Shown in pieces: positions 1 through 56,767 of a DNA stretch of 56,767 nucleotides. A program made the translations under genes and the position numbers. Below the pieces are notes generated by a model. The model made no database searches. It was not told where the DNA came from and saw nothing but the letters and a program-made list of their open reading frames with translations. The DNA comes from Acidimicrobiia bacterium (GTDB lineage: Bacteria > Actinomycetota > Acidimicrobiia > Spongiisociales > Spongiisociaceae). Location of the stretch: positions 1 through 56,767 of the forward strand of contig VXMM01000053.1 in the NCBI GenBank assembly GCA_009841105.1, in the 5' to 3' direction. How positions within the stretch are numbered: position 1 is the stretch's first letter; every line of letters starts with the position of its first letter.

Positions 1-318
<318 letters not shown>

Positions 319-1077
319 CTATATGATCCTCGCCGCTTCGAGGAACTCCACGATCCGGAGGTGACCGGTACCGCCGTCCTCCACCACCTCGCCGGCTTGC
401 CGCTCCGGTGCCGGCACCACCGAGACGACCCGCTGGCCGGGGTCTCCCGAGACGGACAGGTCGGCCGCGGTCAGGCTATCGACCGGTTTGTTCCTGGCCG
501 CCATGATTCCCCTGAAGGTGGGATAACGGGGCTCAACGGCCCCTGCGGTGACCGACAGGACGGCCGGAAGCGGCGACAGGACCACATCGAAGCCGGATGC
601 GGTCTGGCGCTCGATGCGAAGGTCGGGTCCGTCCAGCTCCACCCGCCGGGCGAAGGTCAGCGCCGGCACCCCCAGCAGTTCGGCCGTCATCTGGGGCACC
701 ACGCCGGAGTAGCCGTCGGTGGACTCGACGCCTGTGACAAGGACGTCGAATCCTTCGCGGCGGGCGGCGGCGGCCAGGACCTTGGCAGTGGTCAGGGCAT
801 CGCTGTCCTCCAGGGTGGGGTCGTCGACGAGGACGGCCTTGCCGGCCCCCATGGCCAAGGCTTGGCGGATCCCCTGCATGGTGCCGGTCGGACCCATGGA
901 CAGGAGGGTCACCATCCCGTCGGCCTGTTCCGCCAGCTGGAGACCTACCTCGATCCCGTACCGATCCGTGTCGTCCAGCACCTGCTCCGGGGGTCTGACC
1001 AGGCGGCTGGTGACCGGATCAAGCGACGATGGGGAGGCCGGATCCGGTATCTGCTTCACGCACACCAGTACCTGCAT
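319..1077 (-). CDS. etfB: Electron transfer flavoprotein beta subunit
   Basis: EtfB pairs with EtfA to form the soluble electron carrier and binds AMP. The 252-residue product is the usual family length. It begins MQVLVCVKQIPDP, the classic EtfB N-terminus (VxVKxxPD), and contains the AMP-site region GVESTDGYSG with VVPQMTAELLGVPALTF (about residues 116-140), close to the family's 'D-x-x-x-G-Q-V-x-P-x-x-A-x-x-L-G' signature. It is followed without a gap by etfA, so the two are translated as one unit. A -10-like TAGGAT lies about 40 bases upstream (1117-1122, minus strand), and an AGGAG ribosome-binding site stands about 10 bases before the ATG. No acyl-CoA dehydrogenase is visible to name its electron donor. 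Confidence 0.93.
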   Translation of the reverse strand: MQVLVCVKQIPDPASPSSLDPVTSRLVRPPEQVLDDTDRYGIEVGLQLAEQADGMVTLLSMGPTGTMQGIRQALAMGAGKAVLVDDPTLEDSDALTTAKVLAAAARREGFDVLVTGVESTDGYSGVVPQMTAELLGVPALTFARRVELDGPDLRIERQTASGFDVVLSPLPAVLSVTAGAVEPRYPTFRGIMAARNKPVDSLTAADLSVSGDPGQRVVSVVPAPERQAGEVVEDGGTGHLRIVEFLEAARII

Positions 1078-1121
1078 TACGTATGAACTCCTGACGACCC
1101 TGCCTGAGACGGGCTGATCCT

Positions 1122-1240
1122 AGTGGTCTGCCTGCGGAATGGCGGCGTGGTATGGCGTCGGCAGCGGTGTTCCTCGCAAGGCCCGCTGATGAAGGCGTAC
1201 CCGCAGCCGTACGTTGAGGAAGCTGAACGCCGCGACAGGG
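1122..1240 (+). repeat. MITE-like repeat, copy 1 (partial)
   Basis: This stretch between etfB and deoA aligns with the reverse complement of 3630-3749. Shared exact blocks include GAAGGCGTACCCGCAG (16 bases), GTACGTTGAGGA (12) and CGGCAGCGG (9), with substitutions and one small gap between them. By eye roughly three quarters of positions match. The left end resembles the 13-base terminal repeat of copy 2 (GTGGTC..CTG); the right end is lost just before the deoA stop codon. It is a diverged, truncated copy. It can be translated over its length, but I do not think it is a gene. Confidence 0.7.
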
Positions 1241-1248
1241 CGCGGCCT

Positions 1249-2547
1249 TCAGCTCACGGTCTCCAGGATCAGCGGTTGCCGATCCGGCTGGAGATCGCTG
1301 ATGACGTAGGCTCGCTCGACGAGGTCCGAGGCCCGGCCGGCGAGGGCGGGATCGTTGAAGCGAAGGGTGGCCAGCACATCACCCCTCCTTACCTCATGAC
1401 CCACCTTGGCGGACAGCGTGACACCCACCCCGTGATCTATCCGATCCTCCATGGTCTGGCGGCCGGCCCCGAGGCTCATCGCTGCCAGCCCGATGTCGCG
1501 AGCGTCGATGGACGTGACGTAACCGTCGCCGGTTGTCCGGATCCTCCGGGCGTGAGCCGCGCTAGGAAGCCTCTCAGGTTGCTCCACCACCCTAGGATCG
1601 CCTCCCTGGGCCCTGATCATCTCGGCCAGCTTCGCCAGCCCGGCGCCGGACTCCAGGCTCCGCTCGATCCGGTGAGCGGCGCCGTCCACTCCTGCCGCCT
1701 CCAGCATGTTGACGCCGAGGGTCCTCACCAGCAAGGCGAGATCGGCCGGACCCCCACCGCGCAACACGGCAATCGCCTCGACGACCTCGTTGGCGTTGCC
1801 CACCTCCAGCCCGAGTGGCTCGTCCATGCCGGTCAGCAGCGCCCTGGTAGCGACACCATGGGACCGGCCGATCCCGACCATGGTCCTGGCGAGACGGCGC
1901 GCGTCCTCGACGGTTTCCATGAAGGCGCCCGCCCCAACCTTGATGTCCAGCACCAGCGCGTCAAGGCCCTCGACCAGCTTCTTGGACATGATCGAGGAAC
2001 TGATGAGTGGTATGGAGGACACCGTGGCAGTGCTGTCCCGAAGGGCGTAGAGGATCCGGTCGGCCGGAACGATCCGATCGGACTGGCCGGCGATGATCAC
2101 CCCGTGCCGGGTGGCTATCCGTCCGAACTCTTTGGGGCTGAGGGCGGTCCGAAAGCCCCGGATCGACTCCAGCTTGTCGAGGGTTCCTCCGGTGTGTCCC
2201 AGACCCCGACCCGACATCATCGGTACGGTCACCCCGCAGGCGGCCACCAGCGGCGCCAGCGAGAGGCTCACCTTGTCGCCCACCCCGCCTGTCGAGTGCT
2301 TGTCGACCTTGGGCACGGCGGACGGAATACTCAGGCGTTCTCCGGATTCGATCATAGCGGAGGTCAGCGTGGCCAACTCAGGGACAGACATACCGCGGAA
2401 GTAGATGGCCATGAGCATGGCGGCTGCCTGGTAGTCGGGAATCGTGCGGCGTACCACGCCGGCTACGAAGTCCCGGATGTCCTCGGCTTCCAGCTCGCCG
2501 CCGTTGCGCTTGTGGCGGATCGCTTCCCGGACACTCCGCCCGCTCAT
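1249..2547 (-). CDS. deoA: Thymidine / pyrimidine-nucleoside phosphorylase
   Basis: Catalyses reversible phosphorolysis of thymidine (and possibly uridine) to the free base and (deoxy)ribose-1-phosphate, in cytoplasmic pyrimidine salvage. The 432-residue protein has the family layout: an N-terminal helical domain (IRHKRNGGELEAEDIRDFV), then the phosphate/nucleoside-binding signature KVDKHSTGGVGDKVSLSLAP and SGRGLGHTGGTLDKLESI, and a C-terminal alpha/beta domain. The ATG at 2547 is chosen because MSGRSVREAIRHKR is the normal family start; 44 further codons are open upstream but overlap the preceding gene. The start overlaps the stop of the alkyltransferase-like gene by four bases (ATGA), so it is translationally coupled. 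Sequence alone cannot separate thymidine phosphorylase from the broader pyrimidine-nucleoside enzyme. Confidence 0.93.
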   Translation of the reverse strand: MSGRSVREAIRHKRNGGELEAEDIRDFVAGVVRRTIPDYQAAAMLMAIYFRGMSVPELATLTSAMIESGERLSIPSAVPKVDKHSTGGVGDKVSLSLAPLVAACGVTVPMMSGRGLGHTGGTLDKLESIRGFRTALSPKEFGRIATRHGVIIAGQSDRIVPADRILYALRDSTATVSSIPLISSSIMSKKLVEGLDALVLDIKVGAGAFMETVEDARRLARTMVGIGRSHGVATRALLTGMDEPLGLEVGNANEVVEAIAVLRGGGPADLALLVRTLGVNMLEAAGVDGAAHRIERSLESGAGLAKLAEMIRAQGGDPRVVEQPERLPSAAHARRIRTTGDGYVTSIDARDIGLAAMSLGAGRQTMEDRIDHGVGVTLSAKVGHEVRRGDVLATLRFNDPALAGRASDLVERAYVISDLQPDRQPLILETVS

Positions 2548-2855
2548 CCCGACCCTCCCTCGTACGGCCGCATGACCCGGTTGTGCCGGATCGCCTGCCC
2601 TTCGCGGGCCAGCCGGCGGGCATGTTCCTCCTCCAGCCCCGGGACGAGCCGGCCCTCTTTCGTCACCACCCGCCACCATGGCAGGCCGTCCGAGTGCGCC
2701 AGTATCCGTCCGACAGCTCGGGCGGCGCCCGCCCGGCCGGCGTCAGCCGCGATCTCGCCGTAGGTGGCTAACTCGCCCTCAGCGAGCCTCTCGACTGCGA
2801 AGTAGACACGCTCGGAGAACGTCCGCCCGTCACCCTCGACGGGAAGGCTGCTCAC
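2544..2855 (-). CDS. Alkyltransferase-like (ATL) DNA-damage recognition protein, MGMT family
   Basis: A 103-residue homologue of the DNA-binding domain of O6-alkylguanine-DNA alkyltransferase. The active-site Pro-Cys-His-Arg-Val of true transferases is replaced by PWWRVV (about residues 59-64). The acceptor cysteine is therefore absent, as in ATL proteins, which bind alkylated guanine and hand it to nucleotide excision repair. The helix-turn-helix region (LATYGEIAADAG..ARAVGRIL) is intact. The start is GTG at 2855; it overlaps the upp stop by four bases (GTGA), and its own stop overlaps the deoA start. Sitting between two pyrimidine-salvage genes is unusual for a repair protein. It may simply be co-transcribed housekeeping. 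Confidence 0.85.
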   Translation of the reverse strand: MSSLPVEGDGRTFSERVYFAVERLAEGELATYGEIAADAGRAGAARAVGRILAHSDGLPWWRVVTKEGRLVPGLEEEHARRLAREGQAIRHNRVMRPYEGGSG

Positions 2856-3475
2856 GGGGGTGTATCGAAGAGCCGGTCGCCCATGTCACCCAGCCCCGGC
2901 ACGATGAAGAAGTCATCGTCCAGGCGGGAGTCGATGGCGGCGGTGACCACCTCCACATCGGGATGCTCGCGTTCCATCCGGGCGGCGCCCTCCGGTGCGG
3001 CCACCACGCATAGGGCTACGACGTGCGTCGCTCCGGCCTCCTTGACCCGCGCCACGGCCCAGCCCAGCGAGCCACCCGTGGCGAGCATCGGCTCCAGGAC
3101 CAGGACGGTGCGGTCCCGCAGTTCAGGGAACTTGGTGTAGTAGGCCATGGGCCGGGCGGTCTCCTCATCCCGCTGGACTCCTGCGTATCCGATCGCCACG
3201 TCGGGCACCAGGTGCACCACCGCATCGATCAGTCCCAATCCGGCCCGGAGTACGGCGACCGCCACGAGCGGCCGGGCGGGTCGGTACCCGGTGGCCGGCG
3301 CTAGAGGTGTGTCGAGGCCGTATTCGGTCTCGGTCAACTTCGATGTGGCCTCCAGGGTGAGGATGTAGGAGAGGCGGCGGGCAGCCCGGCGGAACTCGGC
3401 CGACCCGGTCGTCCGGTCGCGGAGAATGCTCAGGTAGTGGCGGCTCAGTGGGTGGTCTACGACGGTGATTGCCAA
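2852..3475 (-). CDS. upp: Uracil phosphoribosyltransferase
   Basis: Converts uracil plus PRPP to UMP in the cytoplasm. The 207-residue length matches the family (about 208). Landmarks are VLRAGLGLIDAV (about 74-85), the PRPP-binding loop VLEPMLATGGS (about 130-140) and the C-terminal uracil-binding segment IVPGLGDMGDRLF. The start appears to be TTG at 3475, preceded by GGAAGGGA about six bases upstream; no ATG is available in frame nearby. It is the first gene of the upp-ATL-deoA operon, whose members overlap by four bases each, so uracil released by the phosphorylase can be recaptured by the product of the first gene. The MITE-like repeat lies directly upstream. Confidence 0.95.
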   Translation of the reverse strand: MAITVVDHPLSRHYLSILRDRTTGSAEFRRAARRLSYILTLEATSKLTETEYGLDTPLAPATGYRPARPLVAVAVLRAGLGLIDAVVHLVPDVAIGYAGVQRDEETARPMAYYTKFPELRDRTVLVLEPMLATGGSLGWAVARVKEAGATHVVALCVVAAPEGAARMEREHPDVEVVTAAIDSRLDDDFFIVPGLGDMGDRLFDTPP

Positions 3476-3540
3476 TGGGTTTCCCTTCCGAACGGCGCCC
3501 GGGCAACCTCGTTGCCGGTGTCGGGAGGATACCCCGACGA

Positions 3541-3826
3541 GTCAGTTGTTAGTCAGTAGTTGTTAGTTGCTGGTTTCTAGTTGATCGTGGTCGGTCTGCG
3601 TTGCGGCGGCGTGCTCTGGACCGCCATCGACGCCCCTGGCTGCGTCCTGCCTCCTCAACGTACCCTGCGGGTACGCCTTCGTCAGCAGTCCTTGCCATAG
3701 ACGCCGCTGCCGGCGCCACGTCCCACCGCCACCCCACAGACCGACCACGGGGCCGCGATAACAAACAAGCGCTCATAGCGTGAACACGTCCTAGTACTAC
3801 AAGCTGGGAACTAGAAACCGACTAGT
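3541..3826. repeat. Short TAGT/ACTAG minisatellites and 11-base inverted repeat around the MITE
   Basis: GGTTTCTAGTT (3572-3582) and AACTAGAAACC (3809-3819) form an 11-base perfect inverted repeat outside the 13-base repeats of the MITE-like element. The left flank (3543-3582) is a degenerate run of TAGTTGT/TAGTCAG-type units, and the right flank repeats CTAGTAC/CTAGAAACCGACTAG. Nested inverted repeats suggest insertion of one repeat inside another, or a large cruciform. No gene is present in 3476-3861 apart from these repeats. Confidence 0.55.
3586..3749 (-). mobile_element. MITE-like element with 13-base terminal inverted repeats (copy 2)
   Basis: The left end CGTGGTCGGTCTG (3586-3598) and the right end CAGACCGACCACG (3737-3749) are perfect 13-base inverted repeats bounding 164 bases with no transposase. 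Inside is a perfect hairpin CGTACCC-GCA-GGGTACG and the segment shared with copy 1 at 1122-1240, in opposite orientation. No convincing target-site duplication is seen. It fills most of the 386-base gap between upp and ffh. It could be a miniature transposable element or a structured repetitive intergenic sequence; small ORFs inside are not credible genes. Confidence 0.6.
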
Positions 3827-3861
3827 TTGTCTCCAGCAGCCCGACAAGGAGATCCGCTCCG

Positions 3862-5331
3862 GTGTTCGAGTCTCTGACAGACCGATTCGAGGTGACCTTC
3901 GATCGCATCCGAGGCCGGGGCCGTCTGAGCGAGCGCCAGGTCGACGAAACCCTGGGTGAGGTGCGCCTAGCCCTGCTCGAGGCGGACGTCAACCAGGAGG
4001 TTGCCAACCGCCTGCTCGATCGGATCCGGGTTCGAGCGGTCGGCGCCGAGGTGATCAAGAGCGTCACGCCCGGCCATCAGGTGGTAAAGATCGTCCACGA
4101 GTCCCTCCTCGAGACGCTGGGGAGCGAGGCCGTACCCCTGGTCACAACCGGCAGGAAGCCAATCACCACGCTGGTGGTCGGGCTCCAGGGCTCGGGCAAG
4201 ACCACTACCGCCGCCAAGCTGGCCCACCACTACCTGCGCTCCGGGAAGAGCGTTCTGATGGTGGCGGCCGATCTGGCGCGTCCCGGAGCGGTGGAACAGC
4301 TCCAACAGTTGGGTGAACGAATCGGCGTCCCCGTGTTCGGCGGTGGTCGGGGAAACCCGGTATCCGTGGTGAGGAACGCGCTGCGGCAGGCCGACCGGGA
4401 GGGTCTCGATGCGGTGGTGGTGGACACCGCCGGTCGTCTCCAGATCGACCGGACCCTGATGACCGAATTGGGCGCTATGGCTCGCGCCGCTTCGCCCCAT
4501 GAGGTGCTGCTGGTGCTGGACGCCATGACCGGTCAGGAATCGGTGGCGGTGGCCAGAGGTTTCTCGGAGCACATCGATCTGACGGGTGTGGTGCTCTCGA
4601 AACTCGACAGCGATGCTCGCGGTGGTGCGGCCATCTCGGTACGGGAGGCAACCGGCTACCCGATCAAGCTGGTCGGTACGGGTGAGGGGCCCCGCGACCT
4701 CGAGGTGTTCCACCCGGAGCGGATGGCGTCCCGCATTCTGGGCATGGGAGACGTACTGACCCTGATCGAGAGGGCTGAGGAAGCCGTCGACCAGCAGCAG
4801 GCAGCCGACATGGCCCAGCGCCTGCTACGGGCCGAGTTCACGCTTGATGATTACATCGAACAGGTGAAGAGCCTGCGCCGGATGGGGTCGGTTGGGGAGC
4901 TACTTGGTATGATCCCCGGTGCGCGCCCCGCTCTGGCGGACGCGCAGGCGGTAGATCGTGAGGTTCGCCGCTCGGAGGCGATCATCTGCTCGATGACCCC
5001 CGCCGAACGTGTAAACCCCAAGGTCATCGACGGCAGTCGCAGGCGCAGGATCGCCCTGGGTTCGGGAACTTCTGTTCAGGATGTGACCGGTCTGGTGCGG
5101 CAGTTCAACCAGATGCGCTCCATGTTCCAGTCACTGTCCGGGGGCAAGACCGGGATGGCCTTCCCAGGCATGCGCGGCGGGTTCCCAGGAATACCGTCCG
5201 GCGGCCTGCCGGGTGGTCTACCCGGTCGGGCGATGCCAGGTGCGGGTGGCCGGGCTCGCCGCCGCCCGGCGGGCAGGCCGAAGAAGAAACCGAGAACTCC
5301 GAAGAAGCTTCAGAAGAAGAAAAAGAGGTGA
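3862..5331 (+). CDS. ffh: Signal recognition particle protein (SRP54 GTPase)
   Basis: Ffh binds 4.5S RNA and nascent signal sequences and delivers ribosomes to FtsY at the membrane. The 489-residue protein shows an N-terminal four-helix domain. The G domain has P-loop GLQGSGKTTTAAKL (about 107-120), VVDTAGRLQ (about 187-195) and SKLDSDARGGAA (about 246), where TKLD is usual. The methionine-rich M domain carries GELLGMIPG. The tail is glycine/proline-rich and ends in a lysine-rich stretch (KKKPRTPKKLQKKKKR), longer than in many relatives. The start is GTG at 3862 with AAGGAG about nine bases upstream. It is followed after three bases by rpsP, so ffh-rpsP-khpA-rimM form one transcription unit. 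Confidence 0.97.
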   Translation: MFESLTDRFEVTFDRIRGRGRLSERQVDETLGEVRLALLEADVNQEVANRLLDRIRVRAVGAEVIKSVTPGHQVVKIVHESLLETLGSEAVPLVTTGRKPITTLVVGLQGSGKTTTAAKLAHHYLRSGKSVLMVAADLARPGAVEQLQQLGERIGVPVFGGGRGNPVSVVRNALRQADREGLDAVVVDTAGRLQIDRTLMTELGAMARAASPHEVLLVLDAMTGQESVAVARGFSEHIDLTGVVLSKLDSDARGGAAISVREATGYPIKLVGTGEGPRDLEVFHPERMASRILGMGDVLTLIERAEEAVDQQQAADMAQRLLRAEFTLDDYIEQVKSLRRMGSVGELLGMIPGARPALADAQAVDREVRRSEAIICSMTPAERVNPKVIDGSRRRRIALGSGTSVQDVTGLVRQFNQMRSMFQSLSGGKTGMAFPGMRGGFPGIPSGGLPGGLPGRAMPGAGGRARRRPAGRPKKKPRTPKKLQKKKKR

Positions 5332-5334
5332 CGA

Positions 5335-5772
5335 ATGGCGGTGAGGATCCGCCTCAGGCGTATGGGTAAGAAGAAGCAGCCGACCTACCGGGTTGTGGTG
5401 GCTGATGCGCGATCCCCCAGGGACGGCCGCATCATCGAGTCGATCGGTCGCTATGACCCGCGCGGGGAACCTTCGTTGGTGGAGATCGACAACGAGCGGG
5501 CCCGGTACTGGCTGGGCACGGGGGCACAACCCACCGAACGCGTACAGAAGCTGCTCGAGATCTCCGGCGCCGTCGCGCAACCGAAGGTGTCCCGGGCGGG
5601 CGTCTACCGTCTCGACGACCCTCCGCCGAGCCCACCCCCCGAGCCCGAAGTCACGGAGTCGCCGGAGGGCGCCGCCGAGCCGGCCGCGGAAGAACCGGCC
5701 GCGGAAGAACCGGCCGTTGCTCCGGAGGAAGATGAATCCTCTGGGGAGGACCAGCAGGAAGGTGCATCATGA
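5335..5772 (+). CDS. rpsP: 30S ribosomal protein S16 with acidic tail
   Basis: S16 is a small-subunit assembly protein. Residues 1-80 are typical ([24 protein letters not shown]... [13 protein letters not shown]). The family is usually 80-90 residues; here about 60 extra residues form a proline/glutamate/alanine-rich acidic tail with the repeated unit AAEEP, encoded by three tandem copies of a 15-base repeat (about 5685-5720). Such tails occur in some actinobacterial S16 proteins and are probably disordered. Its stop overlaps the khpA start (ATGA). Confidence 0.96.
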
Positions 5773-6017
5773 GCGGCGCGATCGTCGAACGGGTGATCCG
5801 GTACGTGGTTACCTCGATCGTTGACGACACGGAGGCCGTCGAGGTCACCATGATCGACCAGGGCGAAGACAGGATGCTCGCCGAGGTGAAGACCGCTCCC
5901 GGCGAGATGGGCCGCGTGATCGGCCGCGGTGGAAGGGTGGCTCGCGCCATCCGTACGGTCGCCCAGGCAGCCGCCGACGAGGAGGGCCTCACCGTGGGGG
6001 TGGAGTTCGTCGACTGA
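5769..6017 (+). CDS. khpA: KH-domain RNA-binding protein KhpA
   Basis: An 82-residue single type II KH domain protein. It begins with an [16 protein letters not shown] segment and carries the RNA-binding [17 protein letters not shown] loop (GxxG at about residues 54-57). KhpA binds RNA with its partner KhpB/Jag in other bacteria and influences cell elongation and division. The ATG overlaps the rpsP stop by four bases. The rpsP-khpA-rimM order is the standard one in Gram-positive genomes. Confidence 0.93.
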
Positions 6018-6102
6018 TCGCCCGGCACGGCTCCGGCGCCGGGAGGAAGTCGCGGTAGGGAGACCGCCAGCGGGCGACGCCGTCCAATCTGCCGGGGAGC
6101 CG

Positions 6103-6597
6103 GTGGTGGTCGGACGGATCGTCGGCCTCCACGGGACGGATGGCGCCGTGCGGATACGGGTCGAGTCCGACGATCCGCAACGCTTCGTGCCACCGGCCCG
6201 GTTTCGCACCGAGCTGCCCGGTGCCCCGCTCCTGGTCCTCAGAGGCATCCGAAACCGCTCTGGGCACCCCATCGCCGAGTTCGCCGGCATCACCTCCGTA
6301 GAGCAGGCGGAGCGCCTGGTCGGAGCGGACCTCCTCATTGACGAGGCGGATCGGAGGGCGCTGGAGTCCGGCGAGTACTGGCCTGATCAGCTGATCGGGC
6401 TGGAGGTGCGGGTCGGATCCTCGACCGTCGGCGTGGTTAACGACCTGATCGAGGCCCCGCAGGACCGACTACTGGTCAGGTGCCATGACGGCTCTGAGGC
6501 CGAGATCCCCTTTGTGGAACCGCTCGTTCCCGAGGTCGATGTGACCGGGGGATGGCTCCGGTTGGACCCTCCCGAAGGCCTTCTCGGTAGTTGGTAG
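6103..6597 (+). CDS. rimM: 16S rRNA processing / 30S maturation factor RimM
   Basis: RimM binds S19 and helps mature the 30S head. The predicted 164 residues show the N-terminal RimM domain beginning VVVGRIVGLHGTDGAVRI and the C-terminal PRC-barrel segment (YWPDQLIGLEV... IPFVEPLVPEVDVTGGWL), the usual family length. I chose GTG at 6103 (6106 is equally possible) because it gives the family N-terminus and sits just after GGGGAG; the frame is open further upstream but has no better start. trmD, which normally follows, is displaced about 5 kb downstream here. Confidence 0.9.
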   Translation: MVVGRIVGLHGTDGAVRIRVESDDPQRFVPPARFRTELPGAPLLVLRGIRNRSGHPIAEFAGITSVEQAERLVGADLLIDEADRRALESGEYWPDQLIGLEVRVGSSTVGVVNDLIEAPQDRLLVRCHDGSEAEIPFVEPLVPEVDVTGGWLRLDPPEGLLGSW

Positions 6598-6610
6598 TGG
6601 CAGCTGCAAA

Positions 6611-8260
6611 CTACTTGTCGAGCAAGGACTTGGCTACCTCGCGAGCCTCGTCGAGGTTCTCCGTGTAGCGGTCCTCAGGTACCCGGCGCAGGACGTCGAA
6701 CGCCTCGAGGCTGGTCTTGGCATTTCCATCCAGGCCCATCACGATGCACTCGGTTTGTTCCGCCAGAGCGGTGTCGATCAGCCTCCCCACCACCTGGGCT
6801 GCACTCGGGTCCACGTATAGGGTCTCGGAGAAGTCGAGGATCACCACCTCGTGTTCTCGAATGTCGAGACCGATCGACCTGGTCATCCGTTTGGCCGAGG
6901 CGACAGTGAACGTTCCTCGCAGCTTGACCAGGCCCACCCGGGCGGAGAACATGTCGAAATCGTCATCGTCCCCGTCGAGGTCGAGGCTGCCGAGGAAGCT
7001 GGTATCGAGCAGGGGAACGGACACGATGCTCTCGAGCTCCAGCAGTTCGAACTGCCGGGCGCTGGTGAGGGCAGCGGCGATCAGGCCGATACCCACCGCC
7101 GTCACCAGGTCCACGAACACGGCGAACCCCAGTGTGATCAGCATGACGAGGAAGTGCTCGCGCTGGATGAAGCGGAACCGGGCAAAGAAGCGCCAGTCGA
7201 TGATGTCGAAGCCCACCTTCGCCAGGATGCCGGCCAGAACGGCGTGGGGGATCCGGTCGACGTAGCGCCCGAGCCCCAGGACCAGGGCCAGGATGATGGT
7301 GGCACAAATCACGCCCGAGACCCGGGTGCGGCCGCCGGCTCGGATGTTGGCCGCGGTGGCCGTGGTGGCGCCGGCGCCGGGGATCGCGCCGATCAACCCG
7401 GCGATGACGTTGCCCATGCCCACGCCGATCAGCTCCCGGTTGGGGTTGTGGTCGTCGCCCGTCATCGAGTCCGCCACCAGGGCGGTGAGGAGGCTGTTGA
7501 TAGAGGCGATGAGAGCGATCGTCAGCGCCGGGAGGGCGGAATCGGCCAGGATGCCGAGGGTAAGCGAGGGCAGGGCGATGCCGGGCAGCCCGGTGGGCAC
7601 CTCACCGATGGTGGGAGCGCCTGTGAATACCGTGAAGCCCAGCACCGTGCCTGCCACCAGCGCTACCACCGAGGTCGGCAGGACTGTCCGGAGCCGTTGG
7701 GGCCAGATGATGCTGACACCGATGGCCGTAGCGCCGAGAACCACGGCGCCGAGGTTGATGTCGGCGAGCGCGGCGGGCCACCCCCGCACCGCCGCCAGCG
7801 GACCACCCAAGGCGGGCTCGGCGCCGAGCAGCGGCAGCGTGGTAACGAACAGGATGATGCCGCCCACACCGGTCGTGAATCCTGATACCACGGGGTAAGG
7901 CGTGTAGGCGATGTAGCTACCGAGCCGCAGCGCACCGATCAGGATCTGGAAGATGCCCGCTAGAACGGCCACGGTGAGGGTCTGGGTCAAGCTCTCGCCG
8001 GTGGAGATGAACACCACGGAGATGGCAACGGCCAGCGGCGCGGTCGGACCCGATATCTGGGTGTTGGTACCTCCGAAGACCGCGGCGAAGAAGCCGACCG
8101 CGATGGTGCCGTACAGTCCGGCGATGGCGCCCAGGCCCGATGCCACCCCGAACGCCAACGACAGGGGCAGAGCAACCACCGCCGCGGTGATGCCTCCGAA
8201 AGCATCATCCCGGAAGTCTGTCAAGGTGTAGTTCCGGAAGCTGCTCAGAGTGTTTTTCAC
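6611..8260 (-). CDS. SulP-family anion transporter with STAS domain
   Basis: Inner-membrane transporter of the SLC26/SulP family; substrates in bacteria include sulfate, bicarbonate and dicarboxylates, and the sequence does not tell which. The 549 residues comprise a hydrophobic N-terminal part with about 10-14 membrane segments (GGITAAVVALPLSLAFGVASG, the SulP signature, about 22-42; GPTAPLAV; AGAIPGAGATTATAANIRAGG-like region near 290) and a C-terminal cytoplasmic STAS domain (from about 430: VGLVKLRGTFTVASA... VILDFSETLYVDPSAAQVVGRL). Start GTG at 8260. It is transcribed opposite to its neighbours and sits between rimM and cofG, where trmD would be expected. Confidence 0.93.
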   Translation of the reverse strand: MKNTLSSFRNYTLTDFRDDAFGGITAAVVALPLSLAFGVASGLGAIAGLYGTIAVGFFAAVFGGTNTQISGPTAPLAVAISVVFISTGESLTQTLTVAVLAGIFQILIGALRLGSYIAYTPYPVVSGFTTGVGGIILFVTTLPLLGAEPALGGPLAAVRGWPAALADINLGAVVLGATAIGVSIIWPQRLRTVLPTSVVALVAGTVLGFTVFTGAPTIGEVPTGLPGIALPSLTLGILADSALPALTIALIASINSLLTALVADSMTGDDHNPNRELIGVGMGNVIAGLIGAIPGAGATTATAANIRAGGRTRVSGVICATIILALVLGLGRYVDRIPHAVLAGILAKVGFDIIDWRFFARFRFIQREHFLVMLITLGFAVFVDLVTAVGIGLIAAALTSARQFELLELESIVSVPLLDTSFLGSLDLDGDDDDFDMFSARVGLVKLRGTFTVASAKRMTRSIGLDIREHEVVILDFSETLYVDPSAAQVVGRLIDTALAEQTECIVMGLDGNAKTSLEAFDVLRRVPEDRYTENLDEAREVAKSLLDK

Positions 8261-8399
8261 GCGCCGTCCACTCTACCTCCGGCCTGCGCGACAGAACGGG
8301 AAAATGATGAGTAGGGGGTCTGGCGCCGGGGGGCCTGATCGGGCGCGAAGGAGCCCGGCCGGAGCCGCCTATCGCCGCCCTCTAAGATCTGTGGCTCGA

Positions 8400-9533
8400 A
8401 TGGGTTACCCACCTCCCGACCACCGGCTGGCTGTCGACTACATAGACGGGAAGCTGGATCCTCTCCCGCTGTTCGAGTTGGCAGGCCGGATGCGGGACGA
8501 GGGGCGGGGGCGCACGATCACCTACAGCCCCAAGGTGTTCGTCCCGATCACCACCCTCTGCCGGGACGTCTGCACCTACTGCACCTTCGCCAAGCCACCC
8601 GGAGCGGGAGGCGAATACCTGACGCCCGATGACGTGCTGGCGATCGCCGAGGCCGGTGACGAGGTCGGGTGTTCCGAGGCGCTCCTAACGTTGGGCGACC
8701 GGCCCGAGGAACGCTGGCGCCAGGCACGCGACTTCCTCGACTCCCAGGGTCACGACACCACGATCGGCTACGTCCGGGCGATGAGCGAGCTCATCGTGGA
8801 GAAGACGGGTCTGTTCCCCCACGCCAATCCGGGGATCATGACCATCGCGGAGATCGAGGCTCTGCGGCCGACCAACGTGTCGATGGGCCTGATGCTCGAG
8901 AACATCTCGCCTCGCCTGATGGAGCCCGGGATGCCCCACTACAACTGTCCCGACAAGGATCCCGCCGTCCGGATGCGGACGATCGAGGACGCCGGCGTGG
9001 CACGCGTTCCGTTCACAACGGGGATCCTGGTCGGGATCGGTGAGAACACCGTCGAGATCGTCGACAGCCTGTTCGCCATCCGGGAGGTCCATACGCGCCG
9101 GGGCCATATCCAGGAGGTCATCATCCAGAACTTCCGGGCCAAGGCCGACACCCCGATGCGTAGATCCGCCGAGCCCGTACCGGCATGGTTCGCCCGGGTG
9201 GTGGCAGTGGCTCGCTGGATCCTCGGACCGGAGATGAACCTGCAGGTACCCCCAAACCTGACCGAGCGGTACGAGATCTACCTGGACGCCGGCATCAACG
9301 ATTGGGGAGGCGTGTCCCCGCTGACGATAGATTGGGTCAACCCGGAGGCGCCCTGGCCCCACCTGGACGAACTGCGGGCCCGGACCGAGGCCCGTGGGTT
9401 CGAGTTGATGCCTCGTCTGCCCGTCTATCCCGAGTTCATCAACGAGACCTGGATAGACCGCGGCCTGATCGGACGGGCGGGCGCCGCTACCGATGACCGT
9501 GGGTACGCTAGGAAGATGGAGGCACACCTATGA
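8400..9533 (+). CDS. cofG: FO synthase subunit 1 (7,8-didemethyl-8-hydroxy-5-deazariboflavin synthase, CofG)
   Basis: CofG is a radical-SAM enzyme that, with CofH, builds the deazaflavin chromophore FO of coenzyme F420. The 377-residue product has the iron-sulfur motif CRDVCTYC (C54, C58, C61), followed by CofG-type segments NPGIMTIAEIEALRPTN, SMGLMLENIS and IIQNFRAKADTPM. I chose ATG 8400 (MGYPPPDHRL); GTG 8391 is also possible. A -10-like TAAGAT lies at 8383-8388, so the transcript may be nearly leaderless. The stop overlaps the cofH start by four bases, so the two subunits are coupled, whereas mycobacteria have them fused as FbiC. Confidence 0.94.
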   Translation: MGYPPPDHRLAVDYIDGKLDPLPLFELAGRMRDEGRGRTITYSPKVFVPITTLCRDVCTYCTFAKPPGAGGEYLTPDDVLAIAEAGDEVGCSEALLTLGDRPEERWRQARDFLDSQGHDTTIGYVRAMSELIVEKTGLFPHANPGIMTIAEIEALRPTNVSMGLMLENISPRLMEPGMPHYNCPDKDPAVRMRTIEDAGVARVPFTTGILVGIGENTVEIVDSLFAIREVHTRRGHIQEVIIQNFRAKADTPMRRSAEPVPAWFARVVAVARWILGPEMNLQVPPNLTERYEIYLDAGINDWGGVSPLTIDWVNPEAPWPHLDELRARTEARGFELMPRLPVYPEFINETWIDRGLIGRAGAATDDRGYARKMEAHL

Positions 9534-11419
9534 CACGATGGGCCCACACCGAAATCACGTTCTGCCGCCTTCGACCCGCCCACCGGGTCACGGAGGCGAC
9601 GGCGGCCATCCGCCGCGCCGAAGGCACTACCTCCATCGAGATGCCGTGCCCGGAGGCCGAGTCGGTGACGGCCTGCCTATCGGGGGGCTTGCTGCCGGTG
9701 TCCGTCGGTGCTTCGGATGAGGACGTTGTCTCCTGGGTGGTCCCGCCGGATGCGGCCCTGGAACTGGCGGATCAAGGGGTTGGGGGCTGGCGACTAACGG
9801 TGGTCCACACGGACAGCCGATCCGAGGTGATCGACGCCCTGGCGAGAACGGGCGCCGCCTTCCTCCGCACCGGGCGGAGTCGGGTGGGCGAAGCTGCGGA
9901 TATATGCGGCCTCCCCACCATCGACGCGCGACCGTCGGTGTTCGCCGACTCGGTCGGGGAAGCCGTCACCGCGGTCGATGAAGGCGCCCGCGACCTCCTG
10001 CTGCGTGACTGGGACACCGAGCGGATCGGTGAACTCAGGGTGGCTCTGGGCGGCCGGCTGGTCGAGCGGGTGGCGGTGCCCGGCGGTATCACGGTGGACG
10101 AGGCCCGGGATTCGCTGGCGGGCGACCTGTTCAAGGCGTGTCTGGACCTGGTTGACGGAGGCGGGTACGCCCGTCCCCGGTATTCATGGGCGCCCGGTAA
10201 GGCGGAGCCTCCTCCTCTCAACCCGCGACGGATGTCGGCGGCCTGGCCGGACGCGGCTTGGACGGACGGGGCCTGGCCCGGGATGGCCCGGACGTCGCCT
10301 GAGGTACGGGCCATACTCGACCGGTCGATCGAGGGAAAGCCGCCCACCGTGCCCGAGACCGCCACCCTCCTGTCCGCTCGTGGCGATGATGTGGACGCCA
10401 TCGCCGCCGTGGCGGATGTCCTCCGCAGGGAACGGGTGGGAGAGACCGTCACCTACGTGGTGAACCGCAACATCAACTACACCAACGTGTGTTACTTCCG
10501 GTGCGGTTTCTGCGCCTTCTCTAAGGGCCCTCGCAGCCTGAACCTGCGCGGTGACCCCTACCTCATGTCCATCGAGGAGGTGGTGGGCCGCACCACCGAG
10601 GCAGCAGAGCGCGGCGCCACCGAGGTGTGCCTCCAGGGGGGGATCCATCCTTCTTTTACCGGCCAGTTCTACGTGGACGTGCTGTCGTCGATCAAGGCCG
10701 TGGCGCCGGAGATGCATGTCCACGGCTTCACCCCGCTCGAGGTGTGGCAGGGAGCGGAGACCCTCGGCATGCCGATCCGGGCGTTTCTGGAGATGCTCAA
10801 GGAGGCCGGTCTCGGGACCTTGCCCGGGACGGCGGCGGAGATTCTCGATGATCGGATCCGCAAGCACCTGTGTCCCGACAAGATCCGCACGTCGCAGTGG
10901 GCCGAGGTGATGCTTACCGCCCACGAGTTGGGTCTCAGGTCGACCTCCACCATCATGTTTGGCCACATCGACGACCCCCTGTCATGGGCCAACCACCTGG
11001 AGGTGATCCGGGAGATCCAGCGCCGGACGGGCGGCTTCACGGAACTGGTGCCGCTTCCGTTCGTCCACATGGGGGCTCCGATCTACCTGCGCGGCCGGGC
11101 GCGCCCGGGTCCAACCTGGGACGAGGTGGTGCTGGTTCATGCGGTTGCCCGCCTGGCCCTGGACGGCCTGGTCCCCAACATCCAGGCGTCGTGGGTGAAG
11201 CTGGGCCTGGACGGCGCCGCTCGTCTCCTGGCGGCCGGCTGCAACGACCTGGGCGGCACGTTGATGAACGAGACGATCTCGCGCGCGGCGGGCGCGTCGC
11301 ATGGCCAGGAGGTCGATGCGGCGGAACTCGAGGCGACCATCGAGGAGACTGGGCGTACTCCGGCCCGGCGCAACACTGTGTACCAGGCGGTCGAGGGCCG
11401 GGTCCGGCCTTCCGTCTGA
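9530..11419 (+). CDS. cofH: FO synthase subunit 2 (CofH) with ~250-residue N-terminal extension
   Basis: Residues from about 256 to 629 are a normal CofH: SPEVRAILDRSIEGK, VTYVVNRNINYTNVCYFRCG with the radical-SAM cysteines at 321, 325 and 328, GGIHPSFTGQFYVD, LCPDKIRTSQWAEVM and IQASWVKLG. CofH couples the tyrosine-derived side chain to the diaminouracil substrate in FO synthesis. CofH proteins are usually 350-400 residues; this one has about 255 residues in front, which I do not recognise. That part looks like a folded alpha/beta domain (e.g. RLTVVHTDSRSEVIDALARTG; RDLLLRDWDTERIGELRVAL), followed by a W/P/A-rich linker (about 215-255). The ATG at 9530 is coupled to the cofG stop, so the extension is translated as one piece unless an internal start is used. 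Confidence 0.92.
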   Translation: MTRWAHTEITFCRLRPAHRVTEATAAIRRAEGTTSIEMPCPEAESVTACLSGGLLPVSVGASDEDVVSWVVPPDAALELADQGVGGWRLTVVHTDSRSEVIDALARTGAAFLRTGRSRVGEAADICGLPTIDARPSVFADSVGEAVTAVDEGARDLLLRDWDTERIGELRVALGGRLVERVAVPGGITVDEARDSLAGDLFKACLDLVDGGGYARPRYSWAPGKAEPPPLNPRRMSAAWPDAAWTDGAWPGMARTSPEVRAILDRSIEGKPPTVPETATLLSARGDDVDAIAAVADVLRRERVGETVTYVVNRNINYTNVCYFRCGFCAFSKGPRSLNLRGDPYLMSIEEVVGRTTEAAERGATEVCLQGGIHPSFTGQFYVDVLSSIKAVAPEMHVHGFTPLEVWQGAETLGMPIRAFLEMLKEAGLGTLPGTAAEILDDRIRKHLCPDKIRTSQWAEVMLTAHELGLRSTSTIMFGHIDDPLSWANHLEVIREIQRRTGGFTELVPLPFVHMGAPIYLRGRARPGPTWDEVVLVHAVARLALDGLVPNIQASWVKLGLDGAARLLAAGCNDLGGTLMNETISRAAGASHGQEVDAAELEATIEETGRTPARRNTVYQAVEGRVRPSV

Positions 11420-11474
11420 GGACGAGCGGTCGCCCGCCGGGTATCTCGAGGATGGTGGCGGAAGGGTCGGGTCC

Positions 11475-12140
11475 ATGATCGACGTGGCGGTCATCACCCT
11501 GTTCCCCGGGTTCTTCACCGGCCCGACCGCGGTGGGGGTGGTGGCGAAGGCCATGCAAGCCGGCGCCATGGATCTGAGTCTCATCAACCTCCGGGAGTAC
11601 GGGGTCGGCGTTCATCGCCAGGTCGACGATGCTCCCTTCGGCGGTGGCGCGGGAATGGTGCTCATGCCGGGGCCGCTGGCCGACGCCATCGGGAGCCGGC
11701 TCGATTCTCACAAGGTGCTGTTGACGCCGGCCGGCAGTCCGCTCCACCAGAGCACGCTGGACCGGCTGGCGGGATGTGAGGCGTTGACCCTGGTATGCGG
11801 CCGGTACGAGGGTGTCGACGAGCGATTCGTCGAGGAGTTCATCGACGAGGAGGTCTCGCTGGGCGACTTCGTCCTAGCCGGAGGAGAGGCCGCCGCGCTG
11901 GCCGTGATAGAAGGGGTGGCCCGCCTGCTCCCAGGTGTGCTCGGCAACCCTCGATCCTTGGAGAACGAGTCGTTCCGGGACGGCCTGCTCGAGGAGCCGC
12001 AGTACACCCGTCCAGCCGAGTTCAGGGGTCGATCCGTGCCGGAAATCCTGGTATCGGGGGACCACGGCCGGATCGAGGCGTGGAGAGAGGCCCAGCGAGA
12101 GAGTAGAACTCGAGAGCGGCGCCCCGACCTGCTCCAATAG
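11475..12140 (+). CDS. trmD: tRNA (guanine-37-N1)-methyltransferase
   Basis: TrmD methylates G37 of tRNAs reading CNN-type codons, preventing +1 frameshifts. The product has 221 residues, slightly short for the family but with all landmarks of the SPOUT knot: MIDVAVITLFPGFF, DDAPFGGGAGMVLMPGPL, LVCGRYEGVDERF, EEVSLGDFVLAGGE and LEEPQYTRP. ATG 11475 is chosen because the family always begins with (M)xxxIxTLFPxxF and a GGAAGG site precedes it. It lies 55 bases after cofH and 145 bases before rplS. Confidence 0.96.
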   Translation: MIDVAVITLFPGFFTGPTAVGVVAKAMQAGAMDLSLINLREYGVGVHRQVDDAPFGGGAGMVLMPGPLADAIGSRLDSHKVLLTPAGSPLHQSTLDRLAGCEALTLVCGRYEGVDERFVEEFIDEEVSLGDFVLAGGEAAALAVIEGVARLLPGVLGNPRSLENESFRDGLLEEPQYTRPAEFRGRSVPEILVSGDHGRIEAWREAQRESRTRERRPDLLQ

Positions 12141-12162
12141 GGTCGGGTCCAGCCGGTTCTCG

Positions 12163-12192
12163 TTGGAATCGGCTCTCCGAACGGGTTAAACT
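12163..12192 (+). promoter_or_regulatory. Probable promoter of rplS
   Basis: TTGGAA (12163-12168) and TTAAAC (12186-12191) are separated by 17 bases in the 145-base gap between trmD and rplS, a good match to a housekeeping sigma promoter (TAAACT shifted by one is equivalent). The transcript would have an approximately 85-90-base leader before rplS. Confidence 0.5.
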
Positions 12193-12285
12193 GCTTGCGC
12201 TGCTTACCCTGTTTGGCGGACCCATGATCTCTCGAAGCAGCCGGGTCGCAAGACCGGCAGGGATCGCGATCGTGAGGAGACCTCG

Positions 12286-12627
12286 ATGAACGACCTCCAG
12301 TATGTCGAGCGCGCCCATCTGCGCGAGGAAGTGCCCGAGTTCCGTCCCGGCGACACCGTCAAGGTGCACGTTCGCGTGGTCGAGGGTGGCCGGGAGCGCA
12401 TCCAGATGTTCGAAGGAGTGGTGATCGCCCGGGACGGCGGTGGCCTGTCGGAGACCTTCACGGTTCGCAAGATCAGTTTCGGTGTGGGGGTGGAGCGTAT
12501 CTTCCCTGTACACGCCCCGATCGTCCAGAAGATCGAGGTGACACGCCGCGGGCAGGTCCGCCGCGCCAAGCTCTACTACCTGCGGGGCCGGGTCGGCAGG
12601 GCGGCGCGTATCAAGGAACGGCGCTAA
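12286..12627 (+). CDS. rplS: 50S ribosomal protein L19
   Basis: L19 sits at the 30S-50S interface. The 113 residues are full length, with the signature [31 protein letters not shown] and the C-terminal [29 protein letters not shown] at 12286 follows GTGAGGAGACCTCG with GAGGAG as ribosome-binding site. It has its own probable promoter and is followed after 19 bases by lepB. Confidence 0.98.
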
Positions 12628-12646
12628 GAGCCGTACTCGGCTGCGG

Positions 12647-13339
12647 GTGAACGACCAGCCGCCTCCTTCCCCGCAAGCCGGTCCGGACCTGTCCGGACCG
12701 GAAGCCGTCCCGTCACATGGGTTCGCACCCGCGGCACCCCTACCACGCCGTCGCTCCGGTGCCCGGTTCGTGCGGGAAGCGGTGGGGGTGTTGTTCCTGG
12801 CCTTGGTGGTGGCGGTACTGGTCAAGGTCTTCCTCGTCCAGGCCTTCTTCATCCCGTCCGAGTCGATGATTCCCACCCTGGGGATCGACGACCGGGTGCT
12901 GGTGAGCAGGGTCGCCTACCTTCTCGATGGTTCGGACCGGGGTGAGGTGATCGTATTCGACATGCCGATGGAGTACGAGGACCCGCCGGAGCCGATCTGG
13001 GAGAGCATGGTTCGCCACGTTGTCGAGGCGGTCGGCATCCGGGTGGCGCGGGTCGAGGATCTGATCAAGCGGGTGATCGCGGTGGGTGGGGACCGGATCG
13101 AGGTCCGCGACAACCGGGTGATGGTGAACGGCCTGGTGCTGGATGAGCCCTACGTGCCGCCCGGAGCCCGGATGGCCGACCTGGGCCCGGTCTACATTCC
13201 CGACGGGCATGTGTGGGTGATGGGCGACAACCGCGACAACAGCCGTGACAGCCGGACTTTCGGGCCGGTCCCGGTCGACACGATCGTGGGACGGGCCTTC
13301 ATCCGGTTCTGGCCCCTGTCCCGCCTGGACGGCCTGTAG
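12647..13339 (+). CDS. lepB: Signal peptidase I
   Basis: Membrane-bound serine peptidase that removes signal peptides from secreted preproteins. The 230-residue protein has a proline-rich cytoplasmic N-terminus (about 1-40), one membrane anchor (VGVLFLALVVAVLVKVFLVQAFF, about 46-68), the catalytic serine in SESMIPTL (S73) and the general-base lysine in IKRVIAVGGD (K141). The box E region GHVWVMGDNRDNSRDSR is near the C-terminus. Start GTG 12647. The position rplS-lepB-yraN is common in actinobacteria. Confidence 0.96.
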   Translation: MNDQPPPSPQAGPDLSGPEAVPSHGFAPAAPLPRRRSGARFVREAVGVLFLALVVAVLVKVFLVQAFFIPSESMIPTLGIDDRVLVSRVAYLLDGSDRGEVIVFDMPMEYEDPPEPIWESMVRHVVEAVGIRVARVEDLIKRVIAVGGDRIEVRDNRVMVNGLVLDEPYVPPGARMADLGPVYIPDGHVWVMGDNRDNSRDSRTFGPVPVDTIVGRAFIRFWPLSRLDGL

Positions 13340-13447
13340 AACCACCGCGATGCGGCTGTGCGCGGCGTGTCACATCCGGGCCGTAGGTTGGGTGGATAGG
13401 TCAGGTGACCCCCGGCCGCAATGCCGGGCCAGGAGGCTCGACCCAAC

Positions 13448-13795
13448 ATGCCCGAAAGCGAACCGAGTGCTCACCGGCGCCGCTTGGGCGCGTTCGGAGA
13501 AGAGGTGGCGGCCGCGTTCCTGGAACGGAACGGGATCCGGGTGCTGGGGAGGAACATCCGGGTTGGCCGGGGAGAGGTCGATCTGATCGCGGCAGACCGC
13601 AGGGGGCGTTTCGTCGTGGAGGTGAAGAGCGGTATCGAGGCACCGGATGAGCACCCCCGGTGGAACTTCACGGACCGCAAGGCCCGGCAGGTCGTCCGGA
13701 TGGCTCGTTCCCTAGGAATCCGCCGGGTCGATCTGGTTACGGTCGTGGTCGGCAAGGACGGCGTGGGGGTCGAGTGGCACCCACGGGTCGCCTAG
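13448..13795 (+). CDS. UPF0102 / YraN family endonuclease-like protein
   Basis: A 115-residue member of the YraN family, which has a PD-(D/E)XK nuclease fold of uncertain cellular role. It shows the N-terminal GAFGEEVAAAFLERNG motif and the core GEVDLIAADRRGRFVVEVK (E, D and E-x-K catalytic-type residues). ATG 13448 gives the usual family length. Its 3' end overlaps the convergent zinc-ribbon gene by about 84 bases. Confidence 0.88.
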   Translation: MPESEPSAHRRRLGAFGEEVAAAFLERNGIRVLGRNIRVGRGEVDLIAADRRGRFVVEVKSGIEAPDEHPRWNFTDRKARQVVRMARSLGIRRVDLVTVVVGKDGVGVEWHPRVA

Positions 13796-14002
13796 CGGTA
13801 CGCCCCGCCCCTCGAGCCGCCGCCGCTCCTTGTTCCAGCATCCCCTGTGCCAGTGCCGCCGCAGGTCAGGGGCCTGGTGGGGCACAACCACCAGGTGGTA
13901 CCGCCCCTTCGGGATGGTCCGCCCGCAACCTCCGCACTCGTAGGGCTTGAGAGCCGAGGCGGGCTGGACCGGACGGACGCTCAGCCGCCGAGGAAGGCCC
14001 AT
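13712..14002 (-). CDS. Small zinc-ribbon protein of unknown function
   Basis: A 96-residue protein with a clear metal-binding core: YECGGCGRTIPKGRYHLVV followed by RRHWHRGCWNKE. That is a CxxC ... HxxC pattern plus an RHWH motif (about residues 22-58). Similar short proteins occur across Actinobacteria, where they carry an uninformative 'ATP/GTP-binding' label; no function is known to me. The C-terminal 28 residues lie antisense to the end of yraN, so the true stop may have been lost or the overlap is genuine. The start overlaps the end of the 37-residue membrane protein gene upstream by 22 bases, suggesting co-expression. Confidence 0.65.
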   Translation of the reverse strand: MGLPRRLSVRPVQPASALKPYECGGCGRTIPKGRYHLVVVPHQAPDLRRHWHRGCWNKERRRLEGRGVPLGDPWVPLDPHAVLADHDRNQIDPADS

Positions 14003-14094
14003 GCCACTAGGGCGGCCGTCACGGCGATCGCTCCCACCACCATCGCCAGATCGGCCGCCCGACGCTCCTGCTTGCGGAAGGGGTTGAATCCCAT
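13981..14094 (-). CDS. 37-residue single-pass membrane protein
   Basis: This gene starts at ATG 14094 and ends at TGA 13981. The product begins MGFNPFRKQERRAADLAMV and continues as one hydrophobic helix ending AWAFLGG. A basic cytoplasmic head (about residues 1-15) and one membrane segment (about 16-37) are predicted. A tiny protein starting MGFNPFR or similar is found next to yraN/comM regions in many actinobacteria. It overlaps the zinc-ribbon gene by 22 bases and is divergent from comM. Function unknown. Confidence 0.65.
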   Translation of the reverse strand: MGFNPFRKQERRAADLAMVVGAIAVTAALVAWAFLGG

Positions 14095-14199
14095 GGAGCG
14101 ATGTTATCTCGCGCCGGCATCAGGTCGGTCATAGGACCGTTCCGGGAACTTTTCGCGTTCTCAGGAATCGTGTCACACCTCCTCCCCATGCTTTGGGGC

Positions 14200-15672
14200 A
14201 TGTTCGCATCAACCAACTCCGTAGCACTGGTCGGCGTAGAGGCGCGCGCCGTCAGGGTGGAGGCTCATGTCGGAGGAGGAGAGAAAGGCCGTCTGAACGT
14301 GGTGGGCTTGCCGGATACCGCGGTTCGGGAGGCCAAGGACCGGGTCATGGCGGCCATGTCGGTAGCTGGCTACCGATTCCCGGCCAGGACGGTGACGGTC
14401 AACCTGGCGCCGGCCGACCTTCCCAAGTCGGGGAGCGCCTACGACCTACCCATCGCGTTGGCGTTGCTGGCTGCCGCCGGCGAGATCCCGAAGGGCGCCT
14501 GCCGGGTGGTCGCACTGGGTGAGTTGGCGCTCGACGGGAGTATCCGGCCTGGCCGGGGCGCGCTCGGAGCCGCCATCGTGGCGTCGGATATGGGAGTTCC
14601 GTGCCTCCTGCCGCCGGGAGCCGCCGAGGAGGCAAGCATCGTCTCGGCCGCCGAGGTGCGGATGGCAGGGTCGCTGGGCGCAGCGATAGCAGCCGCACTG
14701 GGAGAAGGTAACTTCCGTCCGCTGCCACCGGCCGAGCCACCCACCGTGCCCATGCCCGACCTCTCGGAGGTGAGAGGGCAGCCACTGGCGAAGCGGGCGC
14801 TCGAGGTGGCGGCCGCCGGCGGGCACCACCTGCTCCTGTCGGGCGCGCCGGGATCGGGCAAGACCATGCTGGCCCGATGCCTGCCGGGCGTGTTACCGAC
14901 GCTGGACGAGAAGACCGCCCTGGAGGTGGCACAGGTATGGTCGTCAGCGGGACGGCCCAGGCCCTCGTTATTCCAGCCCCCGATCCGATCACCGCACCAC
15001 ACGGCCACCACGGCAGCCGTGATCGGCGGGGGATCGGGCATTCCGGTCCCGGGCGAGATCAGCATGGCGCACCGCGGTGTGCTGTTCCTCGACGAACTGG
15101 GGGAGTTCCCACCGAGCTTGCTGGATGCGCTCCGCCAGCCGCTGGAAGAGGGTCAGGTGACCATCGCCCGGAAGGGCGTCTCGGTCACGTTCCCGGCGAT
15201 GGTCCAACTGGTGGCCGCCACCAATCCGTGTCCATGCGGATACCAGGGCGACGACCGGCACGGTTGTACGTGTTCGGAACGCATGATCCAGCGATACAGG
15301 CGGCGGCTGTCGGGGCCCCTCATCGACCGCTTCGACATCCGGGTCAAGGTTGCCAGGGTGGATCCGGACGCGATGATCGGCCCGCCGGAGGAGCCATCGA
15401 TCGAAGTGGCCAAGCGGATCGCAGCGGCCCGGGAGGCGCAGGAGTTGCGCGGAACTCGCAACCGCGACCTGAGCCGGACCGCCCTCGACTCGTTGGAAGC
15501 GACCCTCGGCGCCCGGCGGTTGGTCGAGGGCGCTCTCCGGCATGGCAGCCTCACCGGACGGGGCTTTGACCGGGTCCGGCGCCTCTCCCGAACGATCGCT
15601 GATCTTGCCGGGTCGATCGCAGTCGACGAACCTCATGCCGCCGAGGCGCTGGCCCTGAGGGGGCTCGGATGA
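14200..15672 (+). CDS. comM: ComM / YifB family Mg-chelatase-like AAA+ ATPase
   Basis: ComM is a hexameric helicase that promotes branch migration during integration of DNA taken up by transformation. The 490-residue protein has the N-terminal ChlI-type Lon-like domain (FASTNSVALVGVEARAVRVE; GLPDTAVREAKDRV), Walker A GAPGSGKTM (about residue 228), Walker B GVLFLDELGEF and the zinc-like CPCGYQGDDRHGCTCS insertion, followed by the C-terminal Mg-chelatase domain. ATG 14200 gives the family start; 33 upstream codons are open but do not match the family. It is followed by dprA with a four-base overlap, a common natural-transformation pairing. Confidence 0.95.
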   Translation: MFASTNSVALVGVEARAVRVEAHVGGGEKGRLNVVGLPDTAVREAKDRVMAAMSVAGYRFPARTVTVNLAPADLPKSGSAYDLPIALALLAAAGEIPKGACRVVALGELALDGSIRPGRGALGAAIVASDMGVPCLLPPGAAEEASIVSAAEVRMAGSLGAAIAAALGEGNFRPLPPAEPPTVPMPDLSEVRGQPLAKRALEVAAAGGHHLLLSGAPGSGKTMLARCLPGVLPTLDEKTALEVAQVWSSAGRPRPSLFQPPIRSPHHTATTAAVIGGGSGIPVPGEISMAHRGVLFLDELGEFPPSLLDALRQPLEEGQVTIARKGVSVTFPAMVQLVAATNPCPCGYQGDDRHGCTCSERMIQRYRRRLSGPLIDRFDIRVKVARVDPDAMIGPPEEPSIEVAKRIAAAREAQELRGTRNRDLSRTALDSLEATLGARRLVEGALRHGSLTGRGFDRVRRLSRTIADLAGSIAVDEPHAAEALALRGLG

Positions 15673-16739
15673 CCTACGATCCCGACGCTCTCATCAGGGT
15701 GGCCCATGTCGGAATGCACCCCGACCGGCTCCGCAAGCTCGTGCGGAAGACCGGAACCCCTACGCGGGTGCTGAGGAGGATCGAATCGGGCGAGTTGTCG
15801 GTCCCGGCATCCGCTCGGGAAGCGGCCGCCGTCCCGGCGGATGAGCGCAGGGAGCAACTCCGCCAGGCCGGGATCGAGTTCCTCGTCCCGGGCGACTCGA
15901 GTTTCCCCGGCCGGCTCGCTGAACTGGACGACGCTCCTCTCTTCCTCTTCCAGAAGGGCGGGCGGTTCGAGGGCACGGCGGTGGCGATCGTCGGCACCCG
16001 CGCCTGCACCACATACGGGAGACGCCTCGCGGAGAGGTACGGAGAGGCTGTGTCCCGTGCCGGATGGTGGGTGGCGAGCGGGCTTGCCAAGGGCATCGAC
16101 GGCGCCGCGCATGCGGGTTCGCTGCGCGGTCCCACGCCGGGCATCGCGGTGCTGGGCTCCGGGGTGGACGTGTGGTACCCGCGCCTGCACCGCGACCTCG
16201 GGATGTCGCTCCTGGAAGCAGGCGGCGTGGTGTGGAGCGAAGCGCCGCCGGGCGCCCGACCGCTCGGATGGCGTTTCCCGCCCCGGAACCGGATCATCTC
16301 GGGGATCGCGCAGGCCGTGGTGGTGGTGGAGGCCGGCGCCAAGGGAGGCGCCCTGGTCACGTCCAGACTCGCGCTCGAGCAGGGCCGCGACATCTTCGCC
16401 ACACCCGGCGACGTGGGCAGACCAAGTTCGGTGGGATGCAACCTGTTGATCAGGGACGGGGCCTTTCCTGTCCTGGACGCCGAGGACCTGGTGGAGAGCC
16501 TGGAGCTGGCCATAGGACCGGCGCCCGGCGCCACGCCGTCGGAAGCGTCCGCGGCGGTAGCGGATCCAGGTATTCCGGTGGCGGATTTCCTCGCGACTCT
16601 GGGCGATGATCCTGTCTTGGGCATGGCCGAGCTAGGGCGCCTGATGGCTCAGGGAGCAGTGACTATCGACGGTGACGGCATGGTGGTGACCGCTCCGGGC
16701 GGCGTACGGGGTCCCGGTCCTGCCGGACCAGCCGGCTAG
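15669..16739 (+). CDS. dprA: DNA processing protein DprA
   Basis: DprA binds incoming single-stranded DNA and loads RecA. The 356-residue protein has an N-terminal SAM-like region, a central Rossmann domain with VAIVGTRACTTYGRRLAERYG (about 104-124), SGLAKGIDGAAHAGSL, IAVLGSGVDVWYPRLHRDL and FPPRNRIISGIAQAVVVVEA, and a C-terminal winged-helix region (about 295-345). The start overlaps comM by four bases. With comEA/comEC at the right end of the window this makes a plausible DNA-uptake route. Confidence 0.96.
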   Translation: MTYDPDALIRVAHVGMHPDRLRKLVRKTGTPTRVLRRIESGELSVPASAREAAAVPADERREQLRQAGIEFLVPGDSSFPGRLAELDDAPLFLFQKGGRFEGTAVAIVGTRACTTYGRRLAERYGEAVSRAGWWVASGLAKGIDGAAHAGSLRGPTPGIAVLGSGVDVWYPRLHRDLGMSLLEAGGVVWSEAPPGARPLGWRFPPRNRIISGIAQAVVVVEAGAKGGALVTSRLALEQGRDIFATPGDVGRPSSVGCNLLIRDGAFPVLDAEDLVESLELAIGPAPGATPSEASAAVADPGIPVADFLATLGDDPVLGMAELGRLMAQGAVTIDGDGMVVTAPGGVRGPGPAGPAG

Positions 16740-16753
16740 CTACCCTTGGAGGC

Positions 16754-17497
16754 ATGCAACTGACGGTGTTGGGCGCCAACGGCACCTATCCGACCACCGG
16801 GCGTCCCGCCTCCGGTTACCTGGTTTCGGACGGCGAGACGAACCTCTGGATGGACGCCGGGCCCGGCACCTACCTGGCTCTGTGCAACGAGTTGGATCCG
16901 ATGGAGATCGATGCCGTGTTCCTCTCTCATCGGCACGCTGACCACTGTTCGGATTTCTTCGCTCTCTATCACGCGGCCGTCTACGGGCCGGGCCGCCGAG
17001 ACCGGATCCCGGTCGTCTGCCCGGAGGGCGTTGCCGAAGCGCTGGCGGTGTTCTTGCAGCACCCGGCGGCCCTGGACGCCACCTTCGAGTTCCTCACCGC
17101 GGGTGACGGCGACTCGATCCGGTTGGGATCGATGGATGTCTCGATGGTGAGGACCAACCATCCTCCGCCCACCCTGGCGCCGCGCGTGTCGGTGGGCGAC
17201 CGCTCGGTCACGTACACCGCCGACACCGGTCCGAGCGACGCGGTGGCCTCGCACGCGGCGGGATCAGACTTGCTGCTGGCCGACGCGACCATGACCGGCA
17301 CGAGGGGCCCCGGCTCCTATCCCCATCACATGACCGGCGCCGAAGCCGGAAGCATGGCTGCCAGGGCGGGCGTCAGGCGTCTCGTGCTGACCCACATCCC
17401 CGCCCACGAGGATCCCGGCCGGATCCTGGCAGAGGCGGAGGCCGAGTTCGATGGTCGCGTGGCGCTGGCCGTGTCCGGCGCGCGCATGACGGTATGA
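16754..17497 (+). CDS. Metallo-beta-lactamase-fold hydrolase (RNase Z-like)
   Basis: A 247-residue cytoplasmic metallo-hydrolase. The metal motif SHRHADHCSD (HxHxDH, about 57-66) is complete, with further ligands expected in TADTGPSD and LTHIPAHED. It lacks the RNase Z exosite arm, so it belongs to the general 'MBL fold' group seen next to rph/rdgB in actinobacteria; the substrate is unknown. A TACCCT box at 16741-16746 lies seven bases before the ATG at 16754. The GGAGG in between is too close to the ATG to act as a normal ribosome-binding site, so the mRNA may be leaderless. Confidence 0.88.
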   Translation: MQLTVLGANGTYPTTGRPASGYLVSDGETNLWMDAGPGTYLALCNELDPMEIDAVFLSHRHADHCSDFFALYHAAVYGPGRRDRIPVVCPEGVAEALAVFLQHPAALDATFEFLTAGDGDSIRLGSMDVSMVRTNHPPPTLAPRVSVGDRSVTYTADTGPSDAVASHAAGSDLLLADATMTGTRGPGSYPHHMTGAEAGSMAARAGVRRLVLTHIPAHEDPGRILAEAEAEFDGRVALAVSGARMTV

Positions 17498-17516
17498 CGA
17501 GTCGGGTGGTGCGCAT

Positions 17517-18227
17517 GTGAAACCGTCCAGGGAGAGACCCGCTGACGAGCTGAGGACGATCAGGATCACCCGCGGCTATACAGAGATGACGCCCGGCTCG
17601 GTGTTGATCGAGATGGGCCGTACGGTGGTGCTGGCCACCGCTTCCATCGCGGATACGGTGCCGCGCTGGATGCGGAACACCAACCGGGGATGGGTGAAGG
17701 CCGAATACGCCATGCTTCCGGGCTCCGGCGACCGGCGTATCTCGCGGGGTTCCTACACGTCAGGGCGTCCCAAGGAGATTTCCAGGCTGATCGGTCGTTC
17801 CCTCCGGTCGGTGGTAGCGCTGAACAAGATGGCCGACGCGATGGTCATAGTCGACTGCGACGTGATCCAGGCCGACGGAGGAACGCGAACGGCGGCGGTC
17901 AACGCCGGTTGGATCGCCCTTCACGACGCCTGTGAATGGGCGGTGGCCGAGGGGATGCTGGCAACCAACCCGGTGCTCGATCGGGTGGCCGCCATCTCGG
18001 TTGGTCTGGTGGGGGGTATGGCGCTGCTCGATCTGGAGTACCAGGACGACGTTGCGGCTTCGGTGGACCTGAACGTGGTCATGACCGGGCGCGGCCTGCT
18101 GGTGGAGGTCCAGGGCACCGCCGAGAAGCTCCCGTTCAGCCGGGCCGAGTTGGATGAGCTTTTGGACCTGGCCGCGGGGGGAATCTCCCGGATCGCAGAG
18201 CTCCAGGCCGAACTGGTGGCCGGGTGA
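17517..18227 (+). CDS. rph: Ribonuclease PH
   Basis: Phosphorolytic 3'-5' exoribonuclease that trims tRNA 3' ends. The 236 residues match the family: R-P-x-D-E-L-R near the start, GSVLIEMGRTVVLATAS, RGWVKAEYAMLPGSGDRRISR, RPKEISRLIGRSLR, VDCDVIQADGGTRTAA and DLNVVMTGRGLLVEVQGTAE. Start GTG 17517. The stop overlaps the start of rdgB (GTGA), the usual rph-rdgB pair. Confidence 0.97.
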   Translation: MKPSRERPADELRTIRITRGYTEMTPGSVLIEMGRTVVLATASIADTVPRWMRNTNRGWVKAEYAMLPGSGDRRISRGSYTSGRPKEISRLIGRSLRSVVALNKMADAMVIVDCDVIQADGGTRTAAVNAGWIALHDACEWAVAEGMLATNPVLDRVAAISVGLVGGMALLDLEYQDDVAASVDLNVVMTGRGLLVEVQGTAEKLPFSRAELDELLDLAAGGISRIAELQAELVAG

Positions 18228-18826
18228 TCCGTCCGGTCATCCACCGCGCGGTGGTGGCGTCCAAGAACCCGGACAAGATCACCGAACTCGAGACGTTGCT
18301 GGCCCGGCACGGGCTGGTCGGTGAGGTCGTCCGTGGGCTGGATTGGCCCGATGTGGTGGAGGACGCACCCACGCTGGAGGGAAACGCCCTTCTCAAAGCC
18401 CGCCAGGTGGCGCTCAGCACCGGCCTGCCCTCGATCGCCGACGACACCGGTCTGGAGGTGGATGCGCTGGGAGGAGCACCGGGAGTTCGCACGGCCCGGT
18501 ACTCGGGACCGGATGCCACCTACCAATCGAACGTGGATGCTCTGCTGGCGGCCCTTCAGGGCGTCGAGGACCGGGCCGCCCGTTTCCGAACCGTCGTGGT
18601 GGCAGTCCTTGCAGATGGCACCGAAGTTGTCGCGGAGGGCGAGTTGGTCGGGGACATCGCCTGGGCCTGCCGCGGATCAGCCGGATTCGGATACGACCCC
18701 GTCTTCGAAGTGGATGGCCGCACCCTGGCGGAAATGGAGCCACAGGAGAAGGACTTGATCAGCCACCGGGCTCGCGCCATCCAAGCGTTGGCCGATGCCC
18801 TGGCGGCGCGCACCGGTTCCGGCTAA
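18224..18826 (+). CDS. rdgB: dITP/XTP pyrophosphatase (RdgB/HAM1)
   Basis: House-cleaning enzyme that hydrolyses deaminated purine triphosphates. The 200-residue product contains VVASKNPDKITELETLL (about 7-23), TLEGNALLKARQVA, SIADDTGLEVDALGGAPGVRTARYSG, FGYDPVF and the C-terminal EKDLISHRARAIQAL. Start GTG 18224, translationally coupled to rph. The next feature downstream is the tRNA-Lys promoter. Confidence 0.97.
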   Translation: MIRPVIHRAVVASKNPDKITELETLLARHGLVGEVVRGLDWPDVVEDAPTLEGNALLKARQVALSTGLPSIADDTGLEVDALGGAPGVRTARYSGPDATYQSNVDALLAALQGVEDRAARFRTVVVAVLADGTEVVAEGELVGDIAWACRGSAGFGYDPVFEVDGRTLAEMEPQEKDLISHRARAIQALADALAARTGSG

Positions 18827-18845
18827 CCGGGCGGTCCACTAAACT
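18817..18845 (+). promoter_or_regulatory. Probable promoter of tRNA-Lys (and tRNA-Leu)
   Basis: TTCCGG (18817-18822) and TAAACT (18840-18845) are 17 bases apart; the -10 box ends seven bases before the first base of tRNA-Lys. The -35 half lies in the last codons of rdgB. Spacing and position are right for a stable-RNA promoter. Confidence 0.45.
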
Positions 18846-18852
18846 GCCCGGT

Positions 18853-18928
<76 letters not shown>

Positions 18929-18967
18929 CCCGGGACGGCTCCGCAGCGGTCGACAGCGTCCCTCGTC

Positions 18968-19049
18968 GCGGGTGTGGCGGAACGGTAGACGCGCCAGGTT
19001 TAGGTCCTGGTGGGCAATGCCCGTGGGGGTTCGAGTCCCTCCACCCGCA
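18968..19049 (+). tRNA. tRNA-Leu (TAG)
   Basis: Acceptor GCGGGTG (18968-18974) pairs with CACCCGC (19042-19048). Anticodon stem CCAGG-CCTGG encloses TTTAGGT, giving anticodon TAG. The long variable arm (TGGGCAATGCCCG) marks a class II tRNA. No CCA is encoded. It lies 41 bases after tRNA-Lys and is probably co-transcribed. Confidence 0.95.
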
Positions 19050-19115
19050 CGCCGACCCAACACCGTTGCACGCCGCGGTCCGATCGGTTCGTTCTGCGAG
19101 GGTGGGGATGAGGGT

Positions 19116-19245
19116 TTATCCGCCGGGGTGGGGTTGTTGGGGGTGGCATTTGTCGAGGAAGGTTTGGTAGGCGCGTTCCTGTTGCTGGAGGGGGTTGAGG
19201 TATCCGATGTTGGTGGGGTGCCGGTATCCGCCCCAGGTTCGGGGT
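19116..19245 (-). pseudogene. Possible remnant of a gene's 3' end
   Basis: On the minus strand this stretch reads as a protein-like C-terminus, including RTWGGYRHPTNIGYLNPL followed by QQQERAYQTFLDKCHPQQPH, then TAA at 19118-19116. The composition (Y, N, Q, K) differs from its GC-rich surroundings, and no start or upstream domain is left before the DUF885 gene. It could be the tail of a transposase or another decayed accessory gene; I cannot name it. The rest of 19050-19311 holds nothing I can support. Confidence 0.3.
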
Positions 19246-19311
19246 GGGAGAAGGCGGCGGCGGTGCGATAGAGGTGATGTCCCTCTCGGCAAAGGGAATG
19301 GCCGATGGCGG

Positions 19312-20973
19312 CTACCAGTTCCGGCTCAGCCACTCCCGGACCATCGACCGGAGCGTTCCCAGGGGCACGGATCCGTTGCCGAGGATGGTTCTGTGAAAGC
19401 TCCTGATGTCGAAGGCCTCGCCGAGCGCGGACTCGGACTCGGCACGTAGCGACTCGATTTCGAGCCGACCGAGCATGTAGGAGAGAGCTTGGCCGGGAGA
19501 GGCGATGTACCGGTCGACTTCCTCGGTGATTTCATGGAGCGACATGGGCGAGTGGTCGGCCAAGAAGTCGATAGCCCGGCGGCGGGACCATCCTAGGGCG
19601 TGGATTCCGGTGTCCACCACCAGTCGACCGGCCCGCAGCGAGTCGGCGGTGAGCATCCCCACCCGCTGCCAGTCATCCTCGTAGAGCCCCATCTCGTCAG
19701 CGAGGCGCTCGCTGTAAAGGCCCCATCCCTCACCGAAGGCGGGCAGGTAGGTGTTGCGATGGATGTCGTGGATGCCGGTGTTCTCGATGGCCAGCGCCAT
19801 CTGAAGGTGGTGTCCCGGTATGCCTTCGTGGTAGGCCACGGCGGGAATCTGGAAGGTTGTCCAGGCGCTCGGGTCGGCGACGTTGAAGAAGAACCGTCCC
19901 GGTCTGGCGCCGTCCGCAGTGGGTGGGTAATAGTACGCCATGGCCCCTAGGTCGATGGGGTCGGCCTGGCAGGCCGCCCGGGGAGTGGGAGAAAACCAGG
20001 CGTCCATGGCTGTGGAGGCCTTGTCGAGACAGCCGAGTGCGTCGGCCACCAGTTCCTCGGAGTCGGCGTACCGAAGCTGTGGATCATCGCGCAATCGCAC
20101 GTAGATCTCGCTGACTTCGTGGGTACCGAGCAGCGGTCCGGCCAACCGGCGGTACTCCTCTTCCAGCAGCCTGATCCTCTCCAGGCCCAGTTCGTGAATC
20201 GTCTCGGGTTCCGTGTCCAGGGTCGTGTGGCCCCTGACCATGTCGCGGTACACCGCGTCGCCTCCGGGGAGGTGGCAGAGTCCGGCCCGATCGGAGGGGC
20301 GTCCGGCGGGAAGGGTCACCTTCCGCAACACTTCCGCCAGGCGCGCCAGACCCGGACGCACCCCGGTCTCGATCATCTCGATCAACCCGGCCCGCCACCG
20401 CTCGGCCTCGCGGGAGTCCATCTCGGTGGGAGCTGCCTGGGTGGCGATCAGGTCCTCCGCGGCGGGTCGGGACAGGAGATCATCGAGCTTCTCGATGGTC
20501 TGGCGCACATGGCGGGCGAGGGGCGCGACCCCGGTGGCGGCGCCTTCCGCCAGACGGTCCGCCAGATGGTCGATCATCGCAGGAAAGGCTTCCAACTTGC
20601 GCAAGTACCGCAGGCCTTGGTCGGCGGTGACCAGAGGCTGCAGGCACAGCGCCGGAAGCAGGGTGCTGAGCAGGCCGGATTGGGCATTGGGCGCCTGCAG
20701 CTGCGGCCACCACACCCCGACGGTCGCATCCATGTAGGCGGCCGCAGCCACGGTCTCCGCCAATATCCGATCGGAAGGCTGTTGGTTGACAGCCTGGGAG
20801 GCCTCATCGGCGAACCGCAGATTCGCCTCCCTCGAAGCGGACCGTCCTTCGGCTGAGAGATCGTCCCACCGCTCCAGGTATCGCAACTCGCCACGGGCCA
20901 GGTTGGCGAAGTGCTGGTGTTCCAGCCGGAACCGCCAGTACTCCTCGGCCAGCTCGCGAGCAGGCGTGGTCAT
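19312..20973 (-). CDS. DUF885 family putative zinc metallopeptidase
   Basis: A 553-residue protein of the DUF885 family. The metallopeptidase-like motif AYHEGIPGHHLQ (HExxH variant, about residues 378-389) is followed by FGEGWGLYSERLADEMG (the downstream Glu), both diagnostic of the family. No signal peptide is seen, so it is probably cytoplasmic. Substrates are unknown; members are often annotated as M32-like or dipeptidyl carboxypeptidase-like. ATG 20973 lies 46 bases after the amidotransferase gene on the same strand, so the two probably share a transcript. Confidence 0.88.
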   Translation of the reverse strand: MTTPARELAEEYWRFRLEHQHFANLARGELRYLERWDDLSAEGRSASREANLRFADEASQAVNQQPSDRILAETVAAAAYMDATVGVWWPQLQAPNAQSGLLSTLLPALCLQPLVTADQGLRYLRKLEAFPAMIDHLADRLAEGAATGVAPLARHVRQTIEKLDDLLSRPAAEDLIATQAAPTEMDSREAERWRAGLIEMIETGVRPGLARLAEVLRKVTLPAGRPSDRAGLCHLPGGDAVYRDMVRGHTTLDTEPETIHELGLERIRLLEEEYRRLAGPLLGTHEVSEIYVRLRDDPQLRYADSEELVADALGCLDKASTAMDAWFSPTPRAACQADPIDLGAMAYYYPPTADGARPGRFFFNVADPSAWTTFQIPAVAYHEGIPGHHLQMALAIENTGIHDIHRNTYLPAFGEGWGLYSERLADEMGLYEDDWQRVGMLTADSLRAGRLVVDTGIHALGWSRRRAIDFLADHSPMSLHEITEEVDRYIASPGQALSYMLGRLEIESLRAESESALGEAFDIRSFHRTILGNGSVPLGTLRSMVREWLSRNW

Positions 20974-21019
20974 GGGATCGAGAAGTCCCGGTGCCGGGTG
21001 ATCCGGGGGTGGCCGGCCA

Positions 21020-21766
21020 TCAGGATCGCGACCCGGGCAGGTGTTGGGCGGCGCGCATGAAGTTTGAGTACAGCATCCGGGCGTTGGTTTCGAAGTCCGT
21101 CATGTGGCATCGGGCGTCGGCGGCCAGCGTCTCGACCGCGCGGGGACCGAGAAGGGTCTCCAGAGCGGTGCGGTAGGCGTCGACCGCAGCCCAGTTGCAT
21201 ACCGTGTCCTCCTCCACCTCCACGTGGTACTGCATCGACCAGGCCCGTGGACCCACCCGCATGGCCTGTACCCGGCAGTCTGGAGAACTCGCCAGGACCA
21301 CCGCGCCGTCGGGTGGCTGGGCCACCCGCACGGAATGCCACTGCAAAACGACCTGGCTCTCGGCCACCTGAAGGAAGATGGGATCCGCCCGGCCCTCGTC
21401 CGTCAAGTCCACCCTGGACACTCCGATCTCGGGCGGTCGTTGAGGTCCGCAGGTGCCGCCGAGAGCGTCCGCCAGCAGCTGGTGCCCCAGGCACAGACCC
21501 AGGAAGGGTCGTTCCATCTCTCGCACCCACTTTCGGATGGCCCGTTTCTCCTCAACCAGCCAGGGATGCTCCTCCACATCCCACACATCCATGGGACCGC
21601 CCATCACCCAAAGGACGTCGTATCCTTCCAAGGGCGGGATCGGATCGCCCTTGTCGAGTTCGACCGCGGTCCAGTCGATGCCGTCCTCGCGAAGAAAGTC
21701 GCGCAGGCGGCCGGGATGTTCGCAATCGATGTGCTGGAAGACGAGCAGTCGCACGAACCGGGTCAA
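21020..21766 (-). CDS. Class I glutamine amidotransferase (GMP-synthase-like domain)
   Basis: A stand-alone glutaminase-type domain of 248 residues. The nucleophile elbow is FLGLCLGHQLLADALGG (Cys about residue 92), the oxyanion region VMGGPMDVWD precedes it, and the catalytic histidine is in MQYHVEVE with the following acidic residue. Such proteins release ammonia from glutamine or cleave gamma-glutamyl compounds; without a synthase domain the partner is unknown. Start: TTG at 21766 or GTG at 21754 (giving MRLLVFQHIDCEHPG); no clear ribosome-binding site decides between them. Confidence 0.85.
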   Translation of the reverse strand: MTRFVRLLVFQHIDCEHPGRLRDFLREDGIDWTAVELDKGDPIPPLEGYDVLWVMGGPMDVWDVEEHPWLVEEKRAIRKWVREMERPFLGLCLGHQLLADALGGTCGPQRPPEIGVSRVDLTDEGRADPIFLQVAESQVVLQWHSVRVAQPPDGAVVLASSPDCRVQAMRVGPRAWSMQYHVEVEEDTVCNWAAVDAYRTALETLLGPRAVETLAADARCHMTDFETNARMLYSNFMRAAQHLPGSRS

Positions 21767-21840
21767 AACCTAGCCGGTTTGTAGGTCCTTCTAGGCTCCA
21801 AGTCCTTCCCTCTCCGCCGACGGCGCCGGATTGTTGCGAC

Positions 21841-23511
21841 CTACTGGAACGACACAAACACCGGCACCGGGGTCAGCTCAAGTACCTGATCCGGTGTGGC
21901 GGTGGGGGAGTCCTCGTCGTAGAAATTCTTCCAGCCCCACCAGAACCGATCCGCGTCGGGCTCGAGAGTCAGGGCGTTCCAGGTGGTGTACTTGGATCCG
22001 AGGGATCCCTGCCCGTCCATCTGGATCAACACCGCCAGTTCGGGCGGCGTCTCGATAAGGCTGCGGTTGGTGATCATGGAGAACCGGAACTGGTGGACGA
22101 TTAAGAGCTTCTGGGGGAGTGCTTCCTCGCGGACGATTGCCGAAAGCCATTCGACCACCCGGTTGATCTCCGCCGCGTCGACCGTACCTATCTGGCGCAG
22201 ATGGACCTGATCGGGCTTGAGCCTCCACTCCGGGTCGAGGGCCAGGCCAACATGGGGCAGGCGAAGGAACTCCTCGTATATCTTCGCCTGAGTCAGGAAG
22301 TCGGTGCGTCCCGGCTGCAGGTCTAGGACCACGTAGACGTCGTTGGCGGCTGCGATCTCGATCCACGGCCGTATCACATCCCGGGCCGTTTCGGACGAGT
22401 AGTCGCCGTCCCGGCCGGCCCCAGCCGACGCGACGGTAGCGATGATCTCGAGGGTAGGAACCACGATCGAGCCGTCCGCCCCGTAGCCCTCCATGATCGA
22501 CCGGAGACGCTCGACTCCTTCCTCGGGGCCTTGCTCGCCCAGCACTCCGAGGGCGGACGTGACCGGATGGCCGTATATGGCCACCAGGCGGCGCCCGTCG
22601 CCCTGTCCGAACATGAGCAGGCCGCCCCCGGGGATCTCGTCGTTCCGCCGGACCACTTCCAGTTGCCAGGCTATGTCGTCCTCGAAGTCCGACAGCAGGT
22701 CCACCCTGGTAGCACCGGCAATCATCTCCCGCGCATAGGCTGGAACGGCTCGGATGTCCCCCTCTACGGCGACAACGCCGACCCCGATCTGGATGCCGAG
22801 GGCCATAAGCGAGGAGGGCGTCTTGGCCGGGTCCACCAGCCAGACGACGTCAGGAGTCCTCCCGTCGGACGGGACTTCAGCCTCCCAATCAACCGCCACC
22901 GGCTCGACGGTGAATCCGGTGAGCGCGTCGCCAAGCGTCCGCTCGTAGAATCCGGCGGCCACGATCCGTTCCGGCGCCAGCCGCCGAAGCTCGGTTAGCA
23001 ACCGATCATCGAACCATCCTCCGACTAGGAGCAGAGGCCCTCGTATGCCCCTTGCCGACATGGTGGCTATCGCCGGCGGATTGGTGGCGAAAGCCAGACC
23101 TACTTCGTGAGCACATGTAAAGGCGGCCTGCGAGATCTCTACGCTGGCTGGACCGGGCGCGGCCTCGGTGAGGCGGAAGTCCTCCGGGATACGAGGTGAG
23201 CAGTCCCTCTCCTCCGGGACCGGTGTGGAGGCAGGCGGGGAGGAAACCTCTTCGGATCGACTCTCCGCCTCGGTTACGTGACCGGTGTCGGGGGAGGCCG
23301 TATCTGCGGCGAGTTCCCCGGCGGAGGCTGCCGGATCGGCTCGTGAGGCGTCTTCGGCAGTGCCTGACGGCGCGGCTTGATCGGTCGGCTCTCCCTCCGA
23401 TGACCAGAGTAAGGCGATGGCAGTCAGGATGGCGAGTACCGCTACCAGGGCTGCAATGAAACGGAGAACCCGGTTCCCACGTGTGGTCGTAGGGTTAGAA
23501 TCTGTGCTCAA
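21841..23511 (-). CDS. Exported protein of unknown function, possible CWB2-like plus TIM-barrel-like regions
   Basis: I do not recognise a characterised family. The 556-residue product has an N-terminal membrane or signal segment (VLRFIAALVAVLAILTAIALLW, about 15-36), then a low-complexity Ala/Ser/Glu/Pro linker (about 37-100). Next comes a region with an ISQAAFTCAHEV..GPLLLVGGWFDDRLLTELRRL pattern, loosely similar to cell-wall-binding repeat 2. The C-terminal half (about 260-556) carries VAIYGHP..ALGVLGEQG, VPTLEIIATVASAGAGRDGDYS and VYVVLDLQPGRTDF, suggesting an alpha/beta barrel facing outside. The start is TTG 23511 with AGGAG seven bases upstream. It begins only 24 bases from the divergent tRNA-Pro. 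Confidence 0.7.
   Translation of the reverse strand: MSTDSNPTTTRGNRVLRFIAALVAVLAILTAIALLWSSEGEPTDQAAPSGTAEDASRADPAASAGELAADTASPDTGHVTEAESRSEEVSSPPASTPVPEERDCSPRIPEDFRLTEAAPGPASVEISQAAFTCAHEVGLAFATNPPAIATMSARGIRGPLLLVGGWFDDRLLTELRRLAPERIVAAGFYERTLGDALTGFTVEPVAVDWEAEVPSDGRTPDVVWLVDPAKTPSSLMALGIQIGVGVVAVEGDIRAVPAYAREMIAGATRVDLLSDFEDDIAWQLEVVRRNDEIPGGGLLMFGQGDGRRLVAIYGHPVTSALGVLGEQGPEEGVERLRSIMEGYGADGSIVVPTLEIIATVASAGAGRDGDYSSETARDVIRPWIEIAAANDVYVVLDLQPGRTDFLTQAKIYEEFLRLPHVGLALDPEWRLKPDQVHLRQIGTVDAAEINRVVEWLSAIVREEALPQKLLIVHQFRFSMITNRSLIETPPELAVLIQMDGQGSLGSKYTTWNALTLEPDADRFWWGWKNFYDEDSPTATPDQVLELTPVPVFVSFQ
23474..23501 (+). promoter_or_regulatory. Possible promoter of tRNA-Pro inside the opposing gene
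   Basis: TTCCCA (23474-23479) and TAGAAT (23496-23501) with a 16-base spacer lie on the plus strand within the first codons of the divergent unknown-function gene. Transcription would begin about 28 bases before tRNA-Pro. Confidence 0.35.
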
Positions 23512-23535
23512 CGAGCGCTCCTGAGGGTGCTCGAC

Positions 23536-23609
23536 CGGGCTGTGGCGCAGCTTGGCAGCGCGCCTGCTTTGGGAGCAGGAGGTCGTCGGTTCAAATCCGA
23601 CCAGCCCGA
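23536..23609 (+). tRNA. tRNA-Pro (TGG)
   Basis: Acceptor CGGGCTG (23536-23542) pairs with CAGCCCG (23602-23608). Anticodon stem CCTGC-GCAGG encloses TTTGGGA, giving TGG. T arm GTCGG-TTCAAAT-CCGAC. The first base C1 is consistent with bacterial tRNA-Pro. No CCA is encoded. Confidence 0.95.
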
Positions 23610-23746
23610 CCTGAGTCTCCCTATGGCAGGCCGCGCGAAGGCTAGCCGTTCGCTCCCCGTTTTCTGCGGACTGTCCGGCAGGGCGCGTCCCCGCCGGGTG
23701 AGATGGCATGGCCGCGCGAGCCGGGCATGTATTATGGGCAAGACTG

Positions 23747-23819
<73 letters not shown>

Positions 23820-23869
23820 GACGGATTGAGTCCTGGACCCGGCTGCCGCGGAGCGTAGGGCTGCGATCA

Positions 23870-23942
23870 GCCCCCGTAGCTCAGTGGACAGAGCAGGAGC
23901 CTTCTAAGCTCTTGGTCGGAGGTTCGAATCCTTCCGGGGGCG
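23870..23942 (+). tRNA. tRNA-Arg (TCT)
   Basis: Acceptor GCCCCCG (23870-23876) pairs with CGGGGGC (23935-23941), discriminator G. The anticodon loop CTTCTAA gives TCT, reading AGA/AGG. D and T arms (GGAGG-TTCGAAT-CCTTC) are normal. No CCA is encoded. Confidence 0.95.
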
Positions 23943-23979
23943 CGCCACGACGGGTACTGATCCGAATATGGTGGGTCCG

Positions 23980-24008
23980 AAAAAAAAGAGCCGGGCGTGG
24001 CGCCCGGC
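23980..24008 (-). terminator. Rho-independent terminator reading leftwards
   Basis: The hairpin GCCGGGCG (23990-23997), loop TGG, CGCCCGGC (24001-24008) has an 8-bp GC-rich stem. On the minus strand it is followed by T8 (the A-run 23980-23987), so it is a strong terminator for leftward transcription. No minus-strand gene lies immediately upstream; the next features on either side are plus-strand tRNAs. It may block antisense transcription of the tRNA cluster. Confidence 0.75.
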
Positions 24009-24013
24009 GCATG

Positions 24014-24088
24014 GTGGCCGTAGCTCAGCTTGGTTAGAGCGCCTGGTTGTGGTCCAGGAGGTCGGGGGTTCGAATCCCCTCGGTCACC
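24014..24088 (+). tRNA. tRNA-His (GTG)
   Basis: Acceptor GTGGCCG (24014-24020) pairs with CGGTCAC (24081-24087), discriminator C at 24088. A G at 24013 can pair with C73 as the histidine-specific G-1. Anticodon stem CCTGG-CCAGG encloses TTGTGGT, giving GTG. It lies 47 bases before trigger factor. Confidence 0.95.
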
Positions 24089-24135
24089 CTGGTGCTGAGT
24101 CGCTCGACCGCGCCTAACCGACCATTGGGAGTTTC

Positions 24136-25497
24136 GTGTCATTCACCGTCGCCGAAGTGAGCGACTTCGAGCGCCGTATCACCCTTCTGCTGGACAGCAG
24201 CCGCCTCGACGCGGCCGAATCCCGCGCCGCCCGGAGGCTGGCTCGGGACATCCATGTGAACGGTTTCCGCCGAGGCAAAGCGCCCCGCCGCATGGTGGAG
24301 CGGGTGGTCGGCAAGGAGCGGGTCCGCCACGAAGCCATCGAGGACCTGCTCACGGACCGTCTTCCCGGTGTATGGGAAGGCACCGGCCTGGAGCCGGCGG
24401 TACCGCCGGCGGTGGATGGCATCAGGGAGGTCACCGACGGTGTCGAGGTGGACCTCTTCGTGAGCCTCTGGCCTACGCTGACGATCCCGCCCGTGTATGA
24501 GGGACGGATGGTGGAACTCGAAGCCCCCGAGGAGGTGGGCGAGGAAGCCGTCGAGCGATACGTGGATCTCTACAGGGACCAGTTTGCCGCGCTGGAGACC
24601 GTGGAGCGATCCTGCCGCGCGGGTGACTACATAGCCATCGACCTCAGCACCACTCATGAAGGGCAGCCCCTGGAGACACCCTCGGCCACCGGATTTCTGT
24701 ACGAATTGGGCGTCGATGCGCCTATGGAGGGCTTGACCGACCATCTGCTGGGCTCCGAGGCCGGCGCGGTGGTCGAGTTCGAGGCGCCGCTGCGTGTTGC
24801 CGTCGGTGATCTGGCCGAAGGAACCGTGATCGGGGTGCGCGTCGTCGTCGAGGAGGTCCGGGAGAAGCTCCTTCCGGACTTGGACGATGAGTGGGTGTCT
24901 GACTTCACCGACTTCGACAGCGTGATCGAACTGCGGGAACAGGTGTTCAAGGAACTGGAGGGAGAGCGTCTCGAGGCTTTGCGAAGCCAGTTGCGCGGTG
25001 TGCTCCTGTCGGAACTTGCCGAGGAGACGGGGCTCGACATACCGCAAGCCGTGGTCGATGCTTCCGCGATGCGGATGGTGGAGGACCTCCGCGGCCGCCT
25101 CGATGAGCAGGGGTCGACGGTCGAGGATTACCTGGAGGCGACGGGGCAGGACATCGAGGCCCTATTCGGACAGTTCCGTGAACGAGCCACCGCGCAGATA
25201 CAGGTGGGAGCGGTGCTGGATTCGGTTGCCGAGCACGCCGGAATCGAGGTCAGTCACGAGGAACTTCTCGATGCCTACCAGGCTGTCGCCTCGCGAACGG
25301 ATCAGTCGGCAGAGAGCATCGCCGAGGAGATGGCGGGCAGTGCTCTAGAAAGTGGCGTGCGCGGTGATATCCTGCGGACCCGGGCACTGGACGCTCTTAT
25401 GAGAGGTGTGGTGGCTAAGGACGGTGATGGAGCTGTGATAGACCTCCGGCTCGATCCGCCCGATACCCCGGAGATCGTCAAAGCCGAGATCGAGTGA
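24136..25497 (+). CDS. tig: Trigger factor (ribosome-associated chaperone)
   Basis: Ribosome-docked folding helper and peptidyl-prolyl isomerase. The 453 residues include the ribosome-binding signature [13 protein letters not shown] (about 39-51), the FKBP-like domain (about 160-245: [31 protein letters not shown]) and a long helical C-terminal chaperone domain. Start GTG 24136 with TTGGGAG seven bases upstream. The stop overlaps the possible earlier clpP start; tig-clpP-clpX is the classical folding and proteolysis operon. Confidence 0.95.
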
Positions 25498-25505
25498 GGA
25501 GAGCA

Positions 25506-26171
25506 GTGAGCGACATCATGCCGCCGGTCGGCGCCGTCACGGGTACTCCGGCCACGGGCTACCTGGTGCCGACGGTGGTCGAGTCGACCAGCCGGGGGGA
25601 GCGGGCCTTCGACATATATTCCCGCCTGCTCAAGGACCGGATCATCTTCCTCGGCACGCCGATCGACGACGCGGTGGCGAACCTGGTCATGGCGCAGTTG
25701 CTCCACCTCGAATCGGAGGACCCCGACCGTGATGTCAACCTGTACATCAACTCCCCGGGTGGTTCCATAACCAGCCTGTTCGCCATCTACGACACCATCC
25801 AGTACATCAAGCCGGACGTCAGCACCGTGTGTATGGGTATGGCCGCCTCGGCGGCCGCTGTAATCCTGGCCGGTGGCGCCAAGGGGAAGCGGTTCGCACT
25901 GCCGCACGCCCGGGTGATGCTCCACCAGCCCCAGGGAGGAGCGAGCGGGCAAGCCACGGACATAGAGATTCAGGCCCGCCTTATCGTCCAGATGCGGGAA
26001 CAGCTCAACCGGATCCTGGCGCACCACACCGGCCAGGAATACGAGAAGCTGGCCGTGGACACCGACCGTGACTTCTGGATGCTCGCCGAGGAGGCCAGGG
26101 AGTACGGGGAGCACGGAATCGTGGACGCGGTGCTTACCAGTCGGGAACTGGTGGCGGTCGAGGATCTCTGA
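25506..26171 (+). CDS. clpP: ATP-dependent Clp protease proteolytic subunit
   Basis: Serine protease that forms the degradation chamber for ClpX. The 221 residues contain the nucleophile in [12 protein letters not shown] (Ser about 115), the histidine in [15 protein letters not shown] (His about 140) and the Asp in DTDRDFWM. I chose GTG 25506 (SDIMPPVG), behind AGGAG; GTG 25494 and ATG 25518 are alternatives. Many actinobacteria have two adjacent clpP genes (P1P2) before clpX; only one is present here, so the second must be elsewhere or absent. Confidence 0.95.
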
Positions 26172-26174
26172 AGC

Positions 26175-27443
26175 GTGGCCAACAAGTACGGGGACGGGAG
26201 CGATCTGCTCAAATGCAGCTTCTGCGGTCATTCGCAGAAGCAGGTCAAGAAGCTCATTGCCGGGCCCGGTGTCTACATCTGTGACGAGTGCGTCCTGCTC
26301 TGCACCGAGATCCTCGACGACGACCTTGCCACCAAGGATTCGGAGCACGACGGGGAGTTGCCCAAGCCGTCCGAGGTATACGATTTCCTAGACGGCTACG
26401 TCATCGGCCAGCAACGAGCCAAGAAGACCCTGGCCGTAGCGGTCTACAACCACTACAAGCGGGTGCGAGCCGGAACACCCCGCAAGGAAGAGGTGGAGCT
26501 CTCCAAGTCCAACATCCTGCTGATCGGTCCTACCGGGTGTGGCAAGACCTTGCTGGCTCAAACCCTGGCGCGCATGCTCAACGTTCCCTTTGCCATCGCC
26601 GACGCAACCGCGCTGACCGAGGCGGGCTACGTGGGCGAGGACGTGGAGAACATCCTGCTCAAGCTGCTGCAGGCGGCGGATTTCGACATCAAGCGAGCCG
26701 AGCAGGGCATCATCTACATCGACGAGGTGGACAAGATCGCCCGCAAGGCCGAGAACCCTTCCATCACCAGGGACGTGTCGGGAGAGGGTGTGCAGCAGGC
26801 CCTTCTGAAGATCCTGGAGGGGACCGTGGCCTCGGTGCCCCCTCAGGGCGGCCGCAAGCACCCTCACCAGGAGTTCATCCAGATTGACACCACCGACGTG
26901 CTGTTCATCTCGGGCGGGGCGTTCGCCGGGCTTGAGGAGGTCATCTCTCGCCGTATCGGTAACAAGGTGGTCGGGTTCGGCGCAGATCTCCGATCCAGTC
27001 CCGACCGGCCCCAAGAGGAGTTGCTCTCGGCGGTCATGCCGGAGGACCTGATCAGGTTCGGTCTGATCCCGGAGTTCATCGGGCGGCTTCCAATGGTGGC
27101 CACGGTGAACGCGCTGGACAAGGAGGCATTGATCAGGATCCTCCAAGAGCCTCGCAACGCCCTTGTCAAGCAGTATGTCCGGATATTTGAACTCGACAAC
27201 GTAGAGTTGGTATTCGAGGACGATGCTCTTGATGCGATTGCAGACCTGGCGATGCTGCGGGGCACCGGCGCCCGTGGTCTGCGGGCCATCATGGAAGAGG
27301 TACTCCTCGACACCATGTATGAACTTCCCTCCCGTACGGACATCGGGCGGGTGGTAGTCGACCGCGAGGTGGTCGAGGATAAGACCAACCCGACCCTGCT
27401 GGCCATCGGTGATATCGAGAAGCGCCGCGAGAGGAGCGCGTAG
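26175..27443 (+). CDS. clpX: ATP-dependent Clp protease ATP-binding subunit ClpX
   Basis: AAA+ unfoldase that feeds substrates to ClpP. The 422-residue protein begins with the C4 zinc-binding domain ([27 protein letters not shown], about 11-39). It has Walker [16 protein letters not shown] (about 116-130), Walker [15 protein letters not shown], the IGF-like ClpP loop as [12 protein letters not shown], and the sensor regions [11 protein letters not shown] and [10 protein letters not shown]. Start GTG 26175, three bases after the clpP stop. Confidence 0.97.
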
Positions 27444-27488
27444 CCGCCTGGCCCCGGTCGGGTAAGCGCGGCCGATCCCGTCTCCGCC

Positions 27489-30128
27489 ATGACTAGCAAC
27501 CCCCCCGACCCCATCCAGGGAAGCTACGACCCCGGGCGAGTGGAAGCGCACTGGTATCCGGTCTGGGAACGGTCGGGCGCCTTCCGCCCCGAGGTGAATC
27601 CGGACGGCGAGCCTTTCTGCATCGTCATACCGCCCCCCAACGTCACCGGCGTTCTCCACATCGGACACGCCTTGGACCACTCGATCCAGGACGCCATCAT
27701 CCGGAGAAAGCGCATGCAGGGCTACGCCACGCTCTGGCTACCCGGCACCGATCATGCCGGAATCGCTACCCAGATGGTCGTGGAGCGGGAACTCGCCACG
27801 GAGGGCCTGAGCCGGCAGTCCATGGGCCGGGACGCCTTCGTCGACCAGGTCTGGCAGTGGAAGAGACAATCGGGGGGCGCCATCACAGAGCAGATGCGAG
27901 CCCTCGGGGACTCGTGCGACTGGACGAGGGAGCGCTTCACTCTTGATGAGGGCCTCTCGGCTGCGGTCCGAGAGGTGTTCGTACGCCTGCACGAGCAGGG
28001 GTTCATCTACCGGGGCCAGCGGATCATCAACTGGTCTCCCGGGCTCATGACCGCCATCTCCGATATCGAGGTGGAGTACAAGGACGTCGACGGGCAGCTC
28101 GTCCACATCACCTACCCCTTCGCGGATGGGGATGGCACAGACGGCATAACCGTGGCCACCACGCGAGCGGAGACCATGCTGGGCGACACGGGCGTGGCCG
28201 TCCACCCTGGCGATGATCGCTACCGGCACCTGGTGGGTCGCGAGGTGCGCCTTCCGCTCATGGGGCGAGACATCCCGGTTGTGGCCGACGAAGCGGTCGA
28301 CCCGGACTTCGGTACCGGGGCGGTCAAGGTGACTCCCGCCCACGATCCGCTGGACTTCAGCATCTCGCTACGAACGGGCTTGGTCCCGGTCCAGGTCATC
28401 GGCGAGGACGGGAGGATGACGGCCGCCGCCGGTGCGTTCGCCGGGCTCGACCGGTTCGAGGCCCGTGCTCAGGTGGTCGAGGCCCTCAGGACCGGCGGGT
28501 ACCTCGGACGCATCGAGCAGCACCACCACACGGTGGGTCACTGCTCCCGTAGCGGGGTGCCCATCGAGCCGCTCCTGTCCAATCAATGGTTCGTACGGGT
28601 GGCGGAGTTGGTCGGACCGGCGGTGGACGTGGTGCGGAGTGACCTGACGAGGTTCGTGCCGAAGCGTTGGGAGCGGAACTACTTCCGCTGGATGGAGAAC
28701 CTCGAGGATTGGTGCATCAGCCGCCAACTCTGGTGGGGCCACCGGATTCCGGCCTGGTACTGCGACGCATGTGGCGAGGTGATGGTGGCCACGTCCCGGC
28801 CCCGGGCCTGCGTGAATTGCGGTTCTACGGAGTTGCGGCCCGAAGAGGACGTTCTTGACACATGGTTCAGTTCGGCCCTGTGGCCGTTCAGCACTCTCGG
28901 GTGGCCGGAGGATACGGCCGACCTGCAACGTTTCTATCCCACCGACGTGCTGGTGACCGGTTACGACATCATCTTCTTCTGGGTGGCCCGCATGCTGAAG
29001 ATGGGCATGCAGTTCGCAGGCGATGTCCCGTTTCGTGAAATCGTCATCCACGGGTTGGTCCGGGCATCCGATGGCCAGAAGATGTCGAAGTCGCTCAACA
29101 ACATCGTGGATCCCTTCGAGATGATCGAGCAATACGGCGCCGACGCCCTCCGGCTCAGCCTTCTGCAGTCGGCCTCTCCCGGCCACGACGTTCCCTTCGA
29201 TGTCAGCTGGGTGGATGCAGCGCGGCGTTTCGGGAACAAGCTGTGGAATGCCACCAGGTTTGCCCTCATCCACCTGCCGCCCGGTTCGGTGCCGGCGGCC
29301 GGAGGCTATCCGGAGTCTCCCGGTCCTATCGACCGGTGGATACTCGCCCGGTTGGGAGAGGTGGCGGCGCGGTTCGATGAGCTGTCCGACACGCATCGCC
29401 TGTCGGATGCCTTCTCGCTCATGTACTCGTTCGCCTGGTCGGAGGTATTCGACTGGTATCTCGAGATGTCGAAGCCGGTGCTGTCGGTCGGAGGTCCGGA
29501 AGCGGCGTCCGCAGTCCGGACCCTGGGGGTGGTCATGCGTGACCTGCTCAAGTTCTTCCACCCCGCAATTCCCTTCGTCACCGAGGAGCTCTACAGCCAT
29601 CTGGTAGCCAAAGAACTTCTTATCGTCTCGTCGTGGCCCGAAGTGCGCCGCTACACGGCGCCCGCCGGCATGGAGACCCTCCAGGATCTGATCACCGCCC
29701 TGAGGGGGTCTCGGTCCGACCACGGGTGGCCCGCCGGTAAAGAGCTCAACGCGGTCGTTCATGATCCGGAGGGCGCCTGGGATGACTGGTGGGCGCCCCA
29801 GCTGGCCTCGTTGGCGGGGGTCGAGGCGATAGTGGGCCCGCCTCCGGACAGTTCGGGCTACCTGCGGGTGGCGGCCGGCCCCGTGGAGGCTTACGTGGAG
29901 GTCCGCGGTGTCATAGACATCGGGGCCGAGCGGGAGCGGCTGGGGCGCCGCCTCGGGAAGGCCCGCGCCGCGCTGCAGCAGTCGGAAGCCAAGCTGTCCA
30001 ACCCGAACTTCCGCACTCGGGCGCCGGCCGAGGTGGTGGCCAAGGAGGAGCGGAAGGCGGTCACCTCCCGCGCCCTGGTCGATAAGTTGGCCGCTCAGAT
30101 CGAGGCGCTCGGAGACGTGGTTGGTTAG
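27489..30128 (+). CDS. valS: Valyl-tRNA synthetase
   Basis: Class I synthetase charging tRNA-Val. The 879 residues show NVTGVLHIGHALDHSIQD (HIGH motif, about 52-69), the editing CP1 domain (ATTRAETMLGDTGVAVHP), DVLDTWFSSALWPFSTLGWP and GQKMSKSLNNIVDP (KMSKS, about 530). The C-terminal anticodon-binding domain ends in the coiled-coil arm (ERERLGRRLGKARAALQQSEAKL, about 820-879). A zinc-type CDACGEVM..CVNCGS cluster lies near residue 425. Full length; ATG 27489. Confidence 0.97.
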   Translation: MTSNPPDPIQGSYDPGRVEAHWYPVWERSGAFRPEVNPDGEPFCIVIPPPNVTGVLHIGHALDHSIQDAIIRRKRMQGYATLWLPGTDHAGIATQMVVERELATEGLSRQSMGRDAFVDQVWQWKRQSGGAITEQMRALGDSCDWTRERFTLDEGLSAAVREVFVRLHEQGFIYRGQRIINWSPGLMTAISDIEVEYKDVDGQLVHITYPFADGDGTDGITVATTRAETMLGDTGVAVHPGDDRYRHLVGREVRLPLMGRDIPVVADEAVDPDFGTGAVKVTPAHDPLDFSISLRTGLVPVQVIGEDGRMTAAAGAFAGLDRFEARAQVVEALRTGGYLGRIEQHHHTVGHCSRSGVPIEPLLSNQWFVRVAELVGPAVDVVRSDLTRFVPKRWERNYFRWMENLEDWCISRQLWWGHRIPAWYCDACGEVMVATSRPRACVNCGSTELRPEEDVLDTWFSSALWPFSTLGWPEDTADLQRFYPTDVLVTGYDIIFFWVARMLKMGMQFAGDVPFREIVIHGLVRASDGQKMSKSLNNIVDPFEMIEQYGADALRLSLLQSASPGHDVPFDVSWVDAARRFGNKLWNATRFALIHLPPGSVPAAGGYPESPGPIDRWILARLGEVAARFDELSDTHRLSDAFSLMYSFAWSEVFDWYLEMSKPVLSVGGPEAASAVRTLGVVMRDLLKFFHPAIPFVTEELYSHLVAKELLIVSSWPEVRRYTAPAGMETLQDLITALRGSRSDHGWPAGKELNAVVHDPEGAWDDWWAPQLASLAGVEAIVGPPPDSSGYLRVAAGPVEAYVEVRGVIDIGAERERLGRRLGKARAALQQSEAKLSNPNFRTRAPAEVVAKEERKAVTSRALVDKLAAQIEALGDVVG

Positions 30129-30166
30129 ACGCGACGCCGGTCCGCACCGGGCCAGCCATTGAGCAG

Positions 30167-31456
30167 ATGAACTACGACGAAGCCGTCGCGTATCTTGATC
30201 GGCACATCGAGCTGGGTTGGAAGCCGGGGCTGGAGCGAATCCACCGGCTGCTCGAGATGATGGGATCGCCCCACCTCCGCAGCCCGGCCATCCACATCAC
30301 AGGGACCAACGGCAAGACGACGGTCACCACCGTGGCTTCCTCTGTCTTGGATGCGATGGGTCTCAAGTCCGGTACCTTCACCTCCCCACATCTCGAGCGG
30401 GTGGAGGAACGGTTCAAGGTGGCGGGCGAGACGGCGACGCCGGAGCAGTTCGCCGAGGCGGTCACGGACGTGGCTCCCTTCGTGGACCTGCTCGAGGCAG
30501 AGACCGGGGAGCGAGCCACCTACTTCGAGCTGACCACTGCTGCCGCCTTCGCCCTCTTTGCCCATGAAGCCGTGGACGTGGCAGTAGTCGAGGTGGGGAT
30601 GGGGGGTCGCCTCGACGCCACCAACGTGTTGGAGAGCCAGGTGGCGGTGGTGACCGGTGTGTCGATCGATCACGAGGAGTACCTGGGCACCACCGAGGTC
30701 GAGATAGCACACGAGAAGCTGGCCATCCTCAAGACCGGTGGGGTCTTGGTGACCGGGTCACTGTCTGAGGATGTGGGACTGGCGGCCGATAGGAGAGCGG
30801 AGCAGGTCGGCACGGTCCGGCGGAAGGTTGGCTGGGACTTCCGGATCGAAGACCTGCGCATGTCGGTGGGGGGTTGGTCATACGATCTCGACGGGATATA
30901 CGAGCAATACGACGATCTGTACGTTCCTCTCCACGGTCGCCACCAGGCAGCCAACGCAGCCGTGGCGGTAGCGGCGGTCGAGGAGTTGTTCGGGCGTGCC
31001 CTGCCACCCGAGGCGGTCCGGGACGGCTTGGCCCGGACCACGGTTCCTGCCAGGGTGGAAGTGGTGGGAAGGGCTCCTCTGGTGGTACTGGATGGCGCTC
31101 ACAACCCGCAGGCTGCCACCGCGCTGGCCGGGACGCTACGCGAGGAGATGCCGGCGGCAAGTTGGACCCTGGTAGTGGGCGCCTTTCGCGACAAGGACAT
31201 CCATTCGATGCTGGCGCCATTCGCGGGGCTGGTGGGTCAGGCTATCGCTACTGCGGCGGACCATGAGCGTGCCGCCGATCCCAGCGATCTGGTGGTGGCC
31301 CTGGAGAGGGTGCTACCCGGGATCCCAGTTACCTGGGTGAGGCCCGTCCCCGCTGCTGTCACCCTGGCCAAGGAGTGGAGCGGGGCCGAGGGCGCCGTCC
31401 TGGTGACCGGCTCCTTCTATGTAGCGGGTGAGGCCCGCACCGCGCTGGTCGGCTAG
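30167..31456 (+). CDS. folC: Folylpolyglutamate synthase / dihydrofolate synthase
   Basis: Mur-ligase-family enzyme adding glutamates to folates. The 429-residue protein has the ATP-binding loop HITGTNGKTTVTTV (about 43-56), the TSPHLERVEERF folate signature, EVGMGGRLDATNV (about 142-154) and the C-terminal domain with PLVVLDGAHNPQAATAL. ATG 30167 gives the family start MNYDEAVAYLD. It lies 38 bases after valS, the common valS-folC order. Confidence 0.96.
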   Translation: MNYDEAVAYLDRHIELGWKPGLERIHRLLEMMGSPHLRSPAIHITGTNGKTTVTTVASSVLDAMGLKSGTFTSPHLERVEERFKVAGETATPEQFAEAVTDVAPFVDLLEAETGERATYFELTTAAAFALFAHEAVDVAVVEVGMGGRLDATNVLESQVAVVTGVSIDHEEYLGTTEVEIAHEKLAILKTGGVLVTGSLSEDVGLAADRRAEQVGTVRRKVGWDFRIEDLRMSVGGWSYDLDGIYEQYDDLYVPLHGRHQAANAAVAVAAVEELFGRALPPEAVRDGLARTTVPARVEVVGRAPLVVLDGAHNPQAATALAGTLREEMPAASWTLVVGAFRDKDIHSMLAPFAGLVGQAIATAADHERAADPSDLVVALERVLPGIPVTWVRPVPAAVTLAKEWSGAEGAVLVTGSFYVAGEARTALVG

Positions 31457-31620
31457 TTGTCAGTCCACCGGTGTGCCGACCTGCGAGTGGCAGAGGTCGC
31501 TTTGGTACCCTTCGCGGATCATCCTCCGACCGGAAGCCGTCTCCCGAGCCATGGGTGGCCGTGGTCATCCGGGCCGGATCCCGATTCTCCACACCCTGGA
31601 TGTGAAAGGCAGGCATAGCG

Positions 31621-32025
31621 ATGGCCCATGAGGACACCTTCATAATGGTGAAACCGGATGGGGTGAAGCGCCGCCTGGTAGGTGAGGTGATCTCCCGCTT
31701 CGAAGCCAAGGGCCTCGACCTTCATCGCCTCGAGATGGTCCGGCCTGATGCAGCCATTGCGGCCACGCACTACGCGGAACACGTGGGGAAGGCCTTCTAC
31801 GACGATCTCATCGACTTCATAACCTCCGGTCCGGTGGTCGCCATGCACTGGTCGGGCGAATCGGCGATCGCGGTGGCTCGAGCCATGATGGGGGTGACCG
31901 ATCCGGCCGTAGCTGCTCCCGGCACGATCCGCGGCGACTTCGGCCTCGAAGTCGGGGAGAACATCGTCCACGGATCCGACAGCCCGGAGAGTGCTGCTCG
32001 CGAGTTGGCTCTCTGGTTCCCCTGA
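31621..32025 (+). CDS. ndk: Nucleoside diphosphate kinase
   Basis: Transfers the gamma-phosphate between nucleoside triphosphates and diphosphates through a phosphohistidine. The 134 residues are full length: [23 protein letters not shown] at the N-terminus and the active-site histidine in [13 protein letters not shown] (about residue 117). ATG 31621. It stands alone between folC (164 bases upstream) and mreB. Confidence 0.97.
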
Positions 32026-32053
32026 TGGCTACAGAACGCAAAATCGGCCGGCA

Positions 32054-32082
32054 TTCCGTAGAGCCGCTCCATAGGGTAGAGT
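32054..32082 (+). promoter_or_regulatory. Possible promoter of the mre operon
   Basis: TTCCGT (32054-32059) and TAGAGT (32077-32082) are 17 bases apart in the 90-base gap between ndk and mreB; a start near 32090 would leave a 26-base leader containing an AGGGA ribosome-binding site. Confidence 0.35.
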
Positions 32083-32115
32083 TGCCTGACGACCCACGAC
32101 AGGGACCCTTCATCG

Positions 32116-33147
32116 ATGCCAGATAACCCGTTCGTCGTTGCCGGCCAGGACATGGCTGTCGATCTTGGTACAGCCAACACCCTTGTCTACGTCCGTAACC
32201 AGGGTGTCCTGCTCAACGAACCCTCGGTGGTGACCATCAACACCAACACCAACGAGGCGCTGGCTGTAGGTATGGATGCCAAGCGCATGATCGGCCGTAC
32301 CCCCTCGCACGTGAAGGCGATCAGGCCGCTCCGCGACGGGGTCATCGCCGACTTCGACATCACGGAGCGGATGCTCCGCTACTTCATCAAGAAGGTGCAT
32401 CGCCGCCGATGGGCCAAGCCGAGGATCGTGATCTGCGTTCCATCCGGCATCACCGGGGTGGAACGGAGGGCAGTGGAAGAGGCTGCCTACCACGCCGGCG
32501 CCCGCAACGCCTTCACCATTGATGAGCCGATGGCAGCCGCCATCGGATGCGGATTGCCCGTGAACGAGCCTACCGGGTCGATGGTGGTGGACATCGGAGG
32601 AGGAACCACCGAGGTGGCGGTCATCGCCATGGGTGGCATCGTGGTCTCGCGGAGCGTCCGCGTGGGCGGCGACGACATGGATGAGCGGATCGTCGAGTGG
32701 GTGAAGAAGGAGCACAACCTCCTTCTGGGTCTGAGGACGGCGGAGCAGATCAAGATGGCGATCGGATCGGCCTATCCATATCACAACGAGCCGAGTGCCG
32801 AGGTAAAGGGTCGGGATCTGGTGGCCGGCCTTCCCAAGACCATCCTGCTCACCGCGTCCGAAGTCAGGGCAGCCATCCAGGAGCCGCTGTCGATGATGAT
32901 CGATGCGGTCCGGTACACCCTGGACAACACCCCGCCCGAGTTGGCTGCCGACCTGATGAACGTGGGAATCGTGATCACGGGTGGGGGTGCTTTGCTCAAG
33001 GTTCTGCACCACCGGCTGGCGTTCGAAACCGGCTTGCGAGTCGAGGTGGCTGAGCGTCCCCTCCAGTCGGTGGTGGTCGGATCCGGCCGGTGCCTGGAAC
33101 AGTTCGACGTCTTGCAGGGAGTCCTCGAGTCATCCGGCCGGTTCTAG
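32116..33147 (+). CDS. mreB: Rod-shape-determining actin homologue MreB
   Basis: Membrane-associated actin-like filament that guides side-wall peptidoglycan synthesis. The 343 residues carry phosphate-1 AVDLGTANTLVYV (about 14-26), the VPSGITGVERRAVEEAA loop, phosphate-2 SMVVDIGGGTTEVAVIAMGG (about 155-174) and the adenosine motif VGIVITGGGALLKVLHHRL (about 289-307). ATG 32116. First gene of mreB-mreC-mreD-PBP2-rodA, implying a rod-shaped or elongating cell. Confidence 0.98.
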   Translation: MPDNPFVVAGQDMAVDLGTANTLVYVRNQGVLLNEPSVVTINTNTNEALAVGMDAKRMIGRTPSHVKAIRPLRDGVIADFDITERMLRYFIKKVHRRRWAKPRIVICVPSGITGVERRAVEEAAYHAGARNAFTIDEPMAAAIGCGLPVNEPTGSMVVDIGGGTTEVAVIAMGGIVVSRSVRVGGDDMDERIVEWVKKEHNLLLGLRTAEQIKMAIGSAYPYHNEPSAEVKGRDLVAGLPKTILLTASEVRAAIQEPLSMMIDAVRYTLDNTPPELAADLMNVGIVITGGGALLKVLHHRLAFETGLRVEVAERPLQSVVVGSGRCLEQFDVLQGVLESSGRF

Positions 33148-33321
33148 GGGTGGTTCCGAGTACGAGAGCCGGATCCGCCGATGAGGAAGTGAAGGGCCAG
33201 GGAAATCTCCGCTCCGCCAAGACTCTCGAGTGCCGGTAGACAATCCCGGCGGCGCGCCGGCGGCCGAGGGAGGAGGGGCGCTCCGACCGATCGGTCCGCT
33301 TACGTAGCCATCGGCCTGCTC

Positions 33322-34200
33322 GTGGTCTCGCTCATCCTCATGACCCTTGACATCAGGGCTTCGAGAGGTGGTTTCGGGGCCGACCTTCGCAACGCTGCGC
33401 AAGTGGTGATCGCACCGTTCCAGGCGGCTGTGAACGCGGTGGTTACCCCGGTAGTGAGCTTTTCCGACGGCCTCTCGAACCTCGCCGGGCTCCGCGAGGA
33501 GAATCAGCGACTGCGGGACCGGATCGAGTCGCTGGAGCGGGAAGCGGCTCAGGTCGGTCACCTGGAAGCCCACGTCTCCGAGTTGGAGACGCTGCTGGCG
33601 CTGCGGCTCAGCGAGGATCTGTACCAGTTGGCGGTCTCGGCCGAGGTCACGGCTCGGGGAGGAACCCTTGACCCGACCCTGACCATCGACCGCGGCACCG
33701 GTCACGGGGTCCATACCGGCCAGCCGGTGGTAGACGGCCAGGGGGCGCTGATCGGCCTCGTCTCCGAGGCGGGTGAGGCCGGGGCCAGTGTCATTCCGAT
33801 CACGTCGCGCCGGGCGCCCGCAGTCACGGTGCGCTTGCCCGATGGGAAGCGTGGGGTGGTGACAGGACAGGGCGCAGGAGTGCTGGAGCTCTCCATCCTG
33901 GAGGCATCGGATCCGGTGGAGGGCGGCGAGTTGCTGGTGACCTACGGACCCTACGGAGACTCCAACGCCTACCCGAAGGACTTGGACGTCGGCATCGTGG
34001 CCGAGCCGGCGGATCCGCAGTTCGGGATCATCAGGGTCCGAGTGGAGCCCATGGGAGATCTCGAGCGCTTGGAGTACGTAGCCGTGATCCCCTGGCCGCC
34101 CGCTCCGGCGCCACAACTCCGGGACGGTGAGCCGGGCGGGGTCTCGGAGGGAGGGGCTGGCTCGAGCGACCGGGTCGGCGAGACGGAGGCGGGGACGTAA
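33322..34200 (+). CDS. mreC: Rod-shape-determining protein MreC (5' end uncertain)
   Basis: MreC is a bitopic membrane protein that links MreB to the penicillin-binding proteins. From GTG 33322 the product has 292 residues with a coiled coil (ENQRLRDRIESLEREAAQ, about 71-88) and the MreC beta-barrel domain (DRGTGHGVHTGQPVVDGQGALIG). This start would cut the membrane helix in half. In the same frame the codons upstream read RSAYVAIGLLVVSLILMTL, a complete helix, and stay open to 33193, but contain no ATG, GTG or TTG. Either a non-standard start (for example ATC 33205) is used or one base is missing, for example in the G-run 33275-33278; the latter would connect to GTG 33230. Listed conservatively. 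Confidence 0.85.
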   Translation: MVSLILMTLDIRASRGGFGADLRNAAQVVIAPFQAAVNAVVTPVVSFSDGLSNLAGLREENQRLRDRIESLEREAAQVGHLEAHVSELETLLALRLSEDLYQLAVSAEVTARGGTLDPTLTIDRGTGHGVHTGQPVVDGQGALIGLVSEAGEAGASVIPITSRRAPAVTVRLPDGKRGVVTGQGAGVLELSILEASDPVEGGELLVTYGPYGDSNAYPKDLDVGIVAEPADPQFGIIRVRVEPMGDLERLEYVAVIPWPPAPAPQLRDGEPGGVSEGGAGSSDRVGETEAGT

Positions 34201-34722
34201 GTGGAGGGCCTACGGTTCCTGCTGTCCGTGATGCTGGTGATGATTGCGGCCCTCGTTCAGACCAGCGTGTTCCACAGCATTCGGCCCTTCGGCGCAAGCC
34301 CTGATGTGGTCCTGTTGATGGTGGTGGTCGGTGTGGTCTGGCTCAAGCCCGAAGCGGCCGTGTTGCTGGGTTTCCTGGGCGGGTTGCTGCTCGATCTGCT
34401 CGGATCAGCCCCCCTGGGCCTGAGCGGGCTGGCGTTCACCGTGGGCTCCTACATCACGGTGCGGAGCCGGGATCGCTTCAACTACGGGCTCCCGGTCGGC
34501 GTGATAACTGTGGGCGGGATCACATTGGTCACGCTGGTTACCAACGCCCTGGTAGGAACCCTGTTCGGTGAGGGCACGCTAGGGAACCCCGACATCATCA
34601 GGACGTTGCTCCTGGTGCCGATCTACAACATGGTGTTCGCGCTGGGCCTTCTACCACTGGCCGACAGGTTGTTCTCTTGGGTGGCCGGTCCCCGTCATCG
34701 CTGGGTCCGGAGCGGGTTGTGA
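34201..34722 (+). CDS. mreD: Rod-shape-determining protein MreD
   Basis: A 173-residue integral membrane protein with about five to six hydrophobic segments. Family features are RFLLSVMLVMIAALVQTSVF at the start, SPDVVLLMVVVGVVWLKPEA, and GFLGGLLLDLLGSAPLGLSGLAF (about 58-80). The start GTG 34201 directly follows the mreC stop, and its own stop overlaps the PBP2 start (GTGA). Confidence 0.93.
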   Translation: MEGLRFLLSVMLVMIAALVQTSVFHSIRPFGASPDVVLLMVVVGVVWLKPEAAVLLGFLGGLLLDLLGSAPLGLSGLAFTVGSYITVRSRDRFNYGLPVGVITVGGITLVTLVTNALVGTLFGEGTLGNPDIIRTLLLVPIYNMVFALGLLPLADRLFSWVAGPRHRWVRSGL

Positions 34723-36707
34723 GCGACAGGAAGCGGGCCGACGGCCGGGAGCAGGTGACGAGCAGCTGGCGTGTGGGAGTTCTGGCCCTGCTGTTCACCG
34801 GGGCGTTCGCGATCCTGTTCTTCCGGCTGTGGTTCGTGCAGCTCGCCGCCGGACCGGAATGGCTCGAGGAGGCCGACCAGAACATCGTCAGTAGTGAGCC
34901 GATCGTGGCGCCGCGCGGTGACATAGTCGACCGGAACGGCCTGGTGCTGGCCACCTCCGTACCCGGTCTCGTAATCGAGATCGATCGGTCACTTCTCCCG
35001 GTCGAGGTCGAGGATGACGTACTCCAGCGACTGGCCGCGATCCTCGGCCTCTCCCCGGTCGAAGTGCGCGAGGCGGTGGAGCGCACCCCGTCGGGAGAGG
35101 TGGCCGCCCTGCCGGAGTTCGAGATCGATGCGGACACGGCCTATTTGATCATGGAGCAGCGAGCCACCCTGCCGGGTGTCACGGTTCGAGCCTTGCCCGT
35201 TCGAGGCTACGCGCGAGGGTCGTTGATGGGTCACGTACTGGGGCACATGGGGTTGCCCTCCCCCGGCGATCTCGAGCGCCTGCCCATAACCGACACCAAC
35301 ACGCCGATCGGGAAGCTCGGAGTCGAGCGAGAGTACGAGGAGTTCCTGCGGGGGACGGCCGGGAAGCACGTGTACCGGATAAACCCGGAGGGCGCCATTC
35401 TCGAGGAGATCGGAACCGTCCCTCCGGTTCCCGGGGCCACGGTCCGGCTGACCCTTGAGGTCGAGGCCCAGGCAGAGGTCGAGAGGATACTGATCGAGGC
35501 CATAGCGCTGTCCAACGCGCTGAAAGAAACACAGGACGAGGACGAGACCGATCCGGACCGGACACCCCCGCCGACCGAGCGGGCCACCGCGGTGGTGATG
35601 GAGGTGAACACGGGCGCCATCCTGGCGATGGCCTCCTACCCGACCTTTGAGCCGCAGCTGTTCGTGGGCGGCATCGATGTGGCTTCTTTCGAAGAGCTGT
35701 CCGAGCGCCAGGCTTTCAACAACCTGGCCATCCAGGGTGTGAAGCCGCCTGCCTCCACCTTCAAGGCCATCACCTACGTGACCGCTATGGAAGAGAACAT
35801 CTTCCCGGAGGGAGTGTCCACGCCGGAGGAGACCATCGAGTGCTCGTCACAGCTGGCCCATCAGTTTGAGGACGACTCACCGCATCTCTGGAGGAACTGG
35901 ACCTTTCCGGAGTCGGACGGGCCCCAGAACCTCCACGATGCCCTCCGGCGATCCTGCAACATCTACTTCTGGGAGGTGGCTCTCTCCATCTGGAGGGCCT
36001 TCCGCGACACGGACCGGGAAGGGATGGTGCAGGACTGGGCCCGTGCGGTCGGGGTGGGCCGCCCCACCCAGATCGACCTTCCATTCGAGCACTACGGAAT
36101 CCTGGGGGATCGTCAGCTCTTCGAGGAGTGGCGGGAACGGCAGCCGTGGCGGGTGCGGGCGGAGGGTTGGCTCGGTGGCGACCTCATGAACCTCGTGGTC
36201 GGCCAGGGCCCCATCGTGACCACGCCGCTCCAGATGGCGGTCGCCTACGCCTCGATGCTCAACGGGGGGACCGTATACCAGCCCAGGGTGGCCGATGCCA
36301 TAGAGACAGCCGACGGGGAGCGGATACGAACCCTCGAGCCCCGCGTGCTCCGGTCAGTGGACATCAGCCCGGAAACCGTGGCGTCTCTGAGGAGGGACCT
36401 GACCTCCGTGGTTCGTTCCGGCACTGCCAGGCGCGCTTTCGAGGATCTCGGCGGCTTGGTCGAGGTGGTCGGAGGCAAGACCGGTACAGCCCAGTCCTTC
36501 ACCGACCAGGAAGGCGTCTTCCACGACTCGACTGCCTGGTTCGTAGGTGTGGCGCCGATCGATGCTCCGAGATGGGTCGTCGCGGTGATGGTGGACGAGG
36601 GCGGTTCAGGAGGCGCGGTGGCGGCGCCGGCGGCGCGCGCCATATTCCAGTACCTGCTCGGTGCCGAGGTCACGCCCTTGGTCGCGGGTGAGGACACGGA
36701 GCGGTAG
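34719..36707 (+). CDS. mrdA: Penicillin-binding protein 2 (elongation transpeptidase)
   Basis: Class B PBP that cross-links side-wall peptidoglycan together with RodA. The 662-residue protein has one membrane anchor (VGVLALLFTGAFAILFFRLWFV, about 19-40), a dimerisation or pedestal region (IVAPRGDIVDRNGLVLATS, about 62-80) and the transpeptidase domain. Active-site motifs are SxxK as PASTFK (S346, K349), SxN as RRSCNIYFW (about 416) and KTG as VGGKTGTAQSF (about 582). GTG 34719 is chosen because it begins the basic cytoplasmic head and overlaps the mreD stop. Position and the RodA neighbour point to the elongasome PBP and not the divisome FtsI. Confidence 0.95.
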   Translation: MSDRKRADGREQVTSSWRVGVLALLFTGAFAILFFRLWFVQLAAGPEWLEEADQNIVSSEPIVAPRGDIVDRNGLVLATSVPGLVIEIDRSLLPVEVEDDVLQRLAAILGLSPVEVREAVERTPSGEVAALPEFEIDADTAYLIMEQRATLPGVTVRALPVRGYARGSLMGHVLGHMGLPSPGDLERLPITDTNTPIGKLGVEREYEEFLRGTAGKHVYRINPEGAILEEIGTVPPVPGATVRLTLEVEAQAEVERILIEAIALSNALKETQDEDETDPDRTPPPTERATAVVMEVNTGAILAMASYPTFEPQLFVGGIDVASFEELSERQAFNNLAIQGVKPPASTFKAITYVTAMEENIFPEGVSTPEETIECSSQLAHQFEDDSPHLWRNWTFPESDGPQNLHDALRRSCNIYFWEVALSIWRAFRDTDREGMVQDWARAVGVGRPTQIDLPFEHYGILGDRQLFEEWRERQPWRVRAEGWLGGDLMNLVVGQGPIVTTPLQMAVAYASMLNGGTVYQPRVADAIETADGERIRTLEPRVLRSVDISPETVASLRRDLTSVVRSGTARRAFEDLGGLVEVVGGKTGTAQSFTDQEGVFHDSTAWFVGVAPIDAPRWVVAVMVDEGGSGGAVAAPAARAIFQYLLGAEVTPLVAGEDTER

Positions 36708-36710
36708 CGC

Positions 36711-37886
36711 ATGGCTGTACTGGGACGTTCCTGGGATGGCGTGGGCGGGATTTTCGAGGACCGTCCCCGACCCACCCCCGACGTCATCGTGTTCGTGTTG
36801 GTGGCCGCCCTTATGGCCCTGGGCAGCGTGATGGTCTACTCGTCGACGTTCGTCCGGCTTGACGAGGAAACGGGAGATCCCACGTCGGCCATGCGGAGGC
36901 AGATGATCTTCGCAGGCGTGGCGCTGGTCGCCTACGTGGCGGCCTCGATGATCGACTATCGCCTGTACCTGCGCTTTCCGGTTCTCATCTACAGCCTCAT
37001 GATGATCGCCCTGATCGTCGTCCTGTTCGCCCCTCCGCAGAAGGGCGCCACCCGTTGGATCCCCGTGGGTGCGTTCCAGTTCCAGCCGTCCGAGTTCGCT
37101 AAGGTGGCCCTGATCGTCGCGTTGGCGAGCTTGCTGACCAGGGGGGCCGGGCGACGATTGTCGTGGAGGCGCCTCGGGACGGCCCTCCTGATGGCGGCCG
37201 TGCCCGGCTTCCTCATCTTCCTGCAGCCCGACCTCGGCACCATGCTGGTGGTGGGATTCATCACCGTCGGCATGCTCTTCGCGGCCGGTTCCAGCTTTCG
37301 CCAGATGCTCGTCCTGGGAGCTTCCGGCGTTGTGGGCGTGATTGCGGTGTTCCAGCTCGATGTCCTCAGGTCCTACCAGATCGCCCGGCTCGCCGGGTTC
37401 TTGGATCAGGCCTCCGACCTTCAGGGTGTCAACTGGAATCTCTATCAGAGCCAGATTGCCATCGGCTCCGGCCAGCTCGTCGGAAGGGGGTTGTTCCAGG
37501 GTACGCAGACCCGTCTCAGCTTCATTCCCTCCCAGACCACGGACTTCATCTTCACGGCGGTCGGGGAGCAGTTCGGCTTCATCGGCGGCTCAGCGGTGAT
37601 TCTGGCCTACGCCATCCTGATATGGCGCGTGTTGATCGTCGCCGCGGCCGCGCCCAACGCGTTCGGTGCGATCATCGCGGTGGGCATGGCCGCGCTGCTG
37701 TCCTTTCATGTATTCGTGAACATCGGCATGACCGTCGGCCTCGTCCCCGTGACCGGACTCCCGCTGCCTTTCATGAGCGCGGGTGGTTCGGCCATGATTG
37801 CCATGGCGAGCGGGCTGGGCATTGTGAACTCGGTCTGGAGATCGAGATCGCCGGTTAGCGACCGGCCCGAGGCGCGCGATCTCTGA
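36711..37886 (+). CDS. rodA: SEDS peptidoglycan glycosyltransferase RodA
   Basis: Polytopic enzyme that polymerises lipid II in the elongation machinery. The 391 residues contain about ten membrane segments and SEDS signatures: ALGSVMVYSST near helix 1, GATRWIPVGAFQFQPSEFAKVALIV (about 104-128), FLQPDLGTMLVVGFI with the catalytic Asp, and the final FVNIGMTVGLVPVTGLPLPFMSAGGSAM (about 338-365). ATG 36711, three bases after the PBP2 stop. Confidence 0.96.
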   Translation: MAVLGRSWDGVGGIFEDRPRPTPDVIVFVLVAALMALGSVMVYSSTFVRLDEETGDPTSAMRRQMIFAGVALVAYVAASMIDYRLYLRFPVLIYSLMMIALIVVLFAPPQKGATRWIPVGAFQFQPSEFAKVALIVALASLLTRGAGRRLSWRRLGTALLMAAVPGFLIFLQPDLGTMLVVGFITVGMLFAAGSSFRQMLVLGASGVVGVIAVFQLDVLRSYQIARLAGFLDQASDLQGVNWNLYQSQIAIGSGQLVGRGLFQGTQTRLSFIPSQTTDFIFTAVGEQFGFIGGSAVILAYAILIWRVLIVAAAAPNAFGAIIAVGMAALLSFHVFVNIGMTVGLVPVTGLPLPFMSAGGSAMIAMASGLGIVNSVWRSRSPVSDRPEARDL

Positions 37887-37951
37887 ACCGGGTGTTAGTA
37901 TTCGTGGTGGTGGGTGGTGGCTCGGCCGAGCCTGACATCCAGTCGCCCTCA

Positions 37952-37978
37952 CCGAGCCCGTCTCGGGAGACCGTTTTT
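37952..37978 (+). terminator. Possible terminator after rodA
   Basis: CCGAG (37952-37956), loop CCCGT, CTCGG (37962-37966), then seven bases and TTTTT (37974-37978). The stem is short and not directly next to the T-run, so this is a weak candidate for the end of the mre operon, 66 bases after the rodA stop. Confidence 0.35.
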
Positions 37979-38103
37979 CGTGGGTAGTCATTCTCTCCGG
38001 GACAATCGCGGAAAGCCGCGAATGGCAATAGGACTTGCGAACCGTCGACCAGGTTTGTCTGGCGCGAGCACCAGATTCGCTCGCCATCGAGTGGTTCGGT
38101 GAG

Positions 38104-38298
38104 TCACGGAACGAACGAGACGTCGCCGGCATCGGAGACATTGCCTTCCATGCCGGCCTGCCGGCCGGCGAAGCAGGCCGCGCCTGCCAGCGCCCGCTGG
38201 CACACGTCGAAGCAGTAGCCGCACCGACAGGAGAAGGGACCGGAGACCGTGACGGAGCAGCAGACCAGAGTCTCTGCCCCTTCTGGTTGCACCGTCAT
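38104..38298 (-). CDS. Small cysteine-rich protein, unknown function
   Basis: A 64-residue product, MTVQPEGAETLVCCSVTV then SGPFSCRCGYCFDVCQRALA, ending DAGDVSFVP. Seven cysteines lie between residues 13 and 43, in a CC ... C-x-C-x-x-C-x-x-x-C ... C spacing that suggests a metal site. Codon third positions are strongly G/C, as in real genes of this genome. It starts at ATG 38298, 66 bases from the divergent rng start. I know no named family; a ferredoxin-like or zinc-binding mini-protein is possible. The stretch 37887-38103 beyond it holds nothing else I can support. Confidence 0.5.
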   Translation of the reverse strand: MTVQPEGAETLVCCSVTVSGPFSCRCGYCFDVCQRALAGAACFAGRQAGMEGNVSDAGDVSFVP

Positions 38299-38363
38299 CC
38301 GATCGATCTTGGTTTCAGCCTTTGCAGTCGCGTGCGTCCATTCGAATCAAGGAGACATCAGTA

Positions 38364-39920
38364 ATGCCTTTCTTTCGGCGCAAGACAGCCGAAATAGTTC
38401 GTCGCGGAGTCGGCGACAAGTCGACCGAAGAACGAACAACTAGAAAAATCAGCGGTAAGACCGTAAAGGTCCGGCGGGTCCGAGAGCTGCCGACCAAGCC
38501 GAAGCACGCGGCGACCAAGGCCGCCGCCAGAAGGAAGAAGAGACAGCCCACGCAAGGCTCGGCGCGGCCCGGGGGCCGTCATCGGGGTCGCTCGCACTCC
38601 CAGGCGGAGGGGCCGGTCCCGCTTCCTGCGGCCGGACGTCGCCAGATGCTGGTCCGGGTGTTGCCCCACCAGACCCAGATCGTGGTGCTGGAGGGGTCTC
38701 TGCTGGTCGAGCACTACGTCCACCGGTCCGCACAGGAGTCACTGGTCGGCAACATCTACAAGGGTGTTGTCCGCAGCGTGTTGCCCGGCTTGGAAGCTGC
38801 CTTCGTGGACATCGGCACGGAGAAGAACGGGGTTATCTACGCAGGGGACCTCAATTCGGCCCGGCGCACCCACGGTCGGGGACCGCGTATCGAGCGGCAG
38901 CTCAAGCAGGGCGACCACCTGTTGGTCCAGGTCGATAAGGACCCGATGGGCAGCAAGGGACCGCGCCTCACCAGCCAGATGACCCTGCCCGGTCGGCACT
39001 TGGTGCTGTCACCCAAGAACTCCATGCTGGGCATATCTCGTCGCCTGCCCGAGCCCGAACGCAACCGGCTGCGGCTGCTTCTCCAGGCGGAGCGTCCACC
39101 CGGCTTCGGTCTCATCGCGCGTACGGCTGCGGCCGGCTCCTCGAGGCGGGAGATCGTGGCTGATATCGGCCGACTCAAGGCGAAGTGGGCGGAGGTCGAG
39201 AAGGCCGGTGAGGCCGGGTCCGCGCCCCGGCTCATCCACGAGGAGCCCAGCCTTCTGATCCGGGTGATCCGAGAGCACTTCACGCGGGATTTCCGTCGCA
39301 TGCTGATAGACGATCGCCGCGCTCACGAGGCGGTCCTGAAGTATCTGAAGGAGGTTTCCCCGGATCTGGTGGACAGGGTGCATCTCAACCAGGACCGGAA
39401 TCAGAACCTCTTCACCCGCTTCCGGGTGGATGACCAACTCCGCCGGGCGCTGGATCGCAAGGTATGGCTGCCGTCAGGGGGGCACCTCGTGATCGACCGG
39501 ACCGAGGCGCTTACGGTGGTCGACGTGAACACCGGTAAGTACGTGGGAGAGGCGAACCTCGAGGACACTGTCCTTCACAACAACCTGGAAGCCGCCGAGG
39601 AGATCGGGCGCCAGCTTCGCCTGCGAGATATCGGTGGGATCATCGTCATCGATTTCATCGACATGGAAGTCAAGAAGAACCGTGAGGCGGTTCTGGAGCG
39701 GCTCCGGGCCGCGCTCGCCGCCGACAAGACCACCACCCAGGTGCACTCCGTATCGAGTCTCGGTCTCGTCGAGATGACGCGGAAGAACGTGTCCAGCGGT
39801 CTGATAGAATCCTTCTCCGATCCTTGTCCCACCTGTGACGGGCGCGGCCTCATCCTTCACGAGAAAGCGGCAACCTCAGGGGTTCCGATCAATCCGGTGG
39901 GCGATAAGGTCGCCATGTGA
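38364..39920 (+). CDS. rng: Ribonuclease E/G family endoribonuclease
   Basis: Endoribonuclease for mRNA decay and rRNA/tRNA processing. The 518-residue protein has a basic, Lys/Arg-rich N-terminal extension (about 1-90), then the S1 domain (NIYKGVVRSVLPGLEAAFVDIG, about 128-149) and the catalytic core with VDVNTGKYVGEANLEDTVL and IIVIDFIDME (Asp residues for Mg). The Zn-link is SDPCPTCDGRGLI near the C-terminus. ATG 38364 is chosen because AAGGAGA precedes it by eight bases; an in-frame ATG at 38322 is less likely. Size fits RNase G or a short RNase E; the degradosome scaffold tail of E. coli RNase E is absent. Confidence 0.94.
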   Translation: MPFFRRKTAEIVRRGVGDKSTEERTTRKISGKTVKVRRVRELPTKPKHAATKAAARRKKRQPTQGSARPGGRHRGRSHSQAEGPVPLPAAGRRQMLVRVLPHQTQIVVLEGSLLVEHYVHRSAQESLVGNIYKGVVRSVLPGLEAAFVDIGTEKNGVIYAGDLNSARRTHGRGPRIERQLKQGDHLLVQVDKDPMGSKGPRLTSQMTLPGRHLVLSPKNSMLGISRRLPEPERNRLRLLLQAERPPGFGLIARTAAAGSSRREIVADIGRLKAKWAEVEKAGEAGSAPRLIHEEPSLLIRVIREHFTRDFRRMLIDDRRAHEAVLKYLKEVSPDLVDRVHLNQDRNQNLFTRFRVDDQLRRALDRKVWLPSGGHLVIDRTEALTVVDVNTGKYVGEANLEDTVLHNNLEAAEEIGRQLRLRDIGGIIVIDFIDMEVKKNREAVLERLRAALAADKTTTQVHSVSSLGLVEMTRKNVSSGLIESFSDPCPTCDGRGLILHEKAATSGVPINPVGDKVAM

Positions 39921-39981
39921 ACCGTGGTCGGGCCTTGGTAGACGCCCGGCAGGGATACGATCGAAAGGGTGTGTTTCCGAC

Positions 39982-40296
39982 ATGTACGCCATCATCCGCT
40001 CGGGCGGCAAGCAAGCCAGAGTGTCCGAAGGCTACGTGATCGACGTGGAGTTGATGAACGACGCCGGGGACGAGGTGACCTTCACGCCGTTGCTCGTGGT
40101 CTCCGATGAAGGCGCCGTTATCACGAGCCGGGAGGAACTCGCCGGAATGCAAGTCAAGGCTCGTGTGCTCGGCAACATCAAGGGCCGCAAGGTCGAGGTG
40201 TTCAAGTACAAGAACAAGTCCGGGTACCGACGCCGCAAGGGCCATCGCCAGCGCCACACCCGCCTCGAGATAACGCATGTGGGCGCCGTCACCTGA
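39982..40296 (+). CDS. rplU: 50S ribosomal protein L21
   Basis: L21 binds 23S rRNA. The 104 residues are full length: MYAIIRSGGKQARVSEGYVI at the start and the C-terminal VFKYKNKSGYRRRKGHRQR. ATG 39982, 61 bases after rng. The usual partner rpmA follows, but only after a 262-base gap that holds repeats and a promoter. Confidence 0.98.
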   Translation: MYAIIRSGGKQARVSEGYVIDVELMNDAGDEVTFTPLLVVSDEGAVITSREELAGMQVKARVLGNIKGRKVEVFKYKNKSGYRRRKGHRQRHTRLEITHVGAVT

Positions 40297-40400
40297 CCTT
40301 GATAGTGGCCAGTAGCCAGTTCGCGACCTGGAGGTAGTCAAGTTCCTTTGGCCCCCGGGCCTTGTGTCCTGTTCCTGACAGTTCCGTGCTACACCATCCA

Positions 40401-40456
40401 CTGACCACTGACCACTGACCACTGACCACTGACCACTGACCACTGACCACTGACCA
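40401..40456. repeat. Tandem array of eight 7-base units (CTGACCA)
   Basis: Eight perfect consecutive copies of CTGACCA occupy 40401-40456 between rplU and rpmA. The unit contains CTGACC, one base from the -35 consensus TTGAC(A). Degenerate related sequence (CCAGTAGCCAGT) lies upstream near 40308-40321. There is no spacer, so it is not a CRISPR array. Confidence 0.9.
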
Positions 40457-40477
40457 AAGGGGCCAACGGGCTATAAT
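40450..40477 (+). promoter_or_regulatory. Promoter of rpmA, -35 embedded in the repeat array
   Basis: A perfect TATAAT lies at 40472-40477. The last repeat unit supplies CTGACC (40450-40455) with a 16-base spacer, a good sigma-70-type promoter. The transcript would start near 40484 and have a roughly 75-base leader, with AGAGGAGG as ribosome-binding site just before rpmA. Confidence 0.65.
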
Positions 40478-40558
40478 TCCAGGTCCGGAGCACGAGATTC
40501 TGCTCCATTCACCGTACGAAACCCGATCTGTGAAGAATCGGGGCCAGAGGAGGCCTGT

Positions 40559-40816
40559 ATGTCCAAGACCAAGGGTGGAGGGTCCACCAAGAACGGGCGT
40601 GATTCGCATGCCAAGCGGCTCGGCCCGAAGGTTTTCGATGGTCAGGAGATCAAGGCGGGGACGATCCTGGTTCGCCAGAGGGGTACCCGCATCCATCCGG
40701 GAGTCAATGTACGCCGCGGCGGTGATGACACCCTCTTCGCGATCGCACCGGGCACGGTCAAATACCACCGGCAGGGGGGTCGCCGCCGGGTGAGCGTGCT
40801 GTCCGACCTTCGCTGA
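40559..40816 (+). CDS. rpmA: 50S ribosomal protein L27
   Basis: L27 reaches the peptidyl-transferase centre. The 85 residues are full length: [20 protein letters not shown], then [28 protein letters not shown]. No N-terminal cleavable extension of the Firmicutes type is seen; the glycine-rich start is encoded directly. ATG 40559 follows AGAGGAGGCCTGT. Confidence 0.98.
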
Positions 40817-40865
40817 TCCTCAGGACGCCCGGTACGGGACGTCCCTGACCGAGTGACGGTGGATC

Positions 40866-42128
40866 GTGTTCATCGACCAGGTGCGCGTCCATCTTCGATC
40901 GGGTAACGGCGGGGCGGGCGCGGTGTCGTTCCGCCAGGTCGGTCGCCGTCCCCGGGGAAAGCCGGCCGGGGGTTCAGGCGGGCGGGGTGGAAGCGTGCTC
41001 GTGGCCGTGGACGAAGGGATGTCCACCCTGGCGGACTTCCGGCGCCGCCCCCATCGCGCCGCGGATGGCGGGAGCCATGGCGCATCGGACCTTCGTCATG
41101 GGCGCCAGGGCGAGGATCTGATCGTGCGGGTTCCTGCGGGCACGATGGTGATCGATGACGAGGATCGGCTGGTTGCCGACCTGGTAGCTGCGGGTCAGCA
41201 GGTCACCGTACTGGAAGGCGGCCGCGGAGGCCGGGGCAACGCGGCGCTGGTCTCACCCACCAACCGGGCGCCTTCCTTCTGCGAGCAGGGCGAGTACGGG
41301 ACGGAGGCCTGGTTCACCCTGGAGATGAAGCTGGTTACCGACGCGGCGTTGATCGGTTTTCCCAACGCCGGCAAGTCGACACTGATCTCGCGGGTGTCGG
41401 CCGCCCGCCCCAAGATCGCCGACTATCCCTTCACCACGTTGGTCCCCAACCTGGGAGTGGTGACGATCGACGACCGGTCCTTCGTCATGGCCGATGTGCC
41501 AGGTCTGGTGGAGGGGGCCGCCGACGGTAAGGGACTCGGACACGAGTTCCTCCGTCATTGCGAGCGAGCCAGGGTCCTGGTGTTCCTCCTCGACCCGTCG
41601 CCATTGCAGGAGCTTTCCCTGGAACGCCAGTACGAGATACTCGAGCGTGAGCTCCGTAGGCACGACCCAGGCCTGGCCGATCGCCCACGGGTGGTAGCCG
41701 TCACCAAGCGTGACCTTTCCGTCGAGAGCCCGGTGACCAGCACCCTGCTCGAAGTGGCGCCGGACCTGATCGAAGTCAGCTCGGTGGCCGGGCAGGGCCT
41801 GAATGATCTGGTCCATCGGATCGCCGACACAGTTGACCGGGCAGGCGCGACGAGGGGGGACCAGGTCGAGGGCTATGTCCTGCATCGCCCGCTCGCCGCC
41901 ACCTTCGAGGTGGACCGCGTGGACGGCGTGTGGGTCGTGAACGGTCGCGCCGCGGAGCGGGCGGTGGCTTTCAACGACCTGACTCTGAGCGACGCCGCCC
42001 TGCTTGCCGCCCGCCGGCTCTCTCGCCTCGGGGTGGATGACTCTCTGCGCCGAGCGGGTGCCCGGGAGGGTGACGAGGTGCGGATCGGCGATCTGGTGTT
42101 CGAGTATTCGGAGCACGACGTTGGATGA
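40866..42128 (+). CDS. obgE: Obg family GTPase (CgtA)
   Basis: Ribosome-assembly and stress-linked GTPase. The 420-residue protein has the glycine-rich Obg fold (1-158: FIDQVRVHLRSGNGGAGAVSFRQ; GGSGGRGG). The G domain has GFPNAGKSTLIS (about 165-176), DYPFTTLVPNLG, ADVPGLVEGAADGKGLG and TKRD. The C-terminal OCT domain (about 345-420, FEVDRVDGVWVVNGRAAERAV) is typical of actinobacteria and Firmicutes. Start GTG 40866. It overlaps the proB start by eight bases. Confidence 0.96.
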   Translation: MFIDQVRVHLRSGNGGAGAVSFRQVGRRPRGKPAGGSGGRGGSVLVAVDEGMSTLADFRRRPHRAADGGSHGASDLRHGRQGEDLIVRVPAGTMVIDDEDRLVADLVAAGQQVTVLEGGRGGRGNAALVSPTNRAPSFCEQGEYGTEAWFTLEMKLVTDAALIGFPNAGKSTLISRVSAARPKIADYPFTTLVPNLGVVTIDDRSFVMADVPGLVEGAADGKGLGHEFLRHCERARVLVFLLDPSPLQELSLERQYEILERELRRHDPGLADRPRVVAVTKRDLSVESPVTSTLLEVAPDLIEVSSVAGQGLNDLVHRIADTVDRAGATRGDQVEGYVLHRPLAATFEVDRVDGVWVVNGRAAERAVAFNDLTLSDAALLAARRLSRLGVDDSLRRAGAREGDEVRIGDLVFEYSEHDVG

Positions 42129-43242
42129 GGACCTCGGCGGGCGTCGCGGGCCCCCGCCGCCGGGGAGCCCGGTAGTCCTCAAGGTCGGCTCGTCCAGTCT
42201 CACCCGTGCCGACGGCGTAGTGGACGAAGGGGCAGTCGAGCGGGTGATGCGGCAGGTGAGCGCCTTCTGGGATGCCGGCCACCCGGCTGTGCTGGTCTCC
42301 TCGGGTGCTGTCGCGGCCGGATCGCTGGCTGTAGGCGGGCGTCCTTCCGATACCACGGGCCTGCAGGTGGCGGCTGCGGTCGGACAGACGTTGCTGATGT
42401 CTCACTACAGCCGGGTGTTCCCGGCCGGCGGTCGGACGGTGGGCCAGGTGTTGCTGACCGTGGACGTGCTCCAGATGCGCGCCCAATACCTCCACGCGCG
42501 GCGGACGCTGACCCGGATGCTGGAACGGGGCATAGTCCCGATCGTCAACGAGAACGACACAGTCGCCATCCACGGCTGGAAGATGGGTGACAACGACCGG
42601 CTCGCAGCCATCGTGTCGCACCTGGTGAGTGCGGGAATGCTGGTGCTCCTGACCGACACTGACGGCCTCTACTCGGCCGATCCCCGCTTGGGAGAGGGTG
42701 AACCGATCCGGACTGTCCGGCACCGGGATCCCATCCTGGACCGGGTGGCCGCGGGAGCACCCGGTCCGGTCGGGTCGGGAGGGGTGCGAACCAAGGTGGA
42801 GGCGGTGCGGATGGCGGCCTGGTCGGGCATCCCGACCGTCATCGCAAGGTCGGACCGTCCGGGTGTCATAGACACCATCATCGGGGGCGAGGCGGCAGGT
42901 ACGTACGTGGTACCCGGTGACACCAAGCTTTCGGCCTGGAAGCTGTGGTTGGCGTTCGGGCAGCAGCCCATGGGCACGCTTCGGATCGATGACGGTGCGG
43001 TGCGGGCCCTGGCGCGCCGGGGCGGCTCGCTGCTGCCGGTGGGGATCACCGGACTGGACGGCGAGTTTCCGGCGGGCGCGCCAGTGGAGGTCCGGAGTCC
43101 CACGGGTGTCCTGGTCGGGAAGGGACTTGTGACAACCGACTCCGATCAGATAAGGGAGCGGATGGGCAAGCGCAGCACGGATACCGGGCTCCCGTCCGAG
43201 GTAGTCCATCGCGATCGCCTGGTCGTCCTGCTGGAAGGTTGA
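42121..43242 (+). CDS. proB: Glutamate 5-kinase
   Basis: First step of proline synthesis: phosphorylates glutamate. The 373 residues comprise an amino-acid kinase domain (VVLKVGSSSLTRADG, about 19-33; VSSGAVAAGSL; IVPIVNENDTVA; FGDND-like MGDNDRLAAIVSHL; LLTDTDGLYSADPR) and a C-terminal PUA domain (from about 282: GTLRIDDGAVRALARRGGSLLPVGI). The start is TTG 42121 inside the obgE end, with GGAG eight bases before it; no ATG/GTG fits better. obgE-proB order is common; proA is not in the window. Confidence 0.93.
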   Translation: MDEDLGGRRGPPPPGSPVVLKVGSSSLTRADGVVDEGAVERVMRQVSAFWDAGHPAVLVSSGAVAAGSLAVGGRPSDTTGLQVAAAVGQTLLMSHYSRVFPAGGRTVGQVLLTVDVLQMRAQYLHARRTLTRMLERGIVPIVNENDTVAIHGWKMGDNDRLAAIVSHLVSAGMLVLLTDTDGLYSADPRLGEGEPIRTVRHRDPILDRVAAGAPGPVGSGGVRTKVEAVRMAAWSGIPTVIARSDRPGVIDTIIGGEAAGTYVVPGDTKLSAWKLWLAFGQQPMGTLRIDDGAVRALARRGGSLLPVGITGLDGEFPAGAPVEVRSPTGVLVGKGLVTTDSDQIRERMGKRSTDTGLPSEVVHRDRLVVLLEG

Positions 43243-43269
43243 CTCCGGCGCCTGCCGCGGCAAGCCCGC

Positions 43270-44763
43270 TCACCTGCGCCAGAGCGACCGGGTGAACAGC
43301 AGGAGCACCGGGAAGAGTTCGAGGCGGCCGGCGATCATGAGCAGCGAGAGCAACCACTTGCCGGGCCACGTCAGGGCGGAGTAGTTGCCGGTCGGCCCCA
43401 TCTCACCGAGCGCCGGGCCGAAGTTGCTGAGCGCGCTAGCGGTGGCCGATGCGGCTTCCACGAGGCCGAGTTCGGGCCCGAATATGGCGCCCAGGAAGCC
43501 CAGCAGGAAAGTACCGGTCATGAAAAGGAACATGAAGAAGAGGAAGAACGACTGGACACTCTGCACGATGGGCTCGTGCACCCGCTTCGAACCGAACCTG
43601 ATCAAGAAGATCCCGCGAGGGTGGATGAGGCGCCTCAGGTCGGCCGCGGCCGCCCTGACCAGTACACCCATGCGGTAGATCTTGATGCCGCCGGTGGTCG
43701 ATCCCGCCATGCCGCCCAGGAACATCAGGCCGACCACAAATAGCTGGAGAGCCGGTATCCAAGCGCCGAAGTCGGCGGTCGCGTATCCGGTGCCGGTGAC
43801 CAGGGACATAGATGTGAAGACCGAGTCGCGGATGACGTCGGCTGCAGGCGCCTGCCCCCACAGGCTCAGGATCATGACCAGGCTGGCGACCGCCACGATC
43901 CCCGTGAACAACCTGAACTCGGCGTTCTTGAGGTACCGGCCGGGATCCCGGAGGGCTCGGAAGTGCAGCGCGAATGAGGTTCCGGAAATCAACATGAAGA
44001 CGATCACCACCCACTGCGCGTACGGGCTGAAACCGTCTATCGAGGTGGCTTCGGTGCTGAACCCGCCGGTGGCCATGTTGGTGAAGGAGTGGTTGATGGC
44101 CTGGAAGAGCGTCATGTCCCCCGCCCATAGGAGCAGTATCTCCACCAGCGTCAACAAGGCGTAGATGTACCACAGCCTCTTTGCGGTTTCCCGGAATCGA
44201 GGCGTTAGACGATCGGGTTCGGGCCCGGGCGACTCGGCCCGAGCCAGCTGTACCCCGCCGGTTCCGAGCAGAGGGAGGACGGCCAGCGATAGGACGATCA
44301 CGCCCATGCCGCCCAGCCACTGGGTGGTGGACCTCCACATGAGGATGCCGCGGGGCATAGCGGCCGGATCGGGGATCAAGGTGGCGCCGGTGGTGGTGAA
44401 GCCGGATACGGTCTCGAAGAATGCGTCGGTGAGGTTGTCGATGGTTCCGGTCAGCAGGTACGGGAGCACCCCGAAGCAGGCCATGGCGAACCAGGCGAGG
44501 CCTACCGAGGCGAACCCCTCCTTGGTGGTGAGGGTCCCGGGACTCCCCATCACCCGCCAGCCGAACAGTCCGGCCAGGATGGTGAGCACCGCCGACAAGG
44601 TGATCCAGCCGGCAACTTCCTGTTCCCGGTAGATGAGCGCGGTGACGGCCGCCGGAAACATGGCGGTCCCTGCCGCCACGACCACGGCTCCGATCACGTA
44701 GGACAGGCGACCGAAGATAGATCCGGGACGGTGAAGACGGAACGATCGTCCGGGTGAGGTCAT
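43270..44763 (-). CDS. trkH: Trk-type potassium uptake membrane protein TrkH
   Basis: Channel-like K+ importer gated by TrkA. The 497-residue membrane protein has the four-fold P-loop architecture. Selectivity-type segments are FFETVSGFTTTGATLI (about 113-128), SFTNMATGGFSTEATSI (about 228), SLVTGTGYATADFG (about 324) and SATASALSNFGPALGEMGP (about 445). ATG 44763. It follows trkA after 40 bases on the same strand; proB converges from the other side. Confidence 0.95.
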   Translation of the reverse strand: MTSPGRSFRLHRPGSIFGRLSYVIGAVVVAAGTAMFPAAVTALIYREQEVAGWITLSAVLTILAGLFGWRVMGSPGTLTTKEGFASVGLAWFAMACFGVLPYLLTGTIDNLTDAFFETVSGFTTTGATLIPDPAAMPRGILMWRSTTQWLGGMGVIVLSLAVLPLLGTGGVQLARAESPGPEPDRLTPRFRETAKRLWYIYALLTLVEILLLWAGDMTLFQAINHSFTNMATGGFSTEATSIDGFSPYAQWVVIVFMLISGTSFALHFRALRDPGRYLKNAEFRLFTGIVAVASLVMILSLWGQAPAADVIRDSVFTSMSLVTGTGYATADFGAWIPALQLFVVGLMFLGGMAGSTTGGIKIYRMGVLVRAAAADLRRLIHPRGIFLIRFGSKRVHEPIVQSVQSFFLFFMFLFMTGTFLLGFLGAIFGPELGLVEAASATASALSNFGPALGEMGPTGNYSALTWPGKWLLSLLMIAGRLELFPVLLLFTRSLWRR

Positions 44764-44803
44764 ATCCGCCGATGGTGGTGGCGCCGAGGGCCGCCGGGCG
44801 GAC

Positions 44804-46132
44804 TCACGCCGAGAACATCGACTCGACGGCAGCCATGGCGTTGGGTACGGCGAAGATGATCAGGTGATCGTGCTCCTCGATGGTGGTGGCGCCGGAGGGT
44901 ACGAAGGCGATGTCACCGCGCACCATTCCTCCGACCACCATTCCATGGGGCAAAGTCAGCTCGAGGAGCGAGTTTCCCACCGCCTCGGCGCCGGGAACAG
45001 CTTCCAACTCGATCACCTCGGCGTCGGTGTCGGAGAAGGTCACCACCGAGTAGATGGTGCCTCGCCGCACGAACCGGAGAATCGAGGCGGCGGCGGTCAG
45101 GCGGGTGGACACCGTCGTGTCCACCCCGATGCCCGCCAGCAGATCCACGTAGCTCATGCGCGTCACCCGGCTGATGGTGGTGGCGGCACCCATCGCCTTG
45201 GCGACCAGGCATGGGATCAGGTTCATGGAATCGACGCCGGTGAGGGCGACCACGGCGTCGTGAAGGTTGGTATCAAGCTCTCCGAACACCCTGGGATCGG
45301 TGGGATCGGCGGCGATCACGAGCGCGGACGGGACCTCCTCGGCCACGGCGCCGCACCGGGCCTTGTCGGGGTCGATCACCACGACCTCCATGCCCGCCTT
45401 GACCAGCAGGGCGGTGGTAAGCCGGGCCACGCGGGTCGTTCCGATGATCAATACCCGGCGGATGTCGCGGTCGTGGATGCCGATCATCGACCTGGCTCGG
45501 TCGACGTTCCTGCTCTTGACCATCAGCAGCAGGTGGTCACCCTCGAGTACGGTCGTGTCTCCCCGCGCCACGATGGTGGAGCCGTTTCGGACCGCGGCGA
45601 TGGCCAGCCAGCTGAAGCTTTCGTCGCGAGGGATATCCATCAGCGGTACTCCGACCAGCGGTGATCCGGCAGTAACGGTGCCGCCGACCAGGGACAGTCG
45701 CCCTTCACCGAACTCGATGAGCTCGCTCAGCCCGGATTCCACCACTAGCGCGGCGATTTCCTGGGCTGCCGCCCCGACGGGATCGATGACCACATCTACG
45801 TCGATACCGTCGAGGCCGTCCCTGAGATCCGGGTCCTGCACCCGGGCGACGGTGCGTTCCACGCCCAGCTTCTTGGCGGTGTGGCAGGCGAGGATGTTGG
45901 CTCCGTCGCTGGCGGTCACCGCGAGCAGTAGGGCGGCTTGGCCGATTCCGGCTTGCTCGAGCGTGGCGGCGCTGGCGCCGTTACCCGTGATCACCAGAGC
46001 GTCGAGACGGTCCTTGAGCTCGGCGGCCCGGCGAGGATCGATCTCGATCACGACCACGTCCTGACCCTCTAGGGATAGGCGTTGGGCTATGTATCCCCCT
46101 ACCGCTCCCGCACCCACCACGACGATGCGCAT
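44804..46132 (-). CDS. trkA: Trk potassium transport regulatory protein TrkA
   Basis: Peripheral NAD(H)/ATP-sensing subunit controlling TrkH. The 442 residues form two RCK modules. Each has a Rossmann start (MRIVVVGAGAVGGYIAQRL, 1-19; DIRRVLIIGTTRVARLTTALL, about 223-243) and a TrkA-C domain (about 143-215 and about 360-442). The conserved Asp at the end of strand 2 is seen in VVVIEIDPRRA and VVVIDPDKAR. ATG 46132. First gene of trkA-trkH. Confidence 0.96.
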   Translation of the reverse strand: MRIVVVGAGAVGGYIAQRLSLEGQDVVVIEIDPRRAAELKDRLDALVITGNGASAATLEQAGIGQAALLLAVTASDGANILACHTAKKLGVERTVARVQDPDLRDGLDGIDVDVVIDPVGAAAQEIAALVVESGLSELIEFGEGRLSLVGGTVTAGSPLVGVPLMDIPRDESFSWLAIAAVRNGSTIVARGDTTVLEGDHLLLMVKSRNVDRARSMIGIHDRDIRRVLIIGTTRVARLTTALLVKAGMEVVVIDPDKARCGAVAEEVPSALVIAADPTDPRVFGELDTNLHDAVVALTGVDSMNLIPCLVAKAMGAATTISRVTRMSYVDLLAGIGVDTTVSTRLTAAASILRFVRRGTIYSVVTFSDTDAEVIELEAVPGAEAVGNSLLELTLPHGMVVGGMVRGDIAFVPSGATTIEEHDHLIIFAVPNAMAAVESMFSA

Positions 46133-46446
46133 CTACAGCCGTACTCTCCCCGCCGGTCCGCGCTTCATTGTACGAGGCCGGTGAAGGACCCCGACAAGGG
46201 GTTCGCGCGGTGACCGGCGATTCTCATACGAAGTAGTTTGCCACAGAGAACTCGCCGGGGTCCTCCCGGGATCCCGGACCCGGTGTAGCCGGCAGGATCG
46301 CTCGGGATCGGTGGATGAGGGCCTTGTAAGGGGTCCCGGGTCGGGGTACGTTCCGGCCTGGTGGGGCTGTTCGACCGCACGCGCCGGCTCCGGCAGCCCA
46401 CCGGGCGCCGCAGGCCGGAGCGCGACGGGGGGCAAGGAGTACTGCT
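46133..46446. other. Intergenic region between trkA and the M23-like gene
   Basis: This 314-base divergent region carries the possible trkA promoter at its left end and, at the right, AAGGAG (46434-46439) before the GTG of the M23-like gene. The GC-rich middle (46300-46430) can fold, but I see no riboswitch signature: the conserved elements of the c-di-AMP riboswitch that often precedes cell-wall hydrolases are absent. Small ORFs here are not convincing. Confidence 0.6.
46167..46197 (-). promoter_or_regulatory. Possible promoter of trkA-trkH
   Basis: On the minus strand TTGTCG (46197-46192) and TACAAT (46172-46167) are separated by 19 bases, about 35 bases upstream of the trkA ATG; GGGGAG in between can serve as ribosome-binding site. 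The spacer is longer than ideal. Confidence 0.35.
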
Positions 46447-46953
46447 GTGAATATTCTTTGCCGGTCCGTGGTCCTGGTTGCCGTCGTATCGCTACTCGCT
46501 CCGGCCTCGGTGGCGCGGAGTGCCGCCGCCGACGGTCGATCGTGCGTGGGCCTGAGCCCGCCCGCTGACGGGATCATCATCGCGGGCTTCGATCCCGGAC
46601 CGGGCTACGAGGGCCACTGGGGGATCGACTACGAAGGAGACCGAGACGGCCTGGTTCAGGCGGCAGCCGGAGGAACCGTCATCTTCTCCGGTCGGGTAGT
46701 CGACAACCCGGTGGTCACCATCGACCACGGGGGAAGGCTCTGGACCAGCTACTCCTACCTCGGACACATCACCGTGCTGGCCGGCGAGAAGGTCGAACGG
46801 GGAACCGTGGTCGGTACCGTCGGAAGTGGCACCGGCCACGGCGACGTCCACCTGTCGGTGCGGGTCGATGGCGAGTACATCGACCCCCTGCGGGTGATGG
46901 GCTGCCAGGCCCGGGCGCCGTCCGCCGGTCTCCGCCTGGTGGAGGTCCGGTGA
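46447..46953 (+). CDS. Exported M23 (LytM)-like peptidase-domain protein
   Basis: A 168-residue protein with a signal peptide (SVVLVAVVSLLAPASVARSAAA, about 7-28) and a single LytM/M23 domain. The first zinc motif is HWGIDYEGD (HxxxD, about residue 58) and the HxH motif is GHGDVHLSVR (about 137-146). The typical SYLGHI strand is in between (SYSYLGHITVLAGEKVERG). All four expected metal or catalytic residues appear present, so it may cleave peptidoglycan cross-bridges; a non-catalytic role cannot be excluded. Start GTG 46447 with AAGGAG. Confidence 0.8.
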   Translation: MNILCRSVVLVAVVSLLAPASVARSAAADGRSCVGLSPPADGIIIAGFDPGPGYEGHWGIDYEGDRDGLVQAAAGGTVIFSGRVVDNPVVTIDHGGRLWTSYSYLGHITVLAGEKVERGTVVGTVGSGTGHGDVHLSVRVDGEYIDPLRVMGCQARAPSAGLRLVEVR

Positions 46954-47010
46954 GCGCCACCACAGCGCCCGGATGGTCGCCGAAACCGCGGAAGTGGGTA
47001 GCCTCACGGG

Positions 47011-47577
47011 ATGCGCATCGGCCTGCTAGGCGGTACCTTCGATCCCCCACACATCGCTCACCTGGCGGTGGCCGAGGCGGCCTTCCGGCAATTGCCCCTG
47101 GATGCGGTCTGGCTGGTGCCGGCGGGGTTGCCTTGGCAGAAGGAGGGGTCGGTGGTCACGTCGGCCGAGCACCGGTGGGGCATGACCGTTGCGGCCGTGG
47201 ACGGGACTCCCTACCTGGCGGGCGACGACCGCGAGGTGGTTCGCCCCGGCCCGACCTACACCTTCGATACCGTGTCCAGCCTGGCCGATCACGAAGTGAC
47301 TTTGGTCCTGGGTGCGGATGCCGCCTCCCGGATAGCCTCATGGCACCGGAGCATCGAACTCCAGAAGATGGTGGGAATTGCCGTTGCGCCCCGTCCCGGA
47401 GTCCATCCGGAGGCGGTGGAGCAGGCCGTGATCACCCCTGTGAGGTGGTTGGACATCCCGCAGCTCAACATCTCCGGTACGGACCTGCGGAGGCGCGCCC
47501 GCGCAGGTCAGAGCCTGCGCTTCCTCGTGCCGGAGAGTGTGTGGCGCTATATCGAAACTACCGGCCTGTACCGTTGA
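47011..47577 (+). CDS. nadD: Nicotinate-nucleotide adenylyltransferase
   Basis: Makes deamido-NAD from nicotinate mononucleotide and ATP. The 188 residues show the nucleotidyltransferase motif GLLGGTFDPPHIAHLAVAEAA (GxFxPxHxxH), WLVPAGLPWQK, FDTVSSLADHEVTLVLGADA and the C-terminal ISGTDLRRRARAGQSLRFLVP (ISSTxxR-like). A TAGCCT box (46999-47004) ends six bases before the ATG at 47011 and no ribosome-binding site is present, so the mRNA is probably leaderless. The rsfS neighbour is the usual one. Confidence 0.95.
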   Translation: MRIGLLGGTFDPPHIAHLAVAEAAFRQLPLDAVWLVPAGLPWQKEGSVVTSAEHRWGMTVAAVDGTPYLAGDDREVVRPGPTYTFDTVSSLADHEVTLVLGADAASRIASWHRSIELQKMVGIAVAPRPGVHPEAVEQAVITPVRWLDIPQLNISGTDLRRRARAGQSLRFLVPESVWRYIETTGLYR

Positions 47578-47600
47578 AACACCGAAGTGCCCTCCCCGGT

Positions 47601-47606
47601 TATAAT
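47601..47606 (+). promoter_or_regulatory. -10 box (TATAAT) before rsfS
   Basis: A perfect TATAAT immediately follows the nadD gene. The best upstream -35-like hexamer is TTGAAA at 47574-47579, but the spacer is 21 bases, so the -35 is doubtful. The run GAGGAGG (47619-47625) lies just inside the predicted transcript. Confidence 0.4.
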
Positions 47607-47650
47607 GCGGGCTGCCCCGAGGAGGTGGCGCCAATCCGGGAAGGCCGGCC

Positions 47651-48037
47651 ATAGAGCAACAGCAAGCAACAGGCATCGAGCTCACCTCGTCAGAACTTGC
47701 CGTCATAGCGGCTCATGCCATCGATGCCAAGCAGGGAACCGACGTCGTGATCCTGGACATGGGCGACCTGCTGGGAATCGTGGACATCTTCGTGATCGGC
47801 TCCGGCACCTCGAAGCGTCAGGTCCGCACCATGATCGAGGAGGTCAACCTGCGGCTCGGCCGGCGCGGTCGCAAACCGCTCAGGACCGAAGGCCTGGACA
47901 CCGGCGAGTGGGTGCTGGCGGACTACGGCGACCTGGTGGTCCACATCTTCCAGACCGGGGCCCGCGACTTCTACGCTTTGGACCGGCTGTGGGGTGACGC
48001 GCCGCGCCTCCAGTGGGCGCCGGACCCACGGGATTGA
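47651..48037 (+). CDS. rsfS: Ribosomal silencing factor RsfS (start codon unusual)
   Basis: RsfS (Iojap/DUF143) binds L14 and blocks subunit joining in starvation. The core reads TDVVILDMGDLLGIVDIFVI, TSKRQVRTMIEEV, EGLDTGEWVLADYGDLVVHIF and FYALDRLW. The only in-frame ATG/GTG/TTG start that precedes the core is GTG 47747, which would delete the conserved N-terminal helix ELAVIAAHAIDAKQGTD. The frame is open upstream to 47606 but has no standard start. ATA 47651 sits six bases after GGGAAGG and would give 128 residues (IEQQQATGIELTSSELAV...), a normal family length. The alternative is one missing base joining GTG 47625. I list the ATA start as the best reading; the 3' end is certain. Confidence 0.8.
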   Translation: MEQQQATGIELTSSELAVIAAHAIDAKQGTDVVILDMGDLLGIVDIFVIGSGTSKRQVRTMIEEVNLRLGRRGRKPLRTEGLDTGEWVLADYGDLVVHIFQTGARDFYALDRLWGDAPRLQWAPDPRD

Positions 48038-48112
48038 TCCGGCCGTAAGGCTGCCTGTCGAAACTTGGTAAGCTGGTGGGCGTTCCCCCATCCGTTAGCG
48101 GCGACCAATAAC

Positions 48113-48185
48113 GGGGCTGTAGCTCAGCTGGCAGAGCGCTTGCATGGCATGCAAGAGGTCACGGGTTCAAATCCCGTCAGCTCCA
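48113..48185 (+). tRNA. tRNA-Ala (GGC)
   Basis: Acceptor GGGGCTG (48113-48119) pairs with CAGCTCC (48178-48184), including the G3-T70 pair that identifies alanine tRNAs, discriminator A. Anticodon stem CTTGC-GCAAG encloses ATGGCAT, giving GGC. T arm ACGGG-TTCAAAT-CCCGT. No CCA is encoded. Confidence 0.95.
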
Positions 48186-48353
48186 CCCAACTCCCGAGAT
48201 TATCCCTCACCCCTGCAGCCGCTAATTCCAGCAGATGCTGCTTGACCGCTCTGCGGCAACCTGGTGGGTCGGTTGGCTTGCCCGCCGGGATCGTGTACCC
48301 GCTCGCGACGCGTCCGCCCTATTGTGGACGTGGCGAGAAGGGAGCCGCGCATC

Positions 48354-49721
48354 ATGAGCGCCGAGCGGATCGTGATCGTTGGTGGGGGCTTCGCCGGGCT
48401 CAGTGCCGCCTACACGCTCATGAAGCGGGGTATCACAACCGTCCTGTTGGAGGCGCGGGAGCGGGCAGGGGGACGGGGGATGGGCGAGCGGGTGGACGGG
48501 TTCTCGCTGGACATGGGCGCGTTCGTCTTCACGTCAACCTACGACACCGCATTCCGCATATGCGAGGAGTTGGGGCTGCCTCTGGTCCCTTCGCAGATGA
48601 AGTTCGGGCACTACCGGAACGAGCGGTGGGTCACCACGACGCCGGAGCAATCGTTTCGGAGCTTCCTGCGGCAACTGCCTGCGGCCATGGCGATGGGGTT
48701 CCTGTCACCCCAAGGAATACGGGCCGGCATCGGGGTGATGCGGCAGATGCACCGCGAGGAGGAGTACCTGAGCTTCGCGAGCGACAGCCGCCTCGCCGAG
48801 ATAGACGACGACGAGAGCTACGGCGACTATCTGGAGCGGATGGGTGTGCCTGAGAAGCTCCGGTTTACGCTCGGAGGTCCGCTGAAGATGGTGCTGGGCG
48901 ATGCAGCGCCCGCAGGACAGGCGCTGATGCGAGCTTACATCGGAGAGACGATGCTGAGCAGTGGCAGGGTATACATGCCGGAACGAGGCATCGGTTCGCT
49001 GAGCGCGGCGCTCGCCGCGTCCTGTTCCGATGCGATCCGCGTATCGAGGCCCGTGAGGAGGATCGTCGTCTCGGGCGGGAGGGCGACGGGCGTCGTGGTG
49101 GACGGCGAGGTCATCGAGGCGGACGCGGTCATCTGCGCGGTGCCCGCCACGTTGGTCCCGGACCTTCTTCCCGACCTGCCGGAACCGACCCGGCGCGCGC
49201 TTGGCACCGTGAACTACTCCACGGGCTGCCGGGTGGTGATAGGCCTGGACTACTCGCCTCTCCCTCGCGGCTGGCACGGTGCGCTCTATCCCGAGGACGA
49301 CGACACGCCGATGCTGATGGACCGTTCCGCCTTCCTGCCTGCCTGCGCGCCTCCCGGCAAGAGCATTCTGGACCTGCTCATCGGGCGGGACCGGGCAAAG
49401 GAACTGATCCCACTGGAGGACGCTGAGATCAAGCGCCGGATGCTGGGGGCCGCTCGCCGGAATGCGCCTCCCGGCTCCGCTCTTCCCGGGGACGACGAGG
49501 GGCTGTTCTATCGCGTGTACCGCTGGGAAGAGGCGCTCTGCATGGGGACGCCCGGGATGCTCGCCGCAGTGGCAGGGGTTCCGGGGCAGCTTGCCGGGAG
49601 CATCGACAACCTGTTTCTGGCGGGCGACTACATGGGCATACCGTCGGTAAACGGCGCGCTTTCCAGCGGCCACCGCGCGGGGACGGAGGCGGCGGAGTCG
49701 CTGGTGACACGTCAGAGCTAA
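48354..49721 (+). CDS. FAD-dependent amine-oxidase / phytoene-desaturase-type oxidoreductase
   Basis: A 455-residue flavoprotein. The N-terminal dinucleotide-binding motif is RIVIVGGGFAGLSAAYTLMKRG (about 5-26), followed by VLLEARERAGGRGMGERVDGF (the GG doublet motif), an internal FAD-contact strand (AIRVSRPVRRIVVSGGRATG) and the C-terminal NLFLAGDYMGIPSVNGALSSGHRAG, typical of phytoene desaturases, protoporphyrinogen oxidases and monoamine oxidases. The substrate cannot be told. ATG 48354 is preceded by AAGGGAG. It stands alone, 168 bases after tRNA-Ala and 195 before leuS, with no pathway partners; it may be an acquired gene. Confidence 0.82.
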   Translation: MSAERIVIVGGGFAGLSAAYTLMKRGITTVLLEARERAGGRGMGERVDGFSLDMGAFVFTSTYDTAFRICEELGLPLVPSQMKFGHYRNERWVTTTPEQSFRSFLRQLPAAMAMGFLSPQGIRAGIGVMRQMHREEEYLSFASDSRLAEIDDDESYGDYLERMGVPEKLRFTLGGPLKMVLGDAAPAGQALMRAYIGETMLSSGRVYMPERGIGSLSAALAASCSDAIRVSRPVRRIVVSGGRATGVVVDGEVIEADAVICAVPATLVPDLLPDLPEPTRRALGTVNYSTGCRVVIGLDYSPLPRGWHGALYPEDDDTPMLMDRSAFLPACAPPGKSILDLLIGRDRAKELIPLEDAEIKRRMLGAARRNAPPGSALPGDDEGLFYRVYRWEEALCMGTPGMLAAVAGVPGQLAGSIDNLFLAGDYMGIPSVNGALSSGHRAGTEAAESLVTRQS

Positions 49722-49903
49722 GTTGTTCCACGGGAGAGTTCGAGCGGCGGCTCCTGTTGTCTTCTTGGCCAGGTTCAAGGGTTCCTAAGGCACGGAGACC
49801 GGTGGGCACCGATGGGTACAGAGGGTTGGCACACCATCCGATCACCCTAAGCCGCAATAGTTGCCCACCTGCGAACCCCGCGAGCTCCATCGTCCATACC
49901 TCC

Positions 49904-49909
49904 TAGAAT
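49904..49909 (+). promoter_or_regulatory. -10 box (TAGAAT) placing the leuS start at its own transcription start
   Basis: TAGAAT is followed by seven bases and then GTG, the leuS start codon. This is the arrangement of a leaderless actinobacterial mRNA; no ribosome-binding site is present. No good -35 hexamer was found. Confidence 0.5.
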
Positions 49910-49916
49910 CACCGGT

Positions 49917-52667
49917 GTGACGAGAGAGAACCAGAGATACGACCACGGCCGGGTCGAGGCGCGCTGGCAAGAGGTCTGGGAAGAAACAGGCATCTATCGC
50001 GCCGAGGTCGACTGGGAGCGTCCCAAGCACTACGCGCTGACGATGTTGCCCTACCCGAGCGGTGATCTCCACATCGGGCACTGGTACGCCATGACGCCGT
50101 CGGATGCTCGGGCCCGCTACATGCGGATGAAGGGCTACAACGTCCTCTTCCCGATGGGGTTCGACGCCTTCGGGCTACCGGCGGAGAACGCGGCTGTTCA
50201 AGCCAACATCCACCCCTGGAAGTGGACCTACGCCAACATCGAGCGGATGCGCCGCCAACTCCGATCGATGGGAACCATGATCGATTGGGAGCGGGAGGCG
50301 GTGTCCTGCACGCCTGAGTATTACCACTGGACGGAGTGGTTCTTCTCCCGGCTCTATGAAGCCGGACTGGCGTATCGCGGCGAGGCTCTGGTCAACTGGT
50401 CCCCGACGCTCCAGACCGTGCTCGCCAACGAGCAGGTGATCGACGGGAGGGATGAGCGGACCGGCCAGCCGGTGGTCCAGCGGATGATGGAGCAGTGGTT
50501 CTTCCGTATCACCGACTACGCGGAGGAACTCCTCGACTTCGGCGGTCTTGACTGGCCCGAGCCCATCAAGGCCATGCAGACCAACTGGATCGGACGGTCG
50601 GTGGGGTCCCGGGTCCGGTTCCCGGTCGAGGGCGCCGACCCGATCGAAGTGTTCACCACCCGCCCGGACACCCTCCACGGCGCCACGTTCATGGTGCTCG
50701 CTCCGGAGCACCCGCTGGTCGACGTGCTGACCACCCCGGACCTGAGGGCAGCGGTAGAGGCCTACCGCTCCGGGGCCGCGCGCCGTTCGGAGCTCCAGCG
50801 AACCGACCTGACCCGGGACAAGCACGGGGTGTTCACCGGTGGATACGCGACCAATCCCGTCACCGGCGGCGATATTCCGGTCTGGATAGCCGACTACGTC
50901 CTGATGAGCTACGGAACCGGGGCGATCATGGCTGTTCCGGGCGAGGACACCCGGGACTGGGAGTTCGCCGCCAGGTACGGGTTGCCGATAGTCCGCACCG
51001 TCCAACCTCCCGACGGCTTCGAGGGTGACGCCTACGAGGGGGACGGCCCATCCATCAATTCGGACTTCCTGGACGGCCTCCACATAGCTGAGGCCAAGGA
51101 GGCCGTCATTGACTGGCTCGAGGCCAGGGGACTCGGTGAACGGGCTATCCAGTACCGCCTGCGGGATTGGCTGATAAGCCGGCAGCGCTACTGGGGCTCG
51201 CCGATTCCCGTGGTATACCGGGAGGACGGATCCGTCGAGCTGGTGCCCGATGGCGCCCTTCCGGTGGAGCTACCCGAAGGCGTGGAGTTCATGCCCACAG
51301 GCAGGAGCCCGCTCGTTTCCCACGAACCGTTCTTGAAGGCGGTCGACTCGGAGGGGGAGCCGGCGACCCGTGAGACCGACACCATGGACACCTTCATGTG
51401 CTCCTCCTGGTACCAGCTTCGCTACCTGAGCCCGGCGTACGACCTCGCTCCCTTCGATCCCGAGGAAGCGGCCTACTGGCTGCCGGTCGACACCTACACC
51501 GGCGGCGCCGAGCACGCCGTGATGCACCTCATGTACACCCGGTTCTTCACCAAGGCCCTTCGAGACATGGGGTGTTTCGAAGACACGGCCGCCGCGATGA
51601 GGTCTCACGGTCGTGATCCCGACGGCATGTTCGACGAGCCCATGGTGATGCTCCGGAACCAGGGTCAGGTGCTGGGAGAGGAGCGCCGGGGTGACCGGGT
51701 GGTGGTGGTCGGCCGGCAGGAGGAGGACCGGCTGGTGGCCGACCAGGTGCTGGTGGTGGCCGATCTGCACGTACCGTCGGAGCCTGTGGATGGGGACCAT
51801 CTGGTGGGCGAGATCGAGAGCCGTACCGAACGGATGCTGGTAGTCCGACCACCGGACGGCGCCGAGCCGGTGACCGTCGAGATAGCCGAGAGCGCGACGA
51901 TCGAGATCCCGACCATCCCGGGAACCAACAGTGTCACCCAACTCCGCCACCGACTGGACGTCCAGCGCATGTCGAAGTCCCGGGGCAACGTGGTCAATCC
52001 TGACGACTTGGTCGAACGGTTCGGCGCCGACACCGTCCGGACCTACCTGATGTTCGCCTTCGAATGGGAGAAGGGCGGCCCTTGGGACAGCCGGGGGATG
52101 AAGGGCGCCCAGCGTTTCATCGCGGATGTCTGGCGCCTTGGCGAGGCGGAGTACAACGCGGGCAGCGTGGACCACTCCGCAGCCGCCGCGCTCCGCCGCC
52201 GCGCCCACCAGGCGATCATCAAGGTGGGACAGGATCTGGAGTCGTTCTCGTGGAACACCGCTGTGGCCGAGTTGATGAAGCTCCGTAACTCCATGAACGA
52301 TGCCCTCGCCGCCCGCAACGTGACCTCGGAGGTCTGGCGCGAGGCCCTGTCCATCCTGGTCCTGCTACTGGCACCGATCGCTCCCCATGTCACCGAGGAG
52401 GTCTGGAGCCGTCTGGGCCATGGGAGCAGCATTCACCTCCAACCCTGGCCCCAGGCAGACGAGGGAGTTGCCGCCGATGAGTCGGTGACGATGGTGGTCC
52501 AGGTCAACGGCAGGGTCAGAGCCCGGATCGAGGTGGCGGTGAGCATCTCTGAGAGCGCAGCGCTGGAGCTGGCGCTGAGCCACCACAACGTGGTCCGCCA
52601 TGTCGGCGAGAGCGAGGTGCGGCGGGTGATAGACCGGAGGCCGAGGCTGCTCAATATCGTGGTGTAG
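49917..52667 (+). CDS. leuS: Leucyl-tRNA synthetase
   Basis: Class I synthetase charging tRNA-Leu. The 916 residues show ALTMLPYPSGDLHIGHWYAMT (HIGH motif, about 40-60), the editing domain (FTTRPDTLHGATFMVLAPEHPL; SYGTGAIMAVPGEDTRDWEFA), DTMDTFMCSSWYQLRYLSP, TYTGGAEHAVMHLMYTRFFTKAL and the KMSKS region as VQRMSKSRGNVVNPDDLVERF (about 682). The stretch between the QGQVLGE motif and RMSKS is about 100 residues, longer than the leucine-specific domain of E. coli. Start GTG 49917. The gene converges on the ABC transporter. Confidence 0.97.
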   Translation: MTRENQRYDHGRVEARWQEVWEETGIYRAEVDWERPKHYALTMLPYPSGDLHIGHWYAMTPSDARARYMRMKGYNVLFPMGFDAFGLPAENAAVQANIHPWKWTYANIERMRRQLRSMGTMIDWEREAVSCTPEYYHWTEWFFSRLYEAGLAYRGEALVNWSPTLQTVLANEQVIDGRDERTGQPVVQRMMEQWFFRITDYAEELLDFGGLDWPEPIKAMQTNWIGRSVGSRVRFPVEGADPIEVFTTRPDTLHGATFMVLAPEHPLVDVLTTPDLRAAVEAYRSGAARRSELQRTDLTRDKHGVFTGGYATNPVTGGDIPVWIADYVLMSYGTGAIMAVPGEDTRDWEFAARYGLPIVRTVQPPDGFEGDAYEGDGPSINSDFLDGLHIAEAKEAVIDWLEARGLGERAIQYRLRDWLISRQRYWGSPIPVVYREDGSVELVPDGALPVELPEGVEFMPTGRSPLVSHEPFLKAVDSEGEPATRETDTMDTFMCSSWYQLRYLSPAYDLAPFDPEEAAYWLPVDTYTGGAEHAVMHLMYTRFFTKALRDMGCFEDTAAAMRSHGRDPDGMFDEPMVMLRNQGQVLGEERRGDRVVVVGRQEEDRLVADQVLVVADLHVPSEPVDGDHLVGEIESRTERMLVVRPPDGAEPVTVEIAESATIEIPTIPGTNSVTQLRHRLDVQRMSKSRGNVVNPDDLVERFGADTVRTYLMFAFEWEKGGPWDSRGMKGAQRFIADVWRLGEAEYNAGSVDHSAAAALRRRAHQAIIKVGQDLESFSWNTAVAELMKLRNSMNDALAARNVTSEVWREALSILVLLLAPIAPHVTEEVWSRLGHGSSIHLQPWPQADEGVAADESVTMVVQVNGRVRARIEVAVSISESAALELALSHHNVVRHVGESEVRRVIDRRPRLLNIVV

Positions 52668-52676
52668 ACCACGCCG

Positions 52677-52695
52677 GACCGGTGGGGCGCCGGTC
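52677..52695. terminator. Possible bidirectional terminator hairpin
   Basis: GACCGG (52677-52682), loop TGGGGCG, CCGGTC (52690-52695) lies exactly between the convergent leuS and ABC permease stop codons. There is no T-run, so intrinsic termination is uncertain. Confidence 0.4.
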
Positions 52696-53895
52696 TCAGA
52701 ACTCGGCGGAGCGGTAGGCCTGCCGGGCCTTGATCCGGGTCCGGTAGTTGAACACCCCGCCCGCGTATACCCGCCCGGCAGCCCTGATGAGCAGGATGAT
52801 GAAGCCGGTCATGAGCATGAACGCGGCCACCTGCTCCCATGCGGCCACCGAGTCGGACACGGCTCGAACGGGGAGCACGAAGGGGGCGGTCACCGGAATG
52901 AGCGTGAGCACGGTCGACCATACCGTGTCCGGGTTGCCGGAGACGTAGAGGATCCCGATCAGGTAACCGGCCACGGTGACCACCATCATGGGGAAGGCGG
53001 CATTCTGGGCGTCCTCGGGCCGATGGGCGATCGCCCCCACCGCCGCGTAGCCGGTTGCGTAGACGAGGTAGCCGAGCACGAACCAGATCAGCGAGATTGC
53101 CAGGAATCCGGCATCCACCTCGGGAAGGGTGACATCGAGGACCAGACGTACGGCCACGATCAGGCCCGTGGCGATCGATCCGAACTGTAGGAGCCCGAGC
53201 AATCCCACGCCGATGATCTTGCCCGCCAGGAGCTGCCACGGTCGCAAGGAGGAGAGCAACACCTCCGACACGCGGTTGGTCTTCTCCTCGGTGACGCCCA
53301 GCAGCACCCATGACCCGGTGGTCATCACGGCCATGAAGAGGAGCACCAGCGCCACCTGGGAGATCAGGAACTGGCGATCTTCCGCCGCGGTATCGACCTC
53401 GGGCTCGGCGGTCACGATCTCCACTCCCTCGCCGCTCATGATCGCTACTGCCCGCTCGGACACTTCGCCCGCAGCCACCATGCTTTGCACCTGGTAGGAA
53501 AGGACGGCTTGCCTCAGCGCGGACTCGAGTTCCGAGGATGTGTCCTTGCCCACGAGCACCCTGTTCCCGCCGACCAGGGCCGCGTCCACCGTTCCGTCCG
53601 CCACCGCCGCGGCAGCCCCCGCGCTGTCCGGGGATGTGGTGAGGTCGATCCGGTAGGAGCCCGGTACTCCCGGCGCGATCGACTCCGCTAGTTCGCCGGG
53701 GCCCGCGCTCTCGGTCCCGACGGTGGCGACCCGGTAGGTACGGACCGATCCGTCATCACCGAAGAACCCGGGAATCGCTATTCCCGCGCCGACAAGGAGG
53801 GCCAGGAAGAGCCAGCTCAGCGCATAGGACTTGCTCAGGCCCCGCTCCAGGAGCTCGCGCCACATAACGAGACTCACCGCCCTGAAACTGGTCAC
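52696..53895 (-). CDS. ABC-2 type transporter permease (NatB-like)
   Basis: A 399-residue membrane protein with one N-terminal membrane segment (SYALSWLFLALLVGAGIAIPGF, about 22-43), a large extracytoplasmic region (about 45-175) and a block of five to six membrane helices at the C-terminus (about 178-385), the topology of NatB/YhaP-type exporters. The motif WVLLGVTEEKTNRVSEVLLSS near 211 is typical of ABC-2 permeases. ATG 53895 overlaps the ATPase stop by four bases. Probably Na+ or drug efflux; the substrate is not deducible. Confidence 0.88.
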   Translation of the reverse strand: MTSFRAVSLVMWRELLERGLSKSYALSWLFLALLVGAGIAIPGFFGDDGSVRTYRVATVGTESAGPGELAESIAPGVPGSYRIDLTTSPDSAGAAAAVADGTVDAALVGGNRVLVGKDTSSELESALRQAVLSYQVQSMVAAGEVSERAVAIMSGEGVEIVTAEPEVDTAAEDRQFLISQVALVLLFMAVMTTGSWVLLGVTEEKTNRVSEVLLSSLRPWQLLAGKIIGVGLLGLLQFGSIATGLIVAVRLVLDVTLPEVDAGFLAISLIWFVLGYLVYATGYAAVGAIAHRPEDAQNAAFPMMVVTVAGYLIGILYVSGNPDTVWSTVLTLIPVTAPFVLPVRAVSDSVAAWEQVAAFMLMTGFIILLIRAAGRVYAGGVFNYRTRIKARQAYRSAEF

Positions 53896-54779
53896 GGTGC
53901 CACCGCTTCCCGGAATAGGTCGGACAGCGTGGGTGGACCGTAGGAGAACTCCCGGACCGTCCTGCCGTCCGAGAGCGCGGTGACCATCTCGTCCATGCCG
54001 ACTTCGGCCGGAACCCTGAGAACGTGACGGGTGCCTCGCGATTCCAGGAGCCGGACACCGGGAAGGATGGGGGTGAGGGCGAGCGACGAGTCCACATCCA
54101 CCTCGACCCTCCGGTGAGTCGCCCGGTCCTTCAGCGTCCTAACCGGTCCCGAGAGGGCCACCCGGCCCTGGTTGATGATGGCGACGTCGTCACACAGGTG
54201 CTCGACCAGGTCCAGCTGATGGCCTGAGAAGAGCACCGCCGAGCCTTGTTCTGCCCGCTCACTCAGTATCCGGGACATCTCCTCCACGCCGAGCGGGTCC
54301 AGGCCGCTGAAGGGTTCATCCAGTACCAGGAGCTCGGGATCGTGTACCAGGGCGGTCATGAGTTGCACGCGTTGCTGGTTCCCGTGAGAAAGGTCGTCGA
54401 CCCGTGAGTCTGCCCGTTCTTCGAGCCCGATCCGGGTGATCCACCGTTCCGCCGCTCCCGCGGCGGCTGCCTTGCCGAGCCCGTGAAGGCGACCGAAGTA
54501 GATCACCTGGCGACGCACCGGCATGCGGGGGTACAGGCCGCGCATCTCCGGCATGTACCCGAACCGCCGCCGAATGTCATGGGTGACAGGTCGACCCATC
54601 CACGTCACGGCACCCTCGTCGAGACGCAGGAGGCCGAAGATGGCGCGCATGGCGCTGGTCTTGCCGGCGCCGTTGGGACCCAGGAAGCCGACTATCCGGT
54701 CCGGCCTGACCGAGAAACCGCAGTCATCCAGGGCGACTACCTCGCCGTAGCGCTTGGTCAAGCCGTCAAGTTCGAGCAT
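53892..54779 (-). CDS. ABC transporter ATP-binding protein (NatA-like)
   Basis: A 295-residue ATPase: Walker A GFLGPNGAGKTSAMRAI (about 32-48), Q-loop GYMPEMRGLYP, signature DLSHGNQQRVQLMTALVHDPELL (LSHGNQQ instead of LSGGQ, about 134-156), Walker B LLVLDEPFSGLDP and H-loop FSGHQLDLVE. A C-terminal domain of about 75 residues follows, as in NatA/DrrA-type proteins. ATG 54779. It forms a two-gene exporter with the permease, divergent from comEA. Confidence 0.92.
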   Translation of the reverse strand: MLELDGLTKRYGEVVALDDCGFSVRPDRIVGFLGPNGAGKTSAMRAIFGLLRLDEGAVTWMGRPVTHDIRRRFGYMPEMRGLYPRMPVRRQVIYFGRLHGLGKAAAAGAAERWITRIGLEERADSRVDDLSHGNQQRVQLMTALVHDPELLVLDEPFSGLDPLGVEEMSRILSERAEQGSAVLFSGHQLDLVEHLCDDVAIINQGRVALSGPVRTLKDRATHRRVEVDVDSSLALTPILPGVRLLESRGTRHVLRVPAEVGMDEMVTALSDGRTVREFSYGPPTLSDLFREAVAP

Positions 54780-54925
54780 GGGACACCTGTCATGGGACCG
54801 GACGGAGGGTAATCATTGTCGGCTCGTACCCCTCTGGCTCCGCACCGCGCCCAACGACAAAGGGCTTCTCAACCGCATTCTTTGCCGGTAGAAGTGCAGC
54901 GGCGTTGTGGTTCAAGGAGGCTGCC

Positions 54926-55564
54926 ATGTCGGAGACGCCGTCCGAGCGCGGCGCACCGGCCGCGGCACCGGGGATGCCGGTGTCGCGCCAGGGCGCATTG
55001 CTGGTCCTGGGAGGCGCGCTGGTCGTTGTAATCGGTTTTGCTCTCTGGAACCGACCCCAGGTCCCTCCGGCGGAGTCCCGACCGTCCCCGGAGGTGATGG
55101 TCGCACCCGTATCCGCGGTCGGTCCCGCCCCGGCACCAGTGACCGTTCATGTCTCGGGCGCCGTGGCGGCGCCCGGCTTGGTGGTCTTGCCGGAAGGGAG
55201 CCGGGTCGCCGATGCGATCGGGGCGGTGGGCGGCGCGTTGTCGGGGGCAGAGCTTCGCCTGGTCAACCTGGCTGCGCCGGTAGCGGATGGTATGCATCTC
55301 GATATCCCGTGGGCCGGCGAGCATCCGGACGCTGCGGTCGCGCTCTCGCCCGGCGCGGGATCGGGCTACCCCGTCGATCTGAACCGGGCGGATCATGAGG
55401 CCCTCACGGGAATACCGGGGGTGGGGGAGGTGCTGGCGTTGCGCATCGTGGCTCACCGCGAGTCCCATGGCCCCTTCATGACGATGGAGGATCTGCTTGA
55501 CGTTCCGGGCATCGGCGAAGGCAGGCTGGCCGGGATGCGGGACTACGTAGAGGTGGGTCGATAG
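54926..55564 (+). CDS. comEA: ComEA-type helix-hairpin-helix DNA receptor
   Basis: Membrane-anchored DNA receptor for transformation. The 212-residue protein has one membrane segment (GALLVLGGALVVVIGFALW, about 23-41), a SLBB-like region (VTVHVSGAVAAPGLVVLPEGSRVADAI, about 72-98) and a C-terminal tandem helix-hairpin-helix (VDLNRADHEALTGIPGVGEVLA, about 150-171; MEDLLDVPGIGEGRLAGMRDYV). ATG 54926 is chosen because AAGGAGG precedes it by five bases. comEC follows immediately. Confidence 0.94.
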   Translation: MSETPSERGAPAAAPGMPVSRQGALLVLGGALVVVIGFALWNRPQVPPAESRPSPEVMVAPVSAVGPAPAPVTVHVSGAVAAPGLVVLPEGSRVADAIGAVGGALSGAELRLVNLAAPVADGMHLDIPWAGEHPDAAVALSPGAGSGYPVDLNRADHEALTGIPGVGEVLALRIVAHRESHGPFMTMEDLLDVPGIGEGRLAGMRDYVEVGR

Positions 55565-56767
55565 GCCGCCTGCCCGATCCACGAGCAAGGTGGTTCCTGG
55601 CCGGCGCCGCGGCCATCTGGATCGGGGTGTTGGCTGGGTTCCGGGTTCCGTGGCTCGGCGTCCTGGCCCTGGGAGCCGCGGTCGTGGCCGGTGTCCTGCA
55701 GAGATGGGGCGTCGCCTTGGTGGGGGGTCTGGTGGCCCTGGGCGTCATCGGTGGCCTGTTCCTCGGTGCTCGCCATCAGGCGATGGCCGGCACCGTCCTC
55801 CCCACGGGCGAGGTGACCGTACTGGTCAAGGCCCTGGCCGACGCTTCAGGTAGTCCGGGCCACGACCAGGTTCTCGTCCGGGTCCTGGCGATCGAAGGAG
55901 CGGCAGGGCCGGTCTCCTGGGATGGACCGGCTGGCTGGCTCCGGGGTGATGTGGTCGGCTGGACAAGGGACAGCCGGTGGTGGGTCGAGACGATGATGTA
56001 TCCCGGCGCCGATCCGGTCATCGGGAACCCGGCTTGGGATCCGATCGTCTGGCGGGGCCGGGTGGCAACCGCTCGTCCCGCCCCTGAACAGTCCGGCTGG
56101 TTGGCCGGGCAGGCCGCTCGGGTTCGCTCCCTGATCATCGATCGTCTGGGACCGGACGCCGACCGGGGGAGAGCGCTCCTCGCCGGATTCCTGCTCGGCG
56201 ACGTCTCACACCTGCGACCGTGGGAGGAGGAGGCGATGCGCCGCGCCGGGCTGTCGCACTTCGTGGCCGTGTCGGGAAGCAACGTGGCCCTGTTCTTGGG
56301 CGCCCTTTTCCTCGTGGCGGGACCGCTGGGCTGGAGTTCCATCCGGCGAGCAATCCTGGGCCTGGCCGGCCTGATGTTCTTCGTTCTCCTCATAGGACCG
56401 GACCCGTCCGTAGTGCGGGCCGCCACCATGGCAGGGCTGGTACTGGTTGCCCGGCCCTTCGGTCTACGCCCCGACATCTGGAGGGTGATCGGGGTCGGCG
56501 TGGGGCTTGTACTGCTCGTGTCTCCAGAGTTGGCCTACAGCCTCGGCTTCCAGCTCTCGGTTGCCGCCACAGCCGGGGTGGTGGTCGGAACCGGGTGGTT
56601 TCGTAACCTTCGCCCGCGATGGCTCGCCACCTCGCTGGGAGCTGCCTGCGGCGCACAGCTGGCGGTCGCCCCGATCCTCCTGCTCGCGATCGGGCAACTT
56701 CCCCTTTGGTCCCCGGTCGCGAATGTGGCGGCTGCGCCGCTGGTGGTGGCGGCAACCGGGTTGGGAG
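55561..56767 (+). CDS. comEC: ComEC/Rec2 DNA-uptake channel (partial at the window end; start unusual)
   Basis: ComEC is the polytopic channel passing single-stranded DNA into the cytoplasm. About 400 residues are visible before the window ends. They include N-terminal hydrophobic segments (WFLAGAAAIWIGVLAGF), an OB-like domain, and the Competence signature GLSHFVAVSGSNVALFLGA with SVVRAATMAGLVLVARPFG and AYSLGFQLSVAATAGVV. The frame covering the first helix contains no ATG/GTG/TTG before GTG 55627, which would remove that helix. ATA 55561 overlaps the comEA stop (ATAG) and follows GAGGTG by five bases, mimicking an ATGA-type coupled start. The metallo-beta-lactamase domain, if any, lies beyond the window. 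Confidence 0.88.
   Translation, partial: MGRLPDPRARWFLAGAAAIWIGVLAGFRVPWLGVLALGAAVVAGVLQRWGVALVGGLVALGVIGGLFLGARHQAMAGTVLPTGEVTVLVKALADASGSPGHDQVLVRVLAIEGAAGPVSWDGPAGWLRGDVVGWTRDSRWWVETMMYPGADPVIGNPAWDPIVWRGRVATARPAPEQSGWLAGQAARVRSLIIDRLGPDADRGRALLAGFLLGDVSHLRPWEEEAMRRAGLSHFVAVSGSNVALFLGALFLVAGPLGWSSIRRAILGLAGLMFFVLLIGPDPSVVRAATMAGLVLVARPFGLRPDIWRVIGVGVGLVLLVSPELAYSLGFQLSVAATAGVVVGTGWFRNLRPRWLATSLGAACGAQLAVAPILLLAIGQLPLWSPVANVAAAPLVVAATGLG

Follow-up and report, generated by a model that had tools for sequence, protein, structure and literature searches.

REP and BIME sequences, which occur with RAYT transposases, are extragenic, lie 3' of genes, are avoided between divergent genes and have inverted symmetry. 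The STRR and small dispersed repeats of cyanobacteria treated by Elhai in 2008 are reportedly heptanucleotide kin. Arrays of GGGAATC or GGGGA(T/C)T heptamers in Xanthomonas and Nostoc are described in the available sections of Rehm et al. 2015 (PMC4692102). According to those sections, the repeats are dispersed and intergenic, lie at most 50 bp from stop codons or overlap them, and are few between divergent genes; in Xanthomonas, convergent array pairs number 70 and 75 cases, and the number of units is variable. The same sections judge phase variation unlikely and report no general association with mobile elements. The available part of MacGregor 2015 (PMC4679880) describes TAACTGA heptamers in Beggiatoaceae, cyanobacteria and some Bacteroidetes; the arrays of the Orange Guaymas Beggiatoaceae are placed there mostly just before start codons, with one inverted pair only. 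In Nostoc, the heptanucleotide repeats in P6b of the tRNA-Leu intron pair into a hairpin, as given in the accessible portion of PMC3488679. Our literature search, outside which most subscription papers lay, found no published description of CCACTGA arrays or of the element described below.

The window analysed here is a stretch of 56,767 nucleotides from an Acidimicrobiia bacterium (contig VXMM01000053.1), and the features of its rplU-rpmA junction are collected in Table 1. Pattern search finds eight CTGACCA units head to tail at 40401-40456, and TRF reports the tract as a CCACTGA array of period 7 with 100% matches, the top-scoring array in the window. TATAAT, which occurs twice in the window (the second time at 47601, both on the plus strand), stands 16 nt downstream of the last CTGACC, and a promoter scan of 39900-41000 finds this single sigma-70-like site, at 10/12, against 0.3 expected in shuffles. 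The eight units and the perfect TATAAT at a 16-base spacing had been pointed out in the first-pass annotation, and this is confirmed. The contig begins with homopolymer C runs of 21 and 30 nt (1-21 and 89-118), which are probably an assembly or sequencing artefact.

Table 1. Features of the rplU-rpmA junction, in window coordinates
Feature	Position	Strand	Basis
rplU (ribosomal protein L21), upstream gene	39982..40296	+	NCBIfam TIGR00061 above cut-off; ORF
Left arm, three AGT-phased heptamers AGTGGCC AGTAGCC AGTTCGC	40304..40324	+	inverted heptad pairing with 40400-40455
Body of the dispersed element, ~75 nt, starts GCGACCTGGAGGTAGTCAAG	40323..40397	+	copy alignments; model R1
Right arm, 8.4 copies of CCACTGA	40398..40456	+	TRF, pattern search
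TATAAT, probable -10 of the rpmA promoter, outside the dispersed element	40472..40477	+	present in G000, G003, G005
Conserved leader from TATAAT to rpmA, with GGAGCA/TGCTCC stem	40478..40558	+	tail conservation in three species; fold z -1.5
Shine-Dalgarno-like AGAGGAGG in the rpmA leader	40546-40553	+	
rpmA (ribosomal protein L27), downstream gene	40559..40816	+	NCBIfam TIGR00062 above cut-off

The array is most likely the right arm of a dispersed inverted heptad element, and it adjoins what is probably a real rpmA promoter. The element measures about 155 nt and consists of a left arm of AGTGGCC-type heptamers, a body of about 75 nt and a right arm of ACTGACC heptamers. In the window, the only AGT->ACT inverted heptad pair is that of 40304-40324 with 40400-40455; the last 2 nt of the left arm (40323-40324) also belong to the body. 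When the 276-nt rplU-rpmA gap was searched against its own genome (3.05 Mb, 69 contigs), the best match spanned nt 23-171, corresponding to 40307-40455, and no significant match covered the TATAAT or the leader.

A sequence-only model of the element, R1, was built from 10 copies and matches 40304-40413 in the window's genome with an E-value of 1.4e-24. The R1 copy counts are lower bounds, with 150 candidates scored per genome: at E<=0.1 there are at least 159 matches in all 10 genus genomes, one of which (G002) holds a single weak match (E 0.06), and at E<=1e-4 there are at least 143 matches in 9/10 genus genomes, with one weak match in five other family members. In the aligned copies, the left arm is built of AGTGGCC/GGTTGCC heptamers, mostly AGTGGCC outside the window, and the right arm of ACTGACC heptamers. 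The commonest units of the two arms, AGTGGCC and ACTGACC, are inexact complements, with a C/A mismatch on the plus strand that becomes G-U in minus-strand RNA. With a mean identity of 0.61-0.74 inside genomes and 0.69 between them, the copies are old and divergent, and on a quick tree of 84 copies the genome labels switch 53 times. A recent burst was rejected, since identity within genomes does not exceed identity between them.

Could the array instead have expanded by chance through slippage at this one place, unrelated to any other site? In most prokaryote genomes, heptamers predominate among the longer simple repeats (Mrazek 2007, as cited in the available part of PMC4679880), which favours a local expansion. 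However, homology between sites extends beyond the array, and the inverted order of the arms is non-random. For the rplU-rpmA locus, the matches of model R1 elsewhere refute a purely local slippage, and we find this explanation hardly credible.

Other heptamer tracts were seen in the same genomes. In the window's genome, a six-unit array of the same heptamer (L009, G000:C9:6790-6839) follows what appears by eye to be the stop codon of rplL (L7/L12); its left arm is of another sequence (TAGTTGGTGGTTGG) and the body is missing, which makes it a second, body-less form. Within the window, a lone AGT-phased heptamer run (AGTTGTTAGTCAGTAGTTGTTAGTTGCT) lies at 3544-3571 between upp (minus strand) and ffh (plus strand), both genes named by eye. 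Two contigs of the same genome (C48 and C52, loci L024 and L025) contain one and the same sequence of about 290 nt, which may be an assembly duplicate or a strain variant. In G003, many R1 matches stop some 35 nt short of a contig end, which looks like a break of the assembly within the array.

Where do the dispersed copies lie? Gene orientation was called with a codon model, which was right for 36 of 37 segments of its own first training genes, and was applied to 84 of the 85 R1 loci (the partial L013 was dropped). Both neighbours could be called for 53 of these 84 copies, a sample that includes a few orthologous pairs, and they comprise 22 (+,+) arrangements, with both genes running along the element, 10 (-,-), with both running against it, 17 convergent and 4 divergent. 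The stop codon of the upstream gene was measured in 56 copies and in most of them is no more than about 20 nt away from where the element starts (range -76 to +21). For convergent genes, the distance from the stop to the end of the array has a median of about 2 nt (33 measured, range -41 to +78). The start of the element often itself contains the stop TAG, as (C)TAGTGGCC, and some copies begin at TGA or TAA stops. TAG accounts for 38/64 stops near elements against 21/71 in the background (Fisher p 5.5e-4), again in a sample with a few orthologous pairs.

This distribution bears directly on the proposal of the first-pass annotation that the eight CTGACC units act as tandem -35 elements, giving alternative or additive contacts for sigma/RNA polymerase, and that slippage tunes or switches rpmA by changing their number. 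The exact TATAAT 16 nt from the last CTGACC favours such a promoter, as does the same 16-nt spacing in both G000 (the window's genome) and G003. Unit number does differ between species (8, 16 and 4 at rplU-rpmA in three of them), so that part of the proposal is supported, but the part that makes the units -35 elements is not. Each CTGACC agrees with TTGACA at 4/6 positions, and because the tandem array repeats this match at no extra cost, eight units do not amount to eight times the evidence for a promoter. All units before the last lie at least 23 nt from the -10, beyond sigma-70 geometry.

The same array recurs across the genome at the 3' ends of genes, where it forms one arm of a dispersed element; the other CTGACCA arrays that were looked for are many and lack a -10, which comes close to what the first-pass annotation had itself named as evidence against its idea. 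Among 68 of the 85 copies, those with the required CTGACC run, a script rule found TATAAT 5-44 nt after the array only in the window and in G005, both at rplU-rpmA; the rule missed the TATAAT of G003, where the array ends in mixed units, and which was seen by eye. There was no peak of TANNNT at 16-18 nt after the arrays of the 68 copies (16: 2, 17: 0, 18: 0). G005 retains the TATAAT but has no -35-like hexamer at 15-19 nt (best 2/6). A core ribosomal protein gene is also an odd target for phase variation, which counts against the tandem -35 reading. With arrays at gene 3' ends lacking a -10, TATAAT confined among the 68 copies to rplU-rpmA, and G005 without a -35-like hexamer at 15-19 nt, a bank of tandem -35 elements was rejected, and we consider it very unlikely.

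A promoter in front of rpmA is a separate matter, and here the first-pass annotation fares better. The distance from TATAAT to the ATG is 87, 88 and 87 nt in the three species with the element, and this tail is 81-89% identical among them, compared with 87-90% for rplU and 72-79% for the body. The conservation of TATAAT and its 87-88-nt tail in three species makes it plausible that TATAAT and the leader form a real rpmA promoter. Judged on sequence, the -10 and leader look functional and the array does not look like the partner of the -10, although in the window species the last unit may by its position serve as a weak, incidental -35, and the terminal unit may have a promoter role in G003 too. 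The locus shows by example that what looks like a striking 'promoter array' can be the arm of a dispersed repeat.

Comparison of orthologous junctions, for which the flanks of nine copies were located in other genomes and 20 junctions were read, shows the element present in some genomes and absent in others. In some relatives the junction is short and lacks the element, for example at the sites of L190, L207 and L015; in others a small heptamer spacer of another kind takes its position (L266, L267, L269 and L270). No target-site duplication is evident in six aligned junction sets, in which CTAG was looked for. The element is found between rplU and rpmA in three of 10 genus members (G000, G003 and G005). 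The gap measures 262 nt in the window and 0, 10, 25, 25 and 25 nt in five of nine relatives, which confirms that the usual rplU-rpmA operon is split here. A core ribosomal-protein gene pair has been opened and closed inside one genus.

On a tree of the locus, G000, G005 and G003 do not form one clade, with weak deep support (59, 61); the patchy presence of the element on this tree requires losses or recombination. Over 110 columns, the window copy shares 88% identity with a copy located elsewhere in G006 and 75% with those that hold its own position in G003 and G005, which suggests replacement or re-insertion. The case for mobility rests on presence and absence and on this closer match to the G006 copy, given that no target-site duplication was demonstrated, that no transposase was linked to the element, and that the copies are old and divergent.

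The rplU-rpmA gap of two further relatives, G007 and G008, holds a different and unrelated insert flanked by CTAG. This insert (L037 and L038) is about 165 nt long and has the ends TGGTC...GACCA. CTAG is present in the short rplU-rpmA gaps of G001, G004 and G009, at the site that the insert occupies in G007 and G008, and the insert is likely a MITE with a 4-nt target duplication. A stretch beside the lone heptamer run of the window, at about 3585-3750, resembles it by eye (common CCTCAACGTACC..TGCGGGTACGCCTTCGTCAGC).

Is the heptad element, too, a MITE? It may have entered CTAG-like targets at TAG stops, with the heptamers expanding later, which would be a special case of the dispersed element that we favour. 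The excess of TAG stops at element starts, the many copies beginning with (C)TAGTGGCC, the presence and absence at orthologous junctions, and the MITE-like, CTAG-flanked insert in the same gap of G007 and G008 are all consistent with such an origin. By contrast, the aligned junctions show no target-site duplication, the CTAG bias is only suggestive, and several copies start at TGA or TAA. A MITE has fixed terminal inverted repeats, whereas the element ends in inverted heptad arms that are inexact and of variable length. A search for the Y1 (RAYT) transposase PF01797, the one transposase family searched, gave 0/10 genus genomes and was positive in 5/14 control genomes; its absence from all 10 speaks against a MITE that depends on this family. 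On balance, we regard a MITE origin as possible but somewhat unlikely. Membership in the REP/RAYT group was rejected, as PF01797 is found in none of the 10 genomes.

The placement at gene ends also raises the question of a selected RNA. The hairpin formed by the arms might end or protect transcripts, often those of two convergent genes; here it would end rplU transcripts, so that rpmA would need its own promoter. The position of copies at stop codons and between convergent genes, and the same placement across phyla (see below), are in line with a 3'-end RNA element. On the minus strand of the window copy, about 20 pairs, G-U among them, join the two arms into a stem (z -1.3), and over the first 60 of the 85 copies the mean fold z is -1.85 on the minus strand and -1.27 on the plus strand, modestly better than shuffles. 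On the other hand, the plus strand of the window copy, that of the rplU-rpmA transcript, folds less well than shuffles (z +2.1), alignment-based folding supports no conserved structure (10 pairs, covariation term unfavourable), no U-tract terminator was found on the plus strand in the scan of 39900-41000, and relatives do without the element. A selected 3'-end RNA therefore seems to us distinctly unlikely.

Two further RNA candidates were discarded. A stem bracketing the array, from the inverted pair 40345-40355/40459-40469, is by eye not kept in G003. A known Rfam RNA found no match, either for window 40290-40570 (0 at E<=5) or for 13 loci (0 at gathering).

Does the same array occur beyond the genus? 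An exact 29-mer, equal to four units, was found in at least 118 stretches. Among the matches listed are records from Planctomycetaceae, Caldilineaceae, Acidobacteria, Verrucomicrobiales and Anabaena, as well as Flavobacteriaceae, Desulfobacterales, Acidimicrobiia, Streptomyces and others. A 22-mer occurs 2 to 244 times (overlapping counts) in 27 array-bearing genomes and its reversed control in 0/27; as these genomes were chosen for having the array, only the zero reversed controls are informative. An even sample of Actinomycetota has the 22-mer in 3/396 genomes and the reversed control in one, so the array is rare in Actinomycetota at large.

The order of the arms was examined at 91 of the 118 listed loci, those with 200-nt flanks on both sides. 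An inverted arm was scored wherever at least two successive AGT kept a 7-nt phase. Such an arm occurs in the 200 nt upstream of the array in 32/91 loci against a shuffle expectation of 4.1, and downstream in 0/91, among loci that are not independent, as several share a genus and several come from this genus. Direct ACT-phased runs flank the arrays on both sides (28 and 27 of the 91 loci). The relation to stop codons was read at 72 of the 118 loci, those with 700-nt flanks, of which 26 have an inverted arm. In 22 of these 26 the left arm lies at a stop codon, that is, within -60..+20 nt of the stop of a same-strand ORF of at least 120 codons, and in 13 of 26 the right end lies at a minus-strand stop; the corresponding values for random positions, which fall mostly inside genes, are 0.109 and 0.105.

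It is tempting to see in these loci one bacteria-wide class of 3'-intergenic element, in which inverted heptad arrays surround a variable body in the order AGT...-> <-...ACT at stop codons. Its members would share one heptamer across Planctomycetes, Chloroflexi, Acidobacteria, cyanobacteria, Verrucomicrobia, Bacteroidetes, Desulfobacterota and Acidimicrobiia, the cause being an enzyme or replication process, common to all, that both makes and spreads them, with the arms as handles for body exchange. We put this forward tentatively and think it rather unlikely. If the cross-phylum pattern holds, it would unite the heptamer reports from Xanthomonas, Nostoc and Beggiatoaceae under a single architecture, with the order of the arms fixed and their position fixed at gene ends, and the question of why heptamers dominate the long simple repeats of bacteria would become testable.

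For the rplU-rpmA locus itself, the dispersed heptad element can be put into a simple scheme. A short non-coding element, its heptamers reading roughly AGTNGNY inward from both ends, would have reached the 3' end of rplU by insertion or exchange. Its unit number would then change through replication slippage and unequal recombination between heptamers. The arms could form a hairpin with imperfect pairing, which would improve on the minus strand as the C/A mismatch turns into G-U. Comparison of the 10 species shows the element separating rplU from rpmA in three and missing in others; at the junctions that it splits, rpmA would be served by its own promoter, with the -10 and leader just outside the element. 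The element itself, if it has any role, may be a 3'-end hairpin, a terminator or a stabiliser, or it may simply be a selfish repeat.

How does this element relate to the known systems? Like REP and BIME sequences, it is extragenic, lies 3' of genes, is avoided between divergent genes and has inverted symmetry. It differs from them in that no Y1 transposase occurs in any of the 10 genomes and in that heptad arrays replace the single palindrome. The repeats of the Nostoc tRNA-Leu intron, as far as the accessible portion of PMC3488679 describes them, share with it heptamer halves that pair into a hairpin and a length that changes by copy number; those repeats are intronic and of other units.

With the TAACTGA repeats, in the part of MacGregor 2015 available (PMC4679880), the array shares the NNACTGA register (CCACTGA here), an intergenic position and a scatter over unrelated phyla. 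Unlike those repeats, the unit here is CCACTGA, the element stands at stop codons with an inverted partner arm, and array and start codon are not a few nucleotides apart, the array ending at 40456 and rpmA starting at 40559.

The element works like convergent heptamer repeats and is a variant of them with another unit and a conserved body. As in the available sections of Rehm et al. 2015 (PMC4692102), tandem heptamers of varying unit number are intergenic, lie at stop codons and are rare between divergent genes (4/53 here), and they form inverted array pairs, here at this locus and at 32/91 loci across phyla. In contrast to the G-rich, quadruplex-forming unit described there (GGGNATC), AGTGGCC and ACTGACC contain no GGG, so the element is not a member of the G4 class. 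It also differs from those repeats, as these sections present them, in that its arms enclose a conserved body of about 75 nt and in its presence and absence at orthologous junctions.
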